Source: Peptococcaceae bacterium CEB3 (GTDB taxonomy: Bacteria; Bacillota; Desulfitobacteriia; Desulfitobacteriales; Desulfitobacteriaceae). Taken from it: DNA of 64,000 bases. Location of the stretch: NCBI GenBank assembly GCA_001029295.1, contig LDXJ01000058.1, forward strand, positions 62,001-126,000. The letters are read 5' to 3'. Of the stretch, positions 1 to 64,000 are shown one piece after another. The notes under the pieces are model-generated. The model saw only the letters and a list, made by a program, of their open reading frames with translations. It ran no database searches and was not told the DNA's origin. The number at the start of each line of letters is the position of its first letter. Positions within the stretch are counted from its first letter, which is position 1. The position numbers and the translations under genes are program-made.

Positions 1-1
1 G

Positions 2-214
2 CTCGACGCGATCCGCGCCTCTCTGCTCAAAATATCCGTCTTTGTGGCCCAGCATTATGCGGAAACATGCCTGCTCGATGCCCTGGACAACGGGGAAAAG
101 CGGCGGGAAAACTTGAACAAATCGATCGAGACTTTAATGAAAGTGAACCAGTATTGTTGTCAGCCGAACTTATCCTTTTCCGAAGCTTCCGCCACGCTGC
201 AAGTGTCAAAGTGA
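2..214 (+). CDS. C-terminal end of an unidentified protein (cut by window start)
   Basis: Reading from base 2 gives 70 open codons ending in TGA at 212-214, with no start inside the window, so the gene begins upstream. The visible tail is mostly helical and charged, with a stretch around GEKRRENLNKSIETL, and carries a CC pair near the end. No domain is recognised. It converges with the DUF134 gene 34 bases downstream. The reading is supported by the uninterrupted frame and sensible codon use only, so function cannot be stated. Confidence 0.55.
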   Translation, partial: LDAIRASLLKISVFVAQHYAETCLLDALDNGEKRRENLNKSIETLMKVNQYCCQPNLSFSEASATLQVSK

Positions 215-248
215 ACTTCCCCGCCTCCCGACAAATATTCTGCTAATT

Positions 249-692
249 TCAGCGATAGCTCAGTTCGCACCCGGCGAGAGTGCTGCATTCTTCTTTTTGG
301 CAGGCCACATTTTCAGAGCCGCAGTGGCGGCATTTTTTGGCTTCTTCGAAAGGAGCCAGCATCTCATTCCCGCAGGAACGGCAGACGAGACTGCATATAT
401 TTTTCGTGTAGTTGCCACCACCCACGGCAATGGCCCTTTCTTCAATCAGGGCCCCGGTCACTTTTTGCCTGGCCCGATCCAAAATGTTTTGGAAGGTCTG
501 GCGCGAGACATTCATTTTTCCCGCGCATTCCTCTTGCGTGTATCTTTTGATGTCCTTGAGCCGCATCGCTTCCAGCTCTTCTATGTTGAGCTGAACTTCA
601 TTGCTTTGCCGACAACTTCCTTTCGAACAGGGTGCAAAATACTTGTTGTCATACTCATATTCGACCTTGCGCAGTTTGATAGGTCTCGGCAT
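249..692 (-). CDS. DUF134 (UPF0251) family DNA-binding protein
   Basis: This 147-aa protein starts MPRPIKLRKVEY, the usual N-terminus of the DUF134 family, and has the helix-turn-helix region YTQEECAGKMNVSRQTFQNI at about residues 51-70. The C-terminal part carries CxxC pairs (CRSCG, CRHCG) that look like a zinc ribbon. Family members are small predicted transcription regulators, often near iron-sulfur or molybdenum/nitrogenase cofactor genes; the target here is unknown. The start has a good Shine-Dalgarno (GGAGAG, about 7 bases upstream). A structured, gene-free region of about 350 bases lies upstream and could be its leader. Confidence 0.85.
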   Translation of the reverse strand: MPRPIKLRKVEYEYDNKYFAPCSKGSCRQSNEVQLNIEELEAMRLKDIKRYTQEECAGKMNVSRQTFQNILDRARQKVTGALIEERAIAVGGGNYTKNICSLVCRSCGNEMLAPFEEAKKCRHCGSENVACQKEECSTLAGCELSYR

Positions 693-769
693 TATAGGTC
701 ACTCTCCTACAGCAAAATTTTGGGGTGATAAGCTGGTTGGTCAGTTTATCTCATGATTTCATTATCCCA

Positions 770-1043
770 TTACCCCCTCCCCCTCCCCAGGGGGGTCATA
801 AGGTGCAGACGTCCCCCCTTAGCACAACCCCAACAGACCCCCACCTCCCGCGGGAAATGGACCCGCTTCTTATGAAAGAAGTGCCGGGTGGATGTTTCCC
901 CTGGACAACGATGTACCGGATGCACGTTCGGTAACCCTATGTCAGCGCGATAGTCTAATGGTCTGTGCCCGCACACTCGCGACTTTGGTCATGAGTTAGG
1001 GCGGTCTTCCCTACCTTCCGGTAGCTTAATTTTATAAATTATA
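770..1043. other. Structured gene-free region, candidate non-coding RNA
   Basis: The 446-base stretch between two minus-strand genes has no convincing coding frame but several tight hairpins: CTTCTT/AAGAAG with a 4-base loop at 867-882, GCGGG/CCCGC at 850-866, and a 5-bp stem at 1012-1025 that closes a GGAA (GNRA) loop on the minus strand. A perfect TATAAT lies on the minus strand at 1043-1038, so a minus-strand transcript would begin with the GNRA hairpin and lead toward the DUF134 gene. A plus-strand transcript would instead end at the terminator at 1048-1086. Orientation is unresolved. No known Rfam class was recognised. Confidence 0.4.
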
Positions 1044-1047
1044 TCAC

Positions 1048-1086
1048 AAAGAAGCCTCGTGCCGCTATGAGCACAAGGTTTCTTTT
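1048..1086. terminator. Hairpin terminator, probably bidirectional
   Basis: A stem of about 14 bp with a few G-U or mismatched pairs (AAGAAGCCTCGTGC against GCACAAGGTTTCTT, 8-base loop) is followed by six T residues on the plus strand. On the minus strand it lies just past the 126-aa gene and could end the large respiratory operon. Confidence 0.65.
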
Positions 1087-1138
1087 TTCCGCGAATAGTG
1101 TTGTGGCATGGTCAGAGAACGAGTGGAGCGGTTATTGT

Positions 1139-1519
1139 TCACGTTTTCGATGAATTGCCGCAATTCTTATCGTTTGGCACCTCCGAAGTGTAGAGCCGAA
1201 CGCAATCTTCCAGCGTGACCGCCCGTTCACTCCGGACGTAAGCTTCGAAGCGGCTCAGCACGGAGTCGTCCCAAAAACGCGGCGGAATGGGGCAGACACG
1301 CTGCAGTCGGATAAATTCCCGCTTAAACCGCTCAAGCCCATCCGCCACCCACTTCTCCCTCCACCGGCCGAGACGAGTCCCGCCCAAAACGCGGAAAAAA
1401 CCTCGCACCACGAAACAAGCCCCGGGGCCAAATCTTGTATACATGACCCCGAGCCGGTGCAGCGTGTCAAGCTTGTTTCTCGTGAACCGGATATCATCAA
1501 TAAGAGGCACAGTTTCCAC
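1139..1519 (-). CDS. Hypothetical protein, 126 aa
   Basis: This open frame of 126 codons is rich in Arg and aromatic residues (for example GRWREKWVADGLERF) and has no signal peptide or clear membrane segment. No family was recognised. It lies 160 bases after the multihaem cytochrome gene, in the same direction, and before a hairpin terminator, so it may be the last gene of the respiratory operon. The start is uncertain: GTG at 1519 has AAGGAC only two bases upstream, while GTG at 1510 has better spacing. It could also be an isolated gene. Confidence 0.55.
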   Translation of the reverse strand: METVPLIDDIRFTRNKLDTLHRLGVMYTRFGPGACFVVRGFFRVLGGTRLGRWREKWVADGLERFKREFIRLQRVCPIPPRFWDDSVLSRFEAYVRSERAVTLEDCVRLYTSEVPNDKNCGNSSKT

Positions 1520-1679
1520 CGTCCTTATACCAGTATCCGCCGTACTTAATTACGAGGCCTGTCCGGCATCTCCATAGTGCCATGCTACCTGAGTGATACA
1601 CGAGGACGAAGTGAACGGAGAGTTTCCCGGAGATGGCCCAGTGGGCGTGTTTCCCCATTCTGGGTGATAGTCCACAGAA

Positions 1680-3188
1680 TTAGGGATGCGCCGTCGATTC
1701 GGCGTGGCATCTGTGACAGGAATCAGCCCCTTGCTGAGCGGGGTTTTGCCGGCAGGCACTCCCTTTGACCAAGGGAATGTTAAAACTCTTGCCGCTGATC
1801 CGGCTATACACTTGCCAACGGTTCCCTTCCTGGCGGACAAAAGGCATCTCCTCCCCTTTCGCCGTTACCAGAATCCGGTCACCGAGCTTGAGTGGCGGGA
1901 AGACCGGGTTCGTTATCTTCTCCTCAAACGCCGGGTCATTCAAACTGGTTACCACTTTGGTTCTGGGCAATTGCAAAGTCGTGCCGTGGCAGTCCATACA
2001 TTGAATGTGAACGGCACTGTATTCGGATTGATAAGCGTGCCCGTCGCCCATGACATCCTGGCGGGTATGGCAATCAATACAATCCAGGCTCACCTCACAG
2101 CGGGCGAAGACCTCGCCGGGAACGTAATAATCCTTTACCCGCCTGCTGAAGCTCAATTTCGGTTTCATCCAGTCATTGACCACCTGTTGCATATCTTTAC
2201 GCGGTGTGAATATATCGTGGATCGGGTCATGCTGGCCCTGATTATGACACTGGTTGCACTGAGTGTAGGGAATCTGCGTCGTCAAGCGGTGCACCATGCC
2301 AAAGCCGACCTGATCATGGGGAATCGTCACGTCCTCACCTACGTAGGTGTGGGTGGCATTGGTCAAGACGTGGCAGGTTTCGCATCCGTAGGCGGGCGTC
2401 TCCGTGAGCGCTCCGTTAGCGTGGGCAACGTCCGTGGATTTCACCCGGGCGCCCTTAGGAAAACGAAAGATTGGTAAGTTCCCGTTATTGAGATGACATT
2501 GAGTCAAGCAGTCTGCCACGAACCCCGCTTGCTGAGGCCGCCCGTTCAGCGGATTGGGGAAATACTGAGCACTTCGCCCCGGCTTCAATCCCGGTACGGT
2601 GTTTCCCGGATCGAGCCCGAGCATCCTGCGCACGGAACTCAATTCCCCCGCTTTGGTTGCCATAATCGAGCCCTTGACCAGGTTGACCTCATTATTGGCA
2701 GCCTGTGGATTGCCGCTGTGACACGAGACTCCATTGGGCCCGGTCCCACCACAGCTGAGCGAGGCGCTGTTCAAAGCACCCGGGTGTCCTTGCCCATACC
2801 AATCGGCATGAGCCGTCCGTTCGTCCAATGACAAGGCATTTCCGCCGTGACAGACCGTACACCCAAAAGTATTCGTCGGATGTGAAGGCGAGATCTCCTC
2901 GATACCCAGATGGCAGGTGAGGCAGCGTTCAACTTTCCCGTTAGGCAAGACTAGGTTGACAACTTTTGGTTTCCGTTTTTCCCATTGCGCCAGTTCATGG
3001 CTCAAGGCCTGCCTTTTTGCAGGATCTTTAACAGAGGGCAGTTCACTCTTGATCTTCCCTATCTGCTCGGCGAAATATTCCTTCTGATAAGTCGCCCACA
3101 CCGGCGTCCGACTCTTTTCCAGAGCAAACAACAGGGCAGCCAGCAAGAGCAACCCGGCAACCGGAAGCCAATACTTTTGATTTTTCAT
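1680..3188 (-). CDS. Multihaem c-type cytochrome (seven CXXCH sites plus two atypical)
   Basis: This 502-aa protein has an N-terminal membrane anchor/signal (YWLPVAGLLLLAALLFAL) and seven canonical haem motifs: CLTCH, CTVCH, CETCH, CNQCH, CIDCH, CMDCH and CHRCH. It also has CLTQCH (CX3CH) and a CX10CH stretch ending GVSCH, which may or may not bind haem. It should face outside the membrane and accept electrons from the Rieske/cytochrome b complex encoded just upstream. It follows the subunit IV gene by 9 bases. ATG at 3188 is preferred over TTG at 3194 because AGGGG lies six bases before it. The terminal electron acceptor cannot be read from the sequence. Confidence 0.88.
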   Translation of the reverse strand: MKNQKYWLPVAGLLLLAALLFALEKSRTPVWATYQKEYFAEQIGKIKSELPSVKDPAKRQALSHELAQWEKRKPKVVNLVLPNGKVERCLTCHLGIEEISPSHPTNTFGCTVCHGGNALSLDERTAHADWYGQGHPGALNSASLSCGGTGPNGVSCHSGNPQAANNEVNLVKGSIMATKAGELSSVRRMLGLDPGNTVPGLKPGRSAQYFPNPLNGRPQQAGFVADCLTQCHLNNGNLPIFRFPKGARVKSTDVAHANGALTETPAYGCETCHVLTNATHTYVGEDVTIPHDQVGFGMVHRLTTQIPYTQCNQCHNQGQHDPIHDIFTPRKDMQQVVNDWMKPKLSFSRRVKDYYVPGEVFARCEVSLDCIDCHTRQDVMGDGHAYQSEYSAVHIQCMDCHGTTLQLPRTKVVTSLNDPAFEEKITNPVFPPLKLGDRILVTAKGEEMPFVRQEGNRWQVYSRISGKSFNIPLVKGSACRQNPAQQGADSCHRCHAESTAHP

Positions 3189-3197
3189 TGCCAACCC

Positions 3198-3569
3198 CTA
3201 CCCAAGCCAAACATACATTGCCAGGAGAACCAGAACCGCCCCGGCAAAAAAAACAAAGAAGTAAAAAGCGGGCCTTGCCCCCCGTCCCCTGCTCAACCAA
3301 GGAAACAGGAACAAGAAGATCAAAAAGACACCGGGAATAAGCCAGGCCCCCACCAGAGGCGGAACATAGAGCAGCAGTACTTGGATCGGCCCGAAGATCC
3401 AAGGCGCTGCCGCGTGCCGGAGTAACGGTGCCTGGGGACCCGTCCCCACCGCAGCGGGGAACAAGGCGGAGACCAAGACGAGCGCTGTGAGAAATACCAA
3501 ACCGGCGAGCATTTCCCGTTCGGCCCAACTCAAATTAATTCGCTCACTCCCACTACTACCAGTCTTCAT
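3198..3569 (-). CDS. Cytochrome b/b6 subunit IV-like membrane protein, PEWY motif altered
   Basis: This 123-aa protein has three hydrophobic segments and lies between cytochrome b and the multihaem cytochrome, the position of subunit IV in split bc complexes. The segment APWIFGPIQVLLLYVPP aligns with the PEWYFLP... loop of the quinol-oxidising (Qo) site, but the motif reads APWI, so the catalytic glutamate is absent. ATG at 3569 is chosen because a G-rich ribosome site (GGGGGG) lies just upstream and the coding pattern starts there; the frame stays open further upstream without looking coding. Assignment rests on topology and context, with weak direct similarity. Confidence 0.72.
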   Translation of the reverse strand: MKTGSSGSERINLSWAEREMLAGLVFLTALVLVSALFPAAVGTGPQAPLLRHAAAPWIFGPIQVLLLYVPPLVGAWLIPGVFLIFLFLFPWLSRGRGARPAFYFFVFFAGAVLVLLAMYVWLG

Positions 3570-3655
3570 GGACACCCCCCGCACGAGCACTTTCTTCCGG
3601 CCGGGAACACCAATCTTCGAACACCCATCTTCATCTCGTAACGTCCGGATTCCTG

Positions 3656-3717
3656 CCATTATTCCCAAATATACTGGCAACCCTTTTCCCCAAATAGACC
3701 GGCCCTTTTCCCCAAAT
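3656..3717. repeat. Short direct repeat between cytochrome b and subunit IV
   Basis: The 15-mer CCCTTTTCCCCAAAT occurs at 3681-3695 and 3703-3717 (22-bp period), with a decayed third copy ending at 3670. It fills part of the 184-base gap between two genes that are normally tightly coupled. Confidence 0.6.
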
Positions 3718-3753
3718 AATGTCTGCTTAGGAGTGGCAACACCTTCTCCTCCT

Positions 3754-4380
3754 TCACAGTGGCCGAACTCCCCCGTCTTTCCGGATCTTCCAAAAATGGA
3801 ACATCTGCAGCCACAGGGCCAAAAAAGGCAAGGCCACACAATGCCAAACGTAAACCATCAGCGTGCTGCTGTTCGCCGCGGACACTTCCCCCAAAAACAT
3901 TTGAGCGAGTGGCCTGCCGATACCCGGCAGCAACGTGAGAATATGGACGGCGACAGCCGCCGCCGCTCCGCTTTCCTGGGAACCCCGCAACAAGTAACCG
4001 GTAAAATCCAACACCAGAGTCAAGACCAGTAAACTCATCCCGACCAGCCAATTCCACTCTTTGGGGGGACGGTAAGATTTTGTCCTGACGACACGCACCA
4101 TATGCAAACTGACACTGACAACCATAACCTGCCCGGCCCAAAAATGAAGATTGCGGATCAACCCTCCGAAAGGTATCACCGAGGCCAAGGTGGTGACACT
4201 GGCATACCCGCTTTTTGCGCCCGGCAGATAATGGAACATGAGTAAGATCCCGGTGAGGCCGAGCACTATAAAAGCGAGAAAGGATACTCCTCCGAGGCAA
4301 AAAGTATAGCCGAAAGACATAGCCTTTTCCGAAACGCCATGAGGTCGAATGTGATTGAGAAAACCACGCTTCTGTGACAT
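3754..4380 (-). CDS. Cytochrome b (b6-type N-terminal half of a split cytochrome b)
   Basis: This 208-aa protein has four membrane helices. Helix B has two histidines 13 residues apart (RNLHFWAG...SLHMVR) and helix D two histidines 14 residues apart (VYVWHC...MFHFWKIRKDGG), the usual ligands of the two b haems; the longer helix D spacing is typical of the b6 type. It should carry electrons from menaquinol across the membrane with the Rieske protein (gene upstream, 4518-4949) and subunit IV (downstream). The family length is about 210-220 aa, so it is complete. Start ATG at 4380 lies after a repeat-rich 137-base spacer. Confidence 0.92.
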   Translation of the reverse strand: MSQKRGFLNHIRPHGVSEKAMSFGYTFCLGGVSFLAFIVLGLTGILLMFHYLPGAKSGYASVTTLASVIPFGGLIRNLHFWAGQVMVVSVSLHMVRVVRTKSYRPPKEWNWLVGMSLLVLTLVLDFTGYLLRGSQESGAAAAVAVHILTLLPGIGRPLAQMFLGEVSAANSSTLMVYVWHCVALPFLALWLQMFHFWKIRKDGGVRPL

Positions 4381-4450
4381 CTGCTCGCCTTACCCCCCGG
4401 TTCCCGCTCCCACGGAAGCAAACATTCCGAGATGAGCGGGGCGCACCCTG

Positions 4451-4519
4451 CACCTCATGCCTCGGACACCTTGCCTCACATCCCGTGTCTGCCGCACCTT
4501 GCCTCTCACCTCATGCCTC
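4451..4519. repeat. Degenerate 28-bp interleaved repeats before cytochrome b
   Basis: CACCTTGCCTC occurs at 4467-4477 and 4495-4505 (28 bp apart) and CACCTCATGCCTC at 4451-4463 and 4507-4519 (56 bp apart). The pattern suggests local duplication of a 28-bp unit in the Rieske-cytochrome b spacer, touching the Rieske stop codon. Confidence 0.6.
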
Positions 4520-4949
4520 AGTTCAGCTTGCGGGAGGTGTCGATCCGCAAAGAGCCGTTCCCCGCCGGCTGAACCGCTACTCGGGGCAGGGGCAGTGGTG
4601 CGGGACCTCGGATCGGCCGGCCGTCTTCGTCATAGACACTTCCGTGACAGGGACATCGCCATTCCCGCTGTTCGGGATAATACCTGACCTCACAACCCAA
4701 ATGAGTACAGGTAGCCAGAATGGCTTGGTATCCCCCGCTCACCCGGCGCAGCCAAACCCTCGTCTGGGGTATATTCTGCCACGGAGCACCCTTTTTCAAT
4801 TCGCCTTTAAAGGAGATGATCGGAGAGGCAACCGCGTCCTCCCGGCTGCCTAGGTAACGCGTGAGCGGGTAGAGAGAGAGAAGCCCGGCCGCCACAAGGG
4901 CCCCTTTACCCATTTTCAAGACATCCCTTCGGGTCCAATCCCGTGCCAT
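4518..4949 (-). CDS. Rieske 2Fe-2S protein, Tat-exported
   Basis: This 143-aa protein has a twin-arginine start (WTRRDVLKMGKG) followed by a hydrophobic helix that would stay as the membrane anchor. The two cluster motifs are CTHLGC and CPCHGS (about residues 81-86 and 98-103), giving the Cys-His pairs of a high-potential Rieske centre. It should take electrons from menaquinol together with cytochrome b and subunit IV, which follow in the same direction, and pass them to a c-type cytochrome. Length and motif spacing are normal. The 203-base gap to the NrfD gene upstream is GC-rich and has short repeats but no clear promoter. Confidence 0.93.
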   Translation of the reverse strand: MARDWTRRDVLKMGKGALVAAGLLSLYPLTRYLGSREDAVASPIISFKGELKKGAPWQNIPQTRVWLRRVSGGYQAILATCTHLGCEVRYYPEQREWRCPCHGSVYDEDGRPIRGPAPLPLPRVAVQPAGNGSLRIDTSRKLN

Positions 4950-5152
4950 CCGGCACCCTCCTCACCCGCCTTTTTTTTACTTATACCCGGTAATTGACAG
5001 AGCCTCCTCACCGCAGTCCATCGCTACCCCTAACCCGGTGCCCACAGTTGCCTTTAACTCGTGGTCCATCGTTACCACTCAGTCAGTCAACAACCTTGTA
5101 TCCAGTCAGTCGCGACCGCGTACCTAACCTTCGCGCTTTTGCGCCCGGACGT

Positions 5153-6058
5153 CTAACGCAGCCAACCAGTCATCTGTCCTGCGTAGGTGATGACATAGCG
5201 CACAAAGAAACCGCCCACCAGCACTAAAAGGCTGCTGCCCAAGCCAACCCACTCGTTCCATTTCCAAGGCAACCTGCCCCTGACCTCCACGATTTTCAGG
5301 ATCAGGGGAACGACCAGACCCAAGATCATAATCATAATCCAGAAGGCCGCCGCATAACTTCCCGTCCACAAGACCGCGTAAGCCAATTGCTGGTTTAACG
5401 TTCCGATTTGCGAGTCGATCATCATCGCTCCGAATATGAGCAATTCAATCCCCACCAGAACAATGTCGACCAGGGCCAGGGAAAGCTTCTCCTCATGGCT
5501 CGCCCGCCAGCGCCGGCTCAGGGCCACCGCGACACCCACCGCGGCCACCCCCGTGGACATGGCCGACACCAAAAACAGTTCCGGCAGCAGGGCGATTTGC
5601 CACAAAGGCCTGTCGGCGGCGTTGAGCAAGACCCCTGTGTAGGATGCCACGCTGACCGCCAAAATCGGCATCCCTTTCGCCAAGCCTCCTTTCCAGGCCC
5701 GTACCCTTTTTATGACGTGCCCGACTTGGTAACGCGGCGGAAGCCAGAGATAGAGATAGAGTAGAGACAACAGCGTAAAGAGGAGGATAGCCCAACTGCC
5801 CCAAGACATCGGAGATTTGTACTGCAAGGTCATAAACAGGTGGTAAAAGTTGAGGGGGCTGCCAAGATCCAATAAGAGGACACCCGTCCCGAAAGCAATC
5901 GGGAAAGGTGCCAGATAGGCTCCCCAGCGGGCTACCCTTTCGTAACGATCTCCCCCCAGCAAAAAAGCGGCATTCGAAGCCACCATGGCCCCGGCGCTGA
6001 CGCCGGCGGTAAAGAGATAGACGACAATGAGCAGCCCCCAGGTCACTTCGGTGTGCAT
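5153..6058 (-). CDS. NrfD/PsrC-type polysulfide reductase membrane subunit
   Basis: This 301-aa protein has about eight to nine membrane helices and begins MHTEVTWGLLIVVYLFTAGV, the typical NrfD start including the Gly-rich first helix. Family members anchor a molybdopterin-ferredoxin pair to the membrane and exchange electrons with the menaquinone pool. It follows the ferredoxin gene by 18 bases and has a strong ribosome site (GGGAGGAGA), so it belongs to the same unit as the reductase. The sequence does not tell whether the complex reduces or oxidises its sulfur substrate. Confidence 0.92.
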   Translation of the reverse strand: MHTEVTWGLLIVVYLFTAGVSAGAMVASNAAFLLGGDRYERVARWGAYLAPFPIAFGTGVLLLDLGSPLNFYHLFMTLQYKSPMSWGSWAILLFTLLSLLYLYLWLPPRYQVGHVIKRVRAWKGGLAKGMPILAVSVASYTGVLLNAADRPLWQIALLPELFLVSAMSTGVAAVGVAVALSRRWRASHEEKLSLALVDIVLVGIELLIFGAMMIDSQIGTLNQQLAYAVLWTGSYAAAFWIMIMILGLVVPLILKIVEVRGRLPWKWNEWVGLGSSLLVLVGGFFVRYVITYAGQMTGWLR

Positions 6059-6076
6059 AACATTCTCCTCCCGGCC

Positions 6077-6652
6077 TCACGTTCCCGATGGGATTTCCGC
6101 CACCGGTACGTCAATATAGTAGATATTCGGCCTTGTGCCCGCGTCCGGGCTCAGCTGACGGGCCGGATAGCGGTTCAAAAGCTTGGAAACCACGCTTTCC
6201 GGATCATTTAAGTCGCCCGAATGGCGAGCCTTGCCCAAACAGGTTTGCACACAAGCCGGTTTCAACCCTTGCTCCAACCGCTGCAAACAGAAAGTGCATT
6301 TGTCGGCCTTACCCGTCACCGGATTGAGAAAACGCGCATCATAGGGGCAGGCCTCAATACAGTATTTGCAGCCGATACATTTGGTATCATCAACAAGCAC
6401 AATCCCGTCCGCGCGCTTATAGGTAGCCCCGGTAGGGCAGACCGAGAGGCAGCTGGGCTTTTCACAATGCATACAGTTGCCCGGCTCAAACATTTGCTTG
6501 ACGATGGGAAACTTGCCCACGGCACCGCTGTCTGTCACCCAGTTGCGAGTGAAACCGATCGGCACCTCATTTTCCGCCCGGCAAGCCACCATACAGGCAT
6601 CGCAATCGATACAGCGCGAGGTGATGATGACAAAACCCATGCGAACTGTCAT
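6077..6652 (-). CDS. Four-cluster ferredoxin subunit (PsrB/PhsB type)
   Basis: This 191-aa protein carries four cysteine clusters: CIDCDACMVAC, CMHCEKPSCLSVC, CIGCKYCIEAC and CTFCLQRLEQGLKPAC...C, the standard set for four 4Fe-4S centres in the DmsB/PsrB/NrfC group. It should wire the catalytic molybdopterin subunit (gene upstream) to the NrfD membrane subunit (gene downstream). It has no own export signal, as expected for a subunit carried out with its Tat-exported partner. The start at 6652 has AAAGGA about 12 bases upstream, slightly long. Confidence 0.93.
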   Translation of the reverse strand: MTVRMGFVIITSRCIDCDACMVACRAENEVPIGFTRNWVTDSGAVGKFPIVKQMFEPGNCMHCEKPSCLSVCPTGATYKRADGIVLVDDTKCIGCKYCIEACPYDARFLNPVTGKADKCTFCLQRLEQGLKPACVQTCLGKARHSGDLNDPESVVSKLLNRYPARQLSPDAGTRPNIYYIDVPVAEIPSGT

Positions 6653-6722
6653 TTTTATAAACCATTCCTTTCGCTTCGCTCAAGGCACAAAACGGCATGG
6701 TTTCGAGACTTTCCGTTCCTGA

Positions 6723-8930
6723 CTAGGCCTTGCTTACCCTGACAAAGGTCTGGCTTAAAGCCGACGAGCCGGAAATCGGATCGGCCAGGGATTTGTGCAA
6801 AGCCGAATCGCTCGCACCCCGCCCGTAAGCAAAGTGCAGCCCTTTACTGACATGCCCGAAACCCCCGACCATGAAAACACTGTCCGGCCGGATGCCCTCC
6901 GTCACATAAACCTTAATCCGGATTTTCCCGACTTCACTCTCAATGATGACCATATCGTCAGTCTTGACTCCTAACTTTTTTGCCACCGTTGTGTGCAGCC
7001 AAGCTTTGTTTTCCGGAAAAATCTCCAAGAGCCAACGGTTGTCTTGCGTAAACATCTGAGAATGCTGCGCCGTCTTGCCTGTCAAGAGATAGAACTCATC
7101 CGGCCCGGGTTTCGGCGGAGCCTCCCAAGTCGGAACCGCCTTTTTACCCATCTGCGCCATGATGCCTGAGGCGATCTCGATCTTGCCGCTGGAGGTTTGA
7201 AAAGCAAAATCTTTGGAGTGGTCCTCTTTAAAGTTAGGGACCCGGTAGTGTCCTTTCCGCTCCAATTCCTCCAGGCTCACCGTGTAAGGTTTCAGCTCCT
7301 GCACCAAAAGGTCCTTTTCATCCTGGTAAGGCAGAAAATCTCCCAAGCCCAATTTCACGGCCAGTTCTTTATAAATCATCAAACTGCTCTTCGTATCATA
7401 AAGCGGCTTGATCACCGGCTGCCGGATAAAGATCTCGTCACCGATCGGCACGAGTCCGTCGTAGCGCTCCAAGTAACTGGATTCGGGCAGAATGACATCG
7501 GCATAATAGGCGGTGTCATTGGCCATAATGTCGATGACCCCTATGAAATCCAGTTTCATTATGGCATTGATCGTCTTCTGCCTTTCCGGAATCGACAATA
7601 CCGGATTCTGCCGGGAAATGAGCCAACCTTTGGCCTGATAGGGCTTACCCGTGAGGATATTGTCCCTCATCACCTGCAGGACGCCGTAAGCCAGGGGTAC
7701 CATCGGGAATTGCCAGGGCACTCCGTCCAAGCGCATGCCGACCGCCGCTGGATAAGAAGGGTGAGGCAGGGTTCCCAGCTTGGCCGTATTGATGGATTGG
7801 TCGGGAATGAGACCTCCCGGCTTCGCCCAGTTCCCTGCCAGAGCATTGAGCACCGCGATGGCCCGCTCCGCCTGAAAAGAATTCAGGAAGTTCGAGGTGC
7901 GCCAATTGGGATGGGCGATGGCCGCCGGAGCGCTGGCCGCGAATTCCCTGGCAATGCGGCGAATCGTTCCCGCCGGAATCTCCGTTTGAACCTCAGCCCA
8001 TTGAGGGGTATAGGTGGCCACCTCTTTGGTCAATTCATCAAATCCTTGGGTGTACTGAGAAACAAACTTAGCGTCATAGAGCTTTTCGTTGACCAGAACA
8101 TTGATTAAGGCGAGAAAAAAAGCCAAATCAGTTCCGGGTCGGATCGGCAGCCACTCCGCTTTGGCCGCCGTTTTCGTGAAGCGCGGATCGAGCACCACCA
8201 CTTTGGCACCGCGGGCGACCATGTCGATCATTTCCTGGGTCTCGATATTGGAGATTCCTTCCGCCAAATTACGGCCGGAGAAAATCATATAGTTACAATT
8301 GGCATAATCCGTCCCCGGCTGGGCAACCCCATAGGTGTAGAGAAAGCCTGTGGTCATCGAATTGAAACAGAGGCTGCGTTGGGTTCCGTAATTGGGGGTT
8401 CCGTAAGCTTTTAACAATGTTTCAAAAAAAGGCTGGGACAAGTTATCCGTGGAGTTGAAGATCATCGCCTTCGCCCCGTATTTGTCCTTAATTTTCTTCA
8501 TTTGCTCAGCCGTATAGGTCAGAGCCTCGTCCCAAGAGGCCCTGCGCCATAAGCCGCTGCCCCTGGCACCTGCGCGGATTAGGGGAAACTTCACCCGGCT
8601 CGGACTGTATAAAGTCTCGATTCCGGCGTTGCCGCGCGGGCAGAGTTTACCGGCATTGTTCGGGTGATCCGGGTTTCCCTCCAGTTTGCGCACCACCCCG
8701 TTCTCCACCCGAGCAATGACACCGCAGCGCCAGACACACTGTTCACAGATTGTGTAGACGTATTTGGTTCCGCTCAAGGTTGATGCCACCGTACTCCGGG
8801 CATCTCCCAAACCCGGCTTGGGATGAAGCAGCCCGGAACCCGCGGCTGCGCCCAAGGCAGCCGCCGCCACTCCGCCCTTGATAAATTGTCTTCTGCTGAA
8901 GAGTTGATCCCACGTATAGATTTTTGGCAC
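6723..8930 (-). CDS. Molybdopterin oxidoreductase, Tat-exported, thiosulfate/polysulfide reductase-like
   Basis: This 735-aa catalytic subunit begins with a twin-arginine signal (FSRRQFIKGGVAAAALG), then a 4Fe-4S motif CEQCVWRCGV (completed by LCPRGNAG) and the Mo-bis-PGD domains. The likely molybdenum ligand is the cysteine in GTQRSLCFNS, as in PsrA/PhsA enzymes, rather than the serine of DMSO reductases. Substrate could be thiosulfate, polysulfide or tetrathionate; the neighbouring YeeE/YedE genes favour a sulfur compound. GTG at 8930 is chosen because AAGGGGG lies upstream and the Tat signal follows directly. It begins 16 bases after the UGA-containing YeeE gene. Confidence 0.9.
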   Translation of the reverse strand: MPKIYTWDQLFSRRQFIKGGVAAAALGAAAGSGLLHPKPGLGDARSTVASTLSGTKYVYTICEQCVWRCGVIARVENGVVRKLEGNPDHPNNAGKLCPRGNAGIETLYSPSRVKFPLIRAGARGSGLWRRASWDEALTYTAEQMKKIKDKYGAKAMIFNSTDNLSQPFFETLLKAYGTPNYGTQRSLCFNSMTTGFLYTYGVAQPGTDYANCNYMIFSGRNLAEGISNIETQEMIDMVARGAKVVVLDPRFTKTAAKAEWLPIRPGTDLAFFLALINVLVNEKLYDAKFVSQYTQGFDELTKEVATYTPQWAEVQTEIPAGTIRRIAREFAASAPAAIAHPNWRTSNFLNSFQAERAIAVLNALAGNWAKPGGLIPDQSINTAKLGTLPHPSYPAAVGMRLDGVPWQFPMVPLAYGVLQVMRDNILTGKPYQAKGWLISRQNPVLSIPERQKTINAIMKLDFIGVIDIMANDTAYYADVILPESSYLERYDGLVPIGDEIFIRQPVIKPLYDTKSSLMIYKELAVKLGLGDFLPYQDEKDLLVQELKPYTVSLEELERKGHYRVPNFKEDHSKDFAFQTSSGKIEIASGIMAQMGKKAVPTWEAPPKPGPDEFYLLTGKTAQHSQMFTQDNRWLLEIFPENKAWLHTTVAKKLGVKTDDMVIIESEVGKIRIKVYVTEGIRPDSVFMVGGFGHVSKGLHFAYGRGASDSALHKSLADPISGSSALSQTFVRVSKA

Positions 8931-8946
8931 CTTCGCTGTCCCCCTT

Positions 8947-9555
8947 TCAGGCAGAAGTTCCGTTCTCTCGGACCTGTCCTGTCCCGGCCGCCTGTTGCTG
9001 CTCGGGTGCGTCCGCCCGCTGTTTCGTCTCGCTGATTTTGCTGACGATATAGAAAATGAGCGTACCTCCCACCACGATAAAAATGAGAAGCCAATGGTTG
9101 ACCCGGAGCAACTCACCGAGCGTCTTCTGTCCATAGGACGCATAGGTAGAGATCTTCAGGAAGAATGATTGGTAGGTTGCACCGAAGAGAACGCCTCCCG
9201 TAAGAAAACCCAAAAGACCGGGAATGATATAATCGAGATTTCCTTGACCACAGCCTGTGATCAATGTGCCCGGTCAGGTGCCGGCCATGGCCATCCCGAT
9301 TCCGAAAATCAGGCCTCCGACTAAATTACCCAGGACATAAGTCGAGCTCACAGCGTCCAGTTTGAGAGCGCCCAGATCTTTGAGAAAGTAGAGACCGACC
9401 AAACCCACGGAAATCGCGGTCAACATATATTTCATGACCGTGTTGTCTTTGAAACGGAATTGATTTACGATTTTGTGGTAATGCCCCAGTCCCGCTTTCT
9501 GCAGAGTGAGAGCGAAGAAGAATCCGAGCAAGATCGGAATCACATAAGTTTCCAT
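8947..9555 (-). CDS. YeeE/YedE-family sulfur transporter half, probable selenoprotein (in-frame UGA)
   Basis: ATG at 9555 opens a frame that reads METYVIPILLGFFFALTLQK... and reaches GMAMAGT, then a TGA at 9274-9276, then continues in the same frame as PGTLITGCGQGN and further helices to the stop at 8947. Read through, the product is 202 aa, normal for a YeeE/YedE half. The family motif is G(T/G)CPGT, so the TGA sits on the conserved substrate-contacting cysteine. A hairpin with SECIS geometry follows (9244-9264). This supports selenocysteine insertion over a nonsense mutation. The start overlaps the stop of the preceding YeeE/YedE gene by one base and has GGGAGG upstream. In known members the cysteines pass thiosulfate through the membrane. 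Confidence 0.8.
9244..9276 (-). promoter_or_regulatory. Candidate bacterial SECIS element after in-frame UGA
   Basis: Starting nine bases after the UGA, TTGATCACA pairs with TGTGGTCAA (nine pairs, one G-U) around a GGC loop. The loop begins 18 bases from the UGA and its first base is G. Both match the known bacterial SECIS pattern, in which the loop lies roughly 16-37 bases from UGA and has a G in its first two positions. Confidence 0.72.
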
Positions 9556-10082
9556 CAGTAATTCCTCCCGTAGAGAATTTTGGTCGTAACGATTCCGCTG
9601 ATAAACAAACCGACAATGAAAATGAACCCTGCCGGCGCCAGCTGCATCGAACCAGAAATCGCCAAGCCGCTGGTACATCCCCCGGCGATCCCTGCCGCGT
9701 ATTCGATAATCACCCCGCCCAGGAACATCATACCCCAACGTTTCAGCTTACTCGGGCCGAAATTCCGGCTCCATTCCTGTTCAGGCATCACTCGCAGCTT
9801 GAAATCATGGGACCATTTACTCGACACGAAGGACCCCAACAACATGCCCACGAAGAGCATGACTTGAAAAGTGATCACCGGGGGCATTTGAAAGCGGAAA
9901 TACATAGTATTGGCCCAGGGCAAATGGAAGGCTTTGCCTAAGATGCTGTCTATACTTTCCAGTCCCCCCGAAGAACCTATCGTGGTATTGGCCAAAACAT
10001 AGGTAGCCACACAGGTTATTCCCAACACAAAACCTGCCGCCCAAGGCGACCAAAGTTTCTTTTTCATGGCTGCATGAATCAT
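9555..10082 (-). CDS. YeeE/YedE-family sulfur transporter, first half
   Basis: This 175-aa protein has about four to five membrane helices and the motif YAAGIAGGCTSGLAISG, which carries the normal cysteine that its downstream partner replaces by UGA. Paired half-size YeeE/YedE proteins together form a pore that takes up thiosulfate or related sulfane sulfur. ATG at 10082 has AAGGAGGG eight bases upstream; it starts directly after the stop of the trihaem cytochrome gene. The stop overlaps the start of the second half, so the two are translationally coupled. Confidence 0.88.
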   Translation of the reverse strand: MIHAAMKKKLWSPWAAGFVLGITCVATYVLANTTIGSSGGLESIDSILGKAFHLPWANTMYFRFQMPPVITFQVMLFVGMLLGSFVSSKWSHDFKLRVMPEQEWSRNFGPSKLKRWGMMFLGGVIIEYAAGIAGGCTSGLAISGSMQLAPAGFIFIVGLFISGIVTTKILYGRNY

Positions 10083-10083
10083 C

Positions 10084-11037
10084 TTAGCGTCCCTCCTTAG
10101 AACGTACGGCTTTACTGAGGCGGACAAGCAGATCCAGGTCCGTTTCCGGCAGACCTTGAAGTTTGTCCAGAAGTTCTGGAGATAGTCCGGCAACCGTCTG
10201 CAGTAATTTCTGCCCTTCACGCCCCCGGTCCAAAAGCGCTGCCACAGCTGTCACAGTCTTAGGTTCACAATCGCGCAGCTTGTAGAAAATATCCCGAATC
10301 TCCGGCGACTCGCGCTGGAGATTAACCAGGTCCTCACCCGCGTTCTTGGGTTTTAAGTACTGCCACAGCCACATTCCCTTCCACCAACGCCACAGCAAAA
10401 CCGCCAGGACCAAAAGAATCACTAAGTCCACTAAACCGAAGACAATGGTCCAGAGCGAAATCGGGCTCTGAAAATTCTTATTAAAATCGATGACATCAAA
10501 ATTCGGATTCGCGCCCGGCGTCTGCGCGGCGCCCGGCTGGGACACGGCCGGTACCTGAGTCGCGGCGGGGGACGGTGAAGAAGCGCCGCCGGAGGCAGGA
10601 GTCGAAGCACCGCCCGAAGCCGGGGAAGAAGTACCTCCGGAGGGCGGAGTCGACGAATTCCCGGTCTGGCCCGAACCCCCAGCCGAACCCCCGTACTTCG
10701 CGACCATAGCCGCGGTGTTCGAGGGGTGACAGGAGGCACACGTTTGACTCGGTTCTGTCAGCGGATTTTTGATCACCCCCACGTGGGCTTTTGTCATATC
10801 TGTTTCCGAAGCGTTCCCCAGGTGGCAAGCCTGACAAAAATCTCCGAAAGCGTGTTGGGTGTGCCATGCTCCTTTTTGATTGACCGGAAGTTTGCCTTGA
10901 ACCTCATGACAGGTTTTACAGGAGGATGTCGAGGCGCCGCAGGCGGCCTCGGCTATTTTCGGCGCTGACAGCAGCAGGCCCGAAGCCAGCACTACTGAAC
11001 ACGTCGCCGTAAAAAAGATCCACCGTTTTTCTTTCAT
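10084..11037 (-). CDS. Trihaem c-type cytochrome with Ser/Gly/Pro linker and membrane anchor
   Basis: This 317-aa protein has a signal peptide (FFTATCSVVLASGLLLSAP), three haem motifs (CKTCH, CQACH, CASCH at about residues 40-107), then a low-complexity linker built of repeats such as SPASGGASTPASGGAS, one membrane helix near residue 205 (VDLVILLVLAVLLWRW) and a cytoplasmic helical tail of about 90 residues. It would expose haems outside and the tail inside. It is the first gene of the cluster. The haem part resembles cytochrome c3/c7-like electron carriers; the tail is not recognised and could contact cytoplasmic or membrane partners. Confidence 0.85.
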   Translation of the reverse strand: MKEKRWIFFTATCSVVLASGLLLSAPKIAEAACGASTSSCKTCHEVQGKLPVNQKGAWHTQHAFGDFCQACHLGNASETDMTKAHVGVIKNPLTEPSQTCASCHPSNTAAMVAKYGGSAGGSGQTGNSSTPPSGGTSSPASGGASTPASGGASSPSPAATQVPAVSQPGAAQTPGANPNFDVIDFNKNFQSPISLWTIVFGLVDLVILLVLAVLLWRWWKGMWLWQYLKPKNAGEDLVNLQRESPEIRDIFYKLRDCEPKTVTAVAALLDRGREGQKLLQTVAGLSPELLDKLQGLPETDLDLLVRLSKAVRSKEGR

Positions 11038-11680
11038 CTTTTCTTACCCACTCCTCATTTGGGAAATACCATCACCTTTTGCTCAGACTATTTGAACGTT
11101 GGAGCAAGATGGAACGTTCTCCCACCCCTTCCTTTTCTCCGGCGTTACCTTCCCCGGCCGGCGCCGGCATGCCTTGCCCGGCTAACCTGCCCCGTTTTCA
11201 CCTCACTTTCAATTTCAACCTCGCTCCAAAAGTTCAACCTTGCTCCAAAAACAATTGAGCCCTTTTCACTTGTAAGTATATTCACATAACCTTCCGCCCC
11301 ACTGGACACTCCTTCCCGGGTCGGGAAACGACTGGCCTTTTCGCTGAACTTGAAAATCCCTATCCGGCAAGCCCAAAAAACCGGGGTCAAGGCCTATTGA
11401 CTTTGCTTCCCCCTTCCATGGGTGGGTATATGCTGTTTGCGGGTACCCCTTCGGCCGAGGGGTATGTCCCCCCTTCGCCGGGAGGGTAGGTATTTGGCAT
11501 ATGCCTATTTGACAAGGAAAGCATACCTCGTTTATTGGCATATGTCAACAAACCTTCTAAAGTTTTTAACTATTGCTTTACGAAATAGAAGCCCGCCAAC
11601 AGAAGAACCCCACTCCGGAGAGTGGGGTTGTGTGCCTGAGAAACGACTTTGATCCCGGAAGGGACGGGTCAACACGTTCG
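11038..11680. repeat. 643-base spacer with repeated GGAGCAAGGTTGAA motif
   Basis: No gene is seen here. Two direct copies of TTTTGGAGCRAGGTTGAA lie on the minus strand at 11250-11233 and 11231-11214 (19-bp period), and an inverted relative, TTTGAACGTTGGAGCAAG, lies at 11091-11107 on the plus strand. The 11107-11213 interval between them is GC-rich. The motifs are upstream of the respiratory operon and may be operator sites. Further hairpins lie at 11447-11466 (ACCCC...GGGGT) and 11606-11629. Confidence 0.45.
11606..11629. terminator. Hairpin downstream of Nramp gene
   Basis: AACCCCACTC and GAGTGGGGTT form a perfect 10-bp stem around CGGA. On the minus strand it is followed by TCTTCTG, a weak U-tract, and lies about 50 bases past the stop of the Nramp-family gene. 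Confidence 0.6.
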
Positions 11681-12964
11681 TCAGATTAACTGGAGCAACG
11701 TGTAAAATCCTAGGGAGCAGATGAGAAGGTAGATAAAGATCAGCACAATCTTCTCCCACAGCTTTAAGCGATAGGGCTGCGGCAGAACCCGCCAGCCCAG
11801 AGCCAGGAGGAAACCCACGACGATAGGCAGGAGCAGGGCATTCATCACCTCCACCGCCACCGTCAGGGAAATTAAGGGAATCCCCAGCAGCACCAGGAGC
11901 GCCGCCAGAACAATGCCCCCACTGTATAATCCGTAAAATACCGGAGCTTCCCTCCAGGTATTGTTAAGGCTGCACCGGAATCCCAGAACTTCACCAAAAG
12001 CCCAAGATACCGCTAAAGACACGACGATAGCCGCAATTAAGGCCGCTCCGGTAATGCCGACCGCAAAAAGGATCTTGCCCCCTTGCCCCAGGAAGGGGGT
12101 CAAAGAATGCGCGATCTCTTGAACATTGACCAAAGAGGTATTGGGTGCCACTCTTCCTATGGTAGCCGCTGTTAGGATTAGCACCGCCCCCATGATGATC
12201 TGGGTCACCACAGAACCGACGGCAGTATCGAGACGGCTGAATTTCAGATTGGAAGGCTTAAGCCCTTTATCCACCACCGCTCCCTGTTGGTAAAAGACCA
12301 TCCAAGGCATAATGACGGCGCCGACATTGGCGGCAATCAAGAGCCAGTAAGTCTTATCATACAGGGGCTGTCCGCCCGTCAATTGCCGGACGATCACACT
12401 GGGATCGGGATGAGCAAAAAAGATCCCCGGTAAGAAAACCAGCTCAAAGAGTCCAATCAGGATCGCCGTCCGTTCGACGAACGAATATCGGCCCATCGTT
12501 GTGATTAAAATAAGTAAAGCTGCCGCTAGAGAAACGCTCAACACAGGGGGGATGCCAAAGACCAGACCGGCCCCCGCTATGCCGGCAAACTCCGTCACCA
12601 GGGCACCCACAGCCGAAACGAAAAGAGTAGCTACCGAGAACCAGGCCCATTTCGGCCCAAATTGATCCCGAATCAGCTCGCCATGTCCTTGATGAGTAAC
12701 AATCCCGATTCTAGTGGTCAGCTCCTGAATGAAGTAGAGAATCGGAATCAATAACAACTGAAGGAGCAAGAGCCTATAACCCCAACGCGCTCCGGATTGA
12801 GCCGCGGTGATCATGGAGCCCGCGTCAGTATCGGCCAGCATCACCGTAATTCCAGGACCGAGGGTCGCCAAGAGCATGAGCCAGCGGGGTCGTTTCGTCA
12901 ATTCGTCGGCTTCGGCTCGGCCTGCTTTAGCGTCTCTGCGGGGCGCGCATATCTCCTGTCCCAT
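11681..12964 (-). CDS. Nramp-family divalent metal transporter, non-canonical metal site
   Basis: This 427-aa protein has about eleven membrane helices and the Nramp fold signature, but the helix-1 metal motif, DPGN in Mn/Fe transporters, reads DTDAGS (TVMLADTDAGSMITAAQ). Helix 6 reads GAVIMPWMVFYQQ, keeping the methionine but with Trp in place of His of the MPH motif. Such changes place it in divergent Nramp-related groups whose substrate may differ from Mn2+. A Fur-like box overlaps its 5' region, suggesting iron or other metal control. ATG at 12964 has GGAGGAAA upstream. Transport of a divalent cation is likely; the specific ion is not settled. Confidence 0.82.
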   Translation of the reverse strand: MGQEICAPRRDAKAGRAEADELTKRPRWLMLLATLGPGITVMLADTDAGSMITAAQSGARWGYRLLLLQLLLIPILYFIQELTTRIGIVTHQGHGELIRDQFGPKWAWFSVATLFVSAVGALVTEFAGIAGAGLVFGIPPVLSVSLAAALLILITTMGRYSFVERTAILIGLFELVFLPGIFFAHPDPSVIVRQLTGGQPLYDKTYWLLIAANVGAVIMPWMVFYQQGAVVDKGLKPSNLKFSRLDTAVGSVVTQIIMGAVLILTAATIGRVAPNTSLVNVQEIAHSLTPFLGQGGKILFAVGITGAALIAAIVVSLAVSWAFGEVLGFRCSLNNTWREAPVFYGLYSGGIVLAALLVLLGIPLISLTVAVEVMNALLLPIVVGFLLALGWRVLPQPYRLKLWEKIVLIFIYLLICSLGFYTLLQLI

Positions 12965-12978
12965 GCCTTTCCTCCTTC

Positions 12979-12997
12979 ATAATCGAGAACCATTATC
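12979..12997 (-). promoter_or_regulatory. Fur-like operator upstream of Nramp gene
   Basis: The 19-mer at 12979-12997 matches the GATAATGATAATCATTATC Fur consensus at 12 of 19 positions, with the half CATTATC intact. It lies about ten bases upstream of the ribosome site of the Nramp gene. It could also be bound by a Fur relative such as Zur or PerR. Confidence 0.45.
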
Positions 12998-13105
12998 ATC
13001 TATCCCTATTTTAAAGCTTTGGTCCTTTTTTTGCAAGCCTTATTTTAGGATTCACCGCTTATTTCCGGAAAATACCCCGAAGAACAAGACGAATACACAC
13101 GGGGC

Positions 13106-13171
13106 ACATACGTAGTACGTACTCAGTGCTTACGGAGTACATACGAGGTATACACTAAGTATGCACGAAGT
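13106..13171. repeat. Six tandem 11-bp degenerate repeats
   Basis: Six units follow without gaps: ACATACGTAGT, ACGTACTCAGT, GCTTACGGAGT, ACATACGAGGT, ATACACTAAGT and ATGCACGAAGT. All end in GT and most contain TAC near the centre. The array lies between the divergent Nramp and peptidase T genes. An 11-bp period is close to one helical turn, so it could bind a protein along one DNA face or bend the DNA. Confidence 0.75.
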
Positions 13172-13222
13172 ACGCGCGGCAGCACCCACCCCCACCGGCG
13201 GCGCTGAAAAGTCCGCCGCCAC

Positions 13223-13317
13223 GGCCTTTCCGGCCCTATTAACCTACTGCACCGAACAACGCTAACGCCAAAGAATTCGCTTCGCCCCTGGCCTTCCCGG
13301 CCCTATTAACCTATAAT
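13223..13317 (+). repeat. 24-bp direct repeat with -10 box before peptidase T
   Basis: GGCCTTTCCGGCCCTATTAACC plus two bases at 13223-13246 recurs at 13290-13313 with one difference, 67 bp apart. The second copy runs into a perfect TATAAT (13312-13317), a likely -10 box for pepT; the first copy reads TACTGC there. No strong -35 was seen. Confidence 0.6.
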
Positions 13318-13392
13318 GAACACGGAACTCGGGGATCAGTGCCCCGCAGACTCCGGACCACCATGCAAGTATGCACAAAGGAGGATTTTACC

Positions 13393-14622
13393 ATGTCCCA
13401 GGTTTCCGAACGTTTCTTACGCTATGTACAGTTTGACACCCGCTCGGAGGAGGAAGCCTCCGGTATCCCCAGCAACCCCGGGCAAATGGTGCTGGCAAAG
13501 GCCTTGGCCGATGAATTACAAACTCTCGGCCTGAGCGAGGTATCATGTGATCAACACGGCTATGTTTACGCCACTTTGCCCGCCAACATTGAGCATCCGG
13601 CCCCCGCTATCGGATTTGTCGCCCACATGGATACGAGCCCGGAAGTGAGCGGAGCTCAGATTAAACCCAAGCTCTTCGAGAACTATGATGGGAAACCCTT
13701 GCTCCTTAATGAGACTCGCAAGGTCGCCCTCTCGCCGGAAGAATTTCCCGACCTTTTGAAGTACAAGGGAGAAACGCTCATTACGACAGACGGCACGACT
13801 CTGCTGGGGGCGGATGACAAAGCCGGAATCGCGGAGATTATGACTGCCGCCGAATACCTGATCCAACATCCCGAGCTGCCGCATGGCAAGCTCTGTTTTG
13901 CTTTCACTCCGGATGAAGAGGTGGGGCGCGGTACTGATTTCTTCAGCTTGGACAAGTTTCCCGTTGATTTCGCTTACACTGTTGACGGCGGCCCTGTGGG
14001 TGAACTGGAGTTTGAAAACTTCAATGCCGCCAAAGCGAAAATCATCATCACAGGGCGAAATGTCCATCCGGGTACGGCTAAAGGCAAAATGCTGAATTCA
14101 TTGCTCCTGGCCGCTGAATTCATAGCCCTCCTGCCGCCGACAGAGACGCCCGCCAAAACCGAGGGATACGAGGGGTTCTACCACCTGACCGGAATCGAGG
14201 GCGAGGTTGAACAGACCCGGCTCAACTATTTGATCCGGGATTTTGATCAGGTCCGTTTCGCTCAACGGAAAACCGTCATCGAGGATATCGCCCGCACCTT
14301 GGGCGACAAATACCCCCGGGCCACATTTGAAGTCGAGATTAAGGATCAATACTACAACATGAAAGAAAAGATCGCCCCGGTGCAGCACATCGTGGACACA
14401 GCTTTCCAAGCCATGCAGGCGGTGGGCGTCACGCCTGTGGTCAATCCCGTCAGAGGAGGAACAGATGGAGCGGCACTTTCTTACAAAGGCCTGCCTACTC
14501 CCAACCTCTTCACCGGCGGTCACAATTTCCATGGCAGATACGAATTTATTCCTGTGCGGTCTATGGAGAAGGCTGTGGAAACTCTTTTGAAAATAGTGGA
14601 ACTCTACAGCCACCACAACTAG
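13393..14622 (+). CDS. pepT: Peptidase T (tripeptide aminopeptidase)
   Basis: This 409-aa M20-family zinc aminopeptidase removes N-terminal residues from tripeptides in the cytoplasm. Metal and catalytic motifs are present: GFVAHMDTSPE (first zinc His/Asp), LLGADDKAGIAE (bridging Asp), TPDEEVGRG (catalytic Glu pair) and LFTGGHNFHGRYEF near the C-terminus. The length is normal. ATG at 13393 has AAAGGAGG eight bases upstream; the frame is open further upstream but lacks that support. It stands alone, divergent from the Nramp gene. Confidence 0.95.
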   Translation: MSQVSERFLRYVQFDTRSEEEASGIPSNPGQMVLAKALADELQTLGLSEVSCDQHGYVYATLPANIEHPAPAIGFVAHMDTSPEVSGAQIKPKLFENYDGKPLLLNETRKVALSPEEFPDLLKYKGETLITTDGTTLLGADDKAGIAEIMTAAEYLIQHPELPHGKLCFAFTPDEEVGRGTDFFSLDKFPVDFAYTVDGGPVGELEFENFNAAKAKIIITGRNVHPGTAKGKMLNSLLLAAEFIALLPPTETPAKTEGYEGFYHLTGIEGEVEQTRLNYLIRDFDQVRFAQRKTVIEDIARTLGDKYPRATFEVEIKDQYYNMKEKIAPVQHIVDTAFQAMQAVGVTPVVNPVRGGTDGAALSYKGLPTPNLFTGGHNFHGRYEFIPVRSMEKAVETLLKIVELYSHHN

Positions 14623-14741
14623 TAGGGCGTCACTTTCGGCTTTAGCCATGGGGAGATTCGGGTGGGGGATTCATACGGGCTAAGGTTCCGATTTGCGGAC
14701 CTAATCGGGCATAACTTTCGGCCGGCCCTTGTCCCGGGATC

Positions 14742-15419
14742 TTAGGCGATAACTTCCCCGAACAAGGATATCCCCATACTCAAAACAAAGAGATTAAAAA
14801 GGGTTTCCATGCTGAGTAGCATCCGGGTGGAAACCACCGTCGGCAGAATATCCCCCATACCCCCGGTAGAAATAGCCGTCATGCTCAGATACAAGAAAGA
14901 AAACAACTCCACAGGGGCCTCCGTGCCAATGTCTCCCTTAAAGCTCTGCGGGAAATATCGATACATGAAATTGTACACGGAGGCGAAAAAGAGGATATTG
15001 AGGGGTATGGCCACAGCCAAAGGCAAAACCCTCGCTAAAGCGCTTCTGTTTTTCCGGCCCGAATCCCGCAATACCTGAAAGACATAGACGGCAACTCCCA
15101 AAACGCTGAATCCGGTATAAATGTTGACTGCTAGCTGGAGCGCCAGCGGCCCGCCCCAGCGCCGGATCACCCGCTCTTTCCGGGGAGAGAACGCCGCGAC
15201 CAACGCGATGACGGCGCCAAAGGCGGCCGGAAGCAGGAGCCAGGCTTGGGCCTTGGCACGCTGTTGGGTCGCGTTTGGCCCGCACGGCCGGGGCGCGGGC
15301 GGGGGAACATCGGCGGGTCCGACCCCCTGCCAATAGCCCGGATAGCCGGAAACGCGACCCGGTTTGCGCACCGGTCTGCCCAAGGGATAATTGTAAGCCG
15401 TTTGTTTGGGCAATGTCAC
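14742..15419 (-). CDS. Two-pore-helix ion channel-like membrane protein with GMGD filter
   Basis: This 225-aa protein has a proline-rich cytoplasmic N-terminus of about 55 residues, then about four hydrophobic segments. Near residue 185 the sequence YLSMTAISTGGMGDILP aligns with the pore loop of potassium channels (TxxTVGYGDxxP), followed by a final helix. The filter reads GGMGD in place of VGYGD, so ion selectivity may differ. The start is GTG at 15419 with GGGAGAGG upstream. It lies 30 bases after the ABC-2 permease gene in the same direction, so the two may be co-transcribed. Confidence 0.68.
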   Translation of the reverse strand: MTLPKQTAYNYPLGRPVRKPGRVSGYPGYWQGVGPADVPPPAPRPCGPNATQQRAKAQAWLLLPAAFGAVIALVAAFSPRKERVIRRWGGPLALQLAVNIYTGFSVLGVAVYVFQVLRDSGRKNRSALARVLPLAVAIPLNILFFASVYNFMYRYFPQSFKGDIGTEAPVELFSFLYLSMTAISTGGMGDILPTVVSTRMLLSMETLFNLFVLSMGISLFGEVIA

Positions 15420-15449
15420 CTCTCCCTCCCCCGCCTCTTGCCTACATGT

Positions 15450-16253
15450 TCAGACCGGCAGATCCCTCCTGCTGAAACCCTCCGCGGTTAAGGCCAGCAT
15501 CCCGGCCGTTATTCCCAGCAGAATTAGGGTGTCCCGGGTGGGAGATTGACCGGTCAAGACTTCCTGGGGCCTAAAAAACCTGAACAGCGTCAGGCGACGC
15601 AGCCAACGAAACTTGTCACTTAGACCGGCCACGACATCGAGCCCATAAAAAGACAGGGTCAAACCGGCGGCCCAGAACAGTGCCTGCCCACTGCTGGGTG
15701 CCACAGCCGAAAAAAACAAGCTATACGAAGAGAGCGCGGAAAAGAAGGAGAATCCTAAAATCCCCAAGCGATAATACCGCCATAGGGAGACCTCGATACC
15801 CTGTCTGTGGCAGCCCCAGGTGACCCCCAACAGGGTGACCCCAGTCAGGGTCGCGCACCCCGTCAAAAGGACGGCCGACTGGGTCAGAGCAATCTGCCTG
15901 CGCGAAAGGGGAGCAGCCAAGGGATAGGCCATGAAGCCCCGTTCCAGCAAATCCGCCAATAGACTTTGGGCCGTACCGATTCCATAAACGGACATAACCA
16001 AAACCCAAATCCGGCTGAAAAACTGGCCCGAAATATAGGATTCAAAAGTATTGAGATCAGCCTCATCCGAAACGCCAAAAACACTCTTCACAGTGGCCGG
16101 AAAACTGCCGGCGATCTCGGCCGCCGCCGGGGACCCGGCTATTGAGGGATATACCGTGGTCAGCAACAGGCCGTAAAGCGCGTTTCCCGAGGCGTAGCCG
16201 ATAGTTTTCCCGACATGCAGCCTCAACATAGCCCGGTACAACGCTTTACTCAT
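15450..16253 (-). CDS. ABC-2-type permease-like membrane protein
   Basis: This 267-aa protein has about six membrane helices and a cytoplasmic loop ending ERGFMAYPLAAPLSRRQI, which matches the coupling region of ABC-2 exporters (family pattern: 'pLsR...'). No ATPase partner gene is adjacent, which is unusual. ATG at 16253 is chosen because GAGGTGAGGG-like purines lie just upstream; the frame stays open further upstream through an acidic run (EEEEVEEQEDEEEEEE) encoded by GAA/GAG repeats, which is more likely untranslated. Substrate is unknown. Confidence 0.68.
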   Translation of the reverse strand: MSKALYRAMLRLHVGKTIGYASGNALYGLLLTTVYPSIAGSPAAAEIAGSFPATVKSVFGVSDEADLNTFESYISGQFFSRIWVLVMSVYGIGTAQSLLADLLERGFMAYPLAAPLSRRQIALTQSAVLLTGCATLTGVTLLGVTWGCHRQGIEVSLWRYYRLGILGFSFFSALSSYSLFFSAVAPSSGQALFWAAGLTLSFYGLDVVAGLSDKFRWLRRLTLFRFFRPQEVLTGQSPTRDTLILLGITAGMLALTAEGFSRRDLPV

Positions 16254-16444
16254 GATCGCCCTCACTTCTTCTTCCTCTTCCTCGTCTTCTTGTTCTTCCA
16301 CTTCTTCCTCTTCTTTCCTCATCCTTCCCTCCGAAGCTTGCCTCATCCCGCACCCTTCCCGCCAAACCTTTCCCAATGCCTCACGTCACCCCGCTGCCTG
16401 AGACTTTTAATATAGGTTATGTGTGAGGGCGGGGACGTGACATT

Positions 16445-17587
16445 TTAGTTTCCCCCCGAGAGAGTTCTGTGCACCTCCTTCAGGTAAGCGCGGATGGTGA
16501 GTTGTTGCGGACAAACGGACTCACACTCACCGCATTCCACACAAGCTGAGGCCCTCCCTCCCTCCTCCGGGAGGTTTTGATAAGCCATGACCGAAGCGTC
16601 CAGTTGATCATAGATGTAAGCGTCATTATAAAGGGCGAAATTTCGAGGAATATCAACTCCCGAGGGGCAAGGCAAACAATAGCCGCAGCCCGTGCAGCCC
16701 ACTTTGGTCAGATCCGCGTAAGTCCTCTTGACCCCGCCAATGAGGCGCAGCTCCTCCGAGCTTAAAGAATTGGGCTCAGCCTCGTCGGCAATTCGCAAAT
16801 TCTCTTTCACCTGTTCCATGGTGCTCATTCCACTCAAAACCAGTGAAACCTGCGGGTGATTCCAGACCCAACGCAAAGCCCATTCAGCCGGGGTTCTCTC
16901 GGTCGGAGCACCTGCCCACAACTCTTGCACGGCCTGAGGCGGATTCTTGGCCAATTTTCCGCCTTTGATGGGTTCCATAATGATCACGGCGAGGCCCTTG
17001 GCAGCCGCGTAATTCAGCCCTTCGGTCCCGGCCTGGATATTCGTGTCCATGTAATTATATTGCATCTGACAAAAAGTCCAGGGGTACGCGTCGATAATCT
17101 CTTCAAAGAGCTTTTCTTCATCATGAAAAGAGAAGCCTGCATAGCCGATTCTGCCGTCGGCCATGGCCCGGTCGAGAAAACGGAGTACCCCGGCTTCCTT
17201 GGCCTTGGGCCAAGTGTTCCTGTTCAGCGCATGCAGCAAATAGAAATCAATGTGGTCCGTTCCCAGCTTTACCAGTTGCTCATTCAAATATCTGTTGAAG
17301 TCTTCGTAGTGTTCCGTCAACCAGACGGGAAGCTTGGTCGCCAGCTTGACTTTCTCCCGGTAGCCGTCTCGCAGGGCCTTACCCACCAGGATTTCGCTCT
17401 GACCTTGATGATAGAGGTAAGCGGTATCGACATAGTTCACTCCATGATCAATGGCATAACGAATCATCTCGATGGCTTTGGCTTCATCAATCCGGCCGGC
17501 GTCGTCTCCTAAGACGGGCAGGCGCATAGACCCAAACCCCAAGGCGGAAACATAGAAATCCGTGCGTCCAAACTTTCGGTACAACAT
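16445..17587 (-). CDS. Aldo/keto reductase fused to a C-terminal ferredoxin domain
   Basis: This 380-aa protein starts MLYRKFGRTDFYVSALGFGSMRLP and has the aldo/keto reductase barrel with catalytic-type residues (VNYVDTAYLYHQGQSE, KLATKLPVW, DFYLLHALN). The last 90 residues carry two cysteine groups, CTGCGYCLPCP and CVECGECESVCP, for 4Fe-4S clusters. This fused class is common in anaerobes and probably reduces a carbonyl compound with NAD(P)H or ferredoxin; the substrate is not known. ATG at 17587 has AAGGGAG upstream. It is a single gene, divergent from the ammonium transporter leader. Confidence 0.9.
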   Translation of the reverse strand: MLYRKFGRTDFYVSALGFGSMRLPVLGDDAGRIDEAKAIEMIRYAIDHGVNYVDTAYLYHQGQSEILVGKALRDGYREKVKLATKLPVWLTEHYEDFNRYLNEQLVKLGTDHIDFYLLHALNRNTWPKAKEAGVLRFLDRAMADGRIGYAGFSFHDEEKLFEEIIDAYPWTFCQMQYNYMDTNIQAGTEGLNYAAAKGLAVIIMEPIKGGKLAKNPPQAVQELWAGAPTERTPAEWALRWVWNHPQVSLVLSGMSTMEQVKENLRIADEAEPNSLSSEELRLIGGVKRTYADLTKVGCTGCGYCLPCPSGVDIPRNFALYNDAYIYDQLDASVMAYQNLPEEGGRASACVECGECESVCPQQLTIRAYLKEVHRTLSGGN

Positions 17588-17647
17588 ACTAAAACTCCCT
17601 TCCATAACTCATCATGTATACAGTATTTATTTACCGGATGGCTTGAA

Positions 17648-17749
17648 TTCAACCCGGTTTCCCATTAGAGTATAGTCATAAGGAATGAACTTCCGTTCGC
17701 AAAGCAAAGACGCTTTAGGAGAATAGGCTCCGAAGTGTCTTTTTTGTTT
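17648..17749 (+). promoter_or_regulatory. Promoter and leader terminator ahead of amt
   Basis: TTCAAC (17648-17653), 17 bases, then TATAGT (17671-17676) is a plausible promoter. About 30 bases later a 14-bp stem (AAGACGCTTT..GGAG against CTCCGAAGTGTCTT, 17707-17741) is followed by a T-run, i.e. an intrinsic terminator about 210 bases before the amt start. This suggests transcription attenuation; no known riboswitch core was recognised. Confidence 0.55.
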
Positions 17750-17817
17750 TGTCTGAGTGCTCCCCGGATGTCAGCGAATTTCTTGGGTTCCATGCTTTGC
17801 GTATCCTGGGGTACCGT

Positions 17818-17930
17818 GGATCTTTCACTCAGTTGAGGAGATCTTTTACTCAGTTAGGGAATCTTTTGGTCCAGTTAAGGAGATCTTTTAGTCCACTTCT
17901 CATGTTGAGAGGATCTTTTGCTCAACTAAG
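17818..17930 (+). repeat. Five degenerate about 20-bp repeats in the amt leader
   Basis: Units beginning (G)GATCTTT or GAATCTTT recur at 17818, 17838, 17859, 17880 and 17911. Most follow the pattern GATCTTTTnnTCnAGTTnAG, with about 21-bp spacing except for a 31-base fourth unit. The array ends 15 bases before the ribosome site of amt. It could be a repeated operator or a set of leader RNA elements. Confidence 0.75.
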
Positions 17931-17957
17931 ACAGAAATTGGCTTGGGAGGAAATCAC

Positions 17958-19418
17958 ATGCGCAAAGGTCTTATTCTTAAGGGTCTCATTCTTCCAATCT
18001 CGTTGGCCGGCTTGCTGGCCTTTCCCTCCACCGCTCTGGCGGCCGCTCCTGCCCAAATCAACTCGGGCGATACCGCTTTTGTCCTGCTCTCGGCCGCTTT
18101 GGTCTTACTCATGACCCCGGGCTTAGCCCTTTTTTACGGTGGCATGGTCCGCAAAAAGAACGTCCTCAGCACCATGATGCACAGTTTGGTGGTAATGGGG
18201 CTTATCTCCCTGCAATGGGTACTCTTTGGTTACAGCCTGGCCTTCGGCCCGGACCACGGCGGGATCATAGGCGGGCTGAACTGGCTTGGCCTGACGGGGG
18301 TAGGATCTGCCCCAAATCCCATGTATGCCGCCACGATACCGGCCATCGTCTTTATGGCTTTCCAGATGATGTTTGCCGTCATCACCCCCGCCCTAATCAG
18401 CGGCTCGGTCGCAGAGCGCATGAAGTTCCCGGCTTTCGTCGCTTTCATCTTCCTTTGGGCCCTTCTCGTCTATGATCCTCTGGCACATTGGGTCTGGGGC
18501 AACGGTGGTTTCCTCAGAAATCTGGGTGCCTTAGACTTCGCCGGGGGAACGGTGGTGCACATCAGTTCCGGATTTTCCGGACTTGTGGCTGCCCTCGTCT
18601 TGGGCAAACGGCAAGGCTACGGCAAGGAACCCATGGCCCCCCACCATATCCCGATGACCATTTTGGGGGCAGGCTTGCTCTGGTTCGGCTGGTTCGGGTT
18701 CAACTCAGGGAGTGCCTTAGCCGCCAACGGACTAGCCGGCATGGCTTTTGTCACTACCAACACCTCGGCCGCCGCAGCGGCTTTGGCCTGGATCACTGTC
18801 GAACGGCTGCACCGGGGCAAACCCACGGTCCTGGGCGCCGCCAGCGGGGCGGTAACCGGCTTGGTGGCCATCACCCCGGCGGCCGGGTTTGTCAGCCCGC
18901 TCTCCTCCATCTTTATCGGCTTCATGGGGGGTATCATCAGTTATTTTGCCGTAAGTCTTCTTAAGGAACGCCTCGGCTATGACGACGCTTTGGACGCCTT
19001 TGGCTGCCACGGCATCGGGGGAACCTGGGGAGCTCTGGCCACCGGCATTTTCGCCAGCAAAGCGATCAATCCCGCCGGAGCAAACGGCCTCCTTTACGGC
19101 GACCCCCGGCAACTGGGAATTCAAGCCCTTAGTGTAGGCGTAACCATCGTGCTGGCCGTCAGCCTGACTTTCCTCATCCTCAAAGCCATTGCCCTCTTCA
19201 CCACCCTGCGCGTCAACTTCGAGGAAGAGGACACGGGGTTGGATCTTTCCTTGCACGGAGAGGAAGCCTATCCCGACTTCATCAGCGGCAGTTTGACCCG
19301 TCTGGCTGCTCTGAGTACAACGCAAAAACAATCTATTCTTGACCCTCCCCTCACTGAAATCGGAGCACTTCAGGCTGCTTCCCGGGACTTCACTTCTGTC
19401 TGGGGACGCGAGAACTGA
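17958..19418 (+). CDS. amt: Ammonium transporter (Amt family)
   Basis: This 486-aa protein has a cleavable signal (LILPISLAGLLAFPSTALAA) and eleven membrane helices with family motifs: ALFYGGMVRKKNVLSTMM, the GGTVVHISSGFSGLVAAL region, and the twin-histidine positions in VVHI and FGCHGIGG. It brings ammonium/ammonia into the cell. The C-terminus has an acidic tail (FEEEDTGLDLSLHGEEAYPD). ATG at 17958 has GGGAGG upstream. No glnK/PII gene is next to it, unlike many amt loci. Its leader with a terminator and five repeats suggests nitrogen-responsive control. Confidence 0.95.
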   Translation: MRKGLILKGLILPISLAGLLAFPSTALAAAPAQINSGDTAFVLLSAALVLLMTPGLALFYGGMVRKKNVLSTMMHSLVVMGLISLQWVLFGYSLAFGPDHGGIIGGLNWLGLTGVGSAPNPMYAATIPAIVFMAFQMMFAVITPALISGSVAERMKFPAFVAFIFLWALLVYDPLAHWVWGNGGFLRNLGALDFAGGTVVHISSGFSGLVAALVLGKRQGYGKEPMAPHHIPMTILGAGLLWFGWFGFNSGSALAANGLAGMAFVTTNTSAAAAALAWITVERLHRGKPTVLGAASGAVTGLVAITPAAGFVSPLSSIFIGFMGGIISYFAVSLLKERLGYDDALDAFGCHGIGGTWGALATGIFASKAINPAGANGLLYGDPRQLGIQALSVGVTIVLAVSLTFLILKAIALFTTLRVNFEEEDTGLDLSLHGEEAYPDFISGSLTRLAALSTTQKQSILDPPLTEIGALQAASRDFTSVWGREN

Positions 19419-19511
19419 AGTGATTGAGTCGCGGGCAGCCCGCCAATAACCCTGAGAAGCGAAAACATGCTTGCGCTGAGGCCGTTCCGCCTGCTGGCAC
19501 CGGAATTGAGC

Positions 19512-20195
19512 TCAGACCAGCCGGTATCCGACCCCGGCCTCCGTCAGAATATGCCGGGGTCGGGAGGGATCCGGCTCTATTTTTCGGCGCAATTGCCCCA
19601 CATAGATGCGCAGGTAATGATTCTCGTGTTCATAAGCCGGCCCCCAGACGGCCCGTAACAGTTGGCGATGGGTCAGGACCTTGCCGGCATTGGCGGCCAG
19701 GACTTTCATCAACTCATACTCCGTCGGGGTCAGCTTGACCTCCACCCCGTCCACCGCAACCACGCGGCGGGAACGATCAATACTCAGCCCATCAAATGTC
19801 AAAAGGGGCTCCTCCGCGGCCTCCGACGCGTGCCGTAAGGCTGCCCGCAACCTGGCCAGGAGTTCTCCCATGCTGAACGGTTTTGTCACATAGTCATCGG
19901 CTCCCGCATCCAGCGCCGCGATTTTCTCACTCTCCTGCTCCCGCGCCGATAAAATCACGACGGGGACCTGGGACCATTCCCTCAGGTTTTTGATCACCTC
20001 CAGTCCGTCTTGATCGGGAAGGCCGAGATCCAACAGAACCAAATCGGGTTTATGCATGGCGATCCAATTAAGCCCGCTTTGACCCGTCCCCGCTTCATAA
20101 ACATCGTAACCATGGGCTGTGAGGGCGACCTTCAACAAACGCCGAATTTGCACCTCATCATCGATGACCAGAACCCGGATCTTACTCGTCTCCAC
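19512..20195 (-). CDS. kdpE: KdpE-type response regulator
   Basis: This 227-aa OmpR-family regulator has a receiver domain with the phosphate-acceptor Asp in DLVLLDLGLPD, the conserved Lys in DDYVTKPF, and a winged-helix DNA-binding domain ending RRKIEPDPSRPRHILTEAG, typical of KdpE. The GTG start at 20195 overlaps the kdpD stop by 14 bases, giving a tightly coupled kdpDE pair. It should respond to potassium limitation. The usual target operon kdpFABC is not in this window, so its promoter cannot be checked. Confidence 0.92.
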   Translation of the reverse strand: METSKIRVLVIDDEVQIRRLLKVALTAHGYDVYEAGTGQSGLNWIAMHKPDLVLLDLGLPDQDGLEVIKNLREWSQVPVVILSAREQESEKIAALDAGADDYVTKPFSMGELLARLRAALRHASEAAEEPLLTFDGLSIDRSRRVVAVDGVEVKLTPTEYELMKVLAANAGKVLTHRQLLRAVWGPAYEHENHYLRIYVGQLRRKIEPDPSRPRHILTEAGVGYRLV

Positions 20196-22899
20196 GCGCG
20201 CTCACCCCCTGGGGCAGAGGAATTTTTCCGGGAGCACCCTTCTCCAGAGGCAGCACAACCCTGACGGTCACGCCGTCCCGCTCGTTTTTCGCCCCTATTT
20301 TTCCCCCGTGTACATCGATAATCCCTTTGCAGATCGCCAACCCCAGCCCTGTGCCGCTGATTTGGCGCGGAGCATTGATCCGGTAAAATTTATCGAAAAC
20401 CCGCTCCAAGTCGCTTTCGGGAATCAGAGTTCCCTGATCGTGCACGGAAACTTCCACTTCGCGTTTGTCGCTATGCACCGCCAGAAGGATTTCACTGTCC
20501 GGTTTCGAATATTTGAGGGCATTGTCCAGCAGATTGACCACGACTTGCTCAATGAGCACAAAATCCACGTGAATAAGAGGAATGCCCCGACCTATGTCAA
20601 TGTGCAACGTCCGGGTGCGCAGAGGTTCACCCAGCCGCCGCACGGCCACGCCAATGATATCCTCGATATCGCACCATTCTTTATGCAGTTGGAGCATCCC
20701 GCTTTCCAAACGCGCCATATCCAGAATGTTATTGACCAGGCGGTTCATACGCACTGCCCCCTGATGAATGGTCTGCAACAGATCCCTTCTGGCTTCGACC
20801 CCGTAGATCTCCTCGCCTTCCAGAAGGCTGGACACCGCTCCGATCATGGACGCCAAGGGTGTGCGCAAATCGTGGGAAATGGAATTCAGCAAAGCCGTGC
20901 GCAACTTCTCCGATTCATTGAGAAGCCGGGCTTCCCTGGCTTCCTTTTCCAAAGAAATGCGGGTGACGGCTACGGCAACCAAACCGGAAAAGGCCTCCAA
21001 AAGGCGTTGCTGCTCATCCTGGAGATAGCGTTCCGGGCTGTTGAACCGGATTCCCAAAACACCGCAGGTCTGACGTTCGGCTTTCAGGGGCAGATAACAG
21101 CCGCTCGACCCCCCCAGCGTATCCGTTCCTTTGCCTGCCATTTCCCCATGTTCAAAAACCCAAGTGGCAACGGCCCGTTCATTGTCGTCGAGAAGGCGGC
21201 AGGCGTTTTCCGAGTTGGAGCAGGCCCGCAACATCAATCCTCCCGTCTCATCCGGCAACAGCACGATGACCTGGCCTTCCATGGTTTCCGAAACTTTGCG
21301 CGCCACACTCTGCAAAACCCGGTCCAGACTCCCAACCGCTGTAATCTCCCGGCTCAGGGCATAGAGGGCCGCCGTGCGAATCTCCCGTTTGCGGGCGTGT
21401 TTCACCTGCTCCCGCAGACGGGTGGAAAGTTTTCCGGTCAAGAGCCCCACCAAGAGAAAAATCGCAAAAGTGATCAGGTAACGAAAATCATGAACCGTAA
21501 AGCTTAGAGTCGGCGGAATAAAAAAGAAATCAAAAGCCATGAGCCCGAGGACGGAAGCAGCCACTGCGGGCTTCAACCCCCATTTCACGGCCGCAAACAA
21601 GACCGGAAGCAAATAGAGCATAGCGATATTGACTACGCCGAAAGCCGGTTCTAACCAGTGTCCCGCCAAGGTGACCAAGAGCATCAGGAGGAGCACCCCC
21701 AGGTAGCGCCCGAAGGGAAAAGAAGGCCGGCGTTTTTGGGAACGGGTGCCCACAGCCTCTTCCTGCGGTCCGAGATCGCCGGGAATGACATGAACGCTGA
21801 CATTCTGGCTGCGCCGGACAACCTTGTCAATCACCGAGCCTTGCAAACGGTCCAAGAAACCGTATTTGCCTGGCTTGCCGATAATAATCTGAGTCACGTT
21901 GCGCCTGCGGGCGATTTCCAGCAGTTCTTCGGCTACATCCCCGCCACCGATGCTGATGGTCTCCGCGTTCAGTTCCTGGGCCAAGTGCATATTTTTAGCC
22001 AGCTGGTTCTTTTCCTTCTCCGTCGCGGGCAGACGCCGGGGGGTCTCCACGTAGACCACCAGCAGTTCGGCTCTCAGCCCCACCGCAATCCGGCGGCCAA
22101 ACCGGATTAACCTTTCGGAGAAAGGGCTCGGACTGATGCAGACCATCACCCTTTCCCCCGCGGGCCAAGGGCCGGCAATACCATGGGCCCGCATATAGGT
22201 TTCCAGTTGACGGTCAACCCGCTGGGCCGTAAAGCGCATGGATAGTTCTCGCAGGGCATTGATATTGCCCGGGCGGAAAAAATTCTTGATAGCCCGAACC
22301 GCCTGGTCGGGAACGTAGACTTTTCCTTCCTGGAGACGCTGGATCAGTTCTTCCGGGGGAATGTCGACCAGTTGCAGGCGGGCTTTCTCCAATACCTGGT
22401 CTGGCACGGATTCCCTGACTTTGACCCCCGTGATCTGGGCCACGATGTCTTTAAAACTCTCAACGTGCTGTACGTTTAAAGTCGTATAAACATCAATACC
22501 GGCGGCGAGCAGTTCCTCCACATCCTGGTAGCGCTTCATATGCCGGGCACCCGGAGCGTTGGTATGAGCCAGTTCATCCACCAGGACCAATTTCGGCCGG
22601 CGTTTCAATATGGCATCCAAGTCCATCTCAACCAGCGTTTTCCCCCGGTACTCTAAAGCGCGCGGCGGAATAGAAGGCAGTCCTTCCAACAAAGCCAGGG
22701 TTTCCGGCCGTGCATGCGGCTCAACCCAACCGGCGACCATTTCGACTCCTTCAGCCAGTTTCTCCCTGGCCGCCTCCAGCATGGCATAGGTTTTTCCGAC
22801 CCCGGCCGCGGCCCCGAGAAAGACGGTCAGCCGCCCTCCGTTCTCCTCTTTGATCCCCGCCAAGAGATCATCGGGGTCGGCGCGCCTGTCTTGTACCAT
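20182..22899 (-). CDS. kdpD: KdpD osmosensitive potassium-channel sensor histidine kinase
   Basis: This 905-aa kinase has the full KdpD order. The N-terminal KdpD domain carries a Walker A motif (GAAAGVGKTYAM, about residues 29-40) and KLVLVDELAHTNAPG. A universal-stress-protein-like domain follows at about 250-370, then four membrane helices at about 400-500 and a GAF-like region. The kinase core has SISHDLRTPLAS (phospho-His) and GTGLGLAICKGI (ATP lid). Length is normal for the family. USP domains of Firmicute KdpD can bind cyclic di-AMP. The gene lies between the Mg-type Nramp gene and kdpE, apart from kdpFABC. Confidence 0.95.
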   Translation of the reverse strand: MVQDRRADPDDLLAGIKEENGGRLTVFLGAAAGVGKTYAMLEAAREKLAEGVEMVAGWVEPHARPETLALLEGLPSIPPRALEYRGKTLVEMDLDAILKRRPKLVLVDELAHTNAPGARHMKRYQDVEELLAAGIDVYTTLNVQHVESFKDIVAQITGVKVRESVPDQVLEKARLQLVDIPPEELIQRLQEGKVYVPDQAVRAIKNFFRPGNINALRELSMRFTAQRVDRQLETYMRAHGIAGPWPAGERVMVCISPSPFSERLIRFGRRIAVGLRAELLVVYVETPRRLPATEKEKNQLAKNMHLAQELNAETISIGGGDVAEELLEIARRRNVTQIIIGKPGKYGFLDRLQGSVIDKVVRRSQNVSVHVIPGDLGPQEEAVGTRSQKRRPSFPFGRYLGVLLLMLLVTLAGHWLEPAFGVVNIAMLYLLPVLFAAVKWGLKPAVAASVLGLMAFDFFFIPPTLSFTVHDFRYLITFAIFLLVGLLTGKLSTRLREQVKHARKREIRTAALYALSREITAVGSLDRVLQSVARKVSETMEGQVIVLLPDETGGLMLRACSNSENACRLLDDNERAVATWVFEHGEMAGKGTDTLGGSSGCYLPLKAERQTCGVLGIRFNSPERYLQDEQQRLLEAFSGLVAVAVTRISLEKEAREARLLNESEKLRTALLNSISHDLRTPLASMIGAVSSLLEGEEIYGVEARRDLLQTIHQGAVRMNRLVNNILDMARLESGMLQLHKEWCDIEDIIGVAVRRLGEPLRTRTLHIDIGRGIPLIHVDFVLIEQVVVNLLDNALKYSKPDSEILLAVHSDKREVEVSVHDQGTLIPESDLERVFDKFYRINAPRQISGTGLGLAICKGIIDVHGGKIGAKNERDGVTVRVVLPLEKGAPGKIPLPQGVSARGDE

Positions 22900-23116
22900 T
22901 GTCTTTCATCTCCCCGCATTTTCACCCCGGTTATGCACTACCTTGAGATTCTCAATGCACACCACCGGGTTTTCACTCGAGCCGGCGAGCATGCCTGTTC
23001 TGCCCCTATGCATATAATAGCACAATACTTTATTATTGGATGAATCGGGTGTAAAGAATGCGGGCATAGGTATAAAAAAATCGTGAAAAAGGGCGGACAT
23101 GAAAAAGACAGGATAG

Positions 23117-24373
23117 TTAACCAAATACAGTTGGGAAGAGAGAAGAGACAACCAAAAGGAGGGTCAAACCGATCATGACAACCGTCGTGCTCCAGGCCAC
23201 GCCGTTAAATAACTTGGAATTTGTGTATGAACCCATCAATTTCCGGTCATTGATGAGGAAAAGCATGAACACCAGGACGAAAGGCAGCAAAATCCCGTTA
23301 ATAACCTGGGACCAGAGCATGATGGGCACCAGCGGCGCCTTCGGAATTAGGATAATGGCAACGCCGAGAATAATGATGATGGTATAAAGAGTATAAAACT
23401 GAGGCGCTTCCTTGAACGATTTATCCACCCCGGCTTCAAAGCCTAAAGCCTCGCACACGTAATAAGCCGTAGCCAGCGGCAGAATAGTGGCGGAAAAGAT
23501 CGAAGCGTCGAACAAACCTATGGCAAAGAGAACAGACGCATACTGCCCAGCCAGTGGGCGCAGGGCGAGAGCCGCGTGCTGGGCGTCACTAATGACAATT
23601 CCGGCCTTATGCAGGGTTGCGGCACAAGCCACAACGATGAAGACGGCCACAATATCCGTCATAAAGCAGCCGAAAATCACGTCCAGGCGCGAGTATTTGT
23701 ACTCTTTCGCCGTAATCCCTTTTTCAACTACCGAAGACTGGATGTAAAACTGCATCCAGGGCGCTATCGTGGTCCCGACGAGCCCGACAAACATCGCGAT
23801 GTAGGCGGAATCCAGACCGAAGCTCGGCACAAAGGTCGCCCGGGCCACCTGTCCCCAATTCGGATGGGCCAAAAATCCGGCGAAAATGTAAGTGATGTAG
23901 AGGGCACTGGCGATGAGAAATATTTTTTCCACCCTCCGGTACGTTCCTTTGACGACCAGGAGCCAGACGACGAGCCCGGACACGGGCACCACGATATACT
24001 TGCTCAGCCCGAAAATATCCCCACTGGAAGCGACGCCGGCAAACTCAGAGACCGTGTTGCCGACATCGGCGATGAGCAGGCCTGCCAGAATGAACAGGGT
24101 TAAGCGGACACCGAAGTTCTCCCGAATCAAATCAGCCAAACCTTTGCCCGTAATCGCGCCCATACGGGCACTCATTTCCTGCACTACAATCAGGGCCAGA
24201 GTCATGGGAATGAACACCCAGAGAAACTTGAAACCGAAATGAGCGCCGGCCACCGAATAGGTCGTGATCCCACCCGCATCGTTGTCCACGTTGGCCGTAA
24301 TAATCCCCGGTCCGATGATCGACAAGAAAAGGAGAATGTTACGCCAGTTGAATTTTTCCTTCCACACTTTCAT
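23117..24373 (-). CDS. Nramp-related transporter, probable magnesium importer
   Basis: This 418-aa, eleven-helix protein belongs to the Nramp fold but its metal site is altered. Helix 1 reads NVDNDAGGITT in place of DPGN, and helix 6 reads GTTIAPWMQFYIQ, with Ala where Mn/Fe Nramps have the metal-binding Met. These are the kinds of change seen in Nramp-related magnesium transporters. An M-box Mg2+ riboswitch with its own terminator lies upstream (24575-24800), which independently points to Mg2+. ATG at 24373 has AAGGGAG five bases upstream; an upstream TTG in frame has no such site. Confidence 0.85.
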   Translation of the reverse strand: MKVWKEKFNWRNILLFLSIIGPGIITANVDNDAGGITTYSVAGAHFGFKFLWVFIPMTLALIVVQEMSARMGAITGKGLADLIRENFGVRLTLFILAGLLIADVGNTVSEFAGVASSGDIFGLSKYIVVPVSGLVVWLLVVKGTYRRVEKIFLIASALYITYIFAGFLAHPNWGQVARATFVPSFGLDSAYIAMFVGLVGTTIAPWMQFYIQSSVVEKGITAKEYKYSRLDVIFGCFMTDIVAVFIVVACAATLHKAGIVISDAQHAALALRPLAGQYASVLFAIGLFDASIFSATILPLATAYYVCEALGFEAGVDKSFKEAPQFYTLYTIIIILGVAIILIPKAPLVPIMLWSQVINGILLPFVLVFMLFLINDRKLMGSYTNSKLFNGVAWSTTVVMIGLTLLLVVSSLFPTVFG

Positions 24374-24574
24374 CACTCCCTTCTGTGGATCGCTAATCGA
24401 AACAGATGAGTCGCGGTGATTTTTCAACTATCGTCAGGTTATGCCCTCGTACAGGCATGTGTGCGAGGCCGGAACCCGCAAATGCATTGACAGACCTCAG
24501 AGAGAGAAACGCAAGCAACCGATCGAAGCGAAGTTAGAACACGGGTGGTACAAACAGAACATGGGTGACACAAA

Positions 24575-24800
24575 CGAAAAAGCCGACCCTCACTGGAAAG
24601 GCCGGCTGTTAACGTCTCAACCGATTTATCGATACTCTGCCTTTCTCCACTCGTCTGAGTTTTGGCACGTACACAGCTAGGGTTATACCCAGCCACATTA
24701 AGTAAAACCTTATGCCGGTAATACCTGTTAACCCATTAGCGTCTCTCGACATTTCTGGGCAGTGGCGTATGCTCTATGCAGAAGCCTCACCTAACGAAGA
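24575..24800 (-). promoter_or_regulatory. M-box (ykoK) magnesium riboswitch with terminator
   Basis: The minus-strand RNA begins CTTCGTTAGGTGAGGCTTCT (24799-24780) and contains, in order, TACGCCACTGCCCAGAAATG, GAGAGACGCTAATGGGT, ATAAGGTTTTACTTAATGTG, GGCTGGGTAT and ACTCAGACGAGTGG, the conserved blocks of the ykoK leader. A terminator (AGCCGGCC against GGTCGGCT, then five T) follows at 24608-24575. High Mg2+ would fold the aptamer and stop transcription. The gene it controls is the Nramp-related transporter 200 bases downstream. Confidence 0.93.
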
Positions 24801-24817
24801 ATATCTAGTTCCCCACT

Positions 24818-24846
24818 AAATTATCACGTGCTTGGCGCTCTGTCAA
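24818..24846 (-). promoter_or_regulatory. Promoter of the M-box transcript
   Basis: On the minus strand TTGACA (24846-24841), a 17-base spacer and TAATTT (24823-24818) place the transcript start near 24811, ten bases before the riboswitch core. The -35 is a perfect consensus. Confidence 0.7.
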
Positions 24847-24860
24847 GCACCCCCTGGCCC

Positions 24861-24891
24861 AGTAGGTCTAGTAGGTCTAGTAGGTCCAGTA
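24861..24891. repeat. Tandem 9-bp repeats AGTAGGTCT
   Basis: Three full copies (24861-24869, 24870-24878, 24879-24887, the last ending CC) plus the start of a fourth lie just upstream of the M-box promoter. A short TAAATGTCGT pair follows at about 24896-24917. The short minus-strand frame that reads LDLLDLLDLL here is not considered a gene. Confidence 0.65.
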
Positions 24892-25004
24892 CAATTAAAT
24901 GTCGTCTAAATGTCGTGTCATCCTTGTCCAAATCCAGTTCACACAATTCGCCGCTGCAACGTCCGGATATAAACTTCATGTTCGCCGACAATGTGCACCG
25001 GTAT

Positions 25005-25361
25005 TCACCCCTTCTCAGCTTGGCCAAATTCCTCCATAGCCTCCCTGAAAACCAAAAGACCCGTCATTGTTTTGGGAAAGCCTACGCTGGGGGCCACGAG
25101 AAGGATCGAGTGCTCGATTTCTTCCCGGCTGCAGCCGCTCTTTAAAGCCTTCAGAATATGAGTCTTCAGAGCGTAGGGATGCAGAGAGGCGGTGGACAAG
25201 GCCACTTTGATAAGCCAGCGTGTCTTGGGAGGGAGGGGTCCTCCCTGTTCGTGTACCAAACGACCGTATTGTTCGTACGCCCGGTATATCTCTCCGTGCC
25301 GTTCCGTGAAATATTTCAGGTTCTTTTCAATTGCATCGGCATTGTCAAAATAGTCCTCCAT
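25005..25361 (-). CDS. AhpD/carboxymuconolactone decarboxylase-like protein without CxxC
   Basis: This 118-aa protein has the AhpD-like all-helical fold pattern (LPPKTRWLIKVALSTASLHPYALKTHILKALKSGCSREEI), with the conserved His but without the CxxC thiol pair usual in AhpD. The position of the pair reads STASLHP. It may therefore be a non-redox member; the reaction is unknown. It is the last gene after the xdh genes (95-base gap holding a hairpin repeat) and could be co-transcribed. ATG at 25361 has AGGAGA eight bases upstream. Confidence 0.8.
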   Translation of the reverse strand: MEDYFDNADAIEKNLKYFTERHGEIYRAYEQYGRLVHEQGGPLPPKTRWLIKVALSTASLHPYALKTHILKALKSGCSREEIEHSILLVAPSVGFPKTMTGLLVFREAMEEFGQAEKG

Positions 25362-25390
25362 AACCAATCTCTCCTCGCGTTCTCATCCAC

Positions 25391-25430
25391 TCGTGAGACT
25401 CCCGCTTCTACAAGTGGGAGTGGTTCCCCC
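25391..25430 (-). repeat. Dispersed hairpin repeat, copy 1
   Basis: CTCCCACTTGTAGAAGCGGGAG, read on the minus strand in two halves around a short loop, forms the hairpin; the flank GTCTCACGA follows. Related copies lie at 40716-40755 and 44559-44597. All sit shortly upstream of a minus-strand start codon. Confidence 0.7.
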
Positions 25431-25456
25431 GTGAGAAATTGTTTCCGGGATACCCG

Positions 25457-27778
25457 CTATTTATGCACGATCTCCCGCATGCCCATGAAGACCTTTTCCG
25501 CCGTGATGGGCAGGTCAGTCACGCGTACCCCAACCGCGTTATACACGGCCTGAGCGATCGCCGGCGGGGGAGTGTTGATAACCACCTCACCGATCGACTT
25601 GGCTCCAAAGGGACCCGTGGGCTCATAACTTTCTTCAAAAGCGATCCTGACCCGGCCCACGTCCTCCCGGCCCGGAATCTTGTATTGCATAAAGGTATCC
25701 GTTTGCATTTTACCCTTTTCACTGTATTTCACATCTTCATACAGGGCCATGCCAATCCCTTGGGCGATCCCGCCTTCCGCTTGGATGCGCGCCAGATTGG
25801 GGTTGATCACGGTGCCGCAGTCCACGACGGCAACATAGTCGACAAGTTCGACTTTGCCAGTCTCTTTATCGACCTCAACCTCGGCAAACCCGGCCACAAA
25901 TGGGGGTGGAGACACCTCGCCGCCAAAAGTAGCCTGCCCTGTCAGTTGGTGCCTCCCGATTCCGAGGACGGACTGTTCGGCAATTTTAGCCAGGGTGATC
26001 CCTTTTTCTCCGCTCCCCTCCAAAGCGGCCGTCGCCGGGTCTTTACCGGCCGCCTCTTTAACCGTCTCCCCGTCATATTCCGCTTCTTCGGGATCTATTT
26101 CCAGAAAAGCGGCACCCCGGGCTATTATCTTCTGCTTAAGGTCTTCCGCTGCCCGTAACACAGCGTTTCCCGTCACGTAGGTCGTACTTGAGGCATATGA
26201 ACCCGGGTCATAGGGAGAAACATCCGTATCCGCAGCGTGCACGATAATCTTTTCCGGCGAAATCCGCAGAACTTCGGCCGCCATCTGCGCCAAAATCGTG
26301 TCGCTGCCGGTCCCCATATCGGTCGAGCCGAGCAACAAAGTAATATTGCCGTCATCATTCAGCCTCAGCTCCGCCGAAGCCGTGTCGATGTTGGCGATGC
26401 CCGATCCCTGCATCGCGACTGCCATGCCCACTCCCCTTACCTTATTAGAAGCGGCTTCCCGGCGCGGAAACTTCTCTTGCCAGCCGATTAGTTCTTTGCC
26501 TTTTTCGATACAACGTCCGAGAGAAGAGCTTCCCAAAGGGACCCCTTTCCCCGTGAGATAAGTCTCCCCTTCCTTGATAATATTTTTCAAGCGCATTTCT
26601 GTCGGGTCCAGGTTCATTTTCTCCGCCAGCTTATTGAGGGTGGATTCTACGGCAAAAGTCCCTTGGGTCGCCCCATAGCCCCGCAAAGCCCCAGCCGGCG
26701 TCTTGTTTGTGTATACGGCTCGTCCGGAAAAACGTAGAGCCCGCGTCTTGTTGTAAAGGGGAAGCGTATATTCACCGACACAGCCCAAGACGGTCGGGGC
26801 GTGTTCTCCGTAAGCCCCGGTATCTGACAAGGTCACGATTTCCAGAGCGCGGATATATCCTTCCGTATCCGCACCCATTCTCACTTTCAACCTCATGGCA
26901 TGCCGGCTGGTGGTACAGCTGAAAGTTTCTCTCCGGTCGTAGACGATTCTGGCCGGTTTTCCGGTTTTTAGGGTCACAAGAGCCGCGAACACTTCGACCG
27001 CCCCGGTCTGCTTGCCCCCAAACCCTCCCCCTATGCGCGGTTTAATAACCCTGATTTTTCCGGCAGGGAGTTGCAAAGCCCGGGCTAACTGGCGCCGCAC
27101 ATGGAAAGGGATCTGAGTTGAAGTCACAACCACCAGTCGGCCCTGACTGTCCAAGTAACTGAAAGCCCTATAGGTCTCCATCATGGCATGCGCCTGGGCC
27201 TGAGTGTAATAGGTCTCCTCGACGACGGCAGCGCACGCGGCCAACTCCCCCGAAAAATCCCCGGCTTCAATCGTTTGGCTGGAAGCGACATTCTTCTCCG
27301 CTTGCAAGCCGATGGGAAAATTGCAGGACAGATTTTCCTCGGGATGGATAGCCCCGCCATTTTGAGCCTGTTCAAAATCTAAAATCGGCGGGTAAATCTC
27401 GTATTCCACCCTGATTTTGCGCAAGGCCTCGGCCGCGGCCTTATCATCGCGAGCGGCCACGACAGCCACCTCGTCTCCCACGTAGCGCACTACGGGATCG
27501 AGTATCAACCGATCATAAGGAGAAGGTTCGGGGTAAGACTGGCCGGCTAGGGTAAACCGGACCCGGGGCACATCCCGATAAGTGAGGATACACTCGACCC
27601 CTTCCACTCTTTCCGCCCGGGACGTATCCACCGAGCGAATCTTAGCGAAAGCATGAGGACTGCGTAAGATCTTCACTACCAAGGCATTGGCGGGAACCAT
27701 ATCTTCCGTATAAGAAGGTTTGCCGGTTGCCAGCGCCATGCCATCAATCTTTTTTGCGGCTTTGCCCACGCTTCTCAT
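25457..27778 (-). CDS. xdhA: Molybdenum hydroxylase large subunit (xanthine dehydrogenase family)
   Basis: This 773-aa protein is the molybdopterin-binding subunit of the xanthine dehydrogenase/CO dehydrogenase family (KIDGMALATGKPSYTEDM at the start; PRIGGGFGGKQ, LRGYGATQG and GPFGAKSIGE around the active site). The last of these carries the conserved active-site Glu region. It acts in the cytoplasm on a purine or other N-heterocycle; the substrate is not readable. ATG at 27778 overlaps the stop of the 2Fe-2S gene and has GGGGGTGG upstream. The yqeC-mocA-yqeB genes beside it suggest a selenium-containing molybdenum centre. Confidence 0.9.
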   Translation of the reverse strand: MRSVGKAAKKIDGMALATGKPSYTEDMVPANALVVKILRSPHAFAKIRSVDTSRAERVEGVECILTYRDVPRVRFTLAGQSYPEPSPYDRLILDPVVRYVGDEVAVVAARDDKAAAEALRKIRVEYEIYPPILDFEQAQNGGAIHPEENLSCNFPIGLQAEKNVASSQTIEAGDFSGELAACAAVVEETYYTQAQAHAMMETYRAFSYLDSQGRLVVVTSTQIPFHVRRQLARALQLPAGKIRVIKPRIGGGFGGKQTGAVEVFAALVTLKTGKPARIVYDRRETFSCTTSRHAMRLKVRMGADTEGYIRALEIVTLSDTGAYGEHAPTVLGCVGEYTLPLYNKTRALRFSGRAVYTNKTPAGALRGYGATQGTFAVESTLNKLAEKMNLDPTEMRLKNIIKEGETYLTGKGVPLGSSSLGRCIEKGKELIGWQEKFPRREAASNKVRGVGMAVAMQGSGIANIDTASAELRLNDDGNITLLLGSTDMGTGSDTILAQMAAEVLRISPEKIIVHAADTDVSPYDPGSYASSTTYVTGNAVLRAAEDLKQKIIARGAAFLEIDPEEAEYDGETVKEAAGKDPATAALEGSGEKGITLAKIAEQSVLGIGRHQLTGQATFGGEVSPPPFVAGFAEVEVDKETGKVELVDYVAVVDCGTVINPNLARIQAEGGIAQGIGMALYEDVKYSEKGKMQTDTFMQYKIPGREDVGRVRIAFEESYEPTGPFGAKSIGEVVINTPPPAIAQAVYNAVGVRVTDLPITAEKVFMGMREIVHK

Positions 27779-28230
27779 CGACCGTCCACCCCCAAGTATT
27801 TCTTTACCGCTCTGAGCTGACCCATGTAACCGGTGCAGCGGCAAAGATTCCCAGCCAGATAATGGTTAATTTCCTCATCGCCGCAGGTTTTCAGTTCCCG
27901 CGCCAGGGCCAAGACATTCATGATCAGTCCCGGACTGCAGAAGCCGCACTGCTCCGCACCTTCCGCGGTAAGGATTTCGGCAAACTTTGCCGCTTCTTTT
28001 GACACGCCCTCGAGGGTTGTCACGCTCTTCCCGTCAACTCTGAAAGAGAGGGTGGAACAAGACAGCACCGGCTTCCCCTCAACCCATACCGTGCATATGC
28101 CACAGTTTCCCGTGTCACAACCTGTTCTGACACTCAGCAAACCATGATTACGCAGCGTGTCGGCCAGCATCTCGTCTTTGGCCACCTCCCAGGAGACTTT
28201 CTTGCCGTTGACAACCGCATTTATGAGCAT
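27775..28230 (-). CDS. xdhC: Molybdenum hydroxylase 2Fe-2S subunit
   Basis: This 151-aa protein has the two cluster regions of the family: CDTGNCGICTVWVEG...SC for the plant-type cluster and QCGFCSPG...GNLCRCTGY for the second 2Fe-2S centre. It passes electrons from the molybdenum site to the FAD subunit. It overlaps the FAD subunit gene by ten bases upstream and the large subunit gene by four bases downstream, so the three are made together. Naming follows the E. coli XdhABC order (Mo, FAD, Fe-S). Confidence 0.93.
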   Translation of the reverse strand: MLINAVVNGKKVSWEVAKDEMLADTLRNHGLLSVRTGCDTGNCGICTVWVEGKPVLSCSTLSFRVDGKSVTTLEGVSKEAAKFAEILTAEGAEQCGFCSPGLIMNVLALARELKTCGDEEINHYLAGNLCRCTGYMGQLRAVKKYLGVDGR

Positions 28231-29018
28231 TGTTTCACCTCCGTGACCGCCCTCTTCACCAGTACCTGGCAGAGAGCGCGCCTGAATTCGGCCGTGGCCC
28301 GCATGTTGGTGCCGAAACTCAACTCCGCGCCGGCGAGGAGGGCTGCCGCCGAGGCGTTTGTCTCCGCGCCGCCTTCTTGACTCAAAAACTCCGAGGCGTT
28401 AACAGCCACGCGGGCTCTTTGCGGCCTCGCTCCCACCGCTACCAACCAGCGGCCCCCTAAACAGGAAACCGCAACATTCAAGACCGAAAAATCACTCGTC
28501 GTGTTCCGGAAGCTTTGATAGGCTGCCGCTCGGGCATCCAAGCCCAATGATATCTTCGTCAAAATATCTTTTTCATACGCCCCGCAAGCGAACTCAGCCA
28601 AAGGCATAGTGCCGCCGTGAAAGAGCGTCACTTCACAATCCAGAACTAGTAGGGCCGTAAGCAAATCGGAAAACCCCGAACGGGAGAAAACAGAACCACC
28701 CACTGTGGCTCCATTGCGAAACTGAACTCCGACAATATTCCGGACCGCCCGCGGCAGCAACCCCGAAAAGCTGGAGGCCAGCAGCGGGCTGGTTTCGATA
28801 TCTCTCAAGGTCGTCATGGCGCCGATTTCCACCCGGTGGTCGGCCTCGCGAATAAAGTTTAAACCGAGTTTGGAAAGATCGATGGCCGTGCCCATCTTTT
28901 TCCGGCCCAAGCGTAAAAAAGCGCAACCGCCGAGGACCGTGTTGGACCTTCTGCTTATCAATGTTTCATAGGCTTGTTCGAACGTCTCAGGCTGCAATAA
29001 ATCACGCGTGCTAAACAT
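28221..29018 (-). CDS. xdhB: Molybdenum hydroxylase FAD-binding subunit
   Basis: This 265-aa protein matches the FAD-binding CO dehydrogenase medium-subunit family. It has an N-terminal VLGGCAFLRLG stretch in the position of the usual GGT.L motif, IEIGAMTTLRDIE-like residues around 65-78, and IVGVQFRNGATVGGSVF for FAD contact. It should hand electrons from the Fe-S subunit to NAD+ or another carrier. ATG at 29018 has AAGGGGAG six bases upstream; the open frame continues upstream without a ribosome site. It is the first gene of the xdhBCA unit, after a leader with a 29-bp direct repeat. Confidence 0.88.
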   Translation of the reverse strand: MFSTRDLLQPETFEQAYETLISRRSNTVLGGCAFLRLGRKKMGTAIDLSKLGLNFIREADHRVEIGAMTTLRDIETSPLLASSFSGLLPRAVRNIVGVQFRNGATVGGSVFSRSGFSDLLTALLVLDCEVTLFHGGTMPLAEFACGAYEKDILTKISLGLDARAAAYQSFRNTTSDFSVLNVAVSCLGGRWLVAVGARPQRARVAVNASEFLSQEGGAETNASAAALLAGAELSFGTNMRATAEFRRALCQVLVKRAVTEVKQCS

Positions 29019-29062
29019 CCCGACTCCCCTTTCCGGCTTGTCCTTCCCGGCCGTCTTCGCCC

Positions 29063-29154
29063 GTGACGGCAAACGGAAACTCTCGGTTCTCTTGCATCTG
29101 CCTTATAAAAAGTAACCGGAAAACTGTGACGACAAACGGAAACTCCGGGTTCTC
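29063..29154 (-). repeat. 29-bp direct repeat in the xdh leader
   Basis: On the minus strand GAGAACC..GAGTTTCCG-type copies lie at 29154-29126 and 29091-29063 (63 bp apart) with three differences over 29 bases. Both fall between the predicted transcript start (about 29208) and the xdhB start, so they are in the leader RNA or act as tandem operators. Confidence 0.7.
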
Positions 29155-29214
29155 CTCCCTCGTTTGTGAAAGTGTGACTGCAATACACCGCGTACCATAG
29201 ACCCGGATATTTGT

Positions 29215-29244
29215 ATTATATACCGCGTGTCCGAACATTTTCAA
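29215..29244 (-). promoter_or_regulatory. Promoter of the xdh genes
   Basis: On the minus strand TTGAAA (29244-29239), an 18-base spacer and a perfect TATAAT (29220-29215) predict a start near 29208, giving an about 190-base leader before xdhB. Confidence 0.65.
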
Positions 29245-29307
29245 TAGCAATGCCGATAATGTTCGGTAAACATCCTCTGTTTGGCTGGTTGGACCCTGAC
29301 CACCACC

Positions 29308-29327
29308 AAAAAAGCCAAGGCTCTTTT
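29308..29327 (-). terminator. Terminator after yqeB
   Basis: On the minus strand AAAAGAGC and GCTTTTTT pair around CTTG, and the 3' arm itself provides the U-run. It lies about 58 bases past the yqeB stop and separates the cofactor genes from xdhBCA, which has its own promoter. Confidence 0.6.
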
Positions 29328-29384
29328 GCAAGATAGCCTTAGCCGTTCCGGTCTGCCGTTGATCAATCGGCACGCAGAGGATCT

Positions 29385-30242
29385 TCAGATAGGTGTTTTG
29401 GGATCGCCCTCCCCCAAGAGCACGCGCTCCCAATCCAGGATGGCGAGCAATACCCCGCCGCCGACCGAGCGCGCTTTATCGGAAATGGTCGTGCAGTATT
29501 CTTTCCGCCCGCGCGGATCGACATCGCCGACTTTCACATGGGCCCCCACAGGCGTCTCCGTCCTGAGCAGACCCCTAAGTGTGCCGTCCAGCGGAGAGGT
29601 AATCCTCTCCACCCCGGAGATGCCCCGGATTTCCGCCAAGACATCCCCTTGACTTACCGCGTCCCCGATGGAGCGCAGGGCTTTAAAGACCCCTGCCGCG
29701 GCCGAGTAGAGCACTCGCTCCCAGGTATAACCCGCTGTATTGCCCGGAATACCCGTGTTGGCTTCGGCCGGCCCCTGATAGATCACCCGACCCAGATTGT
29801 GCCCCCGATTCGTTTCCACTACCCGATCGACATCAACACCGGCGGTAAAACCCGGTCCCAATCCGATCGTCAGGGGCGCCATCTCCCGCTTGGTTCCCGT
29901 ATTGCGTTTGGCTAAGATCGCGTCGACCAGTACATCGGGTCTGAGTTGGGACAAGCTGCGCAGGTCCGGATCGACGAGGACGGGAATCTCTCCCCGTTTC
30001 CAGGCTTCACCGCACTCAGCCGCCTGTTCAATCCTCCGGCCCCCAATTCCTTCGACCCGCCAGTATCCTTCGGCCATTACGGTACCGAAGCTCACCGGCC
30101 AGCGCACCATCAACGGCTTTTCCACTTCTGTCATGACAACCCGGTATCCCGCCCGGGTAAGAACCCAGCCAACACCGGACCCCAGTTCCCCCGCTCCCCT
30201 GATGAGAACGATCCGCCTTTCGGCCGCGCCACTCCCCATCAT
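29385..30242 (-). CDS. yqeB: YqeB-type selenium-dependent molybdenum hydroxylase accessory protein
   Basis: This 285-aa protein belongs to the EF2563/YqeB family, found with selenium-dependent molybdenum hydroxylases. Recognisable features are the N-terminal nucleotide-fold loop VLIRGAGELGSGVGWVLTRAG, the middle TIGLGPGFTAGVDVD and ANTGIPGNTAGYTWERVLY. Its role is in making or inserting the labile selenium of the molybdenum site; the exact reaction is not established. Three in-frame ATG codons overlap the mocA stop; 30242 is chosen from its spacing to GGGGGAGG, and 30245 or 30239 are possible. Confidence 0.85.
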   Translation of the reverse strand: MMGSGAAERRIVLIRGAGELGSGVGWVLTRAGYRVVMTEVEKPLMVRWPVSFGTVMAEGYWRVEGIGGRRIEQAAECGEAWKRGEIPVLVDPDLRSLSQLRPDVLVDAILAKRNTGTKREMAPLTIGLGPGFTAGVDVDRVVETNRGHNLGRVIYQGPAEANTGIPGNTAGYTWERVLYSAAAGVFKALRSIGDAVSQGDVLAEIRGISGVERITSPLDGTLRGLLRTETPVGAHVKVGDVDPRGRKEYCTTISDKARSVGGGVLLAILDWERVLLGEGDPKTPI

Positions 30243-31000
30243 CATTTCCTCCCCCGCCCTTTCTTCATTGACATTCTTAATCCCGCAGGCGGGGCATTTA
30301 GCCGAGGGGACCCCTCGGCCGCGCGCCAACTCCCCTCCGCAATACGGGCCTTCTCCGGCTGGATCTTTCGGACCGCCAAGCGGTATAGACGTTCATATTC
30401 TTGCGGTGTATCAATGTCCGCGAAAAACTCTTCCGCTACCGGAAATACACTCCATTTGTCCCTGTGCCTGTTCAAGACTTTCTTGCCGCCCTCTTCCCCT
30501 GCCAGAGCCGCCAATTCCGGCAGATAGCGGCGGTGAAAGACAACGGGTGAGCCGGGGCCTCCCGCCAAGGGAACCAGGAAATCCGGTTCTGTCTCCAAAA
30601 AACAGGCTAGGAGCCGCGCCAGCGTCGCGTTCTCAAGTCCCACCTGATCCGCCGGCAGGAAGGAGACTCCCTTCACCGCTGCCGTCAACCCCCGCAATCC
30701 CTGCTTTATGGTCACGGACAAAGGCCGGGGGGCGGGGTCCAGGCACCAAACTCCCCCGTCCGCCAGAAACCGCCTCGAAAAACTGGCGGAGAGGTACCGT
30801 TCCATCGGCTCCCGGGCCACCACCAAAAGCTCGACCGGCTTTGCCGTCCGGTCCGCCCGTTCTTCCCGCAGACGCTCGCTCGACAACAGGACAGAACTCA
30901 AAGTGTGTTGCAGAACCGTCGAGTCTTCCCACGGCAGCGCCAGTTTGTCCTTTCCCATCCGTTTCGCCTGGCCGGACGCCATCACCACAAGTCGTACCAC
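30242..31000 (-). CDS. mocA: MocA-like molybdenum cofactor nucleotidyltransferase
   Basis: This 252-aa protein starts with the nucleotidyltransferase pattern VRLVVMASGQAKRMGKDKLALP, a variant of the MobA/MocA LAAGxSxRMGxxK motif with Ser at the first Gly position region. It then has SFLPADQVGLENA in the place of the metal-binding PaDqP motif. MocA attaches CMP to molybdopterin for hydroxylases of the xanthine dehydrogenase type, matching its neighbours. GTG at 31000 is preferred because AAGGAAG lies upstream and the first beta strand would otherwise be cut; it overlaps yqeC by 19 bases. The C-terminus has an extra basic tail (MSMKKGRGRK). Confidence 0.83.
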   Translation of the reverse strand: MVRLVVMASGQAKRMGKDKLALPWEDSTVLQHTLSSVLLSSERLREERADRTAKPVELLVVAREPMERYLSASFSRRFLADGGVWCLDPAPRPLSVTIKQGLRGLTAAVKGVSFLPADQVGLENATLARLLACFLETEPDFLVPLAGGPGSPVVFHRRYLPELAALAGEEGGKKVLNRHRDKWSVFPVAEEFFADIDTPQEYERLYRLAVRKIQPEKARIAEGSWRAAEGSPRLNAPPAGLRMSMKKGRGRK

Positions 31001-31773
31001 AAGGCTCTTCCTTCCTTCGCATCTCCCACAGCCAGCCGCAAGTGGCGTGGGCCGCCGGCCTGTCGCAGCCAATCCGGCTCAGTTCTGCCAAGGTCCTCTA
31101 AGCGTCCGAGAACAGCCTCTTCGCTCATCCCGTTCCCGGGCGCCTTGGGAAAGACCGGACCGTTTGAAAACACCACCCAAGCCATCTCCTGATATGAAGA
31201 GTTAAAAACCGGAGAAATCTTAAGATAGGCCCAGGTCTGCGCGGCCTTCCAAACCTCTCCGGACAAGGCGGGGAAGATCTCCGGCCGGTGGATATCCCCC
31301 TCCCGGATAAGATTTCCCCATAGCTCGGAACTGAAAACAAGAACAGCACATTCCGTGAAGAGGGGAATCTGCGGTTCATCGGTCCGCCACAATTTTAACT
31401 TTTTTCCCCGGGCGCCGTCACCTTCGATAACCCAGCGGGATTTGCCCCCTCCGGACCGACGCCGAGCGGCGATCGCCCGATCAACCGTGTGCACGCCGGG
31501 CCCGCGCCACTTGCCTTCATCCTCGAGGTACTCGGCATACCAGAAACAAGGCGATGCCGTCTCCTTTCCCGGCGGCACGTCCGCGCTCTGCCACGGGCTA
31601 AAGCGGCCATCCGGGAACACCTTGGTCGTGGTGGAGGCGATGACCGAAAAACCGCAGCGATCGATTTCTTCTGTGACTTGGCGGACAGCGGTCGTCTTTC
31701 CTCCCGCCCCAACAAAAGTTATCACTCCGGCCTTGTGGCACATCTCCCACAACCCTCCGGAACCTGTCGTCAT
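30982..31773 (-). CDS. yqeC: YqeC selenium-dependent hydroxylase accessory protein
   Basis: This 263-aa protein has a P-loop near the start (GVITFVGAGGKTTAVRQ) followed by STTTKVFPD, the signature of YqeC, a putative ATP- or GTP-using factor found only with selenium-dependent molybdenum hydroxylases. It is the first gene of yqeC-mocA-yqeB. ATG at 31773 has GGAGGGAG seven bases upstream. A minus-strand promoter with perfect TATAAT lies about 50 bases before it. The biochemical step is not established in the family. Confidence 0.85.
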   Translation of the reverse strand: MTTGSGGLWEMCHKAGVITFVGAGGKTTAVRQVTEEIDRCGFSVIASTTTKVFPDGRFSPWQSADVPPGKETASPCFWYAEYLEDEGKWRGPGVHTVDRAIAARRRSGGGKSRWVIEGDGARGKKLKLWRTDEPQIPLFTECAVLVFSSELWGNLIREGDIHRPEIFPALSGEVWKAAQTWAYLKISPVFNSSYQEMAWVVFSNGPVFPKAPGNGMSEEAVLGRLEDLGRTEPDWLRQAGGPRHLRLAVGDAKEGRALWYDLW

Positions 31774-31818
31774 CAGGCCGCTCCCTCCTCTCCCCACCCC
31801 TGTCCGAATTATGACCAA

Positions 31819-31847
31819 ATTATATCCAGGATCCAAAAATATTACAA
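31819..31847 (-). promoter_or_regulatory. Promoter of yqeC-mocA-yqeB
   Basis: TTGTAA (31847-31842), 17 bases and TATAAT (31824-31819) on the minus strand predict a start near 31812. The remaining spacer toward phoP (31850-31980) is a C/T-rich degenerate tract on the plus strand, with a TATAAT at 31980-31985 likely serving phoP but without a matching -35. Confidence 0.65.
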
Positions 31848-32064
31848 CAGACCTTACGCCTCTCCTCGTATCCTTCCCGCGCCTTATGCCGAGCCGTTGT
31901 TACACATCCCCTCTTACTCCTATCCTCTCTTACTCTTCTCGCCTTCCGTGTCTTCTCGCCTACCCGCCTTACTTTGGGCTATAATAATGGGAAGGGGGGT
32001 TAGGGCGGCTGGACTGGCGACCCGCTCCGAGAAAGGTTCCCCATATCGATGGAGGTTGTGAGAG

Positions 32065-32754
32065 TTGAACAAGTACATCCTAATTGCCGATGATAACGAC
32101 GGCATCCTGGAAATACTGAAATCTTACGTCGTCAAGGAGGGATACGCTCCGCTCGTCGCCCATAGTGGAGAGGAAGCCCTAAAAATGTTTTGGACATATT
32201 CCCCTGTTCTTCTCCTGCTGGACATTATGATGCCGGGCAAAGACGGTTTGCAAGTCTGCCGGGAAATCCGCCGCGCCTCTCATGTACCGGTGATCATGAT
32301 CACGGCCAAAGGAGAAGATGCCGACCGGATCATGGGACTGGATACCGGGGCGGATGACTATGTCGTTAAGCCCTTCAGCCCGGGCGAAGTCATGGCCCGG
32401 ATCCGCGCGGTTCTGAGGCGTATGGTTGTCGCCGAAGAGGAACAGAAAACCGTTCGCTATCCCGGGCTGGAGATTAACATCGACGATTATGAAGTGAAAA
32501 TCGGGGAGCGTCCGGTCGCCCTGACCAAGAAAGAAATTGAAATCCTCTGGCTCTTGGCCTGTAATCCCGGCAGGGTATTTTCCCGGGAAAACCTTTTGAC
32601 CAGAGTGTGGGGCCACGATTATTTTGGGGATGCCCGCAGCGTGGACACCCACATCAAACGGCTCAGAGCCAAAATTGAACTCCCGGGAAGTTCCGGCTGG
32701 GGGATTAAAACCATTTGGGGTGTGGGCTATAAGTTCGAGGTGAGCTATGCTTAA
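32065..32754 (+). CDS. phoP: OmpR-family response regulator, probable PhoP
   Basis: This 229-aa regulator has a receiver with the acceptor Asp in VLLLLDIMMPGKDG and Lys in DDYVVKPFSPGE, then a winged-helix DNA-binding domain (RVWGHDYFGDARSVDTHIKRLR). It overlaps the start of the sensor kinase gene and converges on pst-phoU, so a PhoP role in phosphate starvation is inferred. Phased Pho boxes before pstS support this. The start is TTG at 32065 with GGAGG about ten bases upstream. It could also be a general cell-envelope regulator of the same subgroup. Confidence 0.8.
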   Translation: MNKYILIADDNDGILEILKSYVVKEGYAPLVAHSGEEALKMFWTYSPVLLLLDIMMPGKDGLQVCREIRRASHVPVIMITAKGEDADRIMGLDTGADDYVVKPFSPGEVMARIRAVLRRMVVAEEEQKTVRYPGLEINIDDYEVKIGERPVALTKKEIEILWLLACNPGRVFSRENLLTRVWGHDYFGDARSVDTHIKRLRAKIELPGSSGWGIKTIWGVGYKFEVSYA

Positions 32755-34561
32755 AAAGCGGATTGCCTTCAAATTAATGGCGGGTTTTGCCATGATTGTC
32801 TTGGTATCCATGCTTTCTATCGGGACCTTCTTTATCTTCATGTTCCGCGGCTATACTTTTCACACCAGTCAAGCCACCTTGCTGAACAGAGCGCACATCA
32901 TCGCGAACCTGTTATCCGAAAATCAGAATAACATCGGCCCCATGCGTGGGTACGGCTTTGTCCGCTTTCTTGATGCCATGACGGAAGCCAAAGTGTGGAT
33001 CACGGACAGCCATGGCCATCCCGCCTTGTTATCCGGCCCGGGTAGGGGTACGGGCTTCGGTATGGGCGGGGGATTGGGGAAGGGCAGAAGCCCGGGAGAT
33101 CCGGTTAACAGCGGACCCCTGCCCGATTCCGCCCAGCAAGTTGTTCCACAGGTTCTGACGGGTAAGGATTCGGTCAGTGAAAGTTTCAGCACACTCTATC
33201 ATGAATCAACCCTTACGGTGGGTGTTCCCGTACTTGGCCTAAATAAACAAGTCATCGGTACGGTGCTCTTGCTCGCCCCGGTGACTGGGATTACGGCAAC
33301 TGTGAATAAAGCTATCGGCATCTTGGCCGTCAGCCTATTGGTCGCGCTCATACCGGCCTTCGGCCTGGGCATCTATTACGCCTTGCAGTTTACCCGTCCT
33401 TTGCGGGCCATGAACCGCACTGCCTTGGAAATGGCTCGCGGCAATTATGCGACCCGGGCCGGAATTGACCGGCAGGACGAAATAGGGCAGCTCGGCAACT
33501 CCTTGGACCTGCTGGCGGAAGAGCTGAGCCACACGGTCGATCAGCTCTTTCAGGAGAAGGGCAAAATGGCCGATATCATAGCCAGTATTTCGGAAGGAAT
33601 CGTTGCTTTTGATTTAGACCTGAAGCCTTTAAACGTCAACTCCGCCTTACCGGAAATCATGCACCGGCCCCACCCCTACCCTTTAGACGAATTGGAACAT
33701 GACCTGGCCGGATTAGGGATAATGGCTGAACTGCAGCAGGTTACGCAAGACAAAAAAATAATTGCGATAACTAAAGACTGGCTGGACAAAAAACTCAAGT
33801 TCATACTCTCGCCCATTATAGATAAAAACGGGAATGTCAGCGGAAGCGTGGCCCTGGTGCAGGATATCAGTGAAAGTGAACGGCTGGAAGAGTTGCGCAA
33901 AGATTTCATTGCCAACGTCTCCCATGAATTCCGCACGCCGCTCACGGTCATCAAAGGTTCCCTGGAAGCTATTATGGACGGTGCTGTTGACCGGCCCGGC
34001 GATATTGAACGGTGTTGCGAACGGATGCTAGGGGAAACCCGCAGCTTGGAAAGGCTCGTCACGGACTTGCTGGATCTATCGAGACTCCAAGCCGGTAAGC
34101 TCTCACTCAACAAAGAACCCGTTCACCTCCCCACTCTGCTGGCAGATACCGTGAAAAGCCTGCAGACCGTCGCGGATAAGAAGGGAGTCCGTATCAACTA
34201 TGACCCGGTTCCGGGCATTCCCCCGCTGGCGGGGGATTACGATCGTCTGAGGCAGCTTTTCGTCATCTTCCTGGACAATGCGATGAAGTACTCGCCGGCG
34301 CAAACAGTGGTTACCGTCGAAGTCATAGCCGGGAAAACCTTGGACGTCTTCATTCGCGATCAGGGCCGCGGGATAGCTCCGGAGAGTTTGCCTTATATCT
34401 GGGATCGGTTTTACAAAGCGGATAAGTCGCGTCGGAGCACCGGCACCGGCTTGGGGCTGGCCATTGCCAAACACTTGGTAGAATTGCATAAGGGACAGGT
34501 TTCTCTGCAGAGTGAACTTGGCCAAGGCACTGTGGTTAAAGTGAGCCTGCCCTATTCATGA
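32747..34561 (+). CDS. phoR: Membrane sensor histidine kinase, probable PhoR
   Basis: This 604-aa kinase has a first membrane helix at about 10-32 and an extracellular sensor of about 150 residues with a Gly-rich insert (GRGTGFGMGGGLGKGRSPGD). A second helix lies near 190-210, followed by HAMP, a PAS-like domain (IIASISEGIVAFDLDLKPLN), HisKA with FIANVSHEFRTPLTV and an ATPase domain with GTGLGLAIAKHLVE. This is the PhoR layout. ATG at 32747 overlaps phoP by eight bases. Assignment as PhoR rests on the layout and the pst neighbourhood. Confidence 0.82.
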   Translation: MLKKRIAFKLMAGFAMIVLVSMLSIGTFFIFMFRGYTFHTSQATLLNRAHIIANLLSENQNNIGPMRGYGFVRFLDAMTEAKVWITDSHGHPALLSGPGRGTGFGMGGGLGKGRSPGDPVNSGPLPDSAQQVVPQVLTGKDSVSESFSTLYHESTLTVGVPVLGLNKQVIGTVLLLAPVTGITATVNKAIGILAVSLLVALIPAFGLGIYYALQFTRPLRAMNRTALEMARGNYATRAGIDRQDEIGQLGNSLDLLAEELSHTVDQLFQEKGKMADIIASISEGIVAFDLDLKPLNVNSALPEIMHRPHPYPLDELEHDLAGLGIMAELQQVTQDKKIIAITKDWLDKKLKFILSPIIDKNGNVSGSVALVQDISESERLEELRKDFIANVSHEFRTPLTVIKGSLEAIMDGAVDRPGDIERCCERMLGETRSLERLVTDLLDLSRLQAGKLSLNKEPVHLPTLLADTVKSLQTVADKKGVRINYDPVPGIPPLAGDYDRLRQLFVIFLDNAMKYSPAQTVVTVEVIAGKTLDVFIRDQGRGIAPESLPYIWDRFYKADKSRRSTGTGLGLAIAKHLVELHKGQVSLQSELGQGTVVKVSLPYS

Positions 34562-34669
34562 TTGCCTATTTCCCAAGAACTTCAGACAGCCATCGGTGTC
34601 TTTGAAACGGCCGGGTAGAATTGTTACGGCAGCCTGGACGGCGCAAGCTAAGCGAACCGTTTGAGCAAA

Positions 34670-34698
34670 GGCGCGACTCTCCAGTGGAGAGTCGCGCC
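34670..34698. terminator. Perfect 13-bp hairpin between phoR and phoU
   Basis: GGCGCGACTCTCC pairs perfectly with GGAGAGTCGCGCC around AGT, between convergent genes. On the minus strand TTTGCTC follows; no long T-run is present on either side, so it is probably a shared stop signal for both operons. Confidence 0.65.
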
Positions 34699-34757
34699 CA
34701 AGCCCCTAACCGCAAGATGCCTATTACACCACTGAGAACAGAGCCTTTTGCCCAGCC

Positions 34758-35405
34758 TCAGTTCAGATCTTTCCGCTCCCCGGTGACGATATAAATGACA
34801 TGTTCGCCGATATTCGTCGCATGGTCGGCAATCCGCTCGATATAGCGGGCCACGAAAGAAAGGTACATCCCCTGAGTCGTCATGCTCAAATCCCCGGCCA
34901 TCAAAGTGATGAGGTCTTTGATCACGGTATTGTATAAATGGTCGACCTCATCGTCCATGACGGCGAGTTCGGCCGCCAGAGCGACATCTTCCTTCCCATA
35001 AGCTTCAAGTCCCTGATGAATCATACGGATCGCCAAATCCGCCATGCGCGGGATGTCAATCAAGGGTTTCATCAGGGGACCCTCAATGCGCTTGACCACT
35101 TTGGCCACGTCGACGGCCAAGTCCGCCATTCTCTCCAGATCGGTGGAAATTTTCATAGCGGAAACGATCTTGCGAATATCACTGGCCACCGGCTGCTGGG
35201 TCACAATCAAGCGGACACAAGCCTCATTCACCTGAGTCTCCAAGCTGTTCACCCTTTGATCAGCCAGAATCCACCGCTCCGCTTCTTCCTGATCAAGATC
35301 CTTTAAGCTGCGGATGGCGCCCTCCAGCATCCGGTCCACTTCCTGCTCCATCTGTCCGAGCAGCGAAATCAAGTTCACTAAACCCTCGGTTAAAGGCTGA
35401 CGCAT
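34758..35405 (-). CDS. phoU: PhoU phosphate-uptake regulator
   Basis: This 215-aa all-helical protein has two PhoU repeats with the family pattern E...VDRMLEGAIRSL at the start and IADHATNIGEHVIYIVTGE at the end, which carry the acidic metal-binding residues. PhoU links the Pst transporter to the PhoR kinase and limits phosphate uptake. ATG at 35405 is chosen because AGGGAGG lies seven bases upstream; an ATG at 35426 overlaps the pstB stop but has no such site. It is the last gene of the pst operon. Confidence 0.93.
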   Translation of the reverse strand: MRQPLTEGLVNLISLLGQMEQEVDRMLEGAIRSLKDLDQEEAERWILADQRVNSLETQVNEACVRLIVTQQPVASDIRKIVSAMKISTDLERMADLAVDVAKVVKRIEGPLMKPLIDIPRMADLAIRMIHQGLEAYGKEDVALAAELAVMDDEVDHLYNTVIKDLITLMAGDLSMTTQGMYLSFVARYIERIADHATNIGEHVIYIVTGERKDLN

Positions 35406-35422
35406 AACAATCCCTCCCTTGT

Positions 35423-36172
35423 TCATCCAAATCGCCCGGTAATGTAATCCTCTGTGCGCTTGTCTTTCGGTTTCGTAAAGATCTCAGAGGTCGGGCCGAA
35501 TTCCACCAGTTCCCCGTTGAGGAAAAAGGCGGTGAAGTCCGCAATCCGGGCCGCCTGCTGCATGTTATGCGTCACGATAACAATGGTGTACGTTTTCTTC
35601 AAGGCAGTTACCAGTTCTTCGATTCTCTGAGTCGCGATGGGGTCCAAAGCCGAAGCCGGTTCATCCATGAGGAGCACGGAGGGCTCCACGGCCAAAGCCC
35701 TGGCAATACATAAGCGCTGCTGTTGTCCGCCGGATAAACTGACCCCGGAATAGTTTAAGCGGTCATGTACCTCATCCCACAAAGCCGCCATCCGCAGACT
35801 TTTTTCCGCCGCCGCCCGCAGCTTTGCTTTCCGACGCTCTCCGTTCAGTCTCAAACCGGCAACGACATTCTCATAAATGCTCATCGAAGGAAAGGGATTC
35901 GGCTTTTGGAAGACCATGCCTACCGTCTTGCGCAAAAAGACCGGATGCTGATCATAAATACTCTTGCCGTCCAACAGGATATCCCCGCTCACTTTCGCTC
36001 CCGGCAAAGTGTCGTGCATGCGGTTCAGGCAACGTATAAACGTCGATTTACCGCAACCCGAGGGTCCGATAATGGCGGTAACCTGCTTTTCTGGAATTTC
36101 GGCCGTGATCCCCAAAAGAGCTTTCTGCGCCCCGTACCAGGCCTCAAGGTTGCGTACACTTAAATTTCCCAT
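35423..36172 (-). CDS. pstB: Phosphate ABC transporter ATP-binding protein
   Basis: This 249-aa ATPase has Walker [20 protein letters not shown], the signature [16 protein letters not shown], Walker [14 protein letters not shown] and the switch His in VTHNMQQ. The RCLNRM stretch after Walker A is diagnostic of PstB. It drives phosphate import through PstC and PstA, whose genes lie directly upstream. ATG at 36172 has AAGGAGAG upstream, 18 bases after pstA. Confidence 0.97.
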
Positions 36173-36190
36173 GCCGAAGCTCTCCTTTTC

Positions 36191-37027
36191 CTAGTTCTTG
36201 CCCATGCGCGTACGAAAAGCCAGCCGGGCGACGACATTCAAAACGATCACGATGAATACCAGGACCAGCGCCCCCGCCCAAGCCTGCTTGTGCCATTGAT
36301 CGTACGGGGATATGGCGTAAAAGTAGATGTTGAGCGGAAGAGTAGCAATCGGCTCATTGAGCGAATGCGCGTAGTAGAGGTTGCCAAGCGCAGTAAAGAG
36401 CAGCGGGGCCGTCTCCCCGGAGATCCTGGCTACCGCCAGCAAGGCCCCGGTCAAGATCCCTTTGGCTGCCGTCGGCAGGACGATACTCAGGATAGTCCGC
36501 CATTTCGGAATACCCAAGGCATCACCCGCCTCGCGAATGGTGTGAGGCACGAGTCTAAGCATTTCTTCCGTCGCGCGGATGACGCTGGGGATCATGATGA
36601 CAGCCAGAGCAACTCCTCCCGAAAAGGCCGAGAAATGCTTGGTCCGGACGACGATAGCCGCATAGACCACGATACCGACAATTATGGAAGGAATCCCTGT
36701 TAACACATCGCTGGTAAAACGCACAAGCGTGCTGAACCAACTGCGGCGGTCATATTCACTGAGATAAATCGCGGCCAGGATGCCGATGGGAATCCCCATT
36801 ACACTGGCAAGAGCGACGACGATTAAGGTGCCGATGATGGCATTGGCCATTCCGCCTCCGACACCCATCATGCCCGGCAGTTCCGTGAAAAAGGCTAAGT
36901 TCAGTGATGTCAGGCCGTTTTTGAGAACATAACCGAGTACGGCAAACAGCGGCACCACCGCAATCACAGCGGCCAGGGAAAAGACACCCATCATCAAGGC
37001 ATTCAGCAAGTTCCGTTTCGTATACAT
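36191..37027 (-). CDS. pstA: Phosphate ABC transporter permease PstA
   Basis: This 278-aa permease has six membrane helices and the ABC coupling loop EEMLRLVPHTIREAGDALGIPKWRTI, followed by GISGETAPLLFTALGN-like residues (ARISGETAPLLFT) typical of PstA. The ATG overlaps the pstC stop by one base (TAATG). It forms the membrane channel with PstC. Confidence 0.96.
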   Translation of the reverse strand: MYTKRNLLNALMMGVFSLAAVIAVVPLFAVLGYVLKNGLTSLNLAFFTELPGMMGVGGGMANAIIGTLIVVALASVMGIPIGILAAIYLSEYDRRSWFSTLVRFTSDVLTGIPSIIVGIVVYAAIVVRTKHFSAFSGGVALAVIMIPSVIRATEEMLRLVPHTIREAGDALGIPKWRTILSIVLPTAAKGILTGALLAVARISGETAPLLFTALGNLYYAHSLNEPIATLPLNIYFYAISPYDQWHKQAWAGALVLVFIVIVLNVVARLAFRTRMGKN

Positions 37028-37968
37028 TATACCAAATGCCCTCCTTTCGGTCCCCGGGCAACCGACCAGACGAGCAGGCGGGCAAAGATATTCAACAGCA
37101 AGGTGATAGCAAAAAGGATAAGCCCGACCTCCATCAAGGCGCTTAAGTACAGACCATAGGTTGCTTCCGTAAACTCATTGGCAATGACGGCCGCCATGGA
37201 ATAGGCCGTCGAAAAAAGCGACGGGGAAATGTTCGGCATATTGCCGATGACCATCGTCACCGCCATCGTTTCACCCAAAGCGCGTCCCAAGCCGAGAATC
37301 ACACTGCCGATAATACCGGATTTAGCATAAGCAAGTACCCCGATCCGGATCATTTCCCATTTCGTCGCGCCCAAAGCCAGGGCTGCTTCGCGCTGCACAG
37401 TGGGCACAGCGGTCATGACCTCCCGCGAGATCGAGGCGATCGTCGGCAGAATCATAATCGCCAAGATGAGCCCGCCGTTGAGCAAATCCACTCCGACAGG
37501 AGCCCCGTGAAACAACGGTATAAAGCCCAGCCGCCTGCCCAACCAGGGTTCCACGACTTTGCCCAGGAAGGGGGCCAGGACAAAAATTCCCCAGAGCCCC
37601 AAAACCACGCTGGGAATAGCCGCTAAGAGTTCGACCAAGAAACCGACCACACTGCGCACTGTCGCCGGAGCCATTTCACTGAGGAAAATGGCCACTCCCA
37701 GCCCGATCGGGCCGGCGATAACCAAGGCTACAATGGATGTGACCAAAGTCCCGTAAATAAAGGGCAGAGCGCCGAAAATTCTGTGCACAGGATCCCACAC
37801 CCGGCCTCCCAGAAAGGCCCAGCCGAATTGATGCAGGCTTTGCCGGGAGGAGACAAACATTTCCCAACCCAACCAAATCATAATACCCACCACCAGGACG
37901 GCAGTCAAGCCGCTGGCGGAACGCAATATCCGGTCGCCCCACGAAGCCCGTGGCCGTTTCTTTTTCAT
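37027..37968 (-). CDS. pstC: Phosphate ABC transporter permease PstC
   Basis: This 313-aa permease has six helices, a periplasm-facing loop and the coupling loop REVMTAVPTVQREAALALGATKWEMI, with GRALGETMAVTMVIGN, the PstC hallmark. ATG at 37968 is chosen because GGAGGG lies about eight bases upstream; several in-frame ATG codons further upstream overlap the pstS-pstC spacer. A hairpin in that spacer probably lowers expression relative to pstS. Confidence 0.95.
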   Translation of the reverse strand: MKKKRPRASWGDRILRSASGLTAVLVVGIMIWLGWEMFVSSRQSLHQFGWAFLGGRVWDPVHRIFGALPFIYGTLVTSIVALVIAGPIGLGVAIFLSEMAPATVRSVVGFLVELLAAIPSVVLGLWGIFVLAPFLGKVVEPWLGRRLGFIPLFHGAPVGVDLLNGGLILAIMILPTIASISREVMTAVPTVQREAALALGATKWEMIRIGVLAYAKSGIIGSVILGLGRALGETMAVTMVIGNMPNISPSLFSTAYSMAAVIANEFTEATYGLYLSALMEVGLILFAITLLLNIFARLLVWSVARGPKGGHLV

Positions 37969-38032
37969 AGACATCTCCCTCCGCATCCCTTCCCTCATGA
38001 TGCCAATCATCATTATGCCAAGCAGCGGAAAG

Positions 38033-38053
38033 AGCCCAGCATGAGGCTGAGCT
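38033..38053. terminator. Hairpin in the pstS-pstC spacer
   Basis: AGCCCAGC and GCTGAGCT pair (one G-T) around ATGAG. Such hairpins often stabilise the pstS message or cause partial termination, giving more binding protein than permease. The better T-run is on the plus strand, so the action on the minus-strand transcript is inferred. Confidence 0.5.
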
Positions 38054-38112
38054 TTTTTCCGCGATCACTCGATCTTTCGTGACTTCCTAGCGTGCGCGCA
38101 ACCGGCATTTTA

Positions 38113-39222
38113 TTACTTCAAAAGCGGCTGCCCATTATAGGTAATCGTTTTTAACATATCGATTTCGCGTTTGGTCAAGTTATCGGGAAGGGGAACATAC
38201 TGGAGAGAAGGGGCAAGCGACTGCCCTTTGGTGAAGTCCCATTTCAGGAAGTTAACCAAAGCCTCTCCTTTGGCTTTGTCAGTCTGTTTCTGATAAACCA
38301 GGGCCCAGGAAAATCCCGAAATCGGATAAGCCGCGTCTCCGGGAGCGTTGACGATGTTGACGCGCATGTCCTCGGGGATTGTGAAAGCGGCGGCATCCGC
38401 GGCGGCTCCCTCCAACGAAGGCAGAACCCATTTACCCGCTTTATTATGCATATAGGCATAAGGAATATTGTTTTCCAGGGCATAAGCCAACTCAATATAG
38501 CCAATCGCACCGGTCGTGTTCTTTACGGCCCCTGCCACACCGGGATTTCCTTTTTCACCGATGACTTTGCCGGTCGGGTTCGGCCAGTTCACTGAGATGC
38601 CTTTGCCTACCTTGCTGGCCCATTCCGGGCTGACGGAGGCAAGATAGTGGGTAAAGATGGATGTGGTGCCGCTTCCCTCCGCGCGGTGTACCGGTACGAT
38701 GGCCAAATTGGGGAATTTCACACCCGGATTGTCCTTGGCCAATTTGGGATCGTTCCAGTTGGAGATCTTGCCGAGGTAAATATCCGCCAGGGTATCCGGA
38801 CTAATCTTAATGTGCTGCGGCAGACCCGGTACATTATAGGAAATCGTCACCGATCCCAAAGCGATGGGCAATTCGAGAATCGTGCCGCCTTGGGCTTTGG
38901 CCAAATCCGCGTCACTCATGAAAGCGTCACTGGCGCCAAAATCAAGCAGCTGTTTCTGCAACTGGGCGATACCGAAGCCGCTCCCGCCCCCTTGCACGCT
39001 GATTTTGACATTGGGGTTCTCTTCTTGGTATTTAGCAACCTGTCTTGTCAGCAGCGGCTGCACAAAGGTACTCCCTGCCTCCGTAAGACTCACTGGTCCG
39101 GAGTTGGCCTTCTGACCCGACGCTTGCGCCGAATTCGGGGCCGCGGTTCCGCAGCCCGTAATCGAAACTGCCAAAATCCCCGTCACGATCGCCGTGAGAA
39201 CCTTACCTTTCCTGCCAATCAC
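38113..39222 (-). CDS. pstS: Phosphate-binding lipoprotein PstS
   Basis: This 369-aa protein has a lipoprotein signal with lipobox SITGC (cysteine near residue 24) and the PstS fold: LTEAGSTFVQPL, VQGGGSGFG (phosphate-binding loop), FGASDAFMSD and PVHRAEGSGTTSIFTHYL. It captures phosphate outside the membrane for PstCAB. GTG at 39222 is preferred because AAGGGGGAAG lies six bases upstream; an earlier GTG at 39240 lacks a site. Five phased Pho hexamers and a -10 box lie upstream. Confidence 0.95.
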   Translation of the reverse strand: MIGRKGKVLTAIVTGILAVSITGCGTAAPNSAQASGQKANSGPVSLTEAGSTFVQPLLTRQVAKYQEENPNVKISVQGGGSGFGIAQLQKQLLDFGASDAFMSDADLAKAQGGTILELPIALGSVTISYNVPGLPQHIKISPDTLADIYLGKISNWNDPKLAKDNPGVKFPNLAIVPVHRAEGSGTTSIFTHYLASVSPEWASKVGKGISVNWPNPTGKVIGEKGNPGVAGAVKNTTGAIGYIELAYALENNIPYAYMHNKAGKWVLPSLEGAAADAAAFTIPEDMRVNIVNAPGDAAYPISGFSWALVYQKQTDKAKGEALVNFLKWDFTKGQSLAPSLQYVPLPDNLTKREIDMLKTITYNGQPLLK

Positions 39223-39306
39223 TGAAACTTCCCCCTTCACTTATTAGGTACCTTCACTTGCCGGTTATACCGGAACTACGGCACGTACATTTATCATGCC
39301 AGGCGT

Positions 39307-39360
39307 AATATAACATGCAAAAGTAAAGCCACAATTGATCCAAAGTTAAGTTTGTGTAAA
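39307..39360 (-). promoter_or_regulatory. Pho box array and -10 of the pstS promoter
   Basis: On the minus strand TTTACA, TTAACT, TCAATT, TTTACT and ATGTTA follow one another with exactly five bases between each (39360 down to 39311), an 11-bp period. TATATT at 39312-39307 follows as the -10. This matches PhoP boxes, which are TT(A/T/C)ACA repeats at 11-bp intervals. Confidence 0.75.
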
Positions 39361-39391
39361 CAAAGCCCTCCGCTGTAAAAATCTATCCCAG

Positions 39392-39456
39392 TTTTGTCTC
39401 AGCTTACAATCATTTTACAAGGCCGTAACCCGCTCCCGCTCCGCAGTCGCTAGAAT
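39392..39456 (+). promoter_or_regulatory. Divergent Pho box and -10 before a 46-aa peptide
   Basis: TTTTGT, CTTACA and TTTACA lie at 39392, 39403 and 39414, each five bases apart, with GTAACC next in phase. TAGAAT at 39451-39456 is a plausible -10. The promoter faces the small membrane peptide gene at 39500, away from pstS. Confidence 0.55.
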
Positions 39457-39499
39457 GGGTGTGAGAACCGCTCTGCCTCAGAGTAAGGGAGGGATAAAT

Positions 39500-39640
39500 A
39501 TGATCATGGCACATGTGAGCCTGGCGGACTGTTTCACCCTTCTTCTTTTGGCCGCGAGCTTCGTCTTAACCGAGATGTTCCTCAGCGGCGAGTTGCGCCG
39601 CCCTCGAAAAAACGAAGACCGAAAATCTGCCTCAAGATAA
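39500..39640 (+). CDS. Small membrane peptide, 46 aa, Pho-box associated
   Basis: ATG at 39500 has a strong ribosome site (AGGGAGGG, six bases upstream). The product has one membrane helix (FTLLLLAASFVLTEMFL) and a charged, basic tail (RRPRKNEDRKSASR). No family is recognised. The size and topology recall small regulatory subunits of transporters and kinases, such as KdpF or SgrT-like peptides, but without sequence similarity. Its divergent position from pstS and the Pho box suggest it is made during phosphate limitation. Confidence 0.62.
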   Translation: MIMAHVSLADCFTLLLLAASFVLTEMFLSGELRRPRKNEDRKSASR

Positions 39641-39794
39641 GGCCGGATAATTCCGGGTACCATGCAGGCCCTTCGCCGTCAGCGCTCCTCTTTTCGGCCC
39701 CGATCTCTCCGAAACATTACACCTGATCGGTCTTTGAGCGTTCCCATCGCCTACCGGACTTCAAAACAGTGAAAGACCGGCCGCTTCATTCCGT

Positions 39795-40691
39795 CTAACA
39801 TCCGGCCAGAGATTGGTCTAATCTCGCCAGGGCTCCGAATATGTGTTCAACCGGATCTTCATCGTCCGGAAACCTTCTAAAGTCCAGCTCCAAATTATAG
39901 ATCCCTTGGTATTCAACCTCCCTCAGGGCTTCGACATATTCTTCCAAAGGCAGGCTCTCCCTGGGCCCCAAGGGACCATGCGTTCCCTTCGCCCCTATAC
40001 CGTGAATATGCGTGTGCACGGTATGTTCAAGAAAACCCCTTGCGGGTAATACCAGCCCGACAGGGTTTTGCAAAGAACTCCCGGCTTTGAGTACATTGGC
40101 ATAATAATGCCCCATATCCCAAGTAATGCCGACGTAAGGGCTGTTCACCTCTCTGACCATTCCGAGCAGGTCCTCAACCCCAGCCGCGGGATCCCCCTTT
40201 CCGACTCGGCGGCGGGTAAGTTCCAAGGCGAACCGGAGAGGAACTTCCCCGGATTCAGCCAGGGAAGCCCATGAGCGCAGCAAACTCACGGACCTTTCTT
40301 TCAATTCTTCTACCTTATCCTGGTCTCCCGTATAAGCGTGAATCACCATGATGATATCCTTCTGATGAGCGGCGGAATACTTGATTAATTCCTTAACCGG
40401 CGGGTAAACCTCGGAAAACTCCCGGCTTCCGCCTTCCCCTTCCGTGTCAGCCCCGCCGTGGACGCTGACTTCCAGCCCGGCTTGCCACACCGTTTCCACC
40501 AAGCGCGCACCGAGATCCTCCCGGGCGCTTTGCGGCAAATTCCGAATTTCGATCGAACTGACCCCGCGTGCTTTAAGCTCCTTTAAGAGCTCCCGAGTAT
40601 TGCCGAAGCGAGCATGCACCGCGGCTCCGAGTATACTTTCCGGCCGACCGAGCAGCATCCCCGGCGAGAGTGAAAAACCCAGTTTCTTCAT
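39795..40691 (-). CDS. TIM-barrel sugar isomerase/endonuclease IV-like protein
   Basis: This 298-aa protein resembles the xylose isomerase-like TIM barrel superfamily. The strands carry EIRNLPQ, LEVSVHGGAD, IMVIHAYTGD, FALELTRRR, VGITWDMGHYYAN, HTHIHGIG and IYNLELDF, with metal-type residues (H, E, D, H, H, E) in the usual order. Substrate is unknown; it might act on a sugar or sugar phosphate. ATG at 40691 has AAGGAAAGG upstream. A copy of the dispersed hairpin repeat lies 25 bases before the start. It is a single gene between the Pho and ECF regions. Confidence 0.72.
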   Translation of the reverse strand: MKKLGFSLSPGMLLGRPESILGAAVHARFGNTRELLKELKARGVSSIEIRNLPQSAREDLGARLVETVWQAGLEVSVHGGADTEGEGGSREFSEVYPPVKELIKYSAAHQKDIIMVIHAYTGDQDKVEELKERSVSLLRSWASLAESGEVPLRFALELTRRRVGKGDPAAGVEDLLGMVREVNSPYVGITWDMGHYYANVLKAGSSLQNPVGLVLPARGFLEHTVHTHIHGIGAKGTHGPLGPRESLPLEEYVEALREVEYQGIYNLELDFRRFPDDEDPVEHIFGALARLDQSLAGC

Positions 40692-40715
40692 GGTCGCGTC
40701 CTTTCCTTGATCCCA

Positions 40716-40755
40716 TCGCCAGACTCCCAATTCTGCAAGTGGGAACAGTTCCCCG
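40716..40755 (-). repeat. Dispersed hairpin repeat, copy 2
   Basis: On the minus strand TTCCCACTTGCAGAATTGGGAG followed by TCTGGCGA, in two short arms, aligns with the copies at 25391-25430 and 44559-44597. It is the most diverged of the three. Confidence 0.6.
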
Positions 40756-40839
40756 TACACTCCTGTCCCTTAAGCGTGAGAAACTTCGTCGTGTAAGGGC
40801 CGATTGTTTCGCAAACGGTTAACCGCCCCCACCGGTCCC

Positions 40840-41799
40840 CTAAGCCCTGCCGCCGATATGGAAGCCGACCAGTCCCGCCACCGTGACGGTCAACAGGGCT
40901 AAGGCCCCCCAGGCGAAGCGATCAAGATCATTCAATTCATGCTCCCGCAGGGTAGTTCTGGCCTGGTGCGAGCCGAAGGCACGGGCATCGGCCACCATAG
41001 CCATAACCGAGGTCGTTCTTAAAGATCCTACCAGCAAAGCCGCACTAAGCGCCGGAATGCTGGCCAGAACGCGTCTGAGATAACCCGGCCACTCGCCTGG
41101 CTCCCTCCAGCCGGGCGCTTTAAGGCTGTACCCGCGCACCTCCATCGCCTTTTGCAGTAAGGCGACGCGTTCAAACATCTGCGGAACGAAACGCAGAGCA
41201 ACCGTAAAGGCGAAGCCCGCAACCGGGGGCAAGTGAAATTTGGCAAAGGCCCAGATGATGTCCGAGGGTTTGGTCGAGAGCAGGACAATTAAGGAAGCCG
41301 AAGCAGGGACCAGCATCCGGCCCGCCTCGTGCGACCCATGCACAAGCCCTGCCCCGGACAGTCCGGGAGTTCCGAACCAACGGATCGTCCAAGGGAAAGC
41401 AAAGAGGAGATGGCTTCCTCCGGGTATAACATAAAACAAGCCCTGCGACCAAATCATGCCGATGACGGGAGTGAAGGCCATGGTCAAGGTCACACGCACC
41501 CGGTTGCGGCAAGGCCGCAAGAGTATCCAGGGAATCAGGGTCAAACCCAAAAGCGCCAAAACATAATTCCAGTTCAGCACGACAGAGAGAATCCCGATCA
41601 CCACAGGATAAATAATTTTAAACCGGGGGTCCAAGCGATGAATGGGCGTCTCTTTCGGTTCATAGGAAAACAAATGACGCAAACCTCGAAAACCCACCAA
41701 CTTGACAAAGACTATCGGCAGGATGAGAGGGACGACAAACATGAGCAGGTACCCCACAAGCGTCCGTCCTAAAATCGTCTGGGTAAAAAAGCTCAACAC
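40840..41799 (-). CDS. ykoC: ECF transporter T component (YkoC-like)
   Basis: This 319-aa protein carries the EcfT fold: IHRLDPRFKI at about residue 53, several helices, and the coupling helices with the Ala-Arg-Gly type motifs (MEVRGYSLKAPG and VADARAFGSHQARTTLRE). An extra N-terminal stretch of about 50 residues forms an additional helix (YLLMFVVPLILPIVFVKLVG), so the protein is longer than typical EcfT. GTG at 41799 has GGAGG eight bases upstream and follows the ATPase stop directly. It links the S component to the double ATPase. Confidence 0.87.
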   Translation of the reverse strand: MLSFFTQTILGRTLVGYLLMFVVPLILPIVFVKLVGFRGLRHLFSYEPKETPIHRLDPRFKIIYPVVIGILSVVLNWNYVLALLGLTLIPWILLRPCRNRVRVTLTMAFTPVIGMIWSQGLFYVIPGGSHLLFAFPWTIRWFGTPGLSGAGLVHGSHEAGRMLVPASASLIVLLSTKPSDIIWAFAKFHLPPVAGFAFTVALRFVPQMFERVALLQKAMEVRGYSLKAPGWREPGEWPGYLRRVLASIPALSAALLVGSLRTTSVMAMVADARAFGSHQARTTLREHELNDLDRFAWGALALLTVTVAGLVGFHIGGRA

Positions 41800-43512
41800 T
41801 CACACGGCCTCCTTTGCCTTGATGGCGGAGAGAAACTCCTCCACACTCAGACACACGGATTTTGTACCTCCATCCATCAGCGCCAAATGCAACCGAGCAA
41901 CGGCAGGCGGCATAATCCCGCAGCGGGCCAGTTCTTCCTGCCGGGCGAAGACGACTTCCGGCCTGCCGGACAGGCGAAGCTCCCCTTCATCCAAGACCAG
42001 AACCCGCCCCGCGTATGCGGCCACCGCCCTCATGTCATGGGTAATCATTAGATAAGTAAGTCCGAATTCGCGGCGAAGCCCTTCGAGAAAGCTGAGGAAC
42101 TGCCGGGCATGCCCTTCGTCCTGCCCTGTCGTCGGTTCGTCAAGAATCAGGGCCCGGGGAGAAACGGCCAGAAGCACTCCGAGCGCGAGGCGCTTGCGCT
42201 GCCCGTGGCTTAGTTGAAACGGGTTCGCCTGCCTCCGGTCCGCCAGATCCACTATTTCCAACAATTCCTCAATCGTATGCCCGCACTCGCGCAATCCCCC
42301 CCGGCGATGACGCAGGCCGAATTCAAATTCCTTTTCCACACTTGAGCCGAACAACATATTGTCCGCCGACTGAAACAAGTATCCGATTGTGCCCGCCTGC
42401 TTCGAGATGTCCCCGGGACAAACGGGGTGGCCCAGGCAGGAAACCCTGCCGCCGCTCGGTTCTTGAAAACCCATGACCAGGGATGCCAAGGAGGTCTTGC
42501 CCGAACCGTTGGCTCCGATTAAGGCCGCCCATTCACCGGCGGCGATATCAATATTAATATCGCGCAGCACCCGGACCTCTCCAAAGGCCAGATGAACCCC
42601 TTCCCAGTTCAGAATACTATCTCCTTCGTATTCACGCCCATAACGGTCTTTATCATGCCGGATCAGGGCGTCACGGTAACGGGTGCCGAGCAAAGCCCGG
42701 CTCACCTCCTCCACGGAAAGCGGGGTAGAGTCCCCAAAAACCTCCGGTAAAGCCCTGGCCACCCGTACCATATCCGGCACGGTCACCCCCAGGGAATCCC
42801 ACAGTCCCAAATTCGCAAAGGCCCCGCGCGGCGGGCGGTCAAGGATGATCTGGCCTTGACCCATGAGCAGTACCCTATCCACCCAGGGAATAACCTCGTC
42901 AATCTTGTGTTCCACCAGGATAACCGTCAGGCCCTCTCTGTGATTCAGCTCTTGCAGTACCTGCAATACCTCCCGGGTTCCTACCGGATCGAGGTCTGAG
43001 GTCGGTTCGTCGAGCACCAGTACCTCCGGCCTCATAGCCAACATGGCCGCTATGGCCACGCGTTGCTTCTGTCCGCCGGACAGAGAAAAGATCGATCGCT
43101 GGCGAAAATTCTCCATACCGGTCTGGCGTAGAGCCCAGGCAACCCGCCTCTCAATTTCTTCGCGAGCCAGGCACAGGTTCTCCGGACCGAAGGCGACTTC
43201 CGATTCGACATCGAGTTCGATCAGTTGATTATCCGGATTCTGAAACACCATGCCAATCCTCTGGGATATTTCATGGAGCGGCATCTCACTCAGTTTCCGG
43301 GAGCCAAAATACACGGCTCCCTCCAGATATCCGGGAATGCGAGTGGGAATAAACCCGGCCAGGGTAAGGGCCAAAGTGGATTTTCCGCAACCTGAGGCAC
43401 CCGCCACGAGCACGAACTCGCCGGGGACTATTTTGAAGTCAAGAGACCGGAGAACCGGCTCGTCACAATCCGGATAAGAAAAGCTGAGACGATCGACGTG
43501 TATGTCCGGCAT
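41800..43512 (-). CDS. ykoD: ECF transporter double ATPase (YkoD-like)
   Basis: This 570-aa protein is two ABC ATPases in one chain. The first has GASGCGKSTLALTLAG, FSLSGGQKQRVAIAAMLA and VLVLDEPTSDLDP; the second has GANGSGKTSLASLVMG, LSHGQRKRLALGVLLA and ALILDEPTTGQDE. This fused arrangement is typical of the YkoEDC group. It energises vitamin uptake together with the T and S components. ATG at 43512 is chosen over an overlapping GTG at 43518 because AAGGG lies seven bases upstream. Confidence 0.92.
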   Translation of the reverse strand: MPDIHVDRLSFSYPDCDEPVLRSLDFKIVPGEFVLVAGASGCGKSTLALTLAGFIPTRIPGYLEGAVYFGSRKLSEMPLHEISQRIGMVFQNPDNQLIELDVESEVAFGPENLCLAREEIERRVAWALRQTGMENFRQRSIFSLSGGQKQRVAIAAMLAMRPEVLVLDEPTSDLDPVGTREVLQVLQELNHREGLTVILVEHKIDEVIPWVDRVLLMGQGQIILDRPPRGAFANLGLWDSLGVTVPDMVRVARALPEVFGDSTPLSVEEVSRALLGTRYRDALIRHDKDRYGREYEGDSILNWEGVHLAFGEVRVLRDINIDIAAGEWAALIGANGSGKTSLASLVMGFQEPSGGRVSCLGHPVCPGDISKQAGTIGYLFQSADNMLFGSSVEKEFEFGLRHRRGGLRECGHTIEELLEIVDLADRRQANPFQLSHGQRKRLALGVLLAVSPRALILDEPTTGQDEGHARQFLSFLEGLRREFGLTYLMITHDMRAVAAYAGRVLVLDEGELRLSGRPEVVFARQEELARCGIMPPAVARLHLALMDGGTKSVCLSVEEFLSAIKAKEAV

Positions 43513-43514
43513 CT

Positions 43515-43739
43515 TCACACACCCTTATCGGCTTCATCCGGTTTTTTGGCCATTAAGAAACTCACCACAGTGACCAGCAGTAAGAGACCGGCCGCGACCA
43601 TAAGCGTTCCACCGTCAGAGAGGTTGAAACTGTTGACATCTTTCGGCTTGTAGTGCGTCGCCATCATGTACACACCGTCCAGCCCGACTAAAACGGTAAG
43701 GGCCGCGCTTAGAATTGCAATGCGTTTCATCGGCTTCAT
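43515..43739 (-). CDS. Two-helix membrane peptide in the ECF operon, 74 aa
   Basis: This 74-aa protein has a membrane helix at about 7-26 (AILSAALTVLVGLDGVYMM), an outside loop of about 20 residues (HYKPKDVNSFNLSDGG) and a second helix (LMVAAGLLLLVTVVSFLMA). It overlaps the S-component stop (ATGA) and ends where the ATPase gene begins, so it is coupled to both. No family is recognised. The two-helix layout recalls CbiN/NikN, the accessory subunit of metal ECF transporters, without sequence similarity. It may be an extra subunit of this transporter. An internal ATG at 43730 is an alternative start. Confidence 0.75.
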   Translation of the reverse strand: MKPMKRIAILSAALTVLVGLDGVYMMATHYKPKDVNSFNLSDGGTLMVAAGLLLLVTVVSFLMAKKPDEADKGV

Positions 43740-44500
43740 CCTTTCTCCGCTGACGCTTTAAGACGCTTGCCCGACCCGGCAAGCGGATTGACGGATTTGG
43801 CCACCCTGATGGCCAAAGGCGCTGAAATGCCGGCTTCCAGTCCGTTGCCAATTAAATTGAAAAGGGAATACCAAAAGACATAGCCAAAAGTAAATTTGGC
43901 GCCCGCTAAGAACGGCAGCAGGAAGATGCTCATCACCGTAGTAGCCGGCACCGCCCGCAGGGCCCCCATGATGAGGCCGTCCAGGAAGAAATTGGACCCG
44001 GCTGTGAAAACCTTTCCCCTGCGTAAAACCATAAACAGGTCAAGGAACACCCCCTGCATTATACCGTAGGGCCAAAACAGGATGCTCGCCTCGGTTCCGC
44101 CATAGAGCAATTGCATCAGCAAGAAGTTAAGGAAAACCATGGCCGTGGCCGCTCCGGGCTTTCTGATGACGGCCACACCCACCATAAGAAGGAACATATA
44201 AGGGAGATCGTTCAAGGCGAAGGCATGTCCAAACGGTATGAGCTGAATGATAGGAGTGATAAATTGGTCCCCAATCAGATTATCATAGACTTCGAGAAGC
44301 ACACCCATGATGGCGACCATTAGAATGTCTTGAGTAGTCCAGCCTTGTAAAAAGCCCAGTTTCTTTGGCCTTTTCCAAATGAAATACAGACTGGCGAGAC
44401 AGACTGCCCAAATACAAATGTATGCCACCACATTGACGGCGAAGGGGAACTGAATGGTCGTCGTTCCAATCCAAGATTTAGGGATCAGGCTTTGAATCAT
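43736..44500 (-). CDS. ykoE: ECF transporter S component, YkoE-like
   Basis: This 254-aa protein has about six membrane helices and the pattern VAVIRKPGAATAMVFLNFLLMQLLYGG...YGIMQGVFLDLFM, which matches the YkoE family (IRKPGAAl... and GxxQG). YkoE-type S components are linked to thiamine or its pyrimidine precursor, but no TPP riboswitch was found upstream, so the substrate is open. ATG at 44500 has GAGGAGG seven bases upstream. An N-terminal helix of about 30 residues precedes the family domain. Confidence 0.78.
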   Translation of the reverse strand: MIQSLIPKSWIGTTTIQFPFAVNVVAYICIWAVCLASLYFIWKRPKKLGFLQGWTTQDILMVAIMGVLLEVYDNLIGDQFITPIIQLIPFGHAFALNDLPYMFLLMVGVAVIRKPGAATAMVFLNFLLMQLLYGGTEASILFWPYGIMQGVFLDLFMVLRRGKVFTAGSNFFLDGLIMGALRAVPATTVMSIFLLPFLAGAKFTFGYVFWYSLFNLIGNGLEAGISAPLAIRVAKSVNPLAGSGKRLKASAEKG

Positions 44501-44558
44501 TTTCTGGCCTCCTCTTTCCATGCCTTAAAATTTTTTCGCGGCTATCTGTTCATTTCAA

Positions 44559-44597
44559 TCGTGAGATACCCACTTCCACAAGCGGGAGTGGTCTCCC
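44559..44597 (-). repeat. Dispersed hairpin repeat, copy 3
   Basis: On the minus strand ACTCCCGCTTGTGGAAGTGG with the flank GTATCTCACGA forms the same hairpin as the copy at 25391-25430. It lies about 60 bases before the S-component start. The rest of the gene-free stretch 44598-44865 shows a TATAAT on the minus strand (at about 44680) without a convincing -35. Confidence 0.7.
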
Positions 44598-44865
44598 ATA
44601 CTCTGCATACTCTAACTTTGCTCTGTCATGGCCTCATCCTTTCCGCTTAACTCACCTGGCGCATGCGCTTACGCTTGCGATTATAAAGGGTTTGTGTAAA
44701 GCGCCGCAGTGATTACCGTCCCACTCGGGTAAACAAAACGCAAAATTCCTGTAAAATCTCACAGGCTTTCCATTCGTAACGGTTTGCTAAGCAGAGAAGT
44801 AGAGTGAAAACGCAACAATCGGTGAAATCGGGCAGATGCCAATTCTCGACAAAAAAACCGCCCGA

Positions 44866-44905
44866 ATAAAAAAGCCATTGCCGGGCAAGACCCCCGGCAA
44901 CAGCT
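44866..44905 (-). terminator. Intrinsic terminator after the PhoH-family gene
   Basis: On the minus strand AGCTGTTGCCGGG pairs with CCCGGCAATGGCT around GGTCTTG and is followed by six T. It lies about 235 bases past the stop of the PIN-PhoH gene and is the first strong stop signal for it. Confidence 0.75.
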
Positions 44906-44941
44906 CGGCCTAACTACTAAATTCCTGAATCCGCTAACTCC

Positions 44942-45044
44942 TAGATCCTCAAACTCCCTGATCCGTTAAATCCCAGATCCCACAAGCCATAACTCCGTAA
45001 GCCTTAAATCATTAGATCCTCAAGTTCCTGAGTCTTTAAATCCC
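44942..45044. repeat. Degenerate direct repeats between terminator and PhoH gene
   Basis: TAGATCCTCAAACTCCCTGA with its continuation to TTAAATCCC (44942-44974) recurs as TAGATCCTCAAGTTCCTGAG to TTAAATCCC (45013-45044), about 71 bp apart. Shorter related pieces fill 44920-45060, suggesting repeated local duplication. Confidence 0.6.
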
Positions 45045-45140
45045 GTAACTGTCCACACCCGCCGTCGAACCCGCGACAACGATAAGAGAGTTTAGCCCCG
45101 AACTTCTTCGCTGAGCACAGCCCCCGGGCGCACGGCTCAC

Positions 45141-46499
45141 TCAGAGCAACTCCGCGGCCCAACTGGCGAGTTCACTCCGCTCTCCCTGCACCAGATAGAC
45201 TTGAGCATAGAAAGGTTTCCCTTGCATACGTGAAGCGACATGAGCCAACCCGTTGCTTTGCCTATCCAAGTAGGGATGATCGATCTGCTCCTGGTCCCCG
45301 CAAAGCACGATTTTCGTTCCTTCCCCCGCCCGGGTGATGATCGTCTTGACCTCATGCACGGAAAGGTTTTGGGCTTCGTCGATAATCATAAACTGGTTGG
45401 GGATGCTTCTGCCCCGGATGTAGGTAAGCACTTCGATCTCCAGTTGGTTTTTCCTTTTCAGCAGGTCTATGGCGCTCTCCACGACTGCCGAGCCGTTTTC
45501 GTAGTCCCTGTCTTTGTCCCTGTCTTTGTCCCTCTCTCTCTCCCGTTCACGTTTCGGACGCAGGAGAAACTCAAGATTGTCATAAATGGGCTGCATATAA
45601 GGGCGGACTTTCTGTTCTTTCTCCCCGGGGAGATAACCGATGTCTTTGCCGAAAGGGACGATGGGGCGGGCACAGAGAACACCGGCATAAACACCGGCTT
45701 GTACGGTCTGCTCCAAGCCGCTGGCCAAGGCCAGCAAGGTTTTGCCTGTTCCGGCCGGACCGATGAGACTGACCAATCTAATCTCCGGATTATTCAACAC
45801 CTGCAGGGCCCAATTCTGTTCCAAGTTTTTGGGGAAAATACCCCAGGTCACCCGCTTATGCTCCTGGACATAGACCAGTTCCGTACCGTTGGGGGATGAG
45901 ACGAGCGGCAGAATGTGCCCGTCGGTCGTGACCCCCTTGACGCAGGCATTCACCGGCAGGGCCGTCTCCATGCCTAACCTCTCCTCCGCCAGAAGCCTGT
46001 TGGCCTCCGCGTCCCCGAGGGGCAGAGATAAAGCCGCCTCGGACGCCGCCGGGAGATTGACTTTGTCATTATAATAATCCTGGGTCTCCACCCCCAAGGC
46101 GTCCCCCTTGACGCGCATGGCAATGTCCTTCGTGACCAAAACGACGGGTTGCTGCCTTTCGGCTGCCAGATTGACACAAACCGTAAGTATCCTGTTATCG
46201 GTCAGAGCGGGATCGGACAACAACGGCAGCAGAGGCTCAGTCGTGTGATTGAGCTCGATCCGCAGCTTTCCCCCTCCGTCCAAGGGCACCCCGTCGGCTA
46301 ATTGCCCCTTGTCCCTCAGTTGGTCCAGCGTGCGGATCACCTCCCGAGCCGCCTGGCCGATACTGTCCGGCGATCGTTTCGTGCTCTCGACCTCTTCCAG
46401 GACGGCGTAAGGGATGACCACTTCATTCTCTTCAAACCGGAAAATGGCCTTGGGATCATGCAAGAGAACACTGGTGTCCAAGACATATGCTTTTTCCAA
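45141..46499 (-). CDS. PIN domain-PhoH family ATPase
   Basis: This 452-aa protein has an N-terminal PIN RNase domain (AYVLDTSVLLHDPKAIFRF, then acidic residues around LTDNRILTVC and VLVTKDIAMRVK) and a C-terminal PhoH ATPase domain with Walker A GPAGTGKTLLALASG and Walker B QFMIIDEAQNLS. Such PhoH2-like proteins can unwind and cut RNA. A charged low-complexity insert (RERERERDKDRDKDRD, about residues 324-340) sits in a surface loop of the ATPase domain. The start is TTG at 46499 with AAGGAAG nine bases upstream. Despite the name, no phosphate link is implied. Confidence 0.9.
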   Translation of the reverse strand: MEKAYVLDTSVLLHDPKAIFRFEENEVVIPYAVLEEVESTKRSPDSIGQAAREVIRTLDQLRDKGQLADGVPLDGGGKLRIELNHTTEPLLPLLSDPALTDNRILTVCVNLAAERQQPVVLVTKDIAMRVKGDALGVETQDYYNDKVNLPAASEAALSLPLGDAEANRLLAEERLGMETALPVNACVKGVTTDGHILPLVSSPNGTELVYVQEHKRVTWGIFPKNLEQNWALQVLNNPEIRLVSLIGPAGTGKTLLALASGLEQTVQAGVYAGVLCARPIVPFGKDIGYLPGEKEQKVRPYMQPIYDNLEFLLRPKRERERERDKDRDKDRDYENGSAVVESAIDLLKRKNQLEIEVLTYIRGRSIPNQFMIIDEAQNLSVHEVKTIITRAGEGTKIVLCGDQEQIDHPYLDRQSNGLAHVASRMQGKPFYAQVYLVQGERSELASWAAELL

Positions 46500-46612
46500 A
46501 AACAGACACTTCCTTTATCTTTTTACACTATTTTAATGTATTCGGGGCAAAAACCTAACATGAAAATTGTATACTTACTAATATAAAAAACTGGCGGAAA
46601 GGAGAACACCCT

Positions 46613-46804
46613 GTGAGAAAAATGGAAGAGATTATCGAAGAGATCCTGACTTCAGTCGGTTTGGAATCCCTCGAAACGCCGGACCGCTCGGCGTCGGAAT
46701 CGGGGATAAAGAGGATAAAGAAAAACACCGGTCCGGCGCTTGTCCAAATGCGGCAAGACTCATTCACACGGCGAGACCCTTTCACACTAAGGGCGGGTTC
46801 CTGA
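46613..46804 (+). CDS. Small hypothetical protein, 63 aa
   Basis: GTG at 46613 has GGAG about eight bases upstream and opens a 63-codon frame. The first half looks like a helical, acidic coding stretch (MEEIIEEILTSVGLESLETP); the second half is basic and runs into a hairpin at 46789-46824. No family is recognised. It is divergent from the PIN-PhoH gene. It may be a true small gene or only its first 40 codons may be meaningful. Confidence 0.42.
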   Translation: MRKMEEIIEEILTSVGLESLETPDRSASESGIKRIKKNTGPALVQMRQDSFTRRDPFTLRAGS

Positions 46805-46824
46805 ACTCAACAGGTCCCGCCCTT
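46789..46824. terminator. Strong hairpin at the end of the 63-aa gene
   Basis: AAGGGCGGGTTCCTG pairs with CAGGTCCCGCCCTT (one bulge) around AACTCAA. The stop codon of the 63-aa frame lies inside the loop. It separates this gene from the convergent GH13 gene. The AT-rich stretch 46866-46905 has four GTTA-like words at 11-bp spacing of unclear meaning. Confidence 0.6.
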
Positions 46825-46963
46825 TGCCGTGCGGCGGAAGCACGGCCCCATCATACAAATAAATTGTTAGCCCGGTTTAACAACCAGGTTAAATATTCGT
46901 TAAACTTCCCCCGTCGGCGGACCGAACGACTTTCTACGTCTCTCCTGCCGAAGGCCTCGACGA

Positions 46964-48646
46964 TCATCGCCTCTCAGCCACCGTCAGATAGACCCTGGCC
47001 TCGTACGGGCGCAGATGAAAAGGTTTTTCCACTGTCCTCTCCCCGCCCGGATAGTTGCTCAGAACGAGTCGCAGACTGGCCGGCAACTGGCCCGGAGCCG
47101 CCACGAAAGTTTGCTGGTCTGGCGTAAAGTTCAGCACTGTCAATACCCAAAGGTCGTCCAGCCGACGCACAAAGGCGTAAGTCGTCTCGTCTTCGGGGTT
47201 TAAAACAGTGTAGTCGCCGTAGACAAGGACTAAGTTTTCTTTACGCAGTCGAATCAGCGCCCGGTAATAATTCAAGACTGAATGGGCATCTGCCCTCTGT
47301 TTTTCCACATTTACGGTCCGATAGTTGGGATTCACCGGCAGCCACGGTGGGCGGATTGAAAAGCCCCCGTTGGGAGCGCCAGTCCACTGCATAGGGGTTC
47401 TCGCGTTATCCCGCCCCTTGGCGTGGATGCTCCGCATAATCTCCGCCACAGAACGCTCCCCCTTGGCGATTTGCTCTTTGTACCAATTGAGAGTCTCAAT
47501 ATCCCGGTAGTCCTCAATACTGTCAAAGCAGACGTTTGTCATGCCAATCTCTTCACCCTGGTAAATGAAAGGCGTACCCTGCAGCGTGTGCAAGAGTGTG
47601 GCCAGCATTTTCGCAGATTCCACGCGATACTTCCCATCGTCGCCAAAGCGAGATACCTGCCGCGGCTGGTCGTGATTGCTGAGGTAGAGAGTGTTCCAGC
47701 CATGGCCGTAAAGTTCCGTTTGCCAACGGCTGGAAATCCGTTTAAATTCGCTGACTTTCCAGTCCTTAAGATCCCACTTGCCGTCGGTTCCGGCATCAAT
47801 TCCCATCAACTCGAACTGAAAGACCATGCTCAACTCACCCCGGGTAAATCCGGTATATTCCAGGGCCTGCTCGGGTGTGACAGACAAAGTTTCCCCGACG
47901 GTCATTACGTCATAGTGAGACAGGACCTCCGCCTGCATATCCTGTAAATATTCGTGCACATGCGGTCCATTCAGGAAAAAAGGTCCTCCCCACTCCAGTT
48001 CTCCCTTTCCGGGAGCATCCGGCAGCCCCGGAACCTTGGAAATACAACCGATGACATCCATCCGGAATCCGTCAACACCTTTGTCAAGCCACCAGCGCAT
48101 CATCTCATAGATCTCTGTTCTCACCCGCGGATTGTCCCAATTGAGGTCAGGCTGTTTTGTCGAGAAGAGGTGCAGGTAGTATTCACCCGTTCTCTCGTCC
48201 AAGGTCCAAGCCGGGCCCCCGAAAAACGAAGACCAATTATTGGGCTTTGCTCGCCAAATATAATAATCCCGATAGGCATTGTCCCTGGTCTCCCGCGAGC
48301 GGCGAAACCACTCGTGTTCATCTGACGTATGATTCACCACTAGATCCATAATGAGCCTCATCCCGCGTTGGTGCAGGCCGGACAACAGTTGATCAAAATC
48401 CGCCATCGTTCCAAGTTCCGGATTAAGCGAGCGATAGTCACTAATGTCATACCCCATGTCGTCATTCGGCGACTTGTAGATAGGACTGAGCCAAACTACC
48501 TCGACTCCCAACCACTTCAGGTAATCCAGCTTGGACAGGATCCCTTTTAAGTCGCCAATGCCATCACCATTACCATCCATAAAACTCCTGGGGTAGATTT
48601 GATACACTACCGCTTCTTTCCACCAAATTCTGTCTTTCATTTTCAT
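46964..48646 (-). CDS. GH13 alpha-glucosidase (oligo-1,6-glucosidase type)
   Basis: This 560-aa cytoplasmic enzyme starts MKMKDRIWWKEAVVYQIYPRSF and has the GH13 motifs: MDLVVNHTSDEH, GVDGFRMDVIG (nucleophile Asp), VGETLSV (acid/base Glu) and YLSNHDQPRQVSRFG (third acid). The QPDLNWDNP and ...MDLVVNHTS forms fit subfamily 31 enzymes that split isomalto-oligosaccharides or related alpha-glucosides. No signal peptide is present. It is the last gene of the glucan operon, 31 bases after the GH66 gene. A paralogue lies at the window end. Confidence 0.93.
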   Translation of the reverse strand: MKMKDRIWWKEAVVYQIYPRSFMDGNGDGIGDLKGILSKLDYLKWLGVEVVWLSPIYKSPNDDMGYDISDYRSLNPELGTMADFDQLLSGLHQRGMRLIMDLVVNHTSDEHEWFRRSRETRDNAYRDYYIWRAKPNNWSSFFGGPAWTLDERTGEYYLHLFSTKQPDLNWDNPRVRTEIYEMMRWWLDKGVDGFRMDVIGCISKVPGLPDAPGKGELEWGGPFFLNGPHVHEYLQDMQAEVLSHYDVMTVGETLSVTPEQALEYTGFTRGELSMVFQFELMGIDAGTDGKWDLKDWKVSEFKRISSRWQTELYGHGWNTLYLSNHDQPRQVSRFGDDGKYRVESAKMLATLLHTLQGTPFIYQGEEIGMTNVCFDSIEDYRDIETLNWYKEQIAKGERSVAEIMRSIHAKGRDNARTPMQWTGAPNGGFSIRPPWLPVNPNYRTVNVEKQRADAHSVLNYYRALIRLRKENLVLVYGDYTVLNPEDETTYAFVRRLDDLWVLTVLNFTPDQQTFVAAPGQLPASLRLVLSNYPGGERTVEKPFHLRPYEARVYLTVAERR

Positions 48647-48677
48647 ACCACATCATACCCCACTTGTGTTAACTATT

Positions 48678-50351
48678 TTAGTCCGCCTTCCCATAGGGAA
48701 CAAAGACCATGGACCACACCTCAAACGAAGGTACAGTCAGATAAATTCCCCGGCCCCTGACATGAGGCTTCCAGGTCCACTCCGCTTTCCTCCAAATCGC
48801 TTCTTCCGCCCGTTGCACCCAGACATCTTCTACCGGATGATTCCACTCTATGGTCACAGCTAACGGCGGCGTCGCCTGGAATGGCTCGTCGTGAATAGAA
48901 TTCCACTCCTCATGCTCAACCCAGAGCAGGTTCACCAGGTGAACAACGAATCCCTGCCGGGTTGTGGTCACGTGAACCCACACTTTTCCCATTTCCGGCT
49001 CGACCGAGACAGCGGCCCCGTCGATGAGAACCTGATCATTGATTCCCCCGACAAAACTCCAGCTCACATCAACAACATCAGCCGCAGAAAGTAAATCCGC
49101 ATCCGCCGTTATCATATCATACATGGCTCGAAGCGGCTCGGCCAATTCAGAAATCATGGGCACGTAATCCGGATAGTAGGCTTCTGTCAGTATTCCACCC
49201 GCTTCGCCCAGCACCAGATGATAGCCCCCGCTCGCAGCGATGACAGCAGTGACGAGCAGTGCGCTTCTCGCAGCCGCAAAAGGATCTGCGTCCTTTTTTT
49301 CCCGGAAGGGCTTAAGATAGGCGGCCAGGATCACCTGTTTGCGACTCGCGACAGACGCCCGGATTCGCGTCACCAGTTCCAGCAGGTGGCGATAGCGCAC
49401 CATCGGCGGCCAAACCTCCACATAGATGGCATCCTGAGCGGATGTATTCACGGAATGGACCGGATAACCGGATACCGCGTTGAAAATCAGTCCGACACCG
49501 TCACCCAGCCGCTCCCGGCAGGCATTAATAAAAGACGAATAGGCGTTATCCAGCCACAGAGCAGAACCATCCAACCTCCGCGCAGATTTCGGGTAACCAT
49601 ACTGATCCAGATGCAGACCATCAAAGCCGAACTCGATCACCCGGGCAAATTCCTCCAAGATGTGGCTGCGCCAGCCGGAACCCTCAGAGATGTCCATCAA
49701 ATAAAAAATGTCTATCAGAGAGTATTGTACCCCTTGGTTGTCGTAGAGTCCCTCTTCCGGATGGGTCACCGCATAGTCCGACAAGGACGCATAGACGGCC
49801 GCATACCCCATGGGAGCAGAACCGATCTCTTTCATCGCTTGGATGCGTGACAAGATCCCTGTTGCAGTCAATCTGCGGCCCATTGGGTCGATAAACTCAG
49901 GAGACTTCGGCACCAATGCGTCGTGGCGTTCCATCCAGTCATAGAATTGTACGACATTGAGGTGAAATTTACGGAAGAAAGTCTGAATTTCATCGTAAGT
50001 GTTTTGTGGCTGAAAATCGCACAAAAAGCCATAGCGCGGTGCTTCCCGCCAGTGTTCCTTGACGTCGAAGGCCGTCCTCAAGGTGATGACGCCGGAGTCG
50101 ACCTCCAAGTTCGCGACCACTCTATAACCGCCCTCGGCAAAAATACCCAAGTCGAAGCCTCCGACGCTATCCAGAATCTGTCTCAAGCGGGCTGTGCTCG
50201 TTCTTAGCAAGCGATGATGGTGAAATACGCGGATTTCGACGGGGACCTCACCCTTGCCGTCATCCGAGGCCACTATCAGGATTTGGACCCGCTCGCCCGG
50301 TCTAAACTGAGACTTTGTCGGGTACAGATCAAAACTAATTCCTGCCGTCAA
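48678..50351 (-). CDS. GH66-family enzyme (dextranase/cycloisomaltooligosaccharide glucanotransferase type)
   Basis: This 557-aa protein has an N-terminal Ig-like part and a barrel with NTYDEIQTFFRKFHLNVVQFYDWM, FGFDGLHLDQYGYPK (probable nucleophile Asp) and DAIYVEVWPPM (probable acid/base Glu), the GH66 pattern for alpha-1,6-glucans. No signal peptide is seen, so it should act inside the cell on imported oligosaccharides, unlike secreted dextranases. TTG at 50351 (AAGGGG upstream) and GTG at 50360 (overlapping the permease stop) are both possible starts; the first is used. Confidence 0.82.
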   Translation of the reverse strand: MTAGISFDLYPTKSQFRPGERVQILIVASDDGKGEVPVEIRVFHHHRLLRTSTARLRQILDSVGGFDLGIFAEGGYRVVANLEVDSGVITLRTAFDVKEHWREAPRYGFLCDFQPQNTYDEIQTFFRKFHLNVVQFYDWMERHDALVPKSPEFIDPMGRRLTATGILSRIQAMKEIGSAPMGYAAVYASLSDYAVTHPEEGLYDNQGVQYSLIDIFYLMDISEGSGWRSHILEEFARVIEFGFDGLHLDQYGYPKSARRLDGSALWLDNAYSSFINACRERLGDGVGLIFNAVSGYPVHSVNTSAQDAIYVEVWPPMVRYRHLLELVTRIRASVASRKQVILAAYLKPFREKKDADPFAAARSALLVTAVIAASGGYHLVLGEAGGILTEAYYPDYVPMISELAEPLRAMYDMITADADLLSAADVVDVSWSFVGGINDQVLIDGAAVSVEPEMGKVWVHVTTTRQGFVVHLVNLLWVEHEEWNSIHDEPFQATPPLAVTIEWNHPVEDVWVQRAEEAIWRKAEWTWKPHVRGRGIYLTVPSFEVWSMVFVPYGKAD

Positions 50352-50356
50352 TAGAA

Positions 50357-51184
50357 TCACCCCTTGACCGCGCCCGCCATCAGGCCTCTGATAATGTGCC
50401 GCTGAAAGACGATAAATACGACAATTATAGGGAGTACCTGAATGACAGAAGCCGCAAATATCATACCCCAGGCACTGGTATGCTGCCCTTGAAAGAGTTG
50501 CAGAGCGATTGGTAAAGTCCACTTATGCGGGTCGTTAATGAAGGTAAGGGCTAAAGTATAGTCATCCCAACCGCCCATGAAATTAAACAACACAGCCGTC
50601 ACCAGGGAAGGGAGGGCCATTGGCATCATAATGCGCCAAAACAACGTCCACTTTCCACCACCATCGATAATGACCGCATCTTCTATCTCCTTCGGTATGT
50701 CGTCGAAGAAACCTTTCATTAAAAAAGTCGTGAAAGGAATCATTCCGGCGGTATACACTAACAGCAGTCCATTTAAGCTATTTAGCAAATGGAGATGTTC
50801 CATCTCCTTGAACTGGGGCAAAATAAAAGTCATGCTGGGAACCATCATAGAGCCCAAGAATATTACATAAATAAGTTTGCGCCCGATAAAGCGAAAGCGG
50901 GAAATTGCAAAGGCCGCCGCACAGGCGATGAGGGTTCCCAGTACGGTCGAGACCACCGACACCCAAAGGCTATGCAGAAAATATAGTTGGAAATGATTAG
51001 ACTGCCAAGCTTGAACGTAATTACTCCAAGTGAGGTGGACCGGCAGCAATTGCGGCGGATATTTCAAAGCAGACTCATTGGGCGTAAATGATAGGACCAG
51101 CATGTAGTAAAACGGGAAAACCATGACCAGAGCCAAGAGTCCGAAGATAAGAAAACGTGCTTTCCTGCTTTTTGAACTGTGCAT
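50357..51184 (-). CDS. Sugar ABC transporter permease (MalG type)
   Basis: This 275-aa permease has six helices and the coupling loop EIEDAVIIDGGGKWTLFWRIMMPMALPSL, typical of the MalG/CUT1 group. It pairs with the permease encoded just upstream and uses the binding protein of the same operon. No ATPase gene is in the cluster, so a shared MsmX-like ATPase elsewhere is likely. ATG at 51184 has GGAGG seven bases upstream, two bases after the previous stop. Confidence 0.93.
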   Translation of the reverse strand: MHSSKSRKARFLIFGLLALVMVFPFYYMLVLSFTPNESALKYPPQLLPVHLTWSNYVQAWQSNHFQLYFLHSLWVSVVSTVLGTLIACAAAFAISRFRFIGRKLIYVIFLGSMMVPSMTFILPQFKEMEHLHLLNSLNGLLLVYTAGMIPFTTFLMKGFFDDIPKEIEDAVIIDGGGKWTLFWRIMMPMALPSLVTAVLFNFMGGWDDYTLALTFINDPHKWTLPIALQLFQGQHTSAWGMIFAASVIQVLPIIVVFIVFQRHIIRGLMAGAVKG

Positions 51185-51186
51185 GT

Positions 51187-52083
51187 TCAAACCTCCTGCA
51201 CGCTGCGCGGCCTAAATACCCAGAACTGAATAACGGTAAAGACGATAATAATCGCCGTAATGATCCAGGAGAAAGCTGCGGCGTAGCCAAACTCTAAGTT
51301 GCTGAACGCCTGTTGATACATCCAGACCAACGGCACCTGAGTCTCATTAGCGGGCTGACCCCCGGTCAGAATAAACACAGAGATAAACACTTGAAAAGCA
51401 CCCATGACCAGCATCACAGTGACGAAGAAAAACGTCCCCCGAATCATGGGCAGAGTGACAGACCAGAACTGCTTCCATTTCCCTGCCCCATCAATGGCCG
51501 CAGACTCATACAGTTCATCCGGAACGCCTTGCAGTCCGGCCAGAAAGATCATCATCGCCCAGCCAATGCCCTTCCATCCCCCCAGAATTGCGGCTACTGT
51601 GAGCGCACTATAACGGTTTGCTAACCAGGGTATGGCATTCTGACTCATGTGGAGGGACATCAATATCCAGTTAATGATGCCGTAGTCTGTGTTAAAGAGA
51701 TACTCAAACAACAAAGTGACGACGACCCAGGATGTAATGACCGGAATATAGTACATAAGGCGCAAGGCCCCCCGCCCGCGCATAGGGCGATCCAAACCTA
51801 TAGCCACGAGTAAACCCAGAATAATCTGGATCGGTACAGAGACAATCAGGTAAAACAATGCGTTCACAAGAGAAGTACCCACCACCGGGTCGTGCAGTAC
51901 CTGACTGTAGTTGTGGAAACCAACGAACTGGGGAGAACCCACTATCGGCCAGTTCGTAAAGCTCATGACAAACGAATAGATTATCGGATAAGCCGAGAAA
52001 ACCAGGAAGAAGCCCACGGCAGGTAATAAAAAAAGATAGATGCCCAGATGGTGCCGCAGACCTTGGCGAAATTTACCGACCAT
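51187..52083 (-). CDS. Sugar ABC transporter permease (MalF type)
   Basis: This 298-aa permease has six helices and the coupling loop DELYESAAIDGAGKWKQFWSVTLPM of CUT1 sugar permeases. It forms a dimer with the MalG-type partner to import oligosaccharides. Two in-frame ATG codons (52089 and 52083) lie near GGGGGGAG; 52083 has the better spacing. It follows the ROK regulator gene by about 30 bases. Confidence 0.93.
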   Translation of the reverse strand: MVGKFRQGLRHHLGIYLFLLPAVGFFLVFSAYPIIYSFVMSFTNWPIVGSPQFVGFHNYSQVLHDPVVGTSLVNALFYLIVSVPIQIILGLLVAIGLDRPMRGRGALRLMYYIPVITSWVVVTLLFEYLFNTDYGIINWILMSLHMSQNAIPWLANRYSALTVAAILGGWKGIGWAMMIFLAGLQGVPDELYESAAIDGAGKWKQFWSVTLPMIRGTFFFVTVMLVMGAFQVFISVFILTGGQPANETQVPLVWMYQQAFSNLEFGYAAAFSWIITAIIIVFTVIQFWVFRPRSVQEV

Positions 52084-52114
52084 AACCATTCTCCCCCCTA
52101 TGGGCGTCCCGCCA

Positions 52115-53326
52115 TCAATTTGACCAAGGCACTTTGAAAAACTCCTCGATGATCAGTGCCGCCGCTCCTTGCAACCAGGCATCTTCAGCACCGTCATCCA
52201 CGACGATTTCAACATGGTCGGCTAAGTGGGGAAAAGCATATTTTGCGGCCACATCTCGCACGGTGTCCACAAAATACTTGGACGCAGCCGCCCCTTCCCC
52301 GCCAATAACTATTTTTTCCGGGTCAAACAGATTAATTAGATTAGCCACACCACAGCCGAGATTTCTCCCCAGTTCCTCGTAAATGCTCCTGGCTGCTTCA
52401 TCCCCGCTTTCCGCCGCCAAAAACAAGGTTGTCGGTGAGAGTCTCCCCTCCAAATCCATGGCCTTTAGCCTGGATGATTTGCCCGACCCAATGACTTCCT
52501 TGGCCCGGGCGAGCAGAAATTGATCAGAAGCAAGTACGTCCAAACACCCCTGCCGTCCGCAGGAACAGCGCGGCCCGTGTTGGTCAATACTCATGTGGCC
52601 GAACTCCCCGGCACCGCCATGACTCCCCCTGTACAGACATCTGTCCAAGATGATACCGGCGCCCACGCCCGGACCGGTCGTGATGCAAATCAGGTTCTTT
52701 ACCGCTGCATTTACTGCCTGCAGAAGGGTACCGTAGGCAAAGGTATTGACGTCATTCTCCACTGCCACGTCCAGTTGGCTTAGTTGAGACAACAGCTCTT
52801 GGATGGGGACGTCTTCCCAGTCCAAAATCGGACTGTAAAGGCAGGCCCCTCTCTCGCTGTCGATGAGCCCCGAGACACTGACACCGACCCCCAGCACAAT
52901 TTGCTCGGCCAAGCGGTATTTCTTCCTCAACCTTTCCATCCCTGCGAACACTCTGCTAAGAAGTATCTTCGGCGATTCCTCAGGCCGGAAAGTCAACTGT
53001 TCTGTATCTACTTGGTGCATCCGTAGGTCAAAGAGAGAAATCCAAACTCTTTCCGGGCCGATTTTTACGCCGAACGCGTATCTTGCGGCTTCATTAATAT
53101 CCAACAGACTCGGACGCCGTCCGCCGCTTGAATCACCTTCACCAACCTCACGGATCAATTGGTCAGCCAACAACTCTGTTACAATGTTGGAGATTGTCGA
53201 AAGACCGAGCCCTGTTTCCTCAGCCAGCTCAGGCCGTGATACGGGTCCTCTGACGCGCACCCGTTGCAAGACATGCATGTTATTGATTTCCCGCATCAAT
53301 TTCCGATCCGCTTTCGCAATTCCCAT
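52115..53326 (-). CDS. ROK-family transcriptional regulator
   Basis: This 403-aa protein has an N-terminal winged helix-turn-helix (VSRPELAEETGLGLSTISNIV) and a C-terminal ROK sugar-kinase-like domain with GVGVSVSGLIDSERGA, ITTGPGVGAGIILD and the zinc motif CSCGRQGCLD. Such proteins repress sugar operons and are released by a sugar or sugar phosphate. It sits between the binding-protein gene and the permeases. An inverted repeat (53404-53419) just upstream may be its own operator. ATG at 53326 and GTG at 53341 are both possible; neither has a strong ribosome site. Confidence 0.9.
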   Translation of the reverse strand: MGIAKADRKLMREINNMHVLQRVRVRGPVSRPELAEETGLGLSTISNIVTELLADQLIREVGEGDSSGGRRPSLLDINEAARYAFGVKIGPERVWISLFDLRMHQVDTEQLTFRPEESPKILLSRVFAGMERLRKKYRLAEQIVLGVGVSVSGLIDSERGACLYSPILDWEDVPIQELLSQLSQLDVAVENDVNTFAYGTLLQAVNAAVKNLICITTGPGVGAGIILDRCLYRGSHGGAGEFGHMSIDQHGPRCSCGRQGCLDVLASDQFLLARAKEVIGSGKSSRLKAMDLEGRLSPTTLFLAAESGDEAARSIYEELGRNLGCGVANLINLFDPEKIVIGGEGAAASKYFVDTVRDVAAKYAFPHLADHVEIVVDDGAEDAWLQGAAALIIEEFFKVPWSN

Positions 53327-53349
53327 CCGTAAGAACCTCACAACCTCAC

Positions 53350-53419
53350 ATTAGTTCCGTAAGAGGCCTTGATCGAAGCATGACTTCTCCGTCTGGCACC
53401 CTCACTAATTTACATTAGT
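53350..53419 (-). promoter_or_regulatory. Candidate ROK operator sites
   Basis: ACTAAT and ATTAGT form an inverted repeat around four bases at 53404-53419, and a half-copy (ATTAGTT) lies at 53350-53356. Both are between the binding-protein stop and the regulator start. Confidence 0.4.
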
Positions 53420-53436
53420 TCTCTAGTTCTCTGTAA

Positions 53437-53469
53437 GGGGGGCGGCGCCCACTTGAGAGTCCGCCCCCC
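53437..53469 (-). terminator. GC-rich hairpin after the binding-protein gene
   Basis: GGGGGGCGG pairs with CCGCCCCCC around a 15-base loop. It lies 21 bases past the stop of the binding-protein gene and may cause partial termination, keeping binding protein in excess of the permeases. Confidence 0.6.
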
Positions 53470-53489
53470 GCATCCAACGCCATCTGGGA

Positions 53490-54767
53490 CTAGCTCGCCA
53501 AGAGCGCGTTGGCTTCCTTTGTCGCATTGTCTAAAGCTTGCTGAACGCTTTCCTTGCCTTGCGCCGCCTTCGTTACCTCTGTTTCGATATCCTGCTCGAT
53601 TTTTGTAAACGCTGGAACCGACGGACGGGATTTGGCGGTAGCCAACTGTTTCCTAAAAATATTGAAGTAATCCAAGCCGGCTAAACGTTTTGACGAGGGA
53701 AGTTTCTTGAGAACGGACATCTGTCCTGCCGCCTGCATCTCAGTCTGGATTTTCGTGGACATCATATATTTCTCAAACTCCCAGGCCGCTTTCTCATGGG
53801 CGGAATCGGTATTAAATATACCTATGTCTTCGCCGCCAACGACCTGGACAGACCCGGCCGGCCCGGCAGGCCACAAAGACATGTTGTATTTTACCTGCGG
53901 ATAGGTCTTGGCCATGGACGGGACATCCCACGGGCCTTCGTCGATGAAGGCATATTCACCCTTGGCCAAGCCATCCATATCCCCGGTCGCCCCCGGAAGG
54001 ATGCCGGTGATGTAACCTGCCTTATAAAGGCCTACCAAAGTATTGATAGCGGCAAAAGTCTTAGGCCCATTCAAATAACCCGTCGCAGTCTTCTGATCCG
54101 GGCTGAGGACGGAACCGCCGAACGAGTCTATCCAGGGTATCAGCTGCCAGAGACTGTCACCTGGCAAAGTATAGCCATAAACCCGACTCTTGCCAGATCC
54201 ACTGGTTGCTTTCTTTATATCGGCGATAAACTGGTCCATGGTTGCAGGTGGATGATTAATTCCATGTGCCTTCAGCACGGCGGGATTCGAGAACAGTACT
54301 TTGGTGTTTGTGTCAAGCGGTAAGCCATAATACTTTCCCTCGTACACATTCGTCGACAGCGGGCCAGCGAATACTTTTTTGCTCAAGTCGTTCCACCCCG
54401 TCAGGTTCTGCTGGGGTACTAAAACTCCCAATTTCGCGAGTTGTGGCATCCAGATAATGTCCAGACGTGCGACATCGGGGAGGCTTTGGCCGGCTGCGGC
54501 CGTAAATAACTTCTCCTGCATATTGCTATAGGGAAGCGTAACGTTCTGCACCTTGATTCCCGGATGTAACTTTTCAAAGGCGGGAATAACGTCATTGACG
54601 ATGGTCTTCTCCTCATTGTCCGTCTCAGAATAGGCATTCCAAAAGGTGATTGTGACCGCGGAGGAACCTGTTTTACCTGCTGGATTTGGGGCGGTACCAC
54701 ATCCGACCACCGTTCCCCCAAGAAAAATCAAGGCACCGATGATAGCGAATAGGCGTTTTCCTTTCAC
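53490..54767 (-). CDS. Sugar ABC transporter substrate-binding lipoprotein
   Basis: This 425-aa protein has a lipoprotein signal (RLFAIIGALIFLGGTVVGC, lipobox VVGC) and the extracellular solute-binding family 1 fold (VTITFWNAYSETDNEEKTI at the start, EYAFIDEGPWDVPSM and VVGGEDIGIFNTD further on). It captures oligosaccharides for the two permeases. GTG at 54767 is chosen because GGAGGT lies six bases upstream; GTG at 54773 is too close to it. It is the first gene of the operon, behind a promoter that overlaps a 15-bp inverted repeat. Confidence 0.93.
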   Translation of the reverse strand: MKGKRLFAIIGALIFLGGTVVGCGTAPNPAGKTGSSAVTITFWNAYSETDNEEKTIVNDVIPAFEKLHPGIKVQNVTLPYSNMQEKLFTAAAGQSLPDVARLDIIWMPQLAKLGVLVPQQNLTGWNDLSKKVFAGPLSTNVYEGKYYGLPLDTNTKVLFSNPAVLKAHGINHPPATMDQFIADIKKATSGSGKSRVYGYTLPGDSLWQLIPWIDSFGGSVLSPDQKTATGYLNGPKTFAAINTLVGLYKAGYITGILPGATGDMDGLAKGEYAFIDEGPWDVPSMAKTYPQVKYNMSLWPAGPAGSVQVVGGEDIGIFNTDSAHEKAAWEFEKYMMSTKIQTEMQAAGQMSVLKKLPSSKRLAGLDYFNIFRKQLATAKSRPSVPAFTKIEQDIETEVTKAAQGKESVQQALDNATKEANALLAS

Positions 54768-54964
54768 ATTCACACCTCCAAAATTTCCTGTGCTCTCCCT
54801 GGCTTAAAGAGTTCTTTTTCCTTACCTACCGGCTTCACTCTAAGCGCGGTGCAACTTTACCCTGAGCCCGTTCGGTCCTCGCCACACCTCCTCGATTTCA
54901 GTTTTCCCACCTGCAGCCAAAACATCAGCAAGTGCATATCGACCTTCAGGCTCATGCCACCCCT

Positions 54965-55029
54965 TACTGTACTTACTTCATTCACTGAACGAAGTAAGTA
55001 CAGTATATCATCTTTTTCTGATTTGGCAA
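54965..55029 (-). promoter_or_regulatory. Glucan operon promoter overlapping a 15-bp inverted repeat
   Basis: TACTGTACTTACTTC (54965-54979) and its exact complement (54991-55005) flank 11 bases. On the minus strand TTGCCA (55029-55024), 16 bases and TATACT (55007-55002) form a promoter whose -10 overlaps the repeat, so a bound repressor would block it. The rest of the gap 54768-54964 shows nothing more. Confidence 0.65.
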
Positions 55030-55172
55030 TATCTTTTCATAAATTATTCTCCCAGGCAACCGAATTTTTTACACTCCCGGTCCAAAGTATTACACCCTAT
55101 TTACAAGAAACAAATCGTCTCTTAACCATCTTGATTTAAAATTCAAAGTAAATGAGCGGGTGGGGGTGTTTC

Positions 55173-55886
55173 ATGAAACAGGAAATATTGGGACAGACGA
55201 TCGGGCGCCTAACCAAAATGTTCCTCGCGCCGATCGGACCTTTGCAGTATCTTTTCGATACGCCCGGCCTCACGCATGTCCGTTGCCTGGAGCAAGCGTA
55301 TGACGTTTTGACCAGGGACGGAAAAGCGGACGTGGCAACCTTTTTCCGACCTTATCACGTCTCCTTGGGCAAGGGGCTGCTCTGGGCTGACCGAGGCTGG
55401 AAAAACGTACACCACTTCTACAGCAAACCCGGTAAAGGATCCAGCATCCTCTGGCCCGGAGCCACGGCCGAATGCCAGTATTACTACAACAGGGCCTTGA
55501 CTTATATGGACAAAGACGTGTTCAAGGGAATGTTCTTTTTAGGCGCAGCCTTGCATTTGATTCAAGACATGTGTGTGCCCCATCACTCGGTCGGAATGAT
55601 TTTCAACGGACACCAGGAATTCGAAAAATGGGCCGCTCAGCACTGGTCTGAATTTCCTCTTTTAGAAAGCGGGTCTTACCTGACTTTCTCACATCCCAGT
55701 CAATGGGTGGAATACAACGCCAAGATCTCGCGCGCCTATTACTCTCTTGTCTCCTGGGAACAGGGGAACCCGGAGCCCTCGTATACCGCGGCCGCCCACA
55801 AGCTCATTCCGCTCACGATCGGCACGACCGCCGGGTTTTTGGACTTTGTCCGTAAAAAACTGACGGGAGTTAGACTCCGTCTCTAA
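55173..55886 (+). CDS. Zinc-dependent phospholipase C-like protein
   Basis: This 237-aa protein resembles bacterial zinc-dependent phospholipase C: GLTHVRCLEQAYDVL near the start, WPGATAECQYYYNRAL, and the metal-type stretch LHLIQDMCVPHHSVGM with conserved His and Asp, followed by HQEFEKWA. Unlike secreted members it shows no signal peptide from the chosen start, so its location is unclear. ATG at 55173 has GGGTGGGGGT upstream. It stands alone, divergent from the glucan operon. Activity on phospholipids is an inference from the family. Confidence 0.78.
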   Translation: MKQEILGQTIGRLTKMFLAPIGPLQYLFDTPGLTHVRCLEQAYDVLTRDGKADVATFFRPYHVSLGKGLLWADRGWKNVHHFYSKPGKGSSILWPGATAECQYYYNRALTYMDKDVFKGMFFLGAALHLIQDMCVPHHSVGMIFNGHQEFEKWAAQHWSEFPLLESGSYLTFSHPSQWVEYNAKISRAYYSLVSWEQGNPEPSYTAAAHKLIPLTIGTTAGFLDFVRKKLTGVRLRL

Positions 55887-56039
55887 AGAAAAGTTTCAGC
55901 CCTCAAGTGTTTAATTCTCATCCGGATTAAGAGAGGTCGTGTTCAGCCTTTTCCCAACCGTTTCAATCTTCAAGGATTAACTCTCGGCCCTGAGGAGACA
56001 GACCTCCATTTCTAAGGAGCGTACCTCAATCTCCACAAA

Positions 56040-56759
56040 TTAGGGGTTTCTTCCGCCCACCGGCGACGCGAAACGGTAGCCGATGCCGCGCACGGATTCC
56101 AGGACATTTTCCAGACGCTTTAATTTGCTCCGCAAAGTGCTGATGTGCACATCCACCGTACGGGTATCGCCATTGATGCTGTAACCCCAGATCTTTTCCA
56201 GCAAATACTCCCGGCTGAAGACCTGGTAAGGATGGGAAACCAGCATGAGGAGCAGTTGGAACTCTTTGACGGTGAGGTTCACCGGCTCGCCGCCCAAAGT
56301 GACAATGTAACTTTGGGGCCAAACCTCCAATTCTCCCCAGACGACCTTTGATCCCTCTTGGCCGGTATCTTTCCCCCGCCGATCCCCCCGCAGCCTAGCG
56401 CGAATTCGCGCCGAAAGTTCGCGCGTGCTGAAGGGCTTGCTGACATAGTCGTCCGCACCCAGTTCCAAACCAATCACTTTGTCAACCACTTCGCCTCTGG
56501 CACTCAAAATTATTATGGGAACCTCCGCCATGCTTTCGTCCGAACGCAGGATTTTACAGACCTCGAACCCGTCCAAATCCGGCAGCATCAAATCCAAAAG
56601 AATTAAATGGGGTTTCCTGGCCTTGGCCAGTTCCAGTCCCCTCCGTCCATCACCGGCAACCAGAATCTCAAAGCCCTCTTTTTCCAAATTGAACTTAACC
56701 AGTTCTTGAATCAAGACGTCGTCCTCAATAAGTAAGATGACTGACAGGGGCACTGCCAT
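56040..56759 (-). CDS. OmpR-family response regulator (orphan)
   Basis: This 239-aa regulator has a receiver domain (ILLIEDDVLIQ, acceptor Asp in LILLDLMLPDLDG, Lys in DDYVSKPFSTRE) and a winged-helix domain (EKIWGYSINGDTRTVDVHISTLRSKL). No sensor kinase gene is adjacent on either strand within this window, so its partner is unknown. ATG at 56759 has GAAGGAG about ten bases upstream. A long gene-free stretch of about 840 bases lies upstream. Confidence 0.9.
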   Translation of the reverse strand: MAVPLSVILLIEDDVLIQELVKFNLEKEGFEILVAGDGRRGLELAKARKPHLILLDLMLPDLDGFEVCKILRSDESMAEVPIIILSARGEVVDKVIGLELGADDYVSKPFSTRELSARIRARLRGDRRGKDTGQEGSKVVWGELEVWPQSYIVTLGGEPVNLTVKEFQLLLMLVSHPYQVFSREYLLEKIWGYSINGDTRTVDVHISTLRSKLKRLENVLESVRGIGYRFASPVGGRNP

Positions 56760-56989
56760 GCCGCATGAACTCCTTCTCTCCGCCAACTTGGGCTTAAATC
56801 TAAGTTCATGTTAGCAAGGGCGTGTTAAACGAACGTGTATCTGAGGTAAACTCTTTGTTAAATCGAGAACGAGTCTCAGGGACAGGCCTGAACGAACCGG
56901 AGAAAAGGGTTAAGCCTGCCGGGCTGCCAATCACATTTACGGTCTCAACTCTTGTCGAAAAATAGAGACATTAATGGTTTTTCGGGGTA

Positions 56990-57360
56990 ATGAGGGAGAA
57001 AGTGTTGGAAAGTTATGCGACCCCAGCTACAGGATTTTCATCTTTTGAGCTGAATATTAAAAAGAACGAAGGCCTTCGCCCATGGAGCCTGAGAGGAGGT
57101 GATGCAGAGCAGTCAGAGGTCCAACGATTGGACTACCAATTACCCCATGTTGGGACGTCCAGGGATTTACCAGATACCAAGCTGCCAACGATCCAGCGGA
57201 TGCGGTAGGATGCCGGCTGGTTCTATCAGGGAGGTGATGTAGCATCGCAAAAGGAACTTGCCCCCAGTCCGGCGGCAGAAACAGCAAACCTGGAACCAGT
57301 GAAAGTCAACTACCCCCACTTAACGCATTAATCGGCGTTTGAAGTGGGGGCTTGGGGAAA
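56990..57360 (+). mobile_element. Decayed IS200/IS605-like right end
   Basis: A hairpin at 57313-57350 (CCCCCACTT...AAGTGGGGG), preceded by AACTA and followed by CTTGGGG, looks like the right end of TnpB-carrying IS200/IS605 elements. An upstream frame with one stop (57206-57208) reads ...GGDVASQKELAPSPA...VNYPHLTH and could be a TnpB tail or its overlapping RNA. No intact transposase is present. Two more hairpins follow, at 57491-57510 (GCTCCCC..GGGGTAGC) and 57526-57542 (CCGACTT TAG AAGTCGG). The stretch 56787-56989 shows nothing else. Confidence 0.45.
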
Positions 57361-57596
57361 AGGCTCTGCGGTGAGTGTTTAAACATCTCTGATGGGTAGG
57401 AGAAATGATGCTCACACACAAACCCGGCATTAACATTGGCAATGTGGACCCACGAGTTTTGGCAGTTCTCGGCTTAATGCACTAAAAACTGCTCCCCATT
57501 TTGGGGTAGCAACCCGCATTCATCTCCGACTTTAGAAGTCGGATCCTTCTGCGGAGTGCTGGTAAAGAGTGAAGAGTGAAAGGAGAAACTGGAAGG

Positions 57597-60500
57597 ATGA
57601 GAAAAAGAACCAATCGCCGGATCTTAAGCATTCTGCTGACTCTGATCATGCTGATCAGCGTCTGCTTCCCTACGGCCGTTTTTGCGGGGGGCACAACACC
57701 CCCACCGTCACCGTTGACTGTGTCGATCTTAGCTACCACAGACCTGCACGGGCAGTTAATGGGCTGGGACTATTTTAATAAAGTTCCATCGACTGGTTTG
57801 ACCCGTATCGCCACATTAATCAAACAGGAGCGGGCCAAAAATCCCAATACTATCTTGGTCGATGATGGGGATACCATTCAAGGGACTCCCCTCGACTATT
57901 ATTACGCCAAAGTGGATACTTCTTGGACCCATGATCCTGCCCAGAATCACCCTATGGCCGCCGCCATGACCTCCCTGAAATATGATGCCTGGACATTGGG
58001 AAATCATGAATTTAACTATGGCACCGGAATCTTGACGCCTTTTATCGACAAAATGAAGGCCGGCGGCATCGCCGTCTTATCGGCCAATACTCTGGACGTG
58101 ACCAAGGCGGTCTACTCAGTTCCGGGTGCTGTCTATGACGCTCCCCTAGGCGATACTTCGGGAAATTCTTATCAAACGTGGGATCAGGTTAAGCCCTACA
58201 TCATCAAATCCTTTACCGATCCGAATACCGGTAAGACAGTGAAGGTCGCCATCCTGGGTTTGACCGTCCCCACCATACCCACTTGGGAAAACCAGACAAA
58301 TTATCCCGGCTTGGGATTTGCCGACATCGTCAAAGATGGCAGCAAATGGGTCAAATACTTAAAGAATACGGAGAAAGTCGACGCCATTGTGGCTACGATT
58401 CACTCCGGTCTGGGAGTTGACGATCCATCAACCGAGCAAACCCCATATGAAAACGAAGTTCAGGCCTTTGCCAACGCCAATCCCGAAGTCAGCGCGATCA
58501 TAGCGGGTCATACCCACACGAATCTTAATGGTACGTATGGAACCAATAAGACCCTGGTTGTTGAAAGCAGAAATGCCGCCGCCAATTTAATGGAAATCAA
58601 TTTGCAGTTTACCCCAGATAGCAGCGGTCATTATGTTGAACCCACAGCCACGTCCGGTACGGCGACAGGGCAAAATATCGCAGCGACGACCTCCGTAGCG
58701 GAAGATCCCGCTTTGGTAGCTTTAGCTCAACCCTACCACCAGGCAACCCTTGCTTATCTCCAAACGCCTATCGGCACATCCACGGGCGAATTTCGCGCTG
58801 ACGGCCAGACGGTCGAAGACACCCCGATTATGGACCTTGTTAACAAAGTGCAGATGTACTACACCCAAAAAGACGGAACCCTGCCGGCCGGGGTCCCGCA
58901 AATATCCATTGCCGCACCGCTCAGTGCCGGCGCCTATATACCCAAAGCCGCTGTGACGATCGGAGACATTTCTTCCGTCTATGTCTACGAGAACTACCTC
59001 TTTGGCATCACCGTCACCGGTCAGCAACTAAAGAAGCTTATGGAAGCAACGGTCGACAGATATTATCAACCCTGGAAACAGGGCGACAGCCAAATTAACA
59101 AAATACCCACCCAGCCGGACTACAATCTCGATCAGTTGGAGGGTGTGAACTACACCATCGACCTGACCAAACCCACAGGCAGCTTTATCCAGTCGCTAAC
59201 CTACAACGGCAGCCCAGTTTCTGACACGCAAGAGTTCGGCCTGGCCATTAACAACTACCGCTTCAACAGCTGGAATACGGTTGGATCCACTGTTTATGCC
59301 GCCGATATTGTGCCGCAGACTACTGATCCTAAAGCTCCCAACTACGTTTACTTTGACTCACAAAAGAAGTTGGGCGACGACGGCCAAATCCGCAGCTTAA
59401 TGATCGAGTATTTTAAAGATTACGCCGGAGGATCGGTCGACACCGGGCAGACAAGTGTTCCGGCGGTCACCGATAATAATTGGCAAACTGTGCCGCGTTT
59501 TGTCGACATGGTTGAGTATACCGACACCCACGGCAATATCGACAATGCCCCCACAAGCGGAACACCGCATGCCAACGCCGCCTTAATGTCCGGATTGGTG
59601 AACTCGGAACGCGCCCGCTTTGGCGATGACCGCACAGTGTTGCTGTCCGGCGGGGACATGATGCAGGGCACCGGTATCTCCAACATGCTGCACGGTAAGC
59701 CCGTCATGGACCTGATGAACGAGATGCATTTCGACGCCATGGAGCTGGGAAACCATGAATTTGACTGGGGTCTGGATACCTTGGATAAAAATATCGAAGG
59801 TGAGACTTTCCCGGTTCTGGACGCTAACATCAAGTTGAAGGCAGGAGACACCGACCCGGCCACGACGGAATTACTCAAAGACGTCAAGCCTTCGGTCATG
59901 ATCACTAAAGGCAACCTTAAAATTGGGGTTATCGGGGTCATAACCACCGATACGCCCAATATCGTTATGCCGTCGGTGATCAGCCATCTTGATTTTACCG
60001 ATCCCGCCGCAGCAATCACGACCGAAACCGCCAAGCTTAAAAACCAGGGTGCCAACGTCATCGTTGTTTTAGCCCACATCGGTGATCAATATAACCCCTG
60101 GAAGACCTCCGGGCCCCAACTGCCTAAAGAACCCTTCAGTGAAGATATTGCCAACTTAGCAAAATCAATCAGCGGTGTGGATGCCATCTTTGGCGGACAT
60201 ACCCATACGACCAACTATGATCTGATTCCCGATTCGACCGGTAAGTTAATTCCCGCGGCGATCGGCTACTGTAACGGCAAAGGCGCCGGGGATATCCGCC
60301 TGGCACTTGATGCCAATAACAACGTAATCGACTCCAACGCGAATTATCTTGACCTCTACAACCGCCTTAATTCAAGCGTAAAAGCCGATCCTGCCGCACA
60401 GGCCATCGTGGATGCCGCCAATGCGCAGAATGCCCCCATCCTCAATGAGGTCATCGGCAACGCGCCCCAGCAAATAGAAAGGGGCAAGGGCGCCTCAGCG

Positions 60501-62522
60501 AAAAGTCCCTCCGGACCGCTTGATTCAGCCTTGGGCGATTGGTCCGCGGATGTAGTAGCTCAAGCCGCCCATACTGATTTTGGTTTCCAAAACGGCGGAG
60601 GATTAAGAACCGACATTGCCTCCGGCCCGATTACCGTCAGCGGCATCTATTCCTTAATGCCTTTTGATAATGTCATCTACAAGATGGACATGACCGGTCA
60701 GCAGCTTAAAGACCTGATCGAGTTCCTGGCCGGTGATCCTGACAGCAAGGGATATGGGCATATTTCCGGCTTCCGCTTTATCGTGGACCCGACCAAGCCG
60801 GTCGGCAGCCGGGTTGTCTACCTGGCAAAATCCGACGGTACGGCAATCGATATGAACAAGACCTACACGGCCGCAGCACCCGATTTTATTGCCACGGGCG
60901 GGGATAAATACCCGTTCCTGACCGATTCCAGCCATCAGACAAGCACATTCACCCTGGTCCGAGACGCTATGATCAGCGACATCAAAGCGAGAAACACCTT
61001 TACCTATCAAGCGGACGGCCGCATTGTCAACTACGGCACCGGTGTGACAATTCCGCCCTACGTCACTCCCGGCGGCGGCTCATCTTCAACAAGCCACGAC
61101 CATCCTTCACACCCGGGAACTCCGAGCGGCCCATCGGCTCCCCCAGTCCCTCCCGCGAATCCGGCTCCCCCTACATCTCCTGTTGGCGGGCAATGGACAA
61201 TTCAACCGACCCCGGCGCAAACAGCCGCAGCCTCTGCCTCCCAACCGCTGACCCCCGGTACGCCGGCAACGGCAAGCGCAACTGACGCCACCGCCGTAAC
61301 CGTTCCGGCCGGCGCTCTGACAAAACCTATCACGCTGACCACAGGCATCGGCAACATCGCTCAGGTCCCCAGGAATATACATGTTACCAGCTTTAACCCA
61401 GTGCTCACACAACGTGAATTCGGTCCGAGCGGTCTCGCCTTTAGCGCCCCGGTCGATATCACCATTCCTTTTGCCGGGCTTGACATGACGAAGGTTGATC
61501 CCAACCGTCTCGCCATCTTTTTCTGGAACGGCACCGACTGGGTGAAGATCGGGGGAATTGTCGACCCCGTCAAACAGACGGTTACCGCGCCGGTTTTCCA
61601 CTTGTCGACTTACGCCGTTATGCAGGACAACTCTCCCGTACAGGACCGTCTGGCAGGCAGTGACCGTTGTGCAACCGCTATCGCCGTCGCGGAGCAAGGT
61701 TGGGGTACCGGCGCGACCAACGTGGTCCTCGTGAATGGGAATTCCTATGCCGATGCCCTCGCCGCAACCCCGTTGGCATTCAAACTCAACGCCCCGCTTC
61801 TTTTGACGGACGCAGATTCCGTGTCCCAGGCAACCTTGGCGGAAATTCAGAAACTCGGGGCCACAAACGTTGTCCTTGTGGGCGGAACGGGTGTGATTTC
61901 CGACGCGGTCAACAGTCAGCTGCAAAACCAGGGTCTCACAACTACCCGCTATGGGGGACAAAATCGCTTTGGCACGGCCGCCCAAGTAGCCAATGCTCTC
62001 GCAACCGTGGGTAAAGCAGTTATCGTAACCGGCAGTGATTATCCGGATGCCTTAGTGGCATCGAGCTGGGCGGCATTTAACGGGGCGCCGATTCTTTTCA
62101 CCTCTGAAAACGCGGTACCGCCGGAAACTCAAAGCGCCCTGGCCCAGGCAAAAGTCACATCAACCGTCGTTGTGGGCGGAACAGGGGTCATCAGCGACCA
62201 TGTTCTCAATTCCCTGCCCAAAGCAACCCGATACTCGGGCCTTGACCGTTTTGAGACAGCAACGGCGGTGGCAAGCGGTTTAAATCTGAAACCCAATTTC
62301 GTCTACGTCGCTACCGGTATAAATTTCGTGGATGCGCTGGTAGCCGGCAACCTTGCCGCCCGCACCGATTCCCCGGTCGTCCTTGTAGACAATTCAGTAC
62401 CAACAGCAACCCAGAACTATTTGACCACCCTCAAGGGCAAAAATAGCAGCCTTGTGGTTGTTGGCGGTAAGGCTGTGGTGTCAGACGACCAGGTTACCGC
62501 CATGAGGACCCTAATTAAATAG
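57597..62522 (+). CDS. YfkN-like secreted double nucleotidase with wall-binding repeats
   Basis: This 1641-aa protein has a signal peptide (ILSILLTLIMLISVCFPTAVFA) and two UshA-type nucleotidase modules. Module 1 has ATTDLHGQL, DDGDTIQG, LGNHEFNYG and GHTHTNLNG. Module 2 has YTDTHGN, LSGGDMMQG, LGNHEFDWG, GGHTHTTN and FQNGGGLRTD. A Ser/Pro linker and an about 120-residue beta domain follow. Three cell-wall-binding (CWB2) repeats complete the C-terminus, with motifs such as DRLAGSDRCATAIAVA, VVLVGGTGVISD and DRFETATAVA. It should dephosphorylate extracellular nucleotides, freeing phosphate and nucleosides at the wall. ATG at 57597 starts the signal peptide; a GTG at 57576 is also open. Confidence 0.93.
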   Translation: MRKRTNRRILSILLTLIMLISVCFPTAVFAGGTTPPPSPLTVSILATTDLHGQLMGWDYFNKVPSTGLTRIATLIKQERAKNPNTILVDDGDTIQGTPLDYYYAKVDTSWTHDPAQNHPMAAAMTSLKYDAWTLGNHEFNYGTGILTPFIDKMKAGGIAVLSANTLDVTKAVYSVPGAVYDAPLGDTSGNSYQTWDQVKPYIIKSFTDPNTGKTVKVAILGLTVPTIPTWENQTNYPGLGFADIVKDGSKWVKYLKNTEKVDAIVATIHSGLGVDDPSTEQTPYENEVQAFANANPEVSAIIAGHTHTNLNGTYGTNKTLVVESRNAAANLMEINLQFTPDSSGHYVEPTATSGTATGQNIAATTSVAEDPALVALAQPYHQATLAYLQTPIGTSTGEFRADGQTVEDTPIMDLVNKVQMYYTQKDGTLPAGVPQISIAAPLSAGAYIPKAAVTIGDISSVYVYENYLFGITVTGQQLKKLMEATVDRYYQPWKQGDSQINKIPTQPDYNLDQLEGVNYTIDLTKPTGSFIQSLTYNGSPVSDTQEFGLAINNYRFNSWNTVGSTVYAADIVPQTTDPKAPNYVYFDSQKKLGDDGQIRSLMIEYFKDYAGGSVDTGQTSVPAVTDNNWQTVPRFVDMVEYTDTHGNIDNAPTSGTPHANAALMSGLVNSERARFGDDRTVLLSGGDMMQGTGISNMLHGKPVMDLMNEMHFDAMELGNHEFDWGLDTLDKNIEGETFPVLDANIKLKAGDTDPATTELLKDVKPSVMITKGNLKIGVIGVITTDTPNIVMPSVISHLDFTDPAAAITTETAKLKNQGANVIVVLAHIGDQYNPWKTSGPQLPKEPFSEDIANLAKSISGVDAIFGGHTHTTNYDLIPDSTGKLIPAAIGYCNGKGAGDIRLALDANNNVIDSNANYLDLYNRLNSSVKADPAAQAIVDAANAQNAPILNEVIGNAPQQIERGKGASAKSPSGPLDSALGDWSADVVAQAAHTDFGFQNGGGLRTDIASGPITVSGIYSLMPFDNVIYKMDMTGQQLKDLIEFLAGDPDSKGYGHISGFRFIVDPTKPVGSRVVYLAKSDGTAIDMNKTYTAAAPDFIATGGDKYPFLTDSSHQTSTFTLVRDAMISDIKARNTFTYQADGRIVNYGTGVTIPPYVTPGGGSSSTSHDHPSHPGTPSGPSAPPVPPANPAPPTSPVGGQWTIQPTPAQTAAASASQPLTPGTPATASATDATAVTVPAGALTKPITLTTGIGNIAQVPRNIHVTSFNPVLTQREFGPSGLAFSAPVDITIPFAGLDMTKVDPNRLAIFFWNGTDWVKIGGIVDPVKQTVTAPVFHLSTYAVMQDNSPVQDRLAGSDRCATAIAVAEQGWGTGATNVVLVNGNSYADALAATPLAFKLNAPLLLTDADSVSQATLAEIQKLGATNVVLVGGTGVISDAVNSQLQNQGLTTTRYGGQNRFGTAAQVANALATVGKAVIVTGSDYPDALVASSWAAFNGAPILFTSENAVPPETQSALAQAKVTSTVVVGGTGVISDHVLNSLPKATRYSGLDRFETATAVASGLNLKPNFVYVATGINFVDALVAGNLAARTDSPVVLVDNSVPTATQNYLTTLKGKNSSLVVVGGKAVVSDDQVTAMRTLIK

Positions 62523-62553
62523 CCGGCGGTTTCTTCGCGACAAAGTTCTTCAG

Positions 62554-62584
62554 AAGGGGGTTCCTCGAAAGTGAGGAACCCCTT
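62554..62584 (+). terminator. Hairpin after the nucleotidase gene
   Basis: AAGGGGGTTCCTC pairs with GAGGAACCCCTT (one bulged G) around GAAAGT, 30 bases after the stop codon. No long T-run follows. Confidence 0.55.
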
Positions 62585-62647
62585 CCTGCAACACCCTGAG
62601 CCTTTGAGGTCCTGTCACCCACTTTCTTGCCCCAAAAACGATCGAGA

Positions 62648-62682
62648 GGGGCAGCACTAGATGATCAGTCTAGTGCTACCCC
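62648..62682. terminator. Bidirectional hairpin between nucleotidase and GH13 genes
   Basis: GGGGCAGCACTAGA pairs with TCTAGTGCTACCCC around seven bases (one C-A mismatch). On the minus strand TTTTT follows about nine bases later, fitting a stop for the GH13 gene. Confidence 0.6.
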
Positions 62683-62699
62683 GTTGACGGTTCCGAGTC

Positions 62700-64000
62700 T
62701 CAGGGACAGGCCTGGAGCGTGTAAACTCTGGCTTCAAAAGGCCTCAGCTCCAGGCGCAACGGCGCTTCCTGGCCGGTGGGATAGTTGCAGAGGAGCAACT
62801 GATAGGTCGAGAAGGCAACTTTCTCCGGTAAAACGAAAGCTGCCGGCTGGGCGGAGAAGTTGAGGACGACCAGGATCATCTCCTTGCCGGTGGCCTCAAA
62901 CAACTCTTCCTCGACTTTTTTCACTTCTTCCAGTTGCTTTCCCGTCAAGCAGCGGCCTCCCCGGATCTTCGGGGTGCGCAGATACGCGAACACCTGCTCA
63001 TCCTCCGGCAAAAGAAGATGGTAGTCGCCATAGACCAAAAGCCGCCGTTCTTTGCGCAACTCGATTAACCGTTGGTAATAATAAAAGACGGAATCCGGCT
63101 GGTTCAGACTTTTCTTCACGTTGACCTCGGCATAATTCGGGTTGAGGTTCAGCCAGGGAATTCCGCTCGTAAAGCCGGCATTCTCCGTCTCGTCCCAGGG
63201 CATGGGTGTCCGGGCGTTATCACGTCCCCTGGCCCAGATCATCTTCAGGGCTTCCTGGGGACTTAAGCCGGAGCGCAACGCTTCTTCGTAAAAGTTGAGC
63301 GTATCCACATCCCGGTAATAGGAGATCTCGGGAAACTTGACATTGGTCATGCCAAGCTCTTCACCCTGGTAAATATAGGGCGTCCCCTGGAGGGTGTGCG
63401 TCAAGGTGGCCAACATTTTCGCCGCTTGCGCCCTGAAGACGCCGTCATCGCCAAAGCGGGAGACGGCCCTGGGTTGATCATGATTGTTAAGGAAGAGACT
63501 GTTCCAGCCTGTCCCCTCTAACCGGTCTTGCCACGACGAAATGATTTTCTTAAAATCGGGCAGTTTCCAGGGAATGATCTTCCATTTGTCACCGGCTTCA
63601 TAATCGATTTCCAACAGTTGAAACTGAAAGACCATGCTCAGTTCGTGCCGGTCCTCTCCTGCCAAGGCCTGGGCTTTGTCCGGGTCAACCCCCGGGGTCT
63701 CCCCCACCGTCATAATGTCGTACTTACTCAGAACTTTAGCATGCATCTCCCGCAGGAAATACTGAAGCCGGGGGCCATTGCGATAGAATTTCCTTCCCCA
63801 GGCCGGACTTCCCGGGCTTTCACTCTTGGCGTCGGGCAAAGTCGGATCTTTGGAAATCAGGTTGATCACGTCCATCCGGAAGCCGTCGATCCCTTTGTCC
63901 AACCACCAAGTCATCATCCGATAGATATCGAGACGCAGACTCCTGTTGTCCCAATTTAAGTCAGGCTGTTTGCGGGAAAAAAGGTGGAGATAATATTCCC
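62700..64000 (-). CDS. GH13 alpha-glucosidase, partial (start beyond the window)
   Basis: At least 433 codons are visible; the frame is open to the window edge and already reads EYYLHLFSRKQPDLNWDN there, so the N-terminal about 150 residues are missing. GH13 motifs are GIDGFRMDVINL (nucleophile Asp), VGETPGVD (acid/base Glu) and FLNNHDQPRAVSRFG. It is closely related to the enzyme at 46964-48646 and probably splits alpha-glucosides in the cytoplasm. It has an internal ATG (63917), which is only a methionine inside the barrel and not the start. Confidence 0.93.
   Translation of the reverse strand, partial: EYYLHLFSRKQPDLNWDNRSLRLDIYRMMTWWLDKGIDGFRMDVINLISKDPTLPDAKSESPGSPAWGRKFYRNGPRLQYFLREMHAKVLSKYDIMTVGETPGVDPDKAQALAGEDRHELSMVFQFQLLEIDYEAGDKWKIIPWKLPDFKKIISSWQDRLEGTGWNSLFLNNHDQPRAVSRFGDDGVFRAQAAKMLATLTHTLQGTPYIYQGEELGMTNVKFPEISYYRDVDTLNFYEEALRSGLSPQEALKMIWARGRDNARTPMPWDETENAGFTSGIPWLNLNPNYAEVNVKKSLNQPDSVFYYYQRLIELRKERRLLVYGDYHLLLPEDEQVFAYLRTPKIRGGRCLTGKQLEEVKKVEEELFEATGKEMILVVLNFSAQPAAFVLPEKVAFSTYQLLLCNYPTGQEAPLRLELRPFEARVYTLQACP

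Follow-up and report, generated by a model that had tools for sequence, protein, structure and literature searches.

Introduction

Can a membrane transporter of the YeeE/YedE family carry selenocysteine (Sec) in place of a cysteine that lies in its sulfur path? This question is raised by a minus-strand gene of Peptococcaceae bacterium CEB3 (positions 8947..9555 of the 64,000-nucleotide stretch analysed here, hereafter the window), which has an in-frame UGA where the family has a conserved cysteine. Selenoproteins are mostly redox enzymes. Transport-related selenoproteins are few in a 2026 review, according to which their precise roles need further work (PMC13188914). For the YeeE/YedE family, whose structure has been solved, two mechanisms have been proposed: in TsuA whole thiosulfate would move along a hydrogen-bond relay (PMC11073785), and in YedE1E2 sulfane sulfur would be relayed through persulfides (PMC10812762). 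The TsuA residues Cys293, Cys91 and Cys22 form a row that spans the membrane, a proposed path for thiosulfate (PMC11073785). PmpA and PmpB, a proposed pair, each have a single cysteine, at the positions of Cys293 and Cys91, respectively (PMC11582611). The split YedE1E2 is an importer of zero-valent sulfur that depends on both of its cysteines, and a Cys-persulfide route has been proposed for it (PMC10812762).

Results

A YeeE/YedE half-gene with a UGA at the central cysteine

The gene begins with ATG at 9555..9553 and ends with its terminal TGA stop at 8949..8947. With the internal TGA at 9276..9274 read as Sec, the frame METYV...GMAMAGT-U-PGTLITGCGQGNLDY... gives a protein of 202 residues with Sec at position 94. 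This PmpB-like membrane protein matches the N-terminal half of the family (PF04143 positions 10-167) with a score of 90 bits against a curated cut-off of 27 bits, and in a phmmer alignment with TsuA of Spirochaeta thermophila its residue 94 falls on Cys91. The initial annotation, made from the letters of the sequence, had placed the UGA at a conserved Cys site in a frame intact on both sides, and so we find it. It had also seen an upstream half with a normal Cys in the motif GGCTSG; the Cys is there, but each half has a gene of its own, as with PmpA/PmpB or YedE1/YedE2. The partner gene (9555..10082, minus strand, start placed by eye) encodes a PmpA-like C-terminal half with the sequence AGGCTSG (Cys codon 9677..9675) and matches PF04143 positions 168-308 at 68.2 bits, again above the cut-off of 27, so that the two adjacent half-genes match one half each of the full-length family. 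The GGCTSG motif has Cys in 47 of the 47 loci in which it was found. The Sec half, which is half-length, scores below the cut-offs of the TsuA models NF052577 (53.7 vs 400) and NF041049 (47.9 vs 645), and a search of NCBIfam profiles gave no selenoprotein model for the form of the motif found here, [TF]UPGT.

The UGA is conserved and the frame beyond it is under selection

We compared the site codon among 37 homologues, and found the Cys/Sec exchange that the initial annotation had pointed to as a check: 25 have TGA and 12 have TGT or TGC. The TGA-containing (Sec) forms fall into two clades, A (20 forms) and B (five forms). Close orthologues within the taxonomic family have TGA in 19 of 20 cases and TGC in one, and a homologue from another family of the same order (L067) also has TGA. 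A sample of 398 genomes of the phylum supplied the five clade-B forms, which are about 50% identical and have the motif FUPGTC, and all 25 Sec forms carry G[TF]UPGT. The finished chromosome of Acididesulfobacillus acetoxydans (NZ_LR746496), a member of the same GTDB genus, has an orthologue (L045) with 90% identity and the same TGA. Since the codon recurs in this independent finished genome and in many Desulfosporosinus, a sequencing error that hides a TGT or TGC at 9274-9276 is ruled out.

The frame beyond the UGA is open for 94-109 codons, and the median dN/dS is 0.059 after the UGA versus 0.039 before it, which indicates purifying selection past the UGA; we therefore reject a pseudogene. 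The close homologues show neither decay nor other nonsense codons: aside from the terminal stop, each has one in-frame TGA or none. Where the homologues lack Sec the site residue is Cys and never Trp. A search of a plasmid collection returned only distant matches, of less than 45% identity and covering half of the query.

Placing the Sec label on the tree needs three changes. One TGC form, L031/L059 (Desulfosporosinus sp. UBA5188), is nested inside the Sec clade and is, judging by that position, a Sec-to-Cys reversal; its genome has SelA and no SelB above the cut-off in an assembly that is 85% complete, and it provides a natural control. Grouping all Sec forms and L031 as one clade is rejected (AU test, p 1e-5), which leaves two origins of Sec, sideways spread or repeated loss as explanations. 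Owing to long branches the deep branching order is unsure.

Selenocysteine machinery and the SECIS hairpin

The decoding apparatus that the initial annotation presupposed is present. The genome that holds the window (5.3 Mb, 64 contigs) encodes selA, selB and selD as well as a tRNA-Sec with anticodon TCA. The selD gene (L073, G000:C60:148799-149725, outside the window) adjoins selA and itself has an in-frame TGA, and its product, selenophosphate synthetase, is probably a selenoprotein too. SelB was found in five of the five clade-B genomes; two Cys-form genomes (G067 and G026), both incomplete assemblies, gave no SelB above the cut-off.

A bSECIS-type hairpin of 9 bp (9244..9264, minus strand) begins 9 bases 3' of the UGA and presents the loop GGC (9255..9253) 18 nt from it, with a folding energy of -12.9 kcal/mol. 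This is the geometry first described for the locus, and it agrees with that given for bSECIS elements in the 2026 review (PMC13188914). On its own the hairpin would prove little. Similar hairpins of at least 9 bp occur at 2.0% of the positions in the window (1 in 50) and those of at least 7 bp at 10.7%; the fold z-score is only -0.99, with a P of about 0.01 on codon resampling; L069 and L063, which are Cys forms rich in GC, fold equally well; and an Rfam search gave no match to a SECIS family.

Comparison among the homologues is more informative. In 19 Sec genes the seven codons of the hairpin (+4 to +10) show the lowest mean codon entropy among 85 codon windows, 0.29, compared with 1.27 for the remaining invariant codons. 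Both Sec clades have the hairpin in the same register with a loop that starts with GG, and five stem pairs are changed on both sides. The stem covariation score is 0.362; shuffled controls give 0.180, with none of 500 reaching the observed value, and sliding the register gives no more than 0.144. Since it rests mainly on one split between the two clades, the covariation amounts to few independent events. The reverted L031 has lost both loop-closing pairs, and its hairpin is weakened. It is the conserved UGA, the synonymous constraint and the covariation, and not the hairpin alone, that lead us to judge the Sec coding real. We conclude, by computation only and with a probability of about 0.94, that this YeeE/YedE half-transporter is a selenoprotein, in which the UGA at 9276..9274 would be translated as Sec at the TsuA Cys91 position by means of the hairpin at 9264..9244 together with SelA, SelB, SelD and tRNA-Sec.

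Two other readings of the UGA must be weighed against this one, and we consider both very improbable. The codon might be a genuine stop, whether as a nonsense mutation, in a pseudogene, or between two proteins with reinitiation at TTG 9264, and standard gene callers do split the locus into ORFs at 9274-9738 and 8947-9264. However, a stop codon does not account well for a UGA that 25 homologues from two clades all have at the Cys site, without any further internal stop, with a dN/dS of 0.059 beyond it and a Sec system encoded in the genome. Alternatively, the UGA might be read as something other than Sec, through readthrough by tRNA-Trp or tRNA-Cys or in a reassigned code. We reject reassignment since the gene itself terminates with TGA and a full Sec system is encoded in the genome; more generally, Cys and never Trp at the site in homologues, and hairpin codons that are both constrained and covarying, outweigh what speaks for such decoding, namely that hairpins are common in the window and that the Sec assignment is a computational one.

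An extra cysteine follows the selenocysteine

Eight residues after Sec94 lies an extra cysteine, Cys102, whose TGT codon (9250..9252) also forms the 3' side of the hairpin top. Cys is found at +8 in all 20 clade-A Sec forms and at +4 in all five clade-B forms, but among the 12 Cys forms it is found at +8 in none and at +4 in one (L061). The reverted L031 has Ile at +8 and has thus lost the extra Cys. This association, which as judged from the homologues has only two supported independent contrasts, is a pattern and not proof. Since TsuA Cys22, Arg98 and Glu101 correspond to Gly24, Gly101 and Gln104 in the Sec half, the extra Cys might replace Cys22. An AlphaFold model of the Sec half alone (26-row alignment) has modest confidence (pLDDT 71.8), and Foldseek searches with it gave no match to TsuA or to any fold; the model therefore only suggests a short helix at 95-103, directly after Sec94, along which +4 and +8 would be one and two turns.

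The extra Cys may, on the other hand, have no role of its own and be fixed only because its codon belongs to the SECIS stem, and we give this explanation a somewhat less than even chance. The position of the clade-A TGT in the stem top and the small number of independent contrasts fit it. On the other side, L067 lacks the loop-closing pair yet keeps the TGT, and in clade B residue +8 is Gly and the Cys lies at +4, which is not within the inner stem.

The gene lies in a respiratory cluster

Ten genes between 1680 and 11037 form a cluster, all on the minus strand where individually placed, that combines the split transporter with a PsrA/PhsA-like reductase, a Rieske protein, a cytochrome b and multihaem cytochromes of ExtM/ExtP-like type; its order is common to several Bacillota families. 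Upstream of the selenoprotein gene are the partner half and then a c-type cytochrome-like membrane protein with CxxCH motifs (10084..11037), assigned from sequence and synteny, and the reductase set lies downstream. The molybdopterin catalytic subunit (6723..8933, start placed by eye) has a twin-arginine-type leader; its best PDB match is 2vpw (E 4e-135), and it scores 587 bits with the PhsA model, below the cut-off of 694. Further along are the Fe-S electron-transfer subunit of PsrB/PhsB type (6077..6652), the NrfD-type membrane subunit (5153..6058), the Rieske Fe-S protein (4518..4949) and an ExtP/b6-like cytochrome b (3754..4380). They are followed by a small membrane protein region recognized by synteny (about 3198..3839) and an ExtM-like multihaem c-type cytochrome (1680..3194), the latter also placed by synteny.

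The order of the cluster is kept in L046 and in those Desulfosporosinus loci that are long enough to show it, and most of it is kept in clade-B loci and in the Cys-form locus L088, down to about 50% identity. Two Chloroflexota Cys forms have the order cytochrome, half 2, half 1, PsrA-like, Fe-S. In the clade-B Sec form L083 (G119:C13:36000-50000) the genes for the transporter, the Rieske protein, cytochrome b and the multihaem cytochrome are retained, but none of PsrA-like, Fe-S or NrfD type was seen between them. Elsewhere in the window, an M-box (ykoK) magnesium riboswitch lies at 24639-24805 on the minus strand (137 bits).

Discussion

What might such a transporter do? A. acetoxydans uses sulfur and thiosulfate both for respiration and for disproportionation (PMC8982180). 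The Sec half probably carries sulfur into anaerobic, sulfur-respiring bacteria. We think it quite likely that the Sec half and its neighbour, with Cys at the TsuA Cys293 position, make up a transporter of the PmpAB/YedE1E2 type that serves the adjacent polysulfide/thiosulfate reductase-like complex. Because of the precedents of TsuA, PmpA/PmpB and YedE1E2 we favour an importer made of two subunits, for sulfane sulfur or thiosulfate, in which Sec is the middle relay. Incoming sulfane sulfur, as polysulfide, zero-valent sulfur or thiosulfate, would meet the partner Cys; Sec94 would then act as a nucleophilic relay through an Se-S adduct; and the extra Cys deeper in (+8 here, +4 in clade B) would take over in place of TsuA's missing third Cys. 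Our computations support the Sec coding, the position of the residue, its conservation and the gene cluster; how the halves pair, what they carry and in which direction, the Se-S chemistry and what the extra Cys does are what we infer, and the relay order from partner Cys to Sec to extra Cys is put forward tentatively, at rather less than even odds. Anionic thiosulfate might be repelled by a selenolate. More speculative still is the full proposal of a selenol membrane relay, in which Sec and an acquired Cys would pass sulfane sulfur by transient Se-S bonds and feed the adjacent Psr, Rieske and cytochrome b system; it would have arisen on two or more occasions, or Sec and Cys would have replaced each other repeatedly.

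The substrate of the selenoprotein could instead be a selenium compound, as for the selenium YedE-like proteins, although we find this unlikely. The Sec half gives weak matches to the selenium YedE models TIGR04112 and NF033796, the cluster has cytochromes like ExtM and ExtP, which are named after selenite/tellurite operons, and A. acetoxydans respires selenate (PMC8982180). Yet the scores are 20.6 against a cut-off of 200 and 23.2 against 350, respectively, the reductase is closest to PsrA/PhsA, and no selenium-metabolism gene adjoins.

The initial annotation named no described example, but a YeeE/YedE selenoprotein is already listed in reviews of 2022 and 2026 (PF04143, WP_012471001.1, motif GUxSG; PMC9312934, PMC13188914). 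That protein, from Trichlorobacter lovleyi, is of the same PF04143 family and likewise has Sec in a conserved Cys motif. Its listed motif sets it apart, since GUxSG occurs in none of the 25 Sec forms; here [TF]UPGT lies in a separate half-gene, with an extra Cys at +8 or +4 and a respiratory cluster around it. Like PmpAB and YedE1E2 (PMC11582611, PMC10812762), the present pair consists of two half-genes, one of which supplies a relay residue at the Cys293 position and the other at the Cys91 position; unlike them, it has Sec as the Cys91-type residue, an extra Cys after it, and a linked reductase complex rather than a persulfide dioxygenase. By alignment the Sec half shares with TsuA/YeeE (PDB 6leo, 8k1r) the first-half fold region and the Cys91 position, but here the gene is split, and of the three TsuA relay cysteines Cys22 is Gly24 and Cys91 is Sec94, while the GGCTSG Cys of the partner is matched to the second half. 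The cluster resembles PsrABC and PhsABC in having catalytic, Fe-S and NrfD-type subunits in adjoining genes, and differs from them in what it has besides: a Rieske protein, a cytochrome b, multihaem cytochromes and the selenoprotein transporter.

The literature searched, which did not include recent selenoprotein papers by Haft and colleagues, gave no description of the [TF]UPGT form, its clades, its cluster or the extra Cys. The main texts of GOS 2008, Peng 2016 and deep-Sep 2025 do not name the YeeE/YedE family, and two papers on A. acetoxydans, one of them PMC8982180, do not mention the gene by family name. What seems to be new here is the [TF]UPGT Sec form, encoded by a half-gene of its own, together with its clades, the extra Cys and the cluster.

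A gene of this type is easily called truncated or split, which matters for annotation. Its cluster, of which we found no description, points to a sulfur-respiration module widely kept in Desulfosporosinus and relatives. The natural exchange of Cys for Sec at the residue in the middle of the relay, alongside which an extra Cys comes and goes, offers a direct handle on the question of the YeeE/YedE mechanism. If the selenol-relay reading is true, this would be a transporter with selenium chemistry in its pore.
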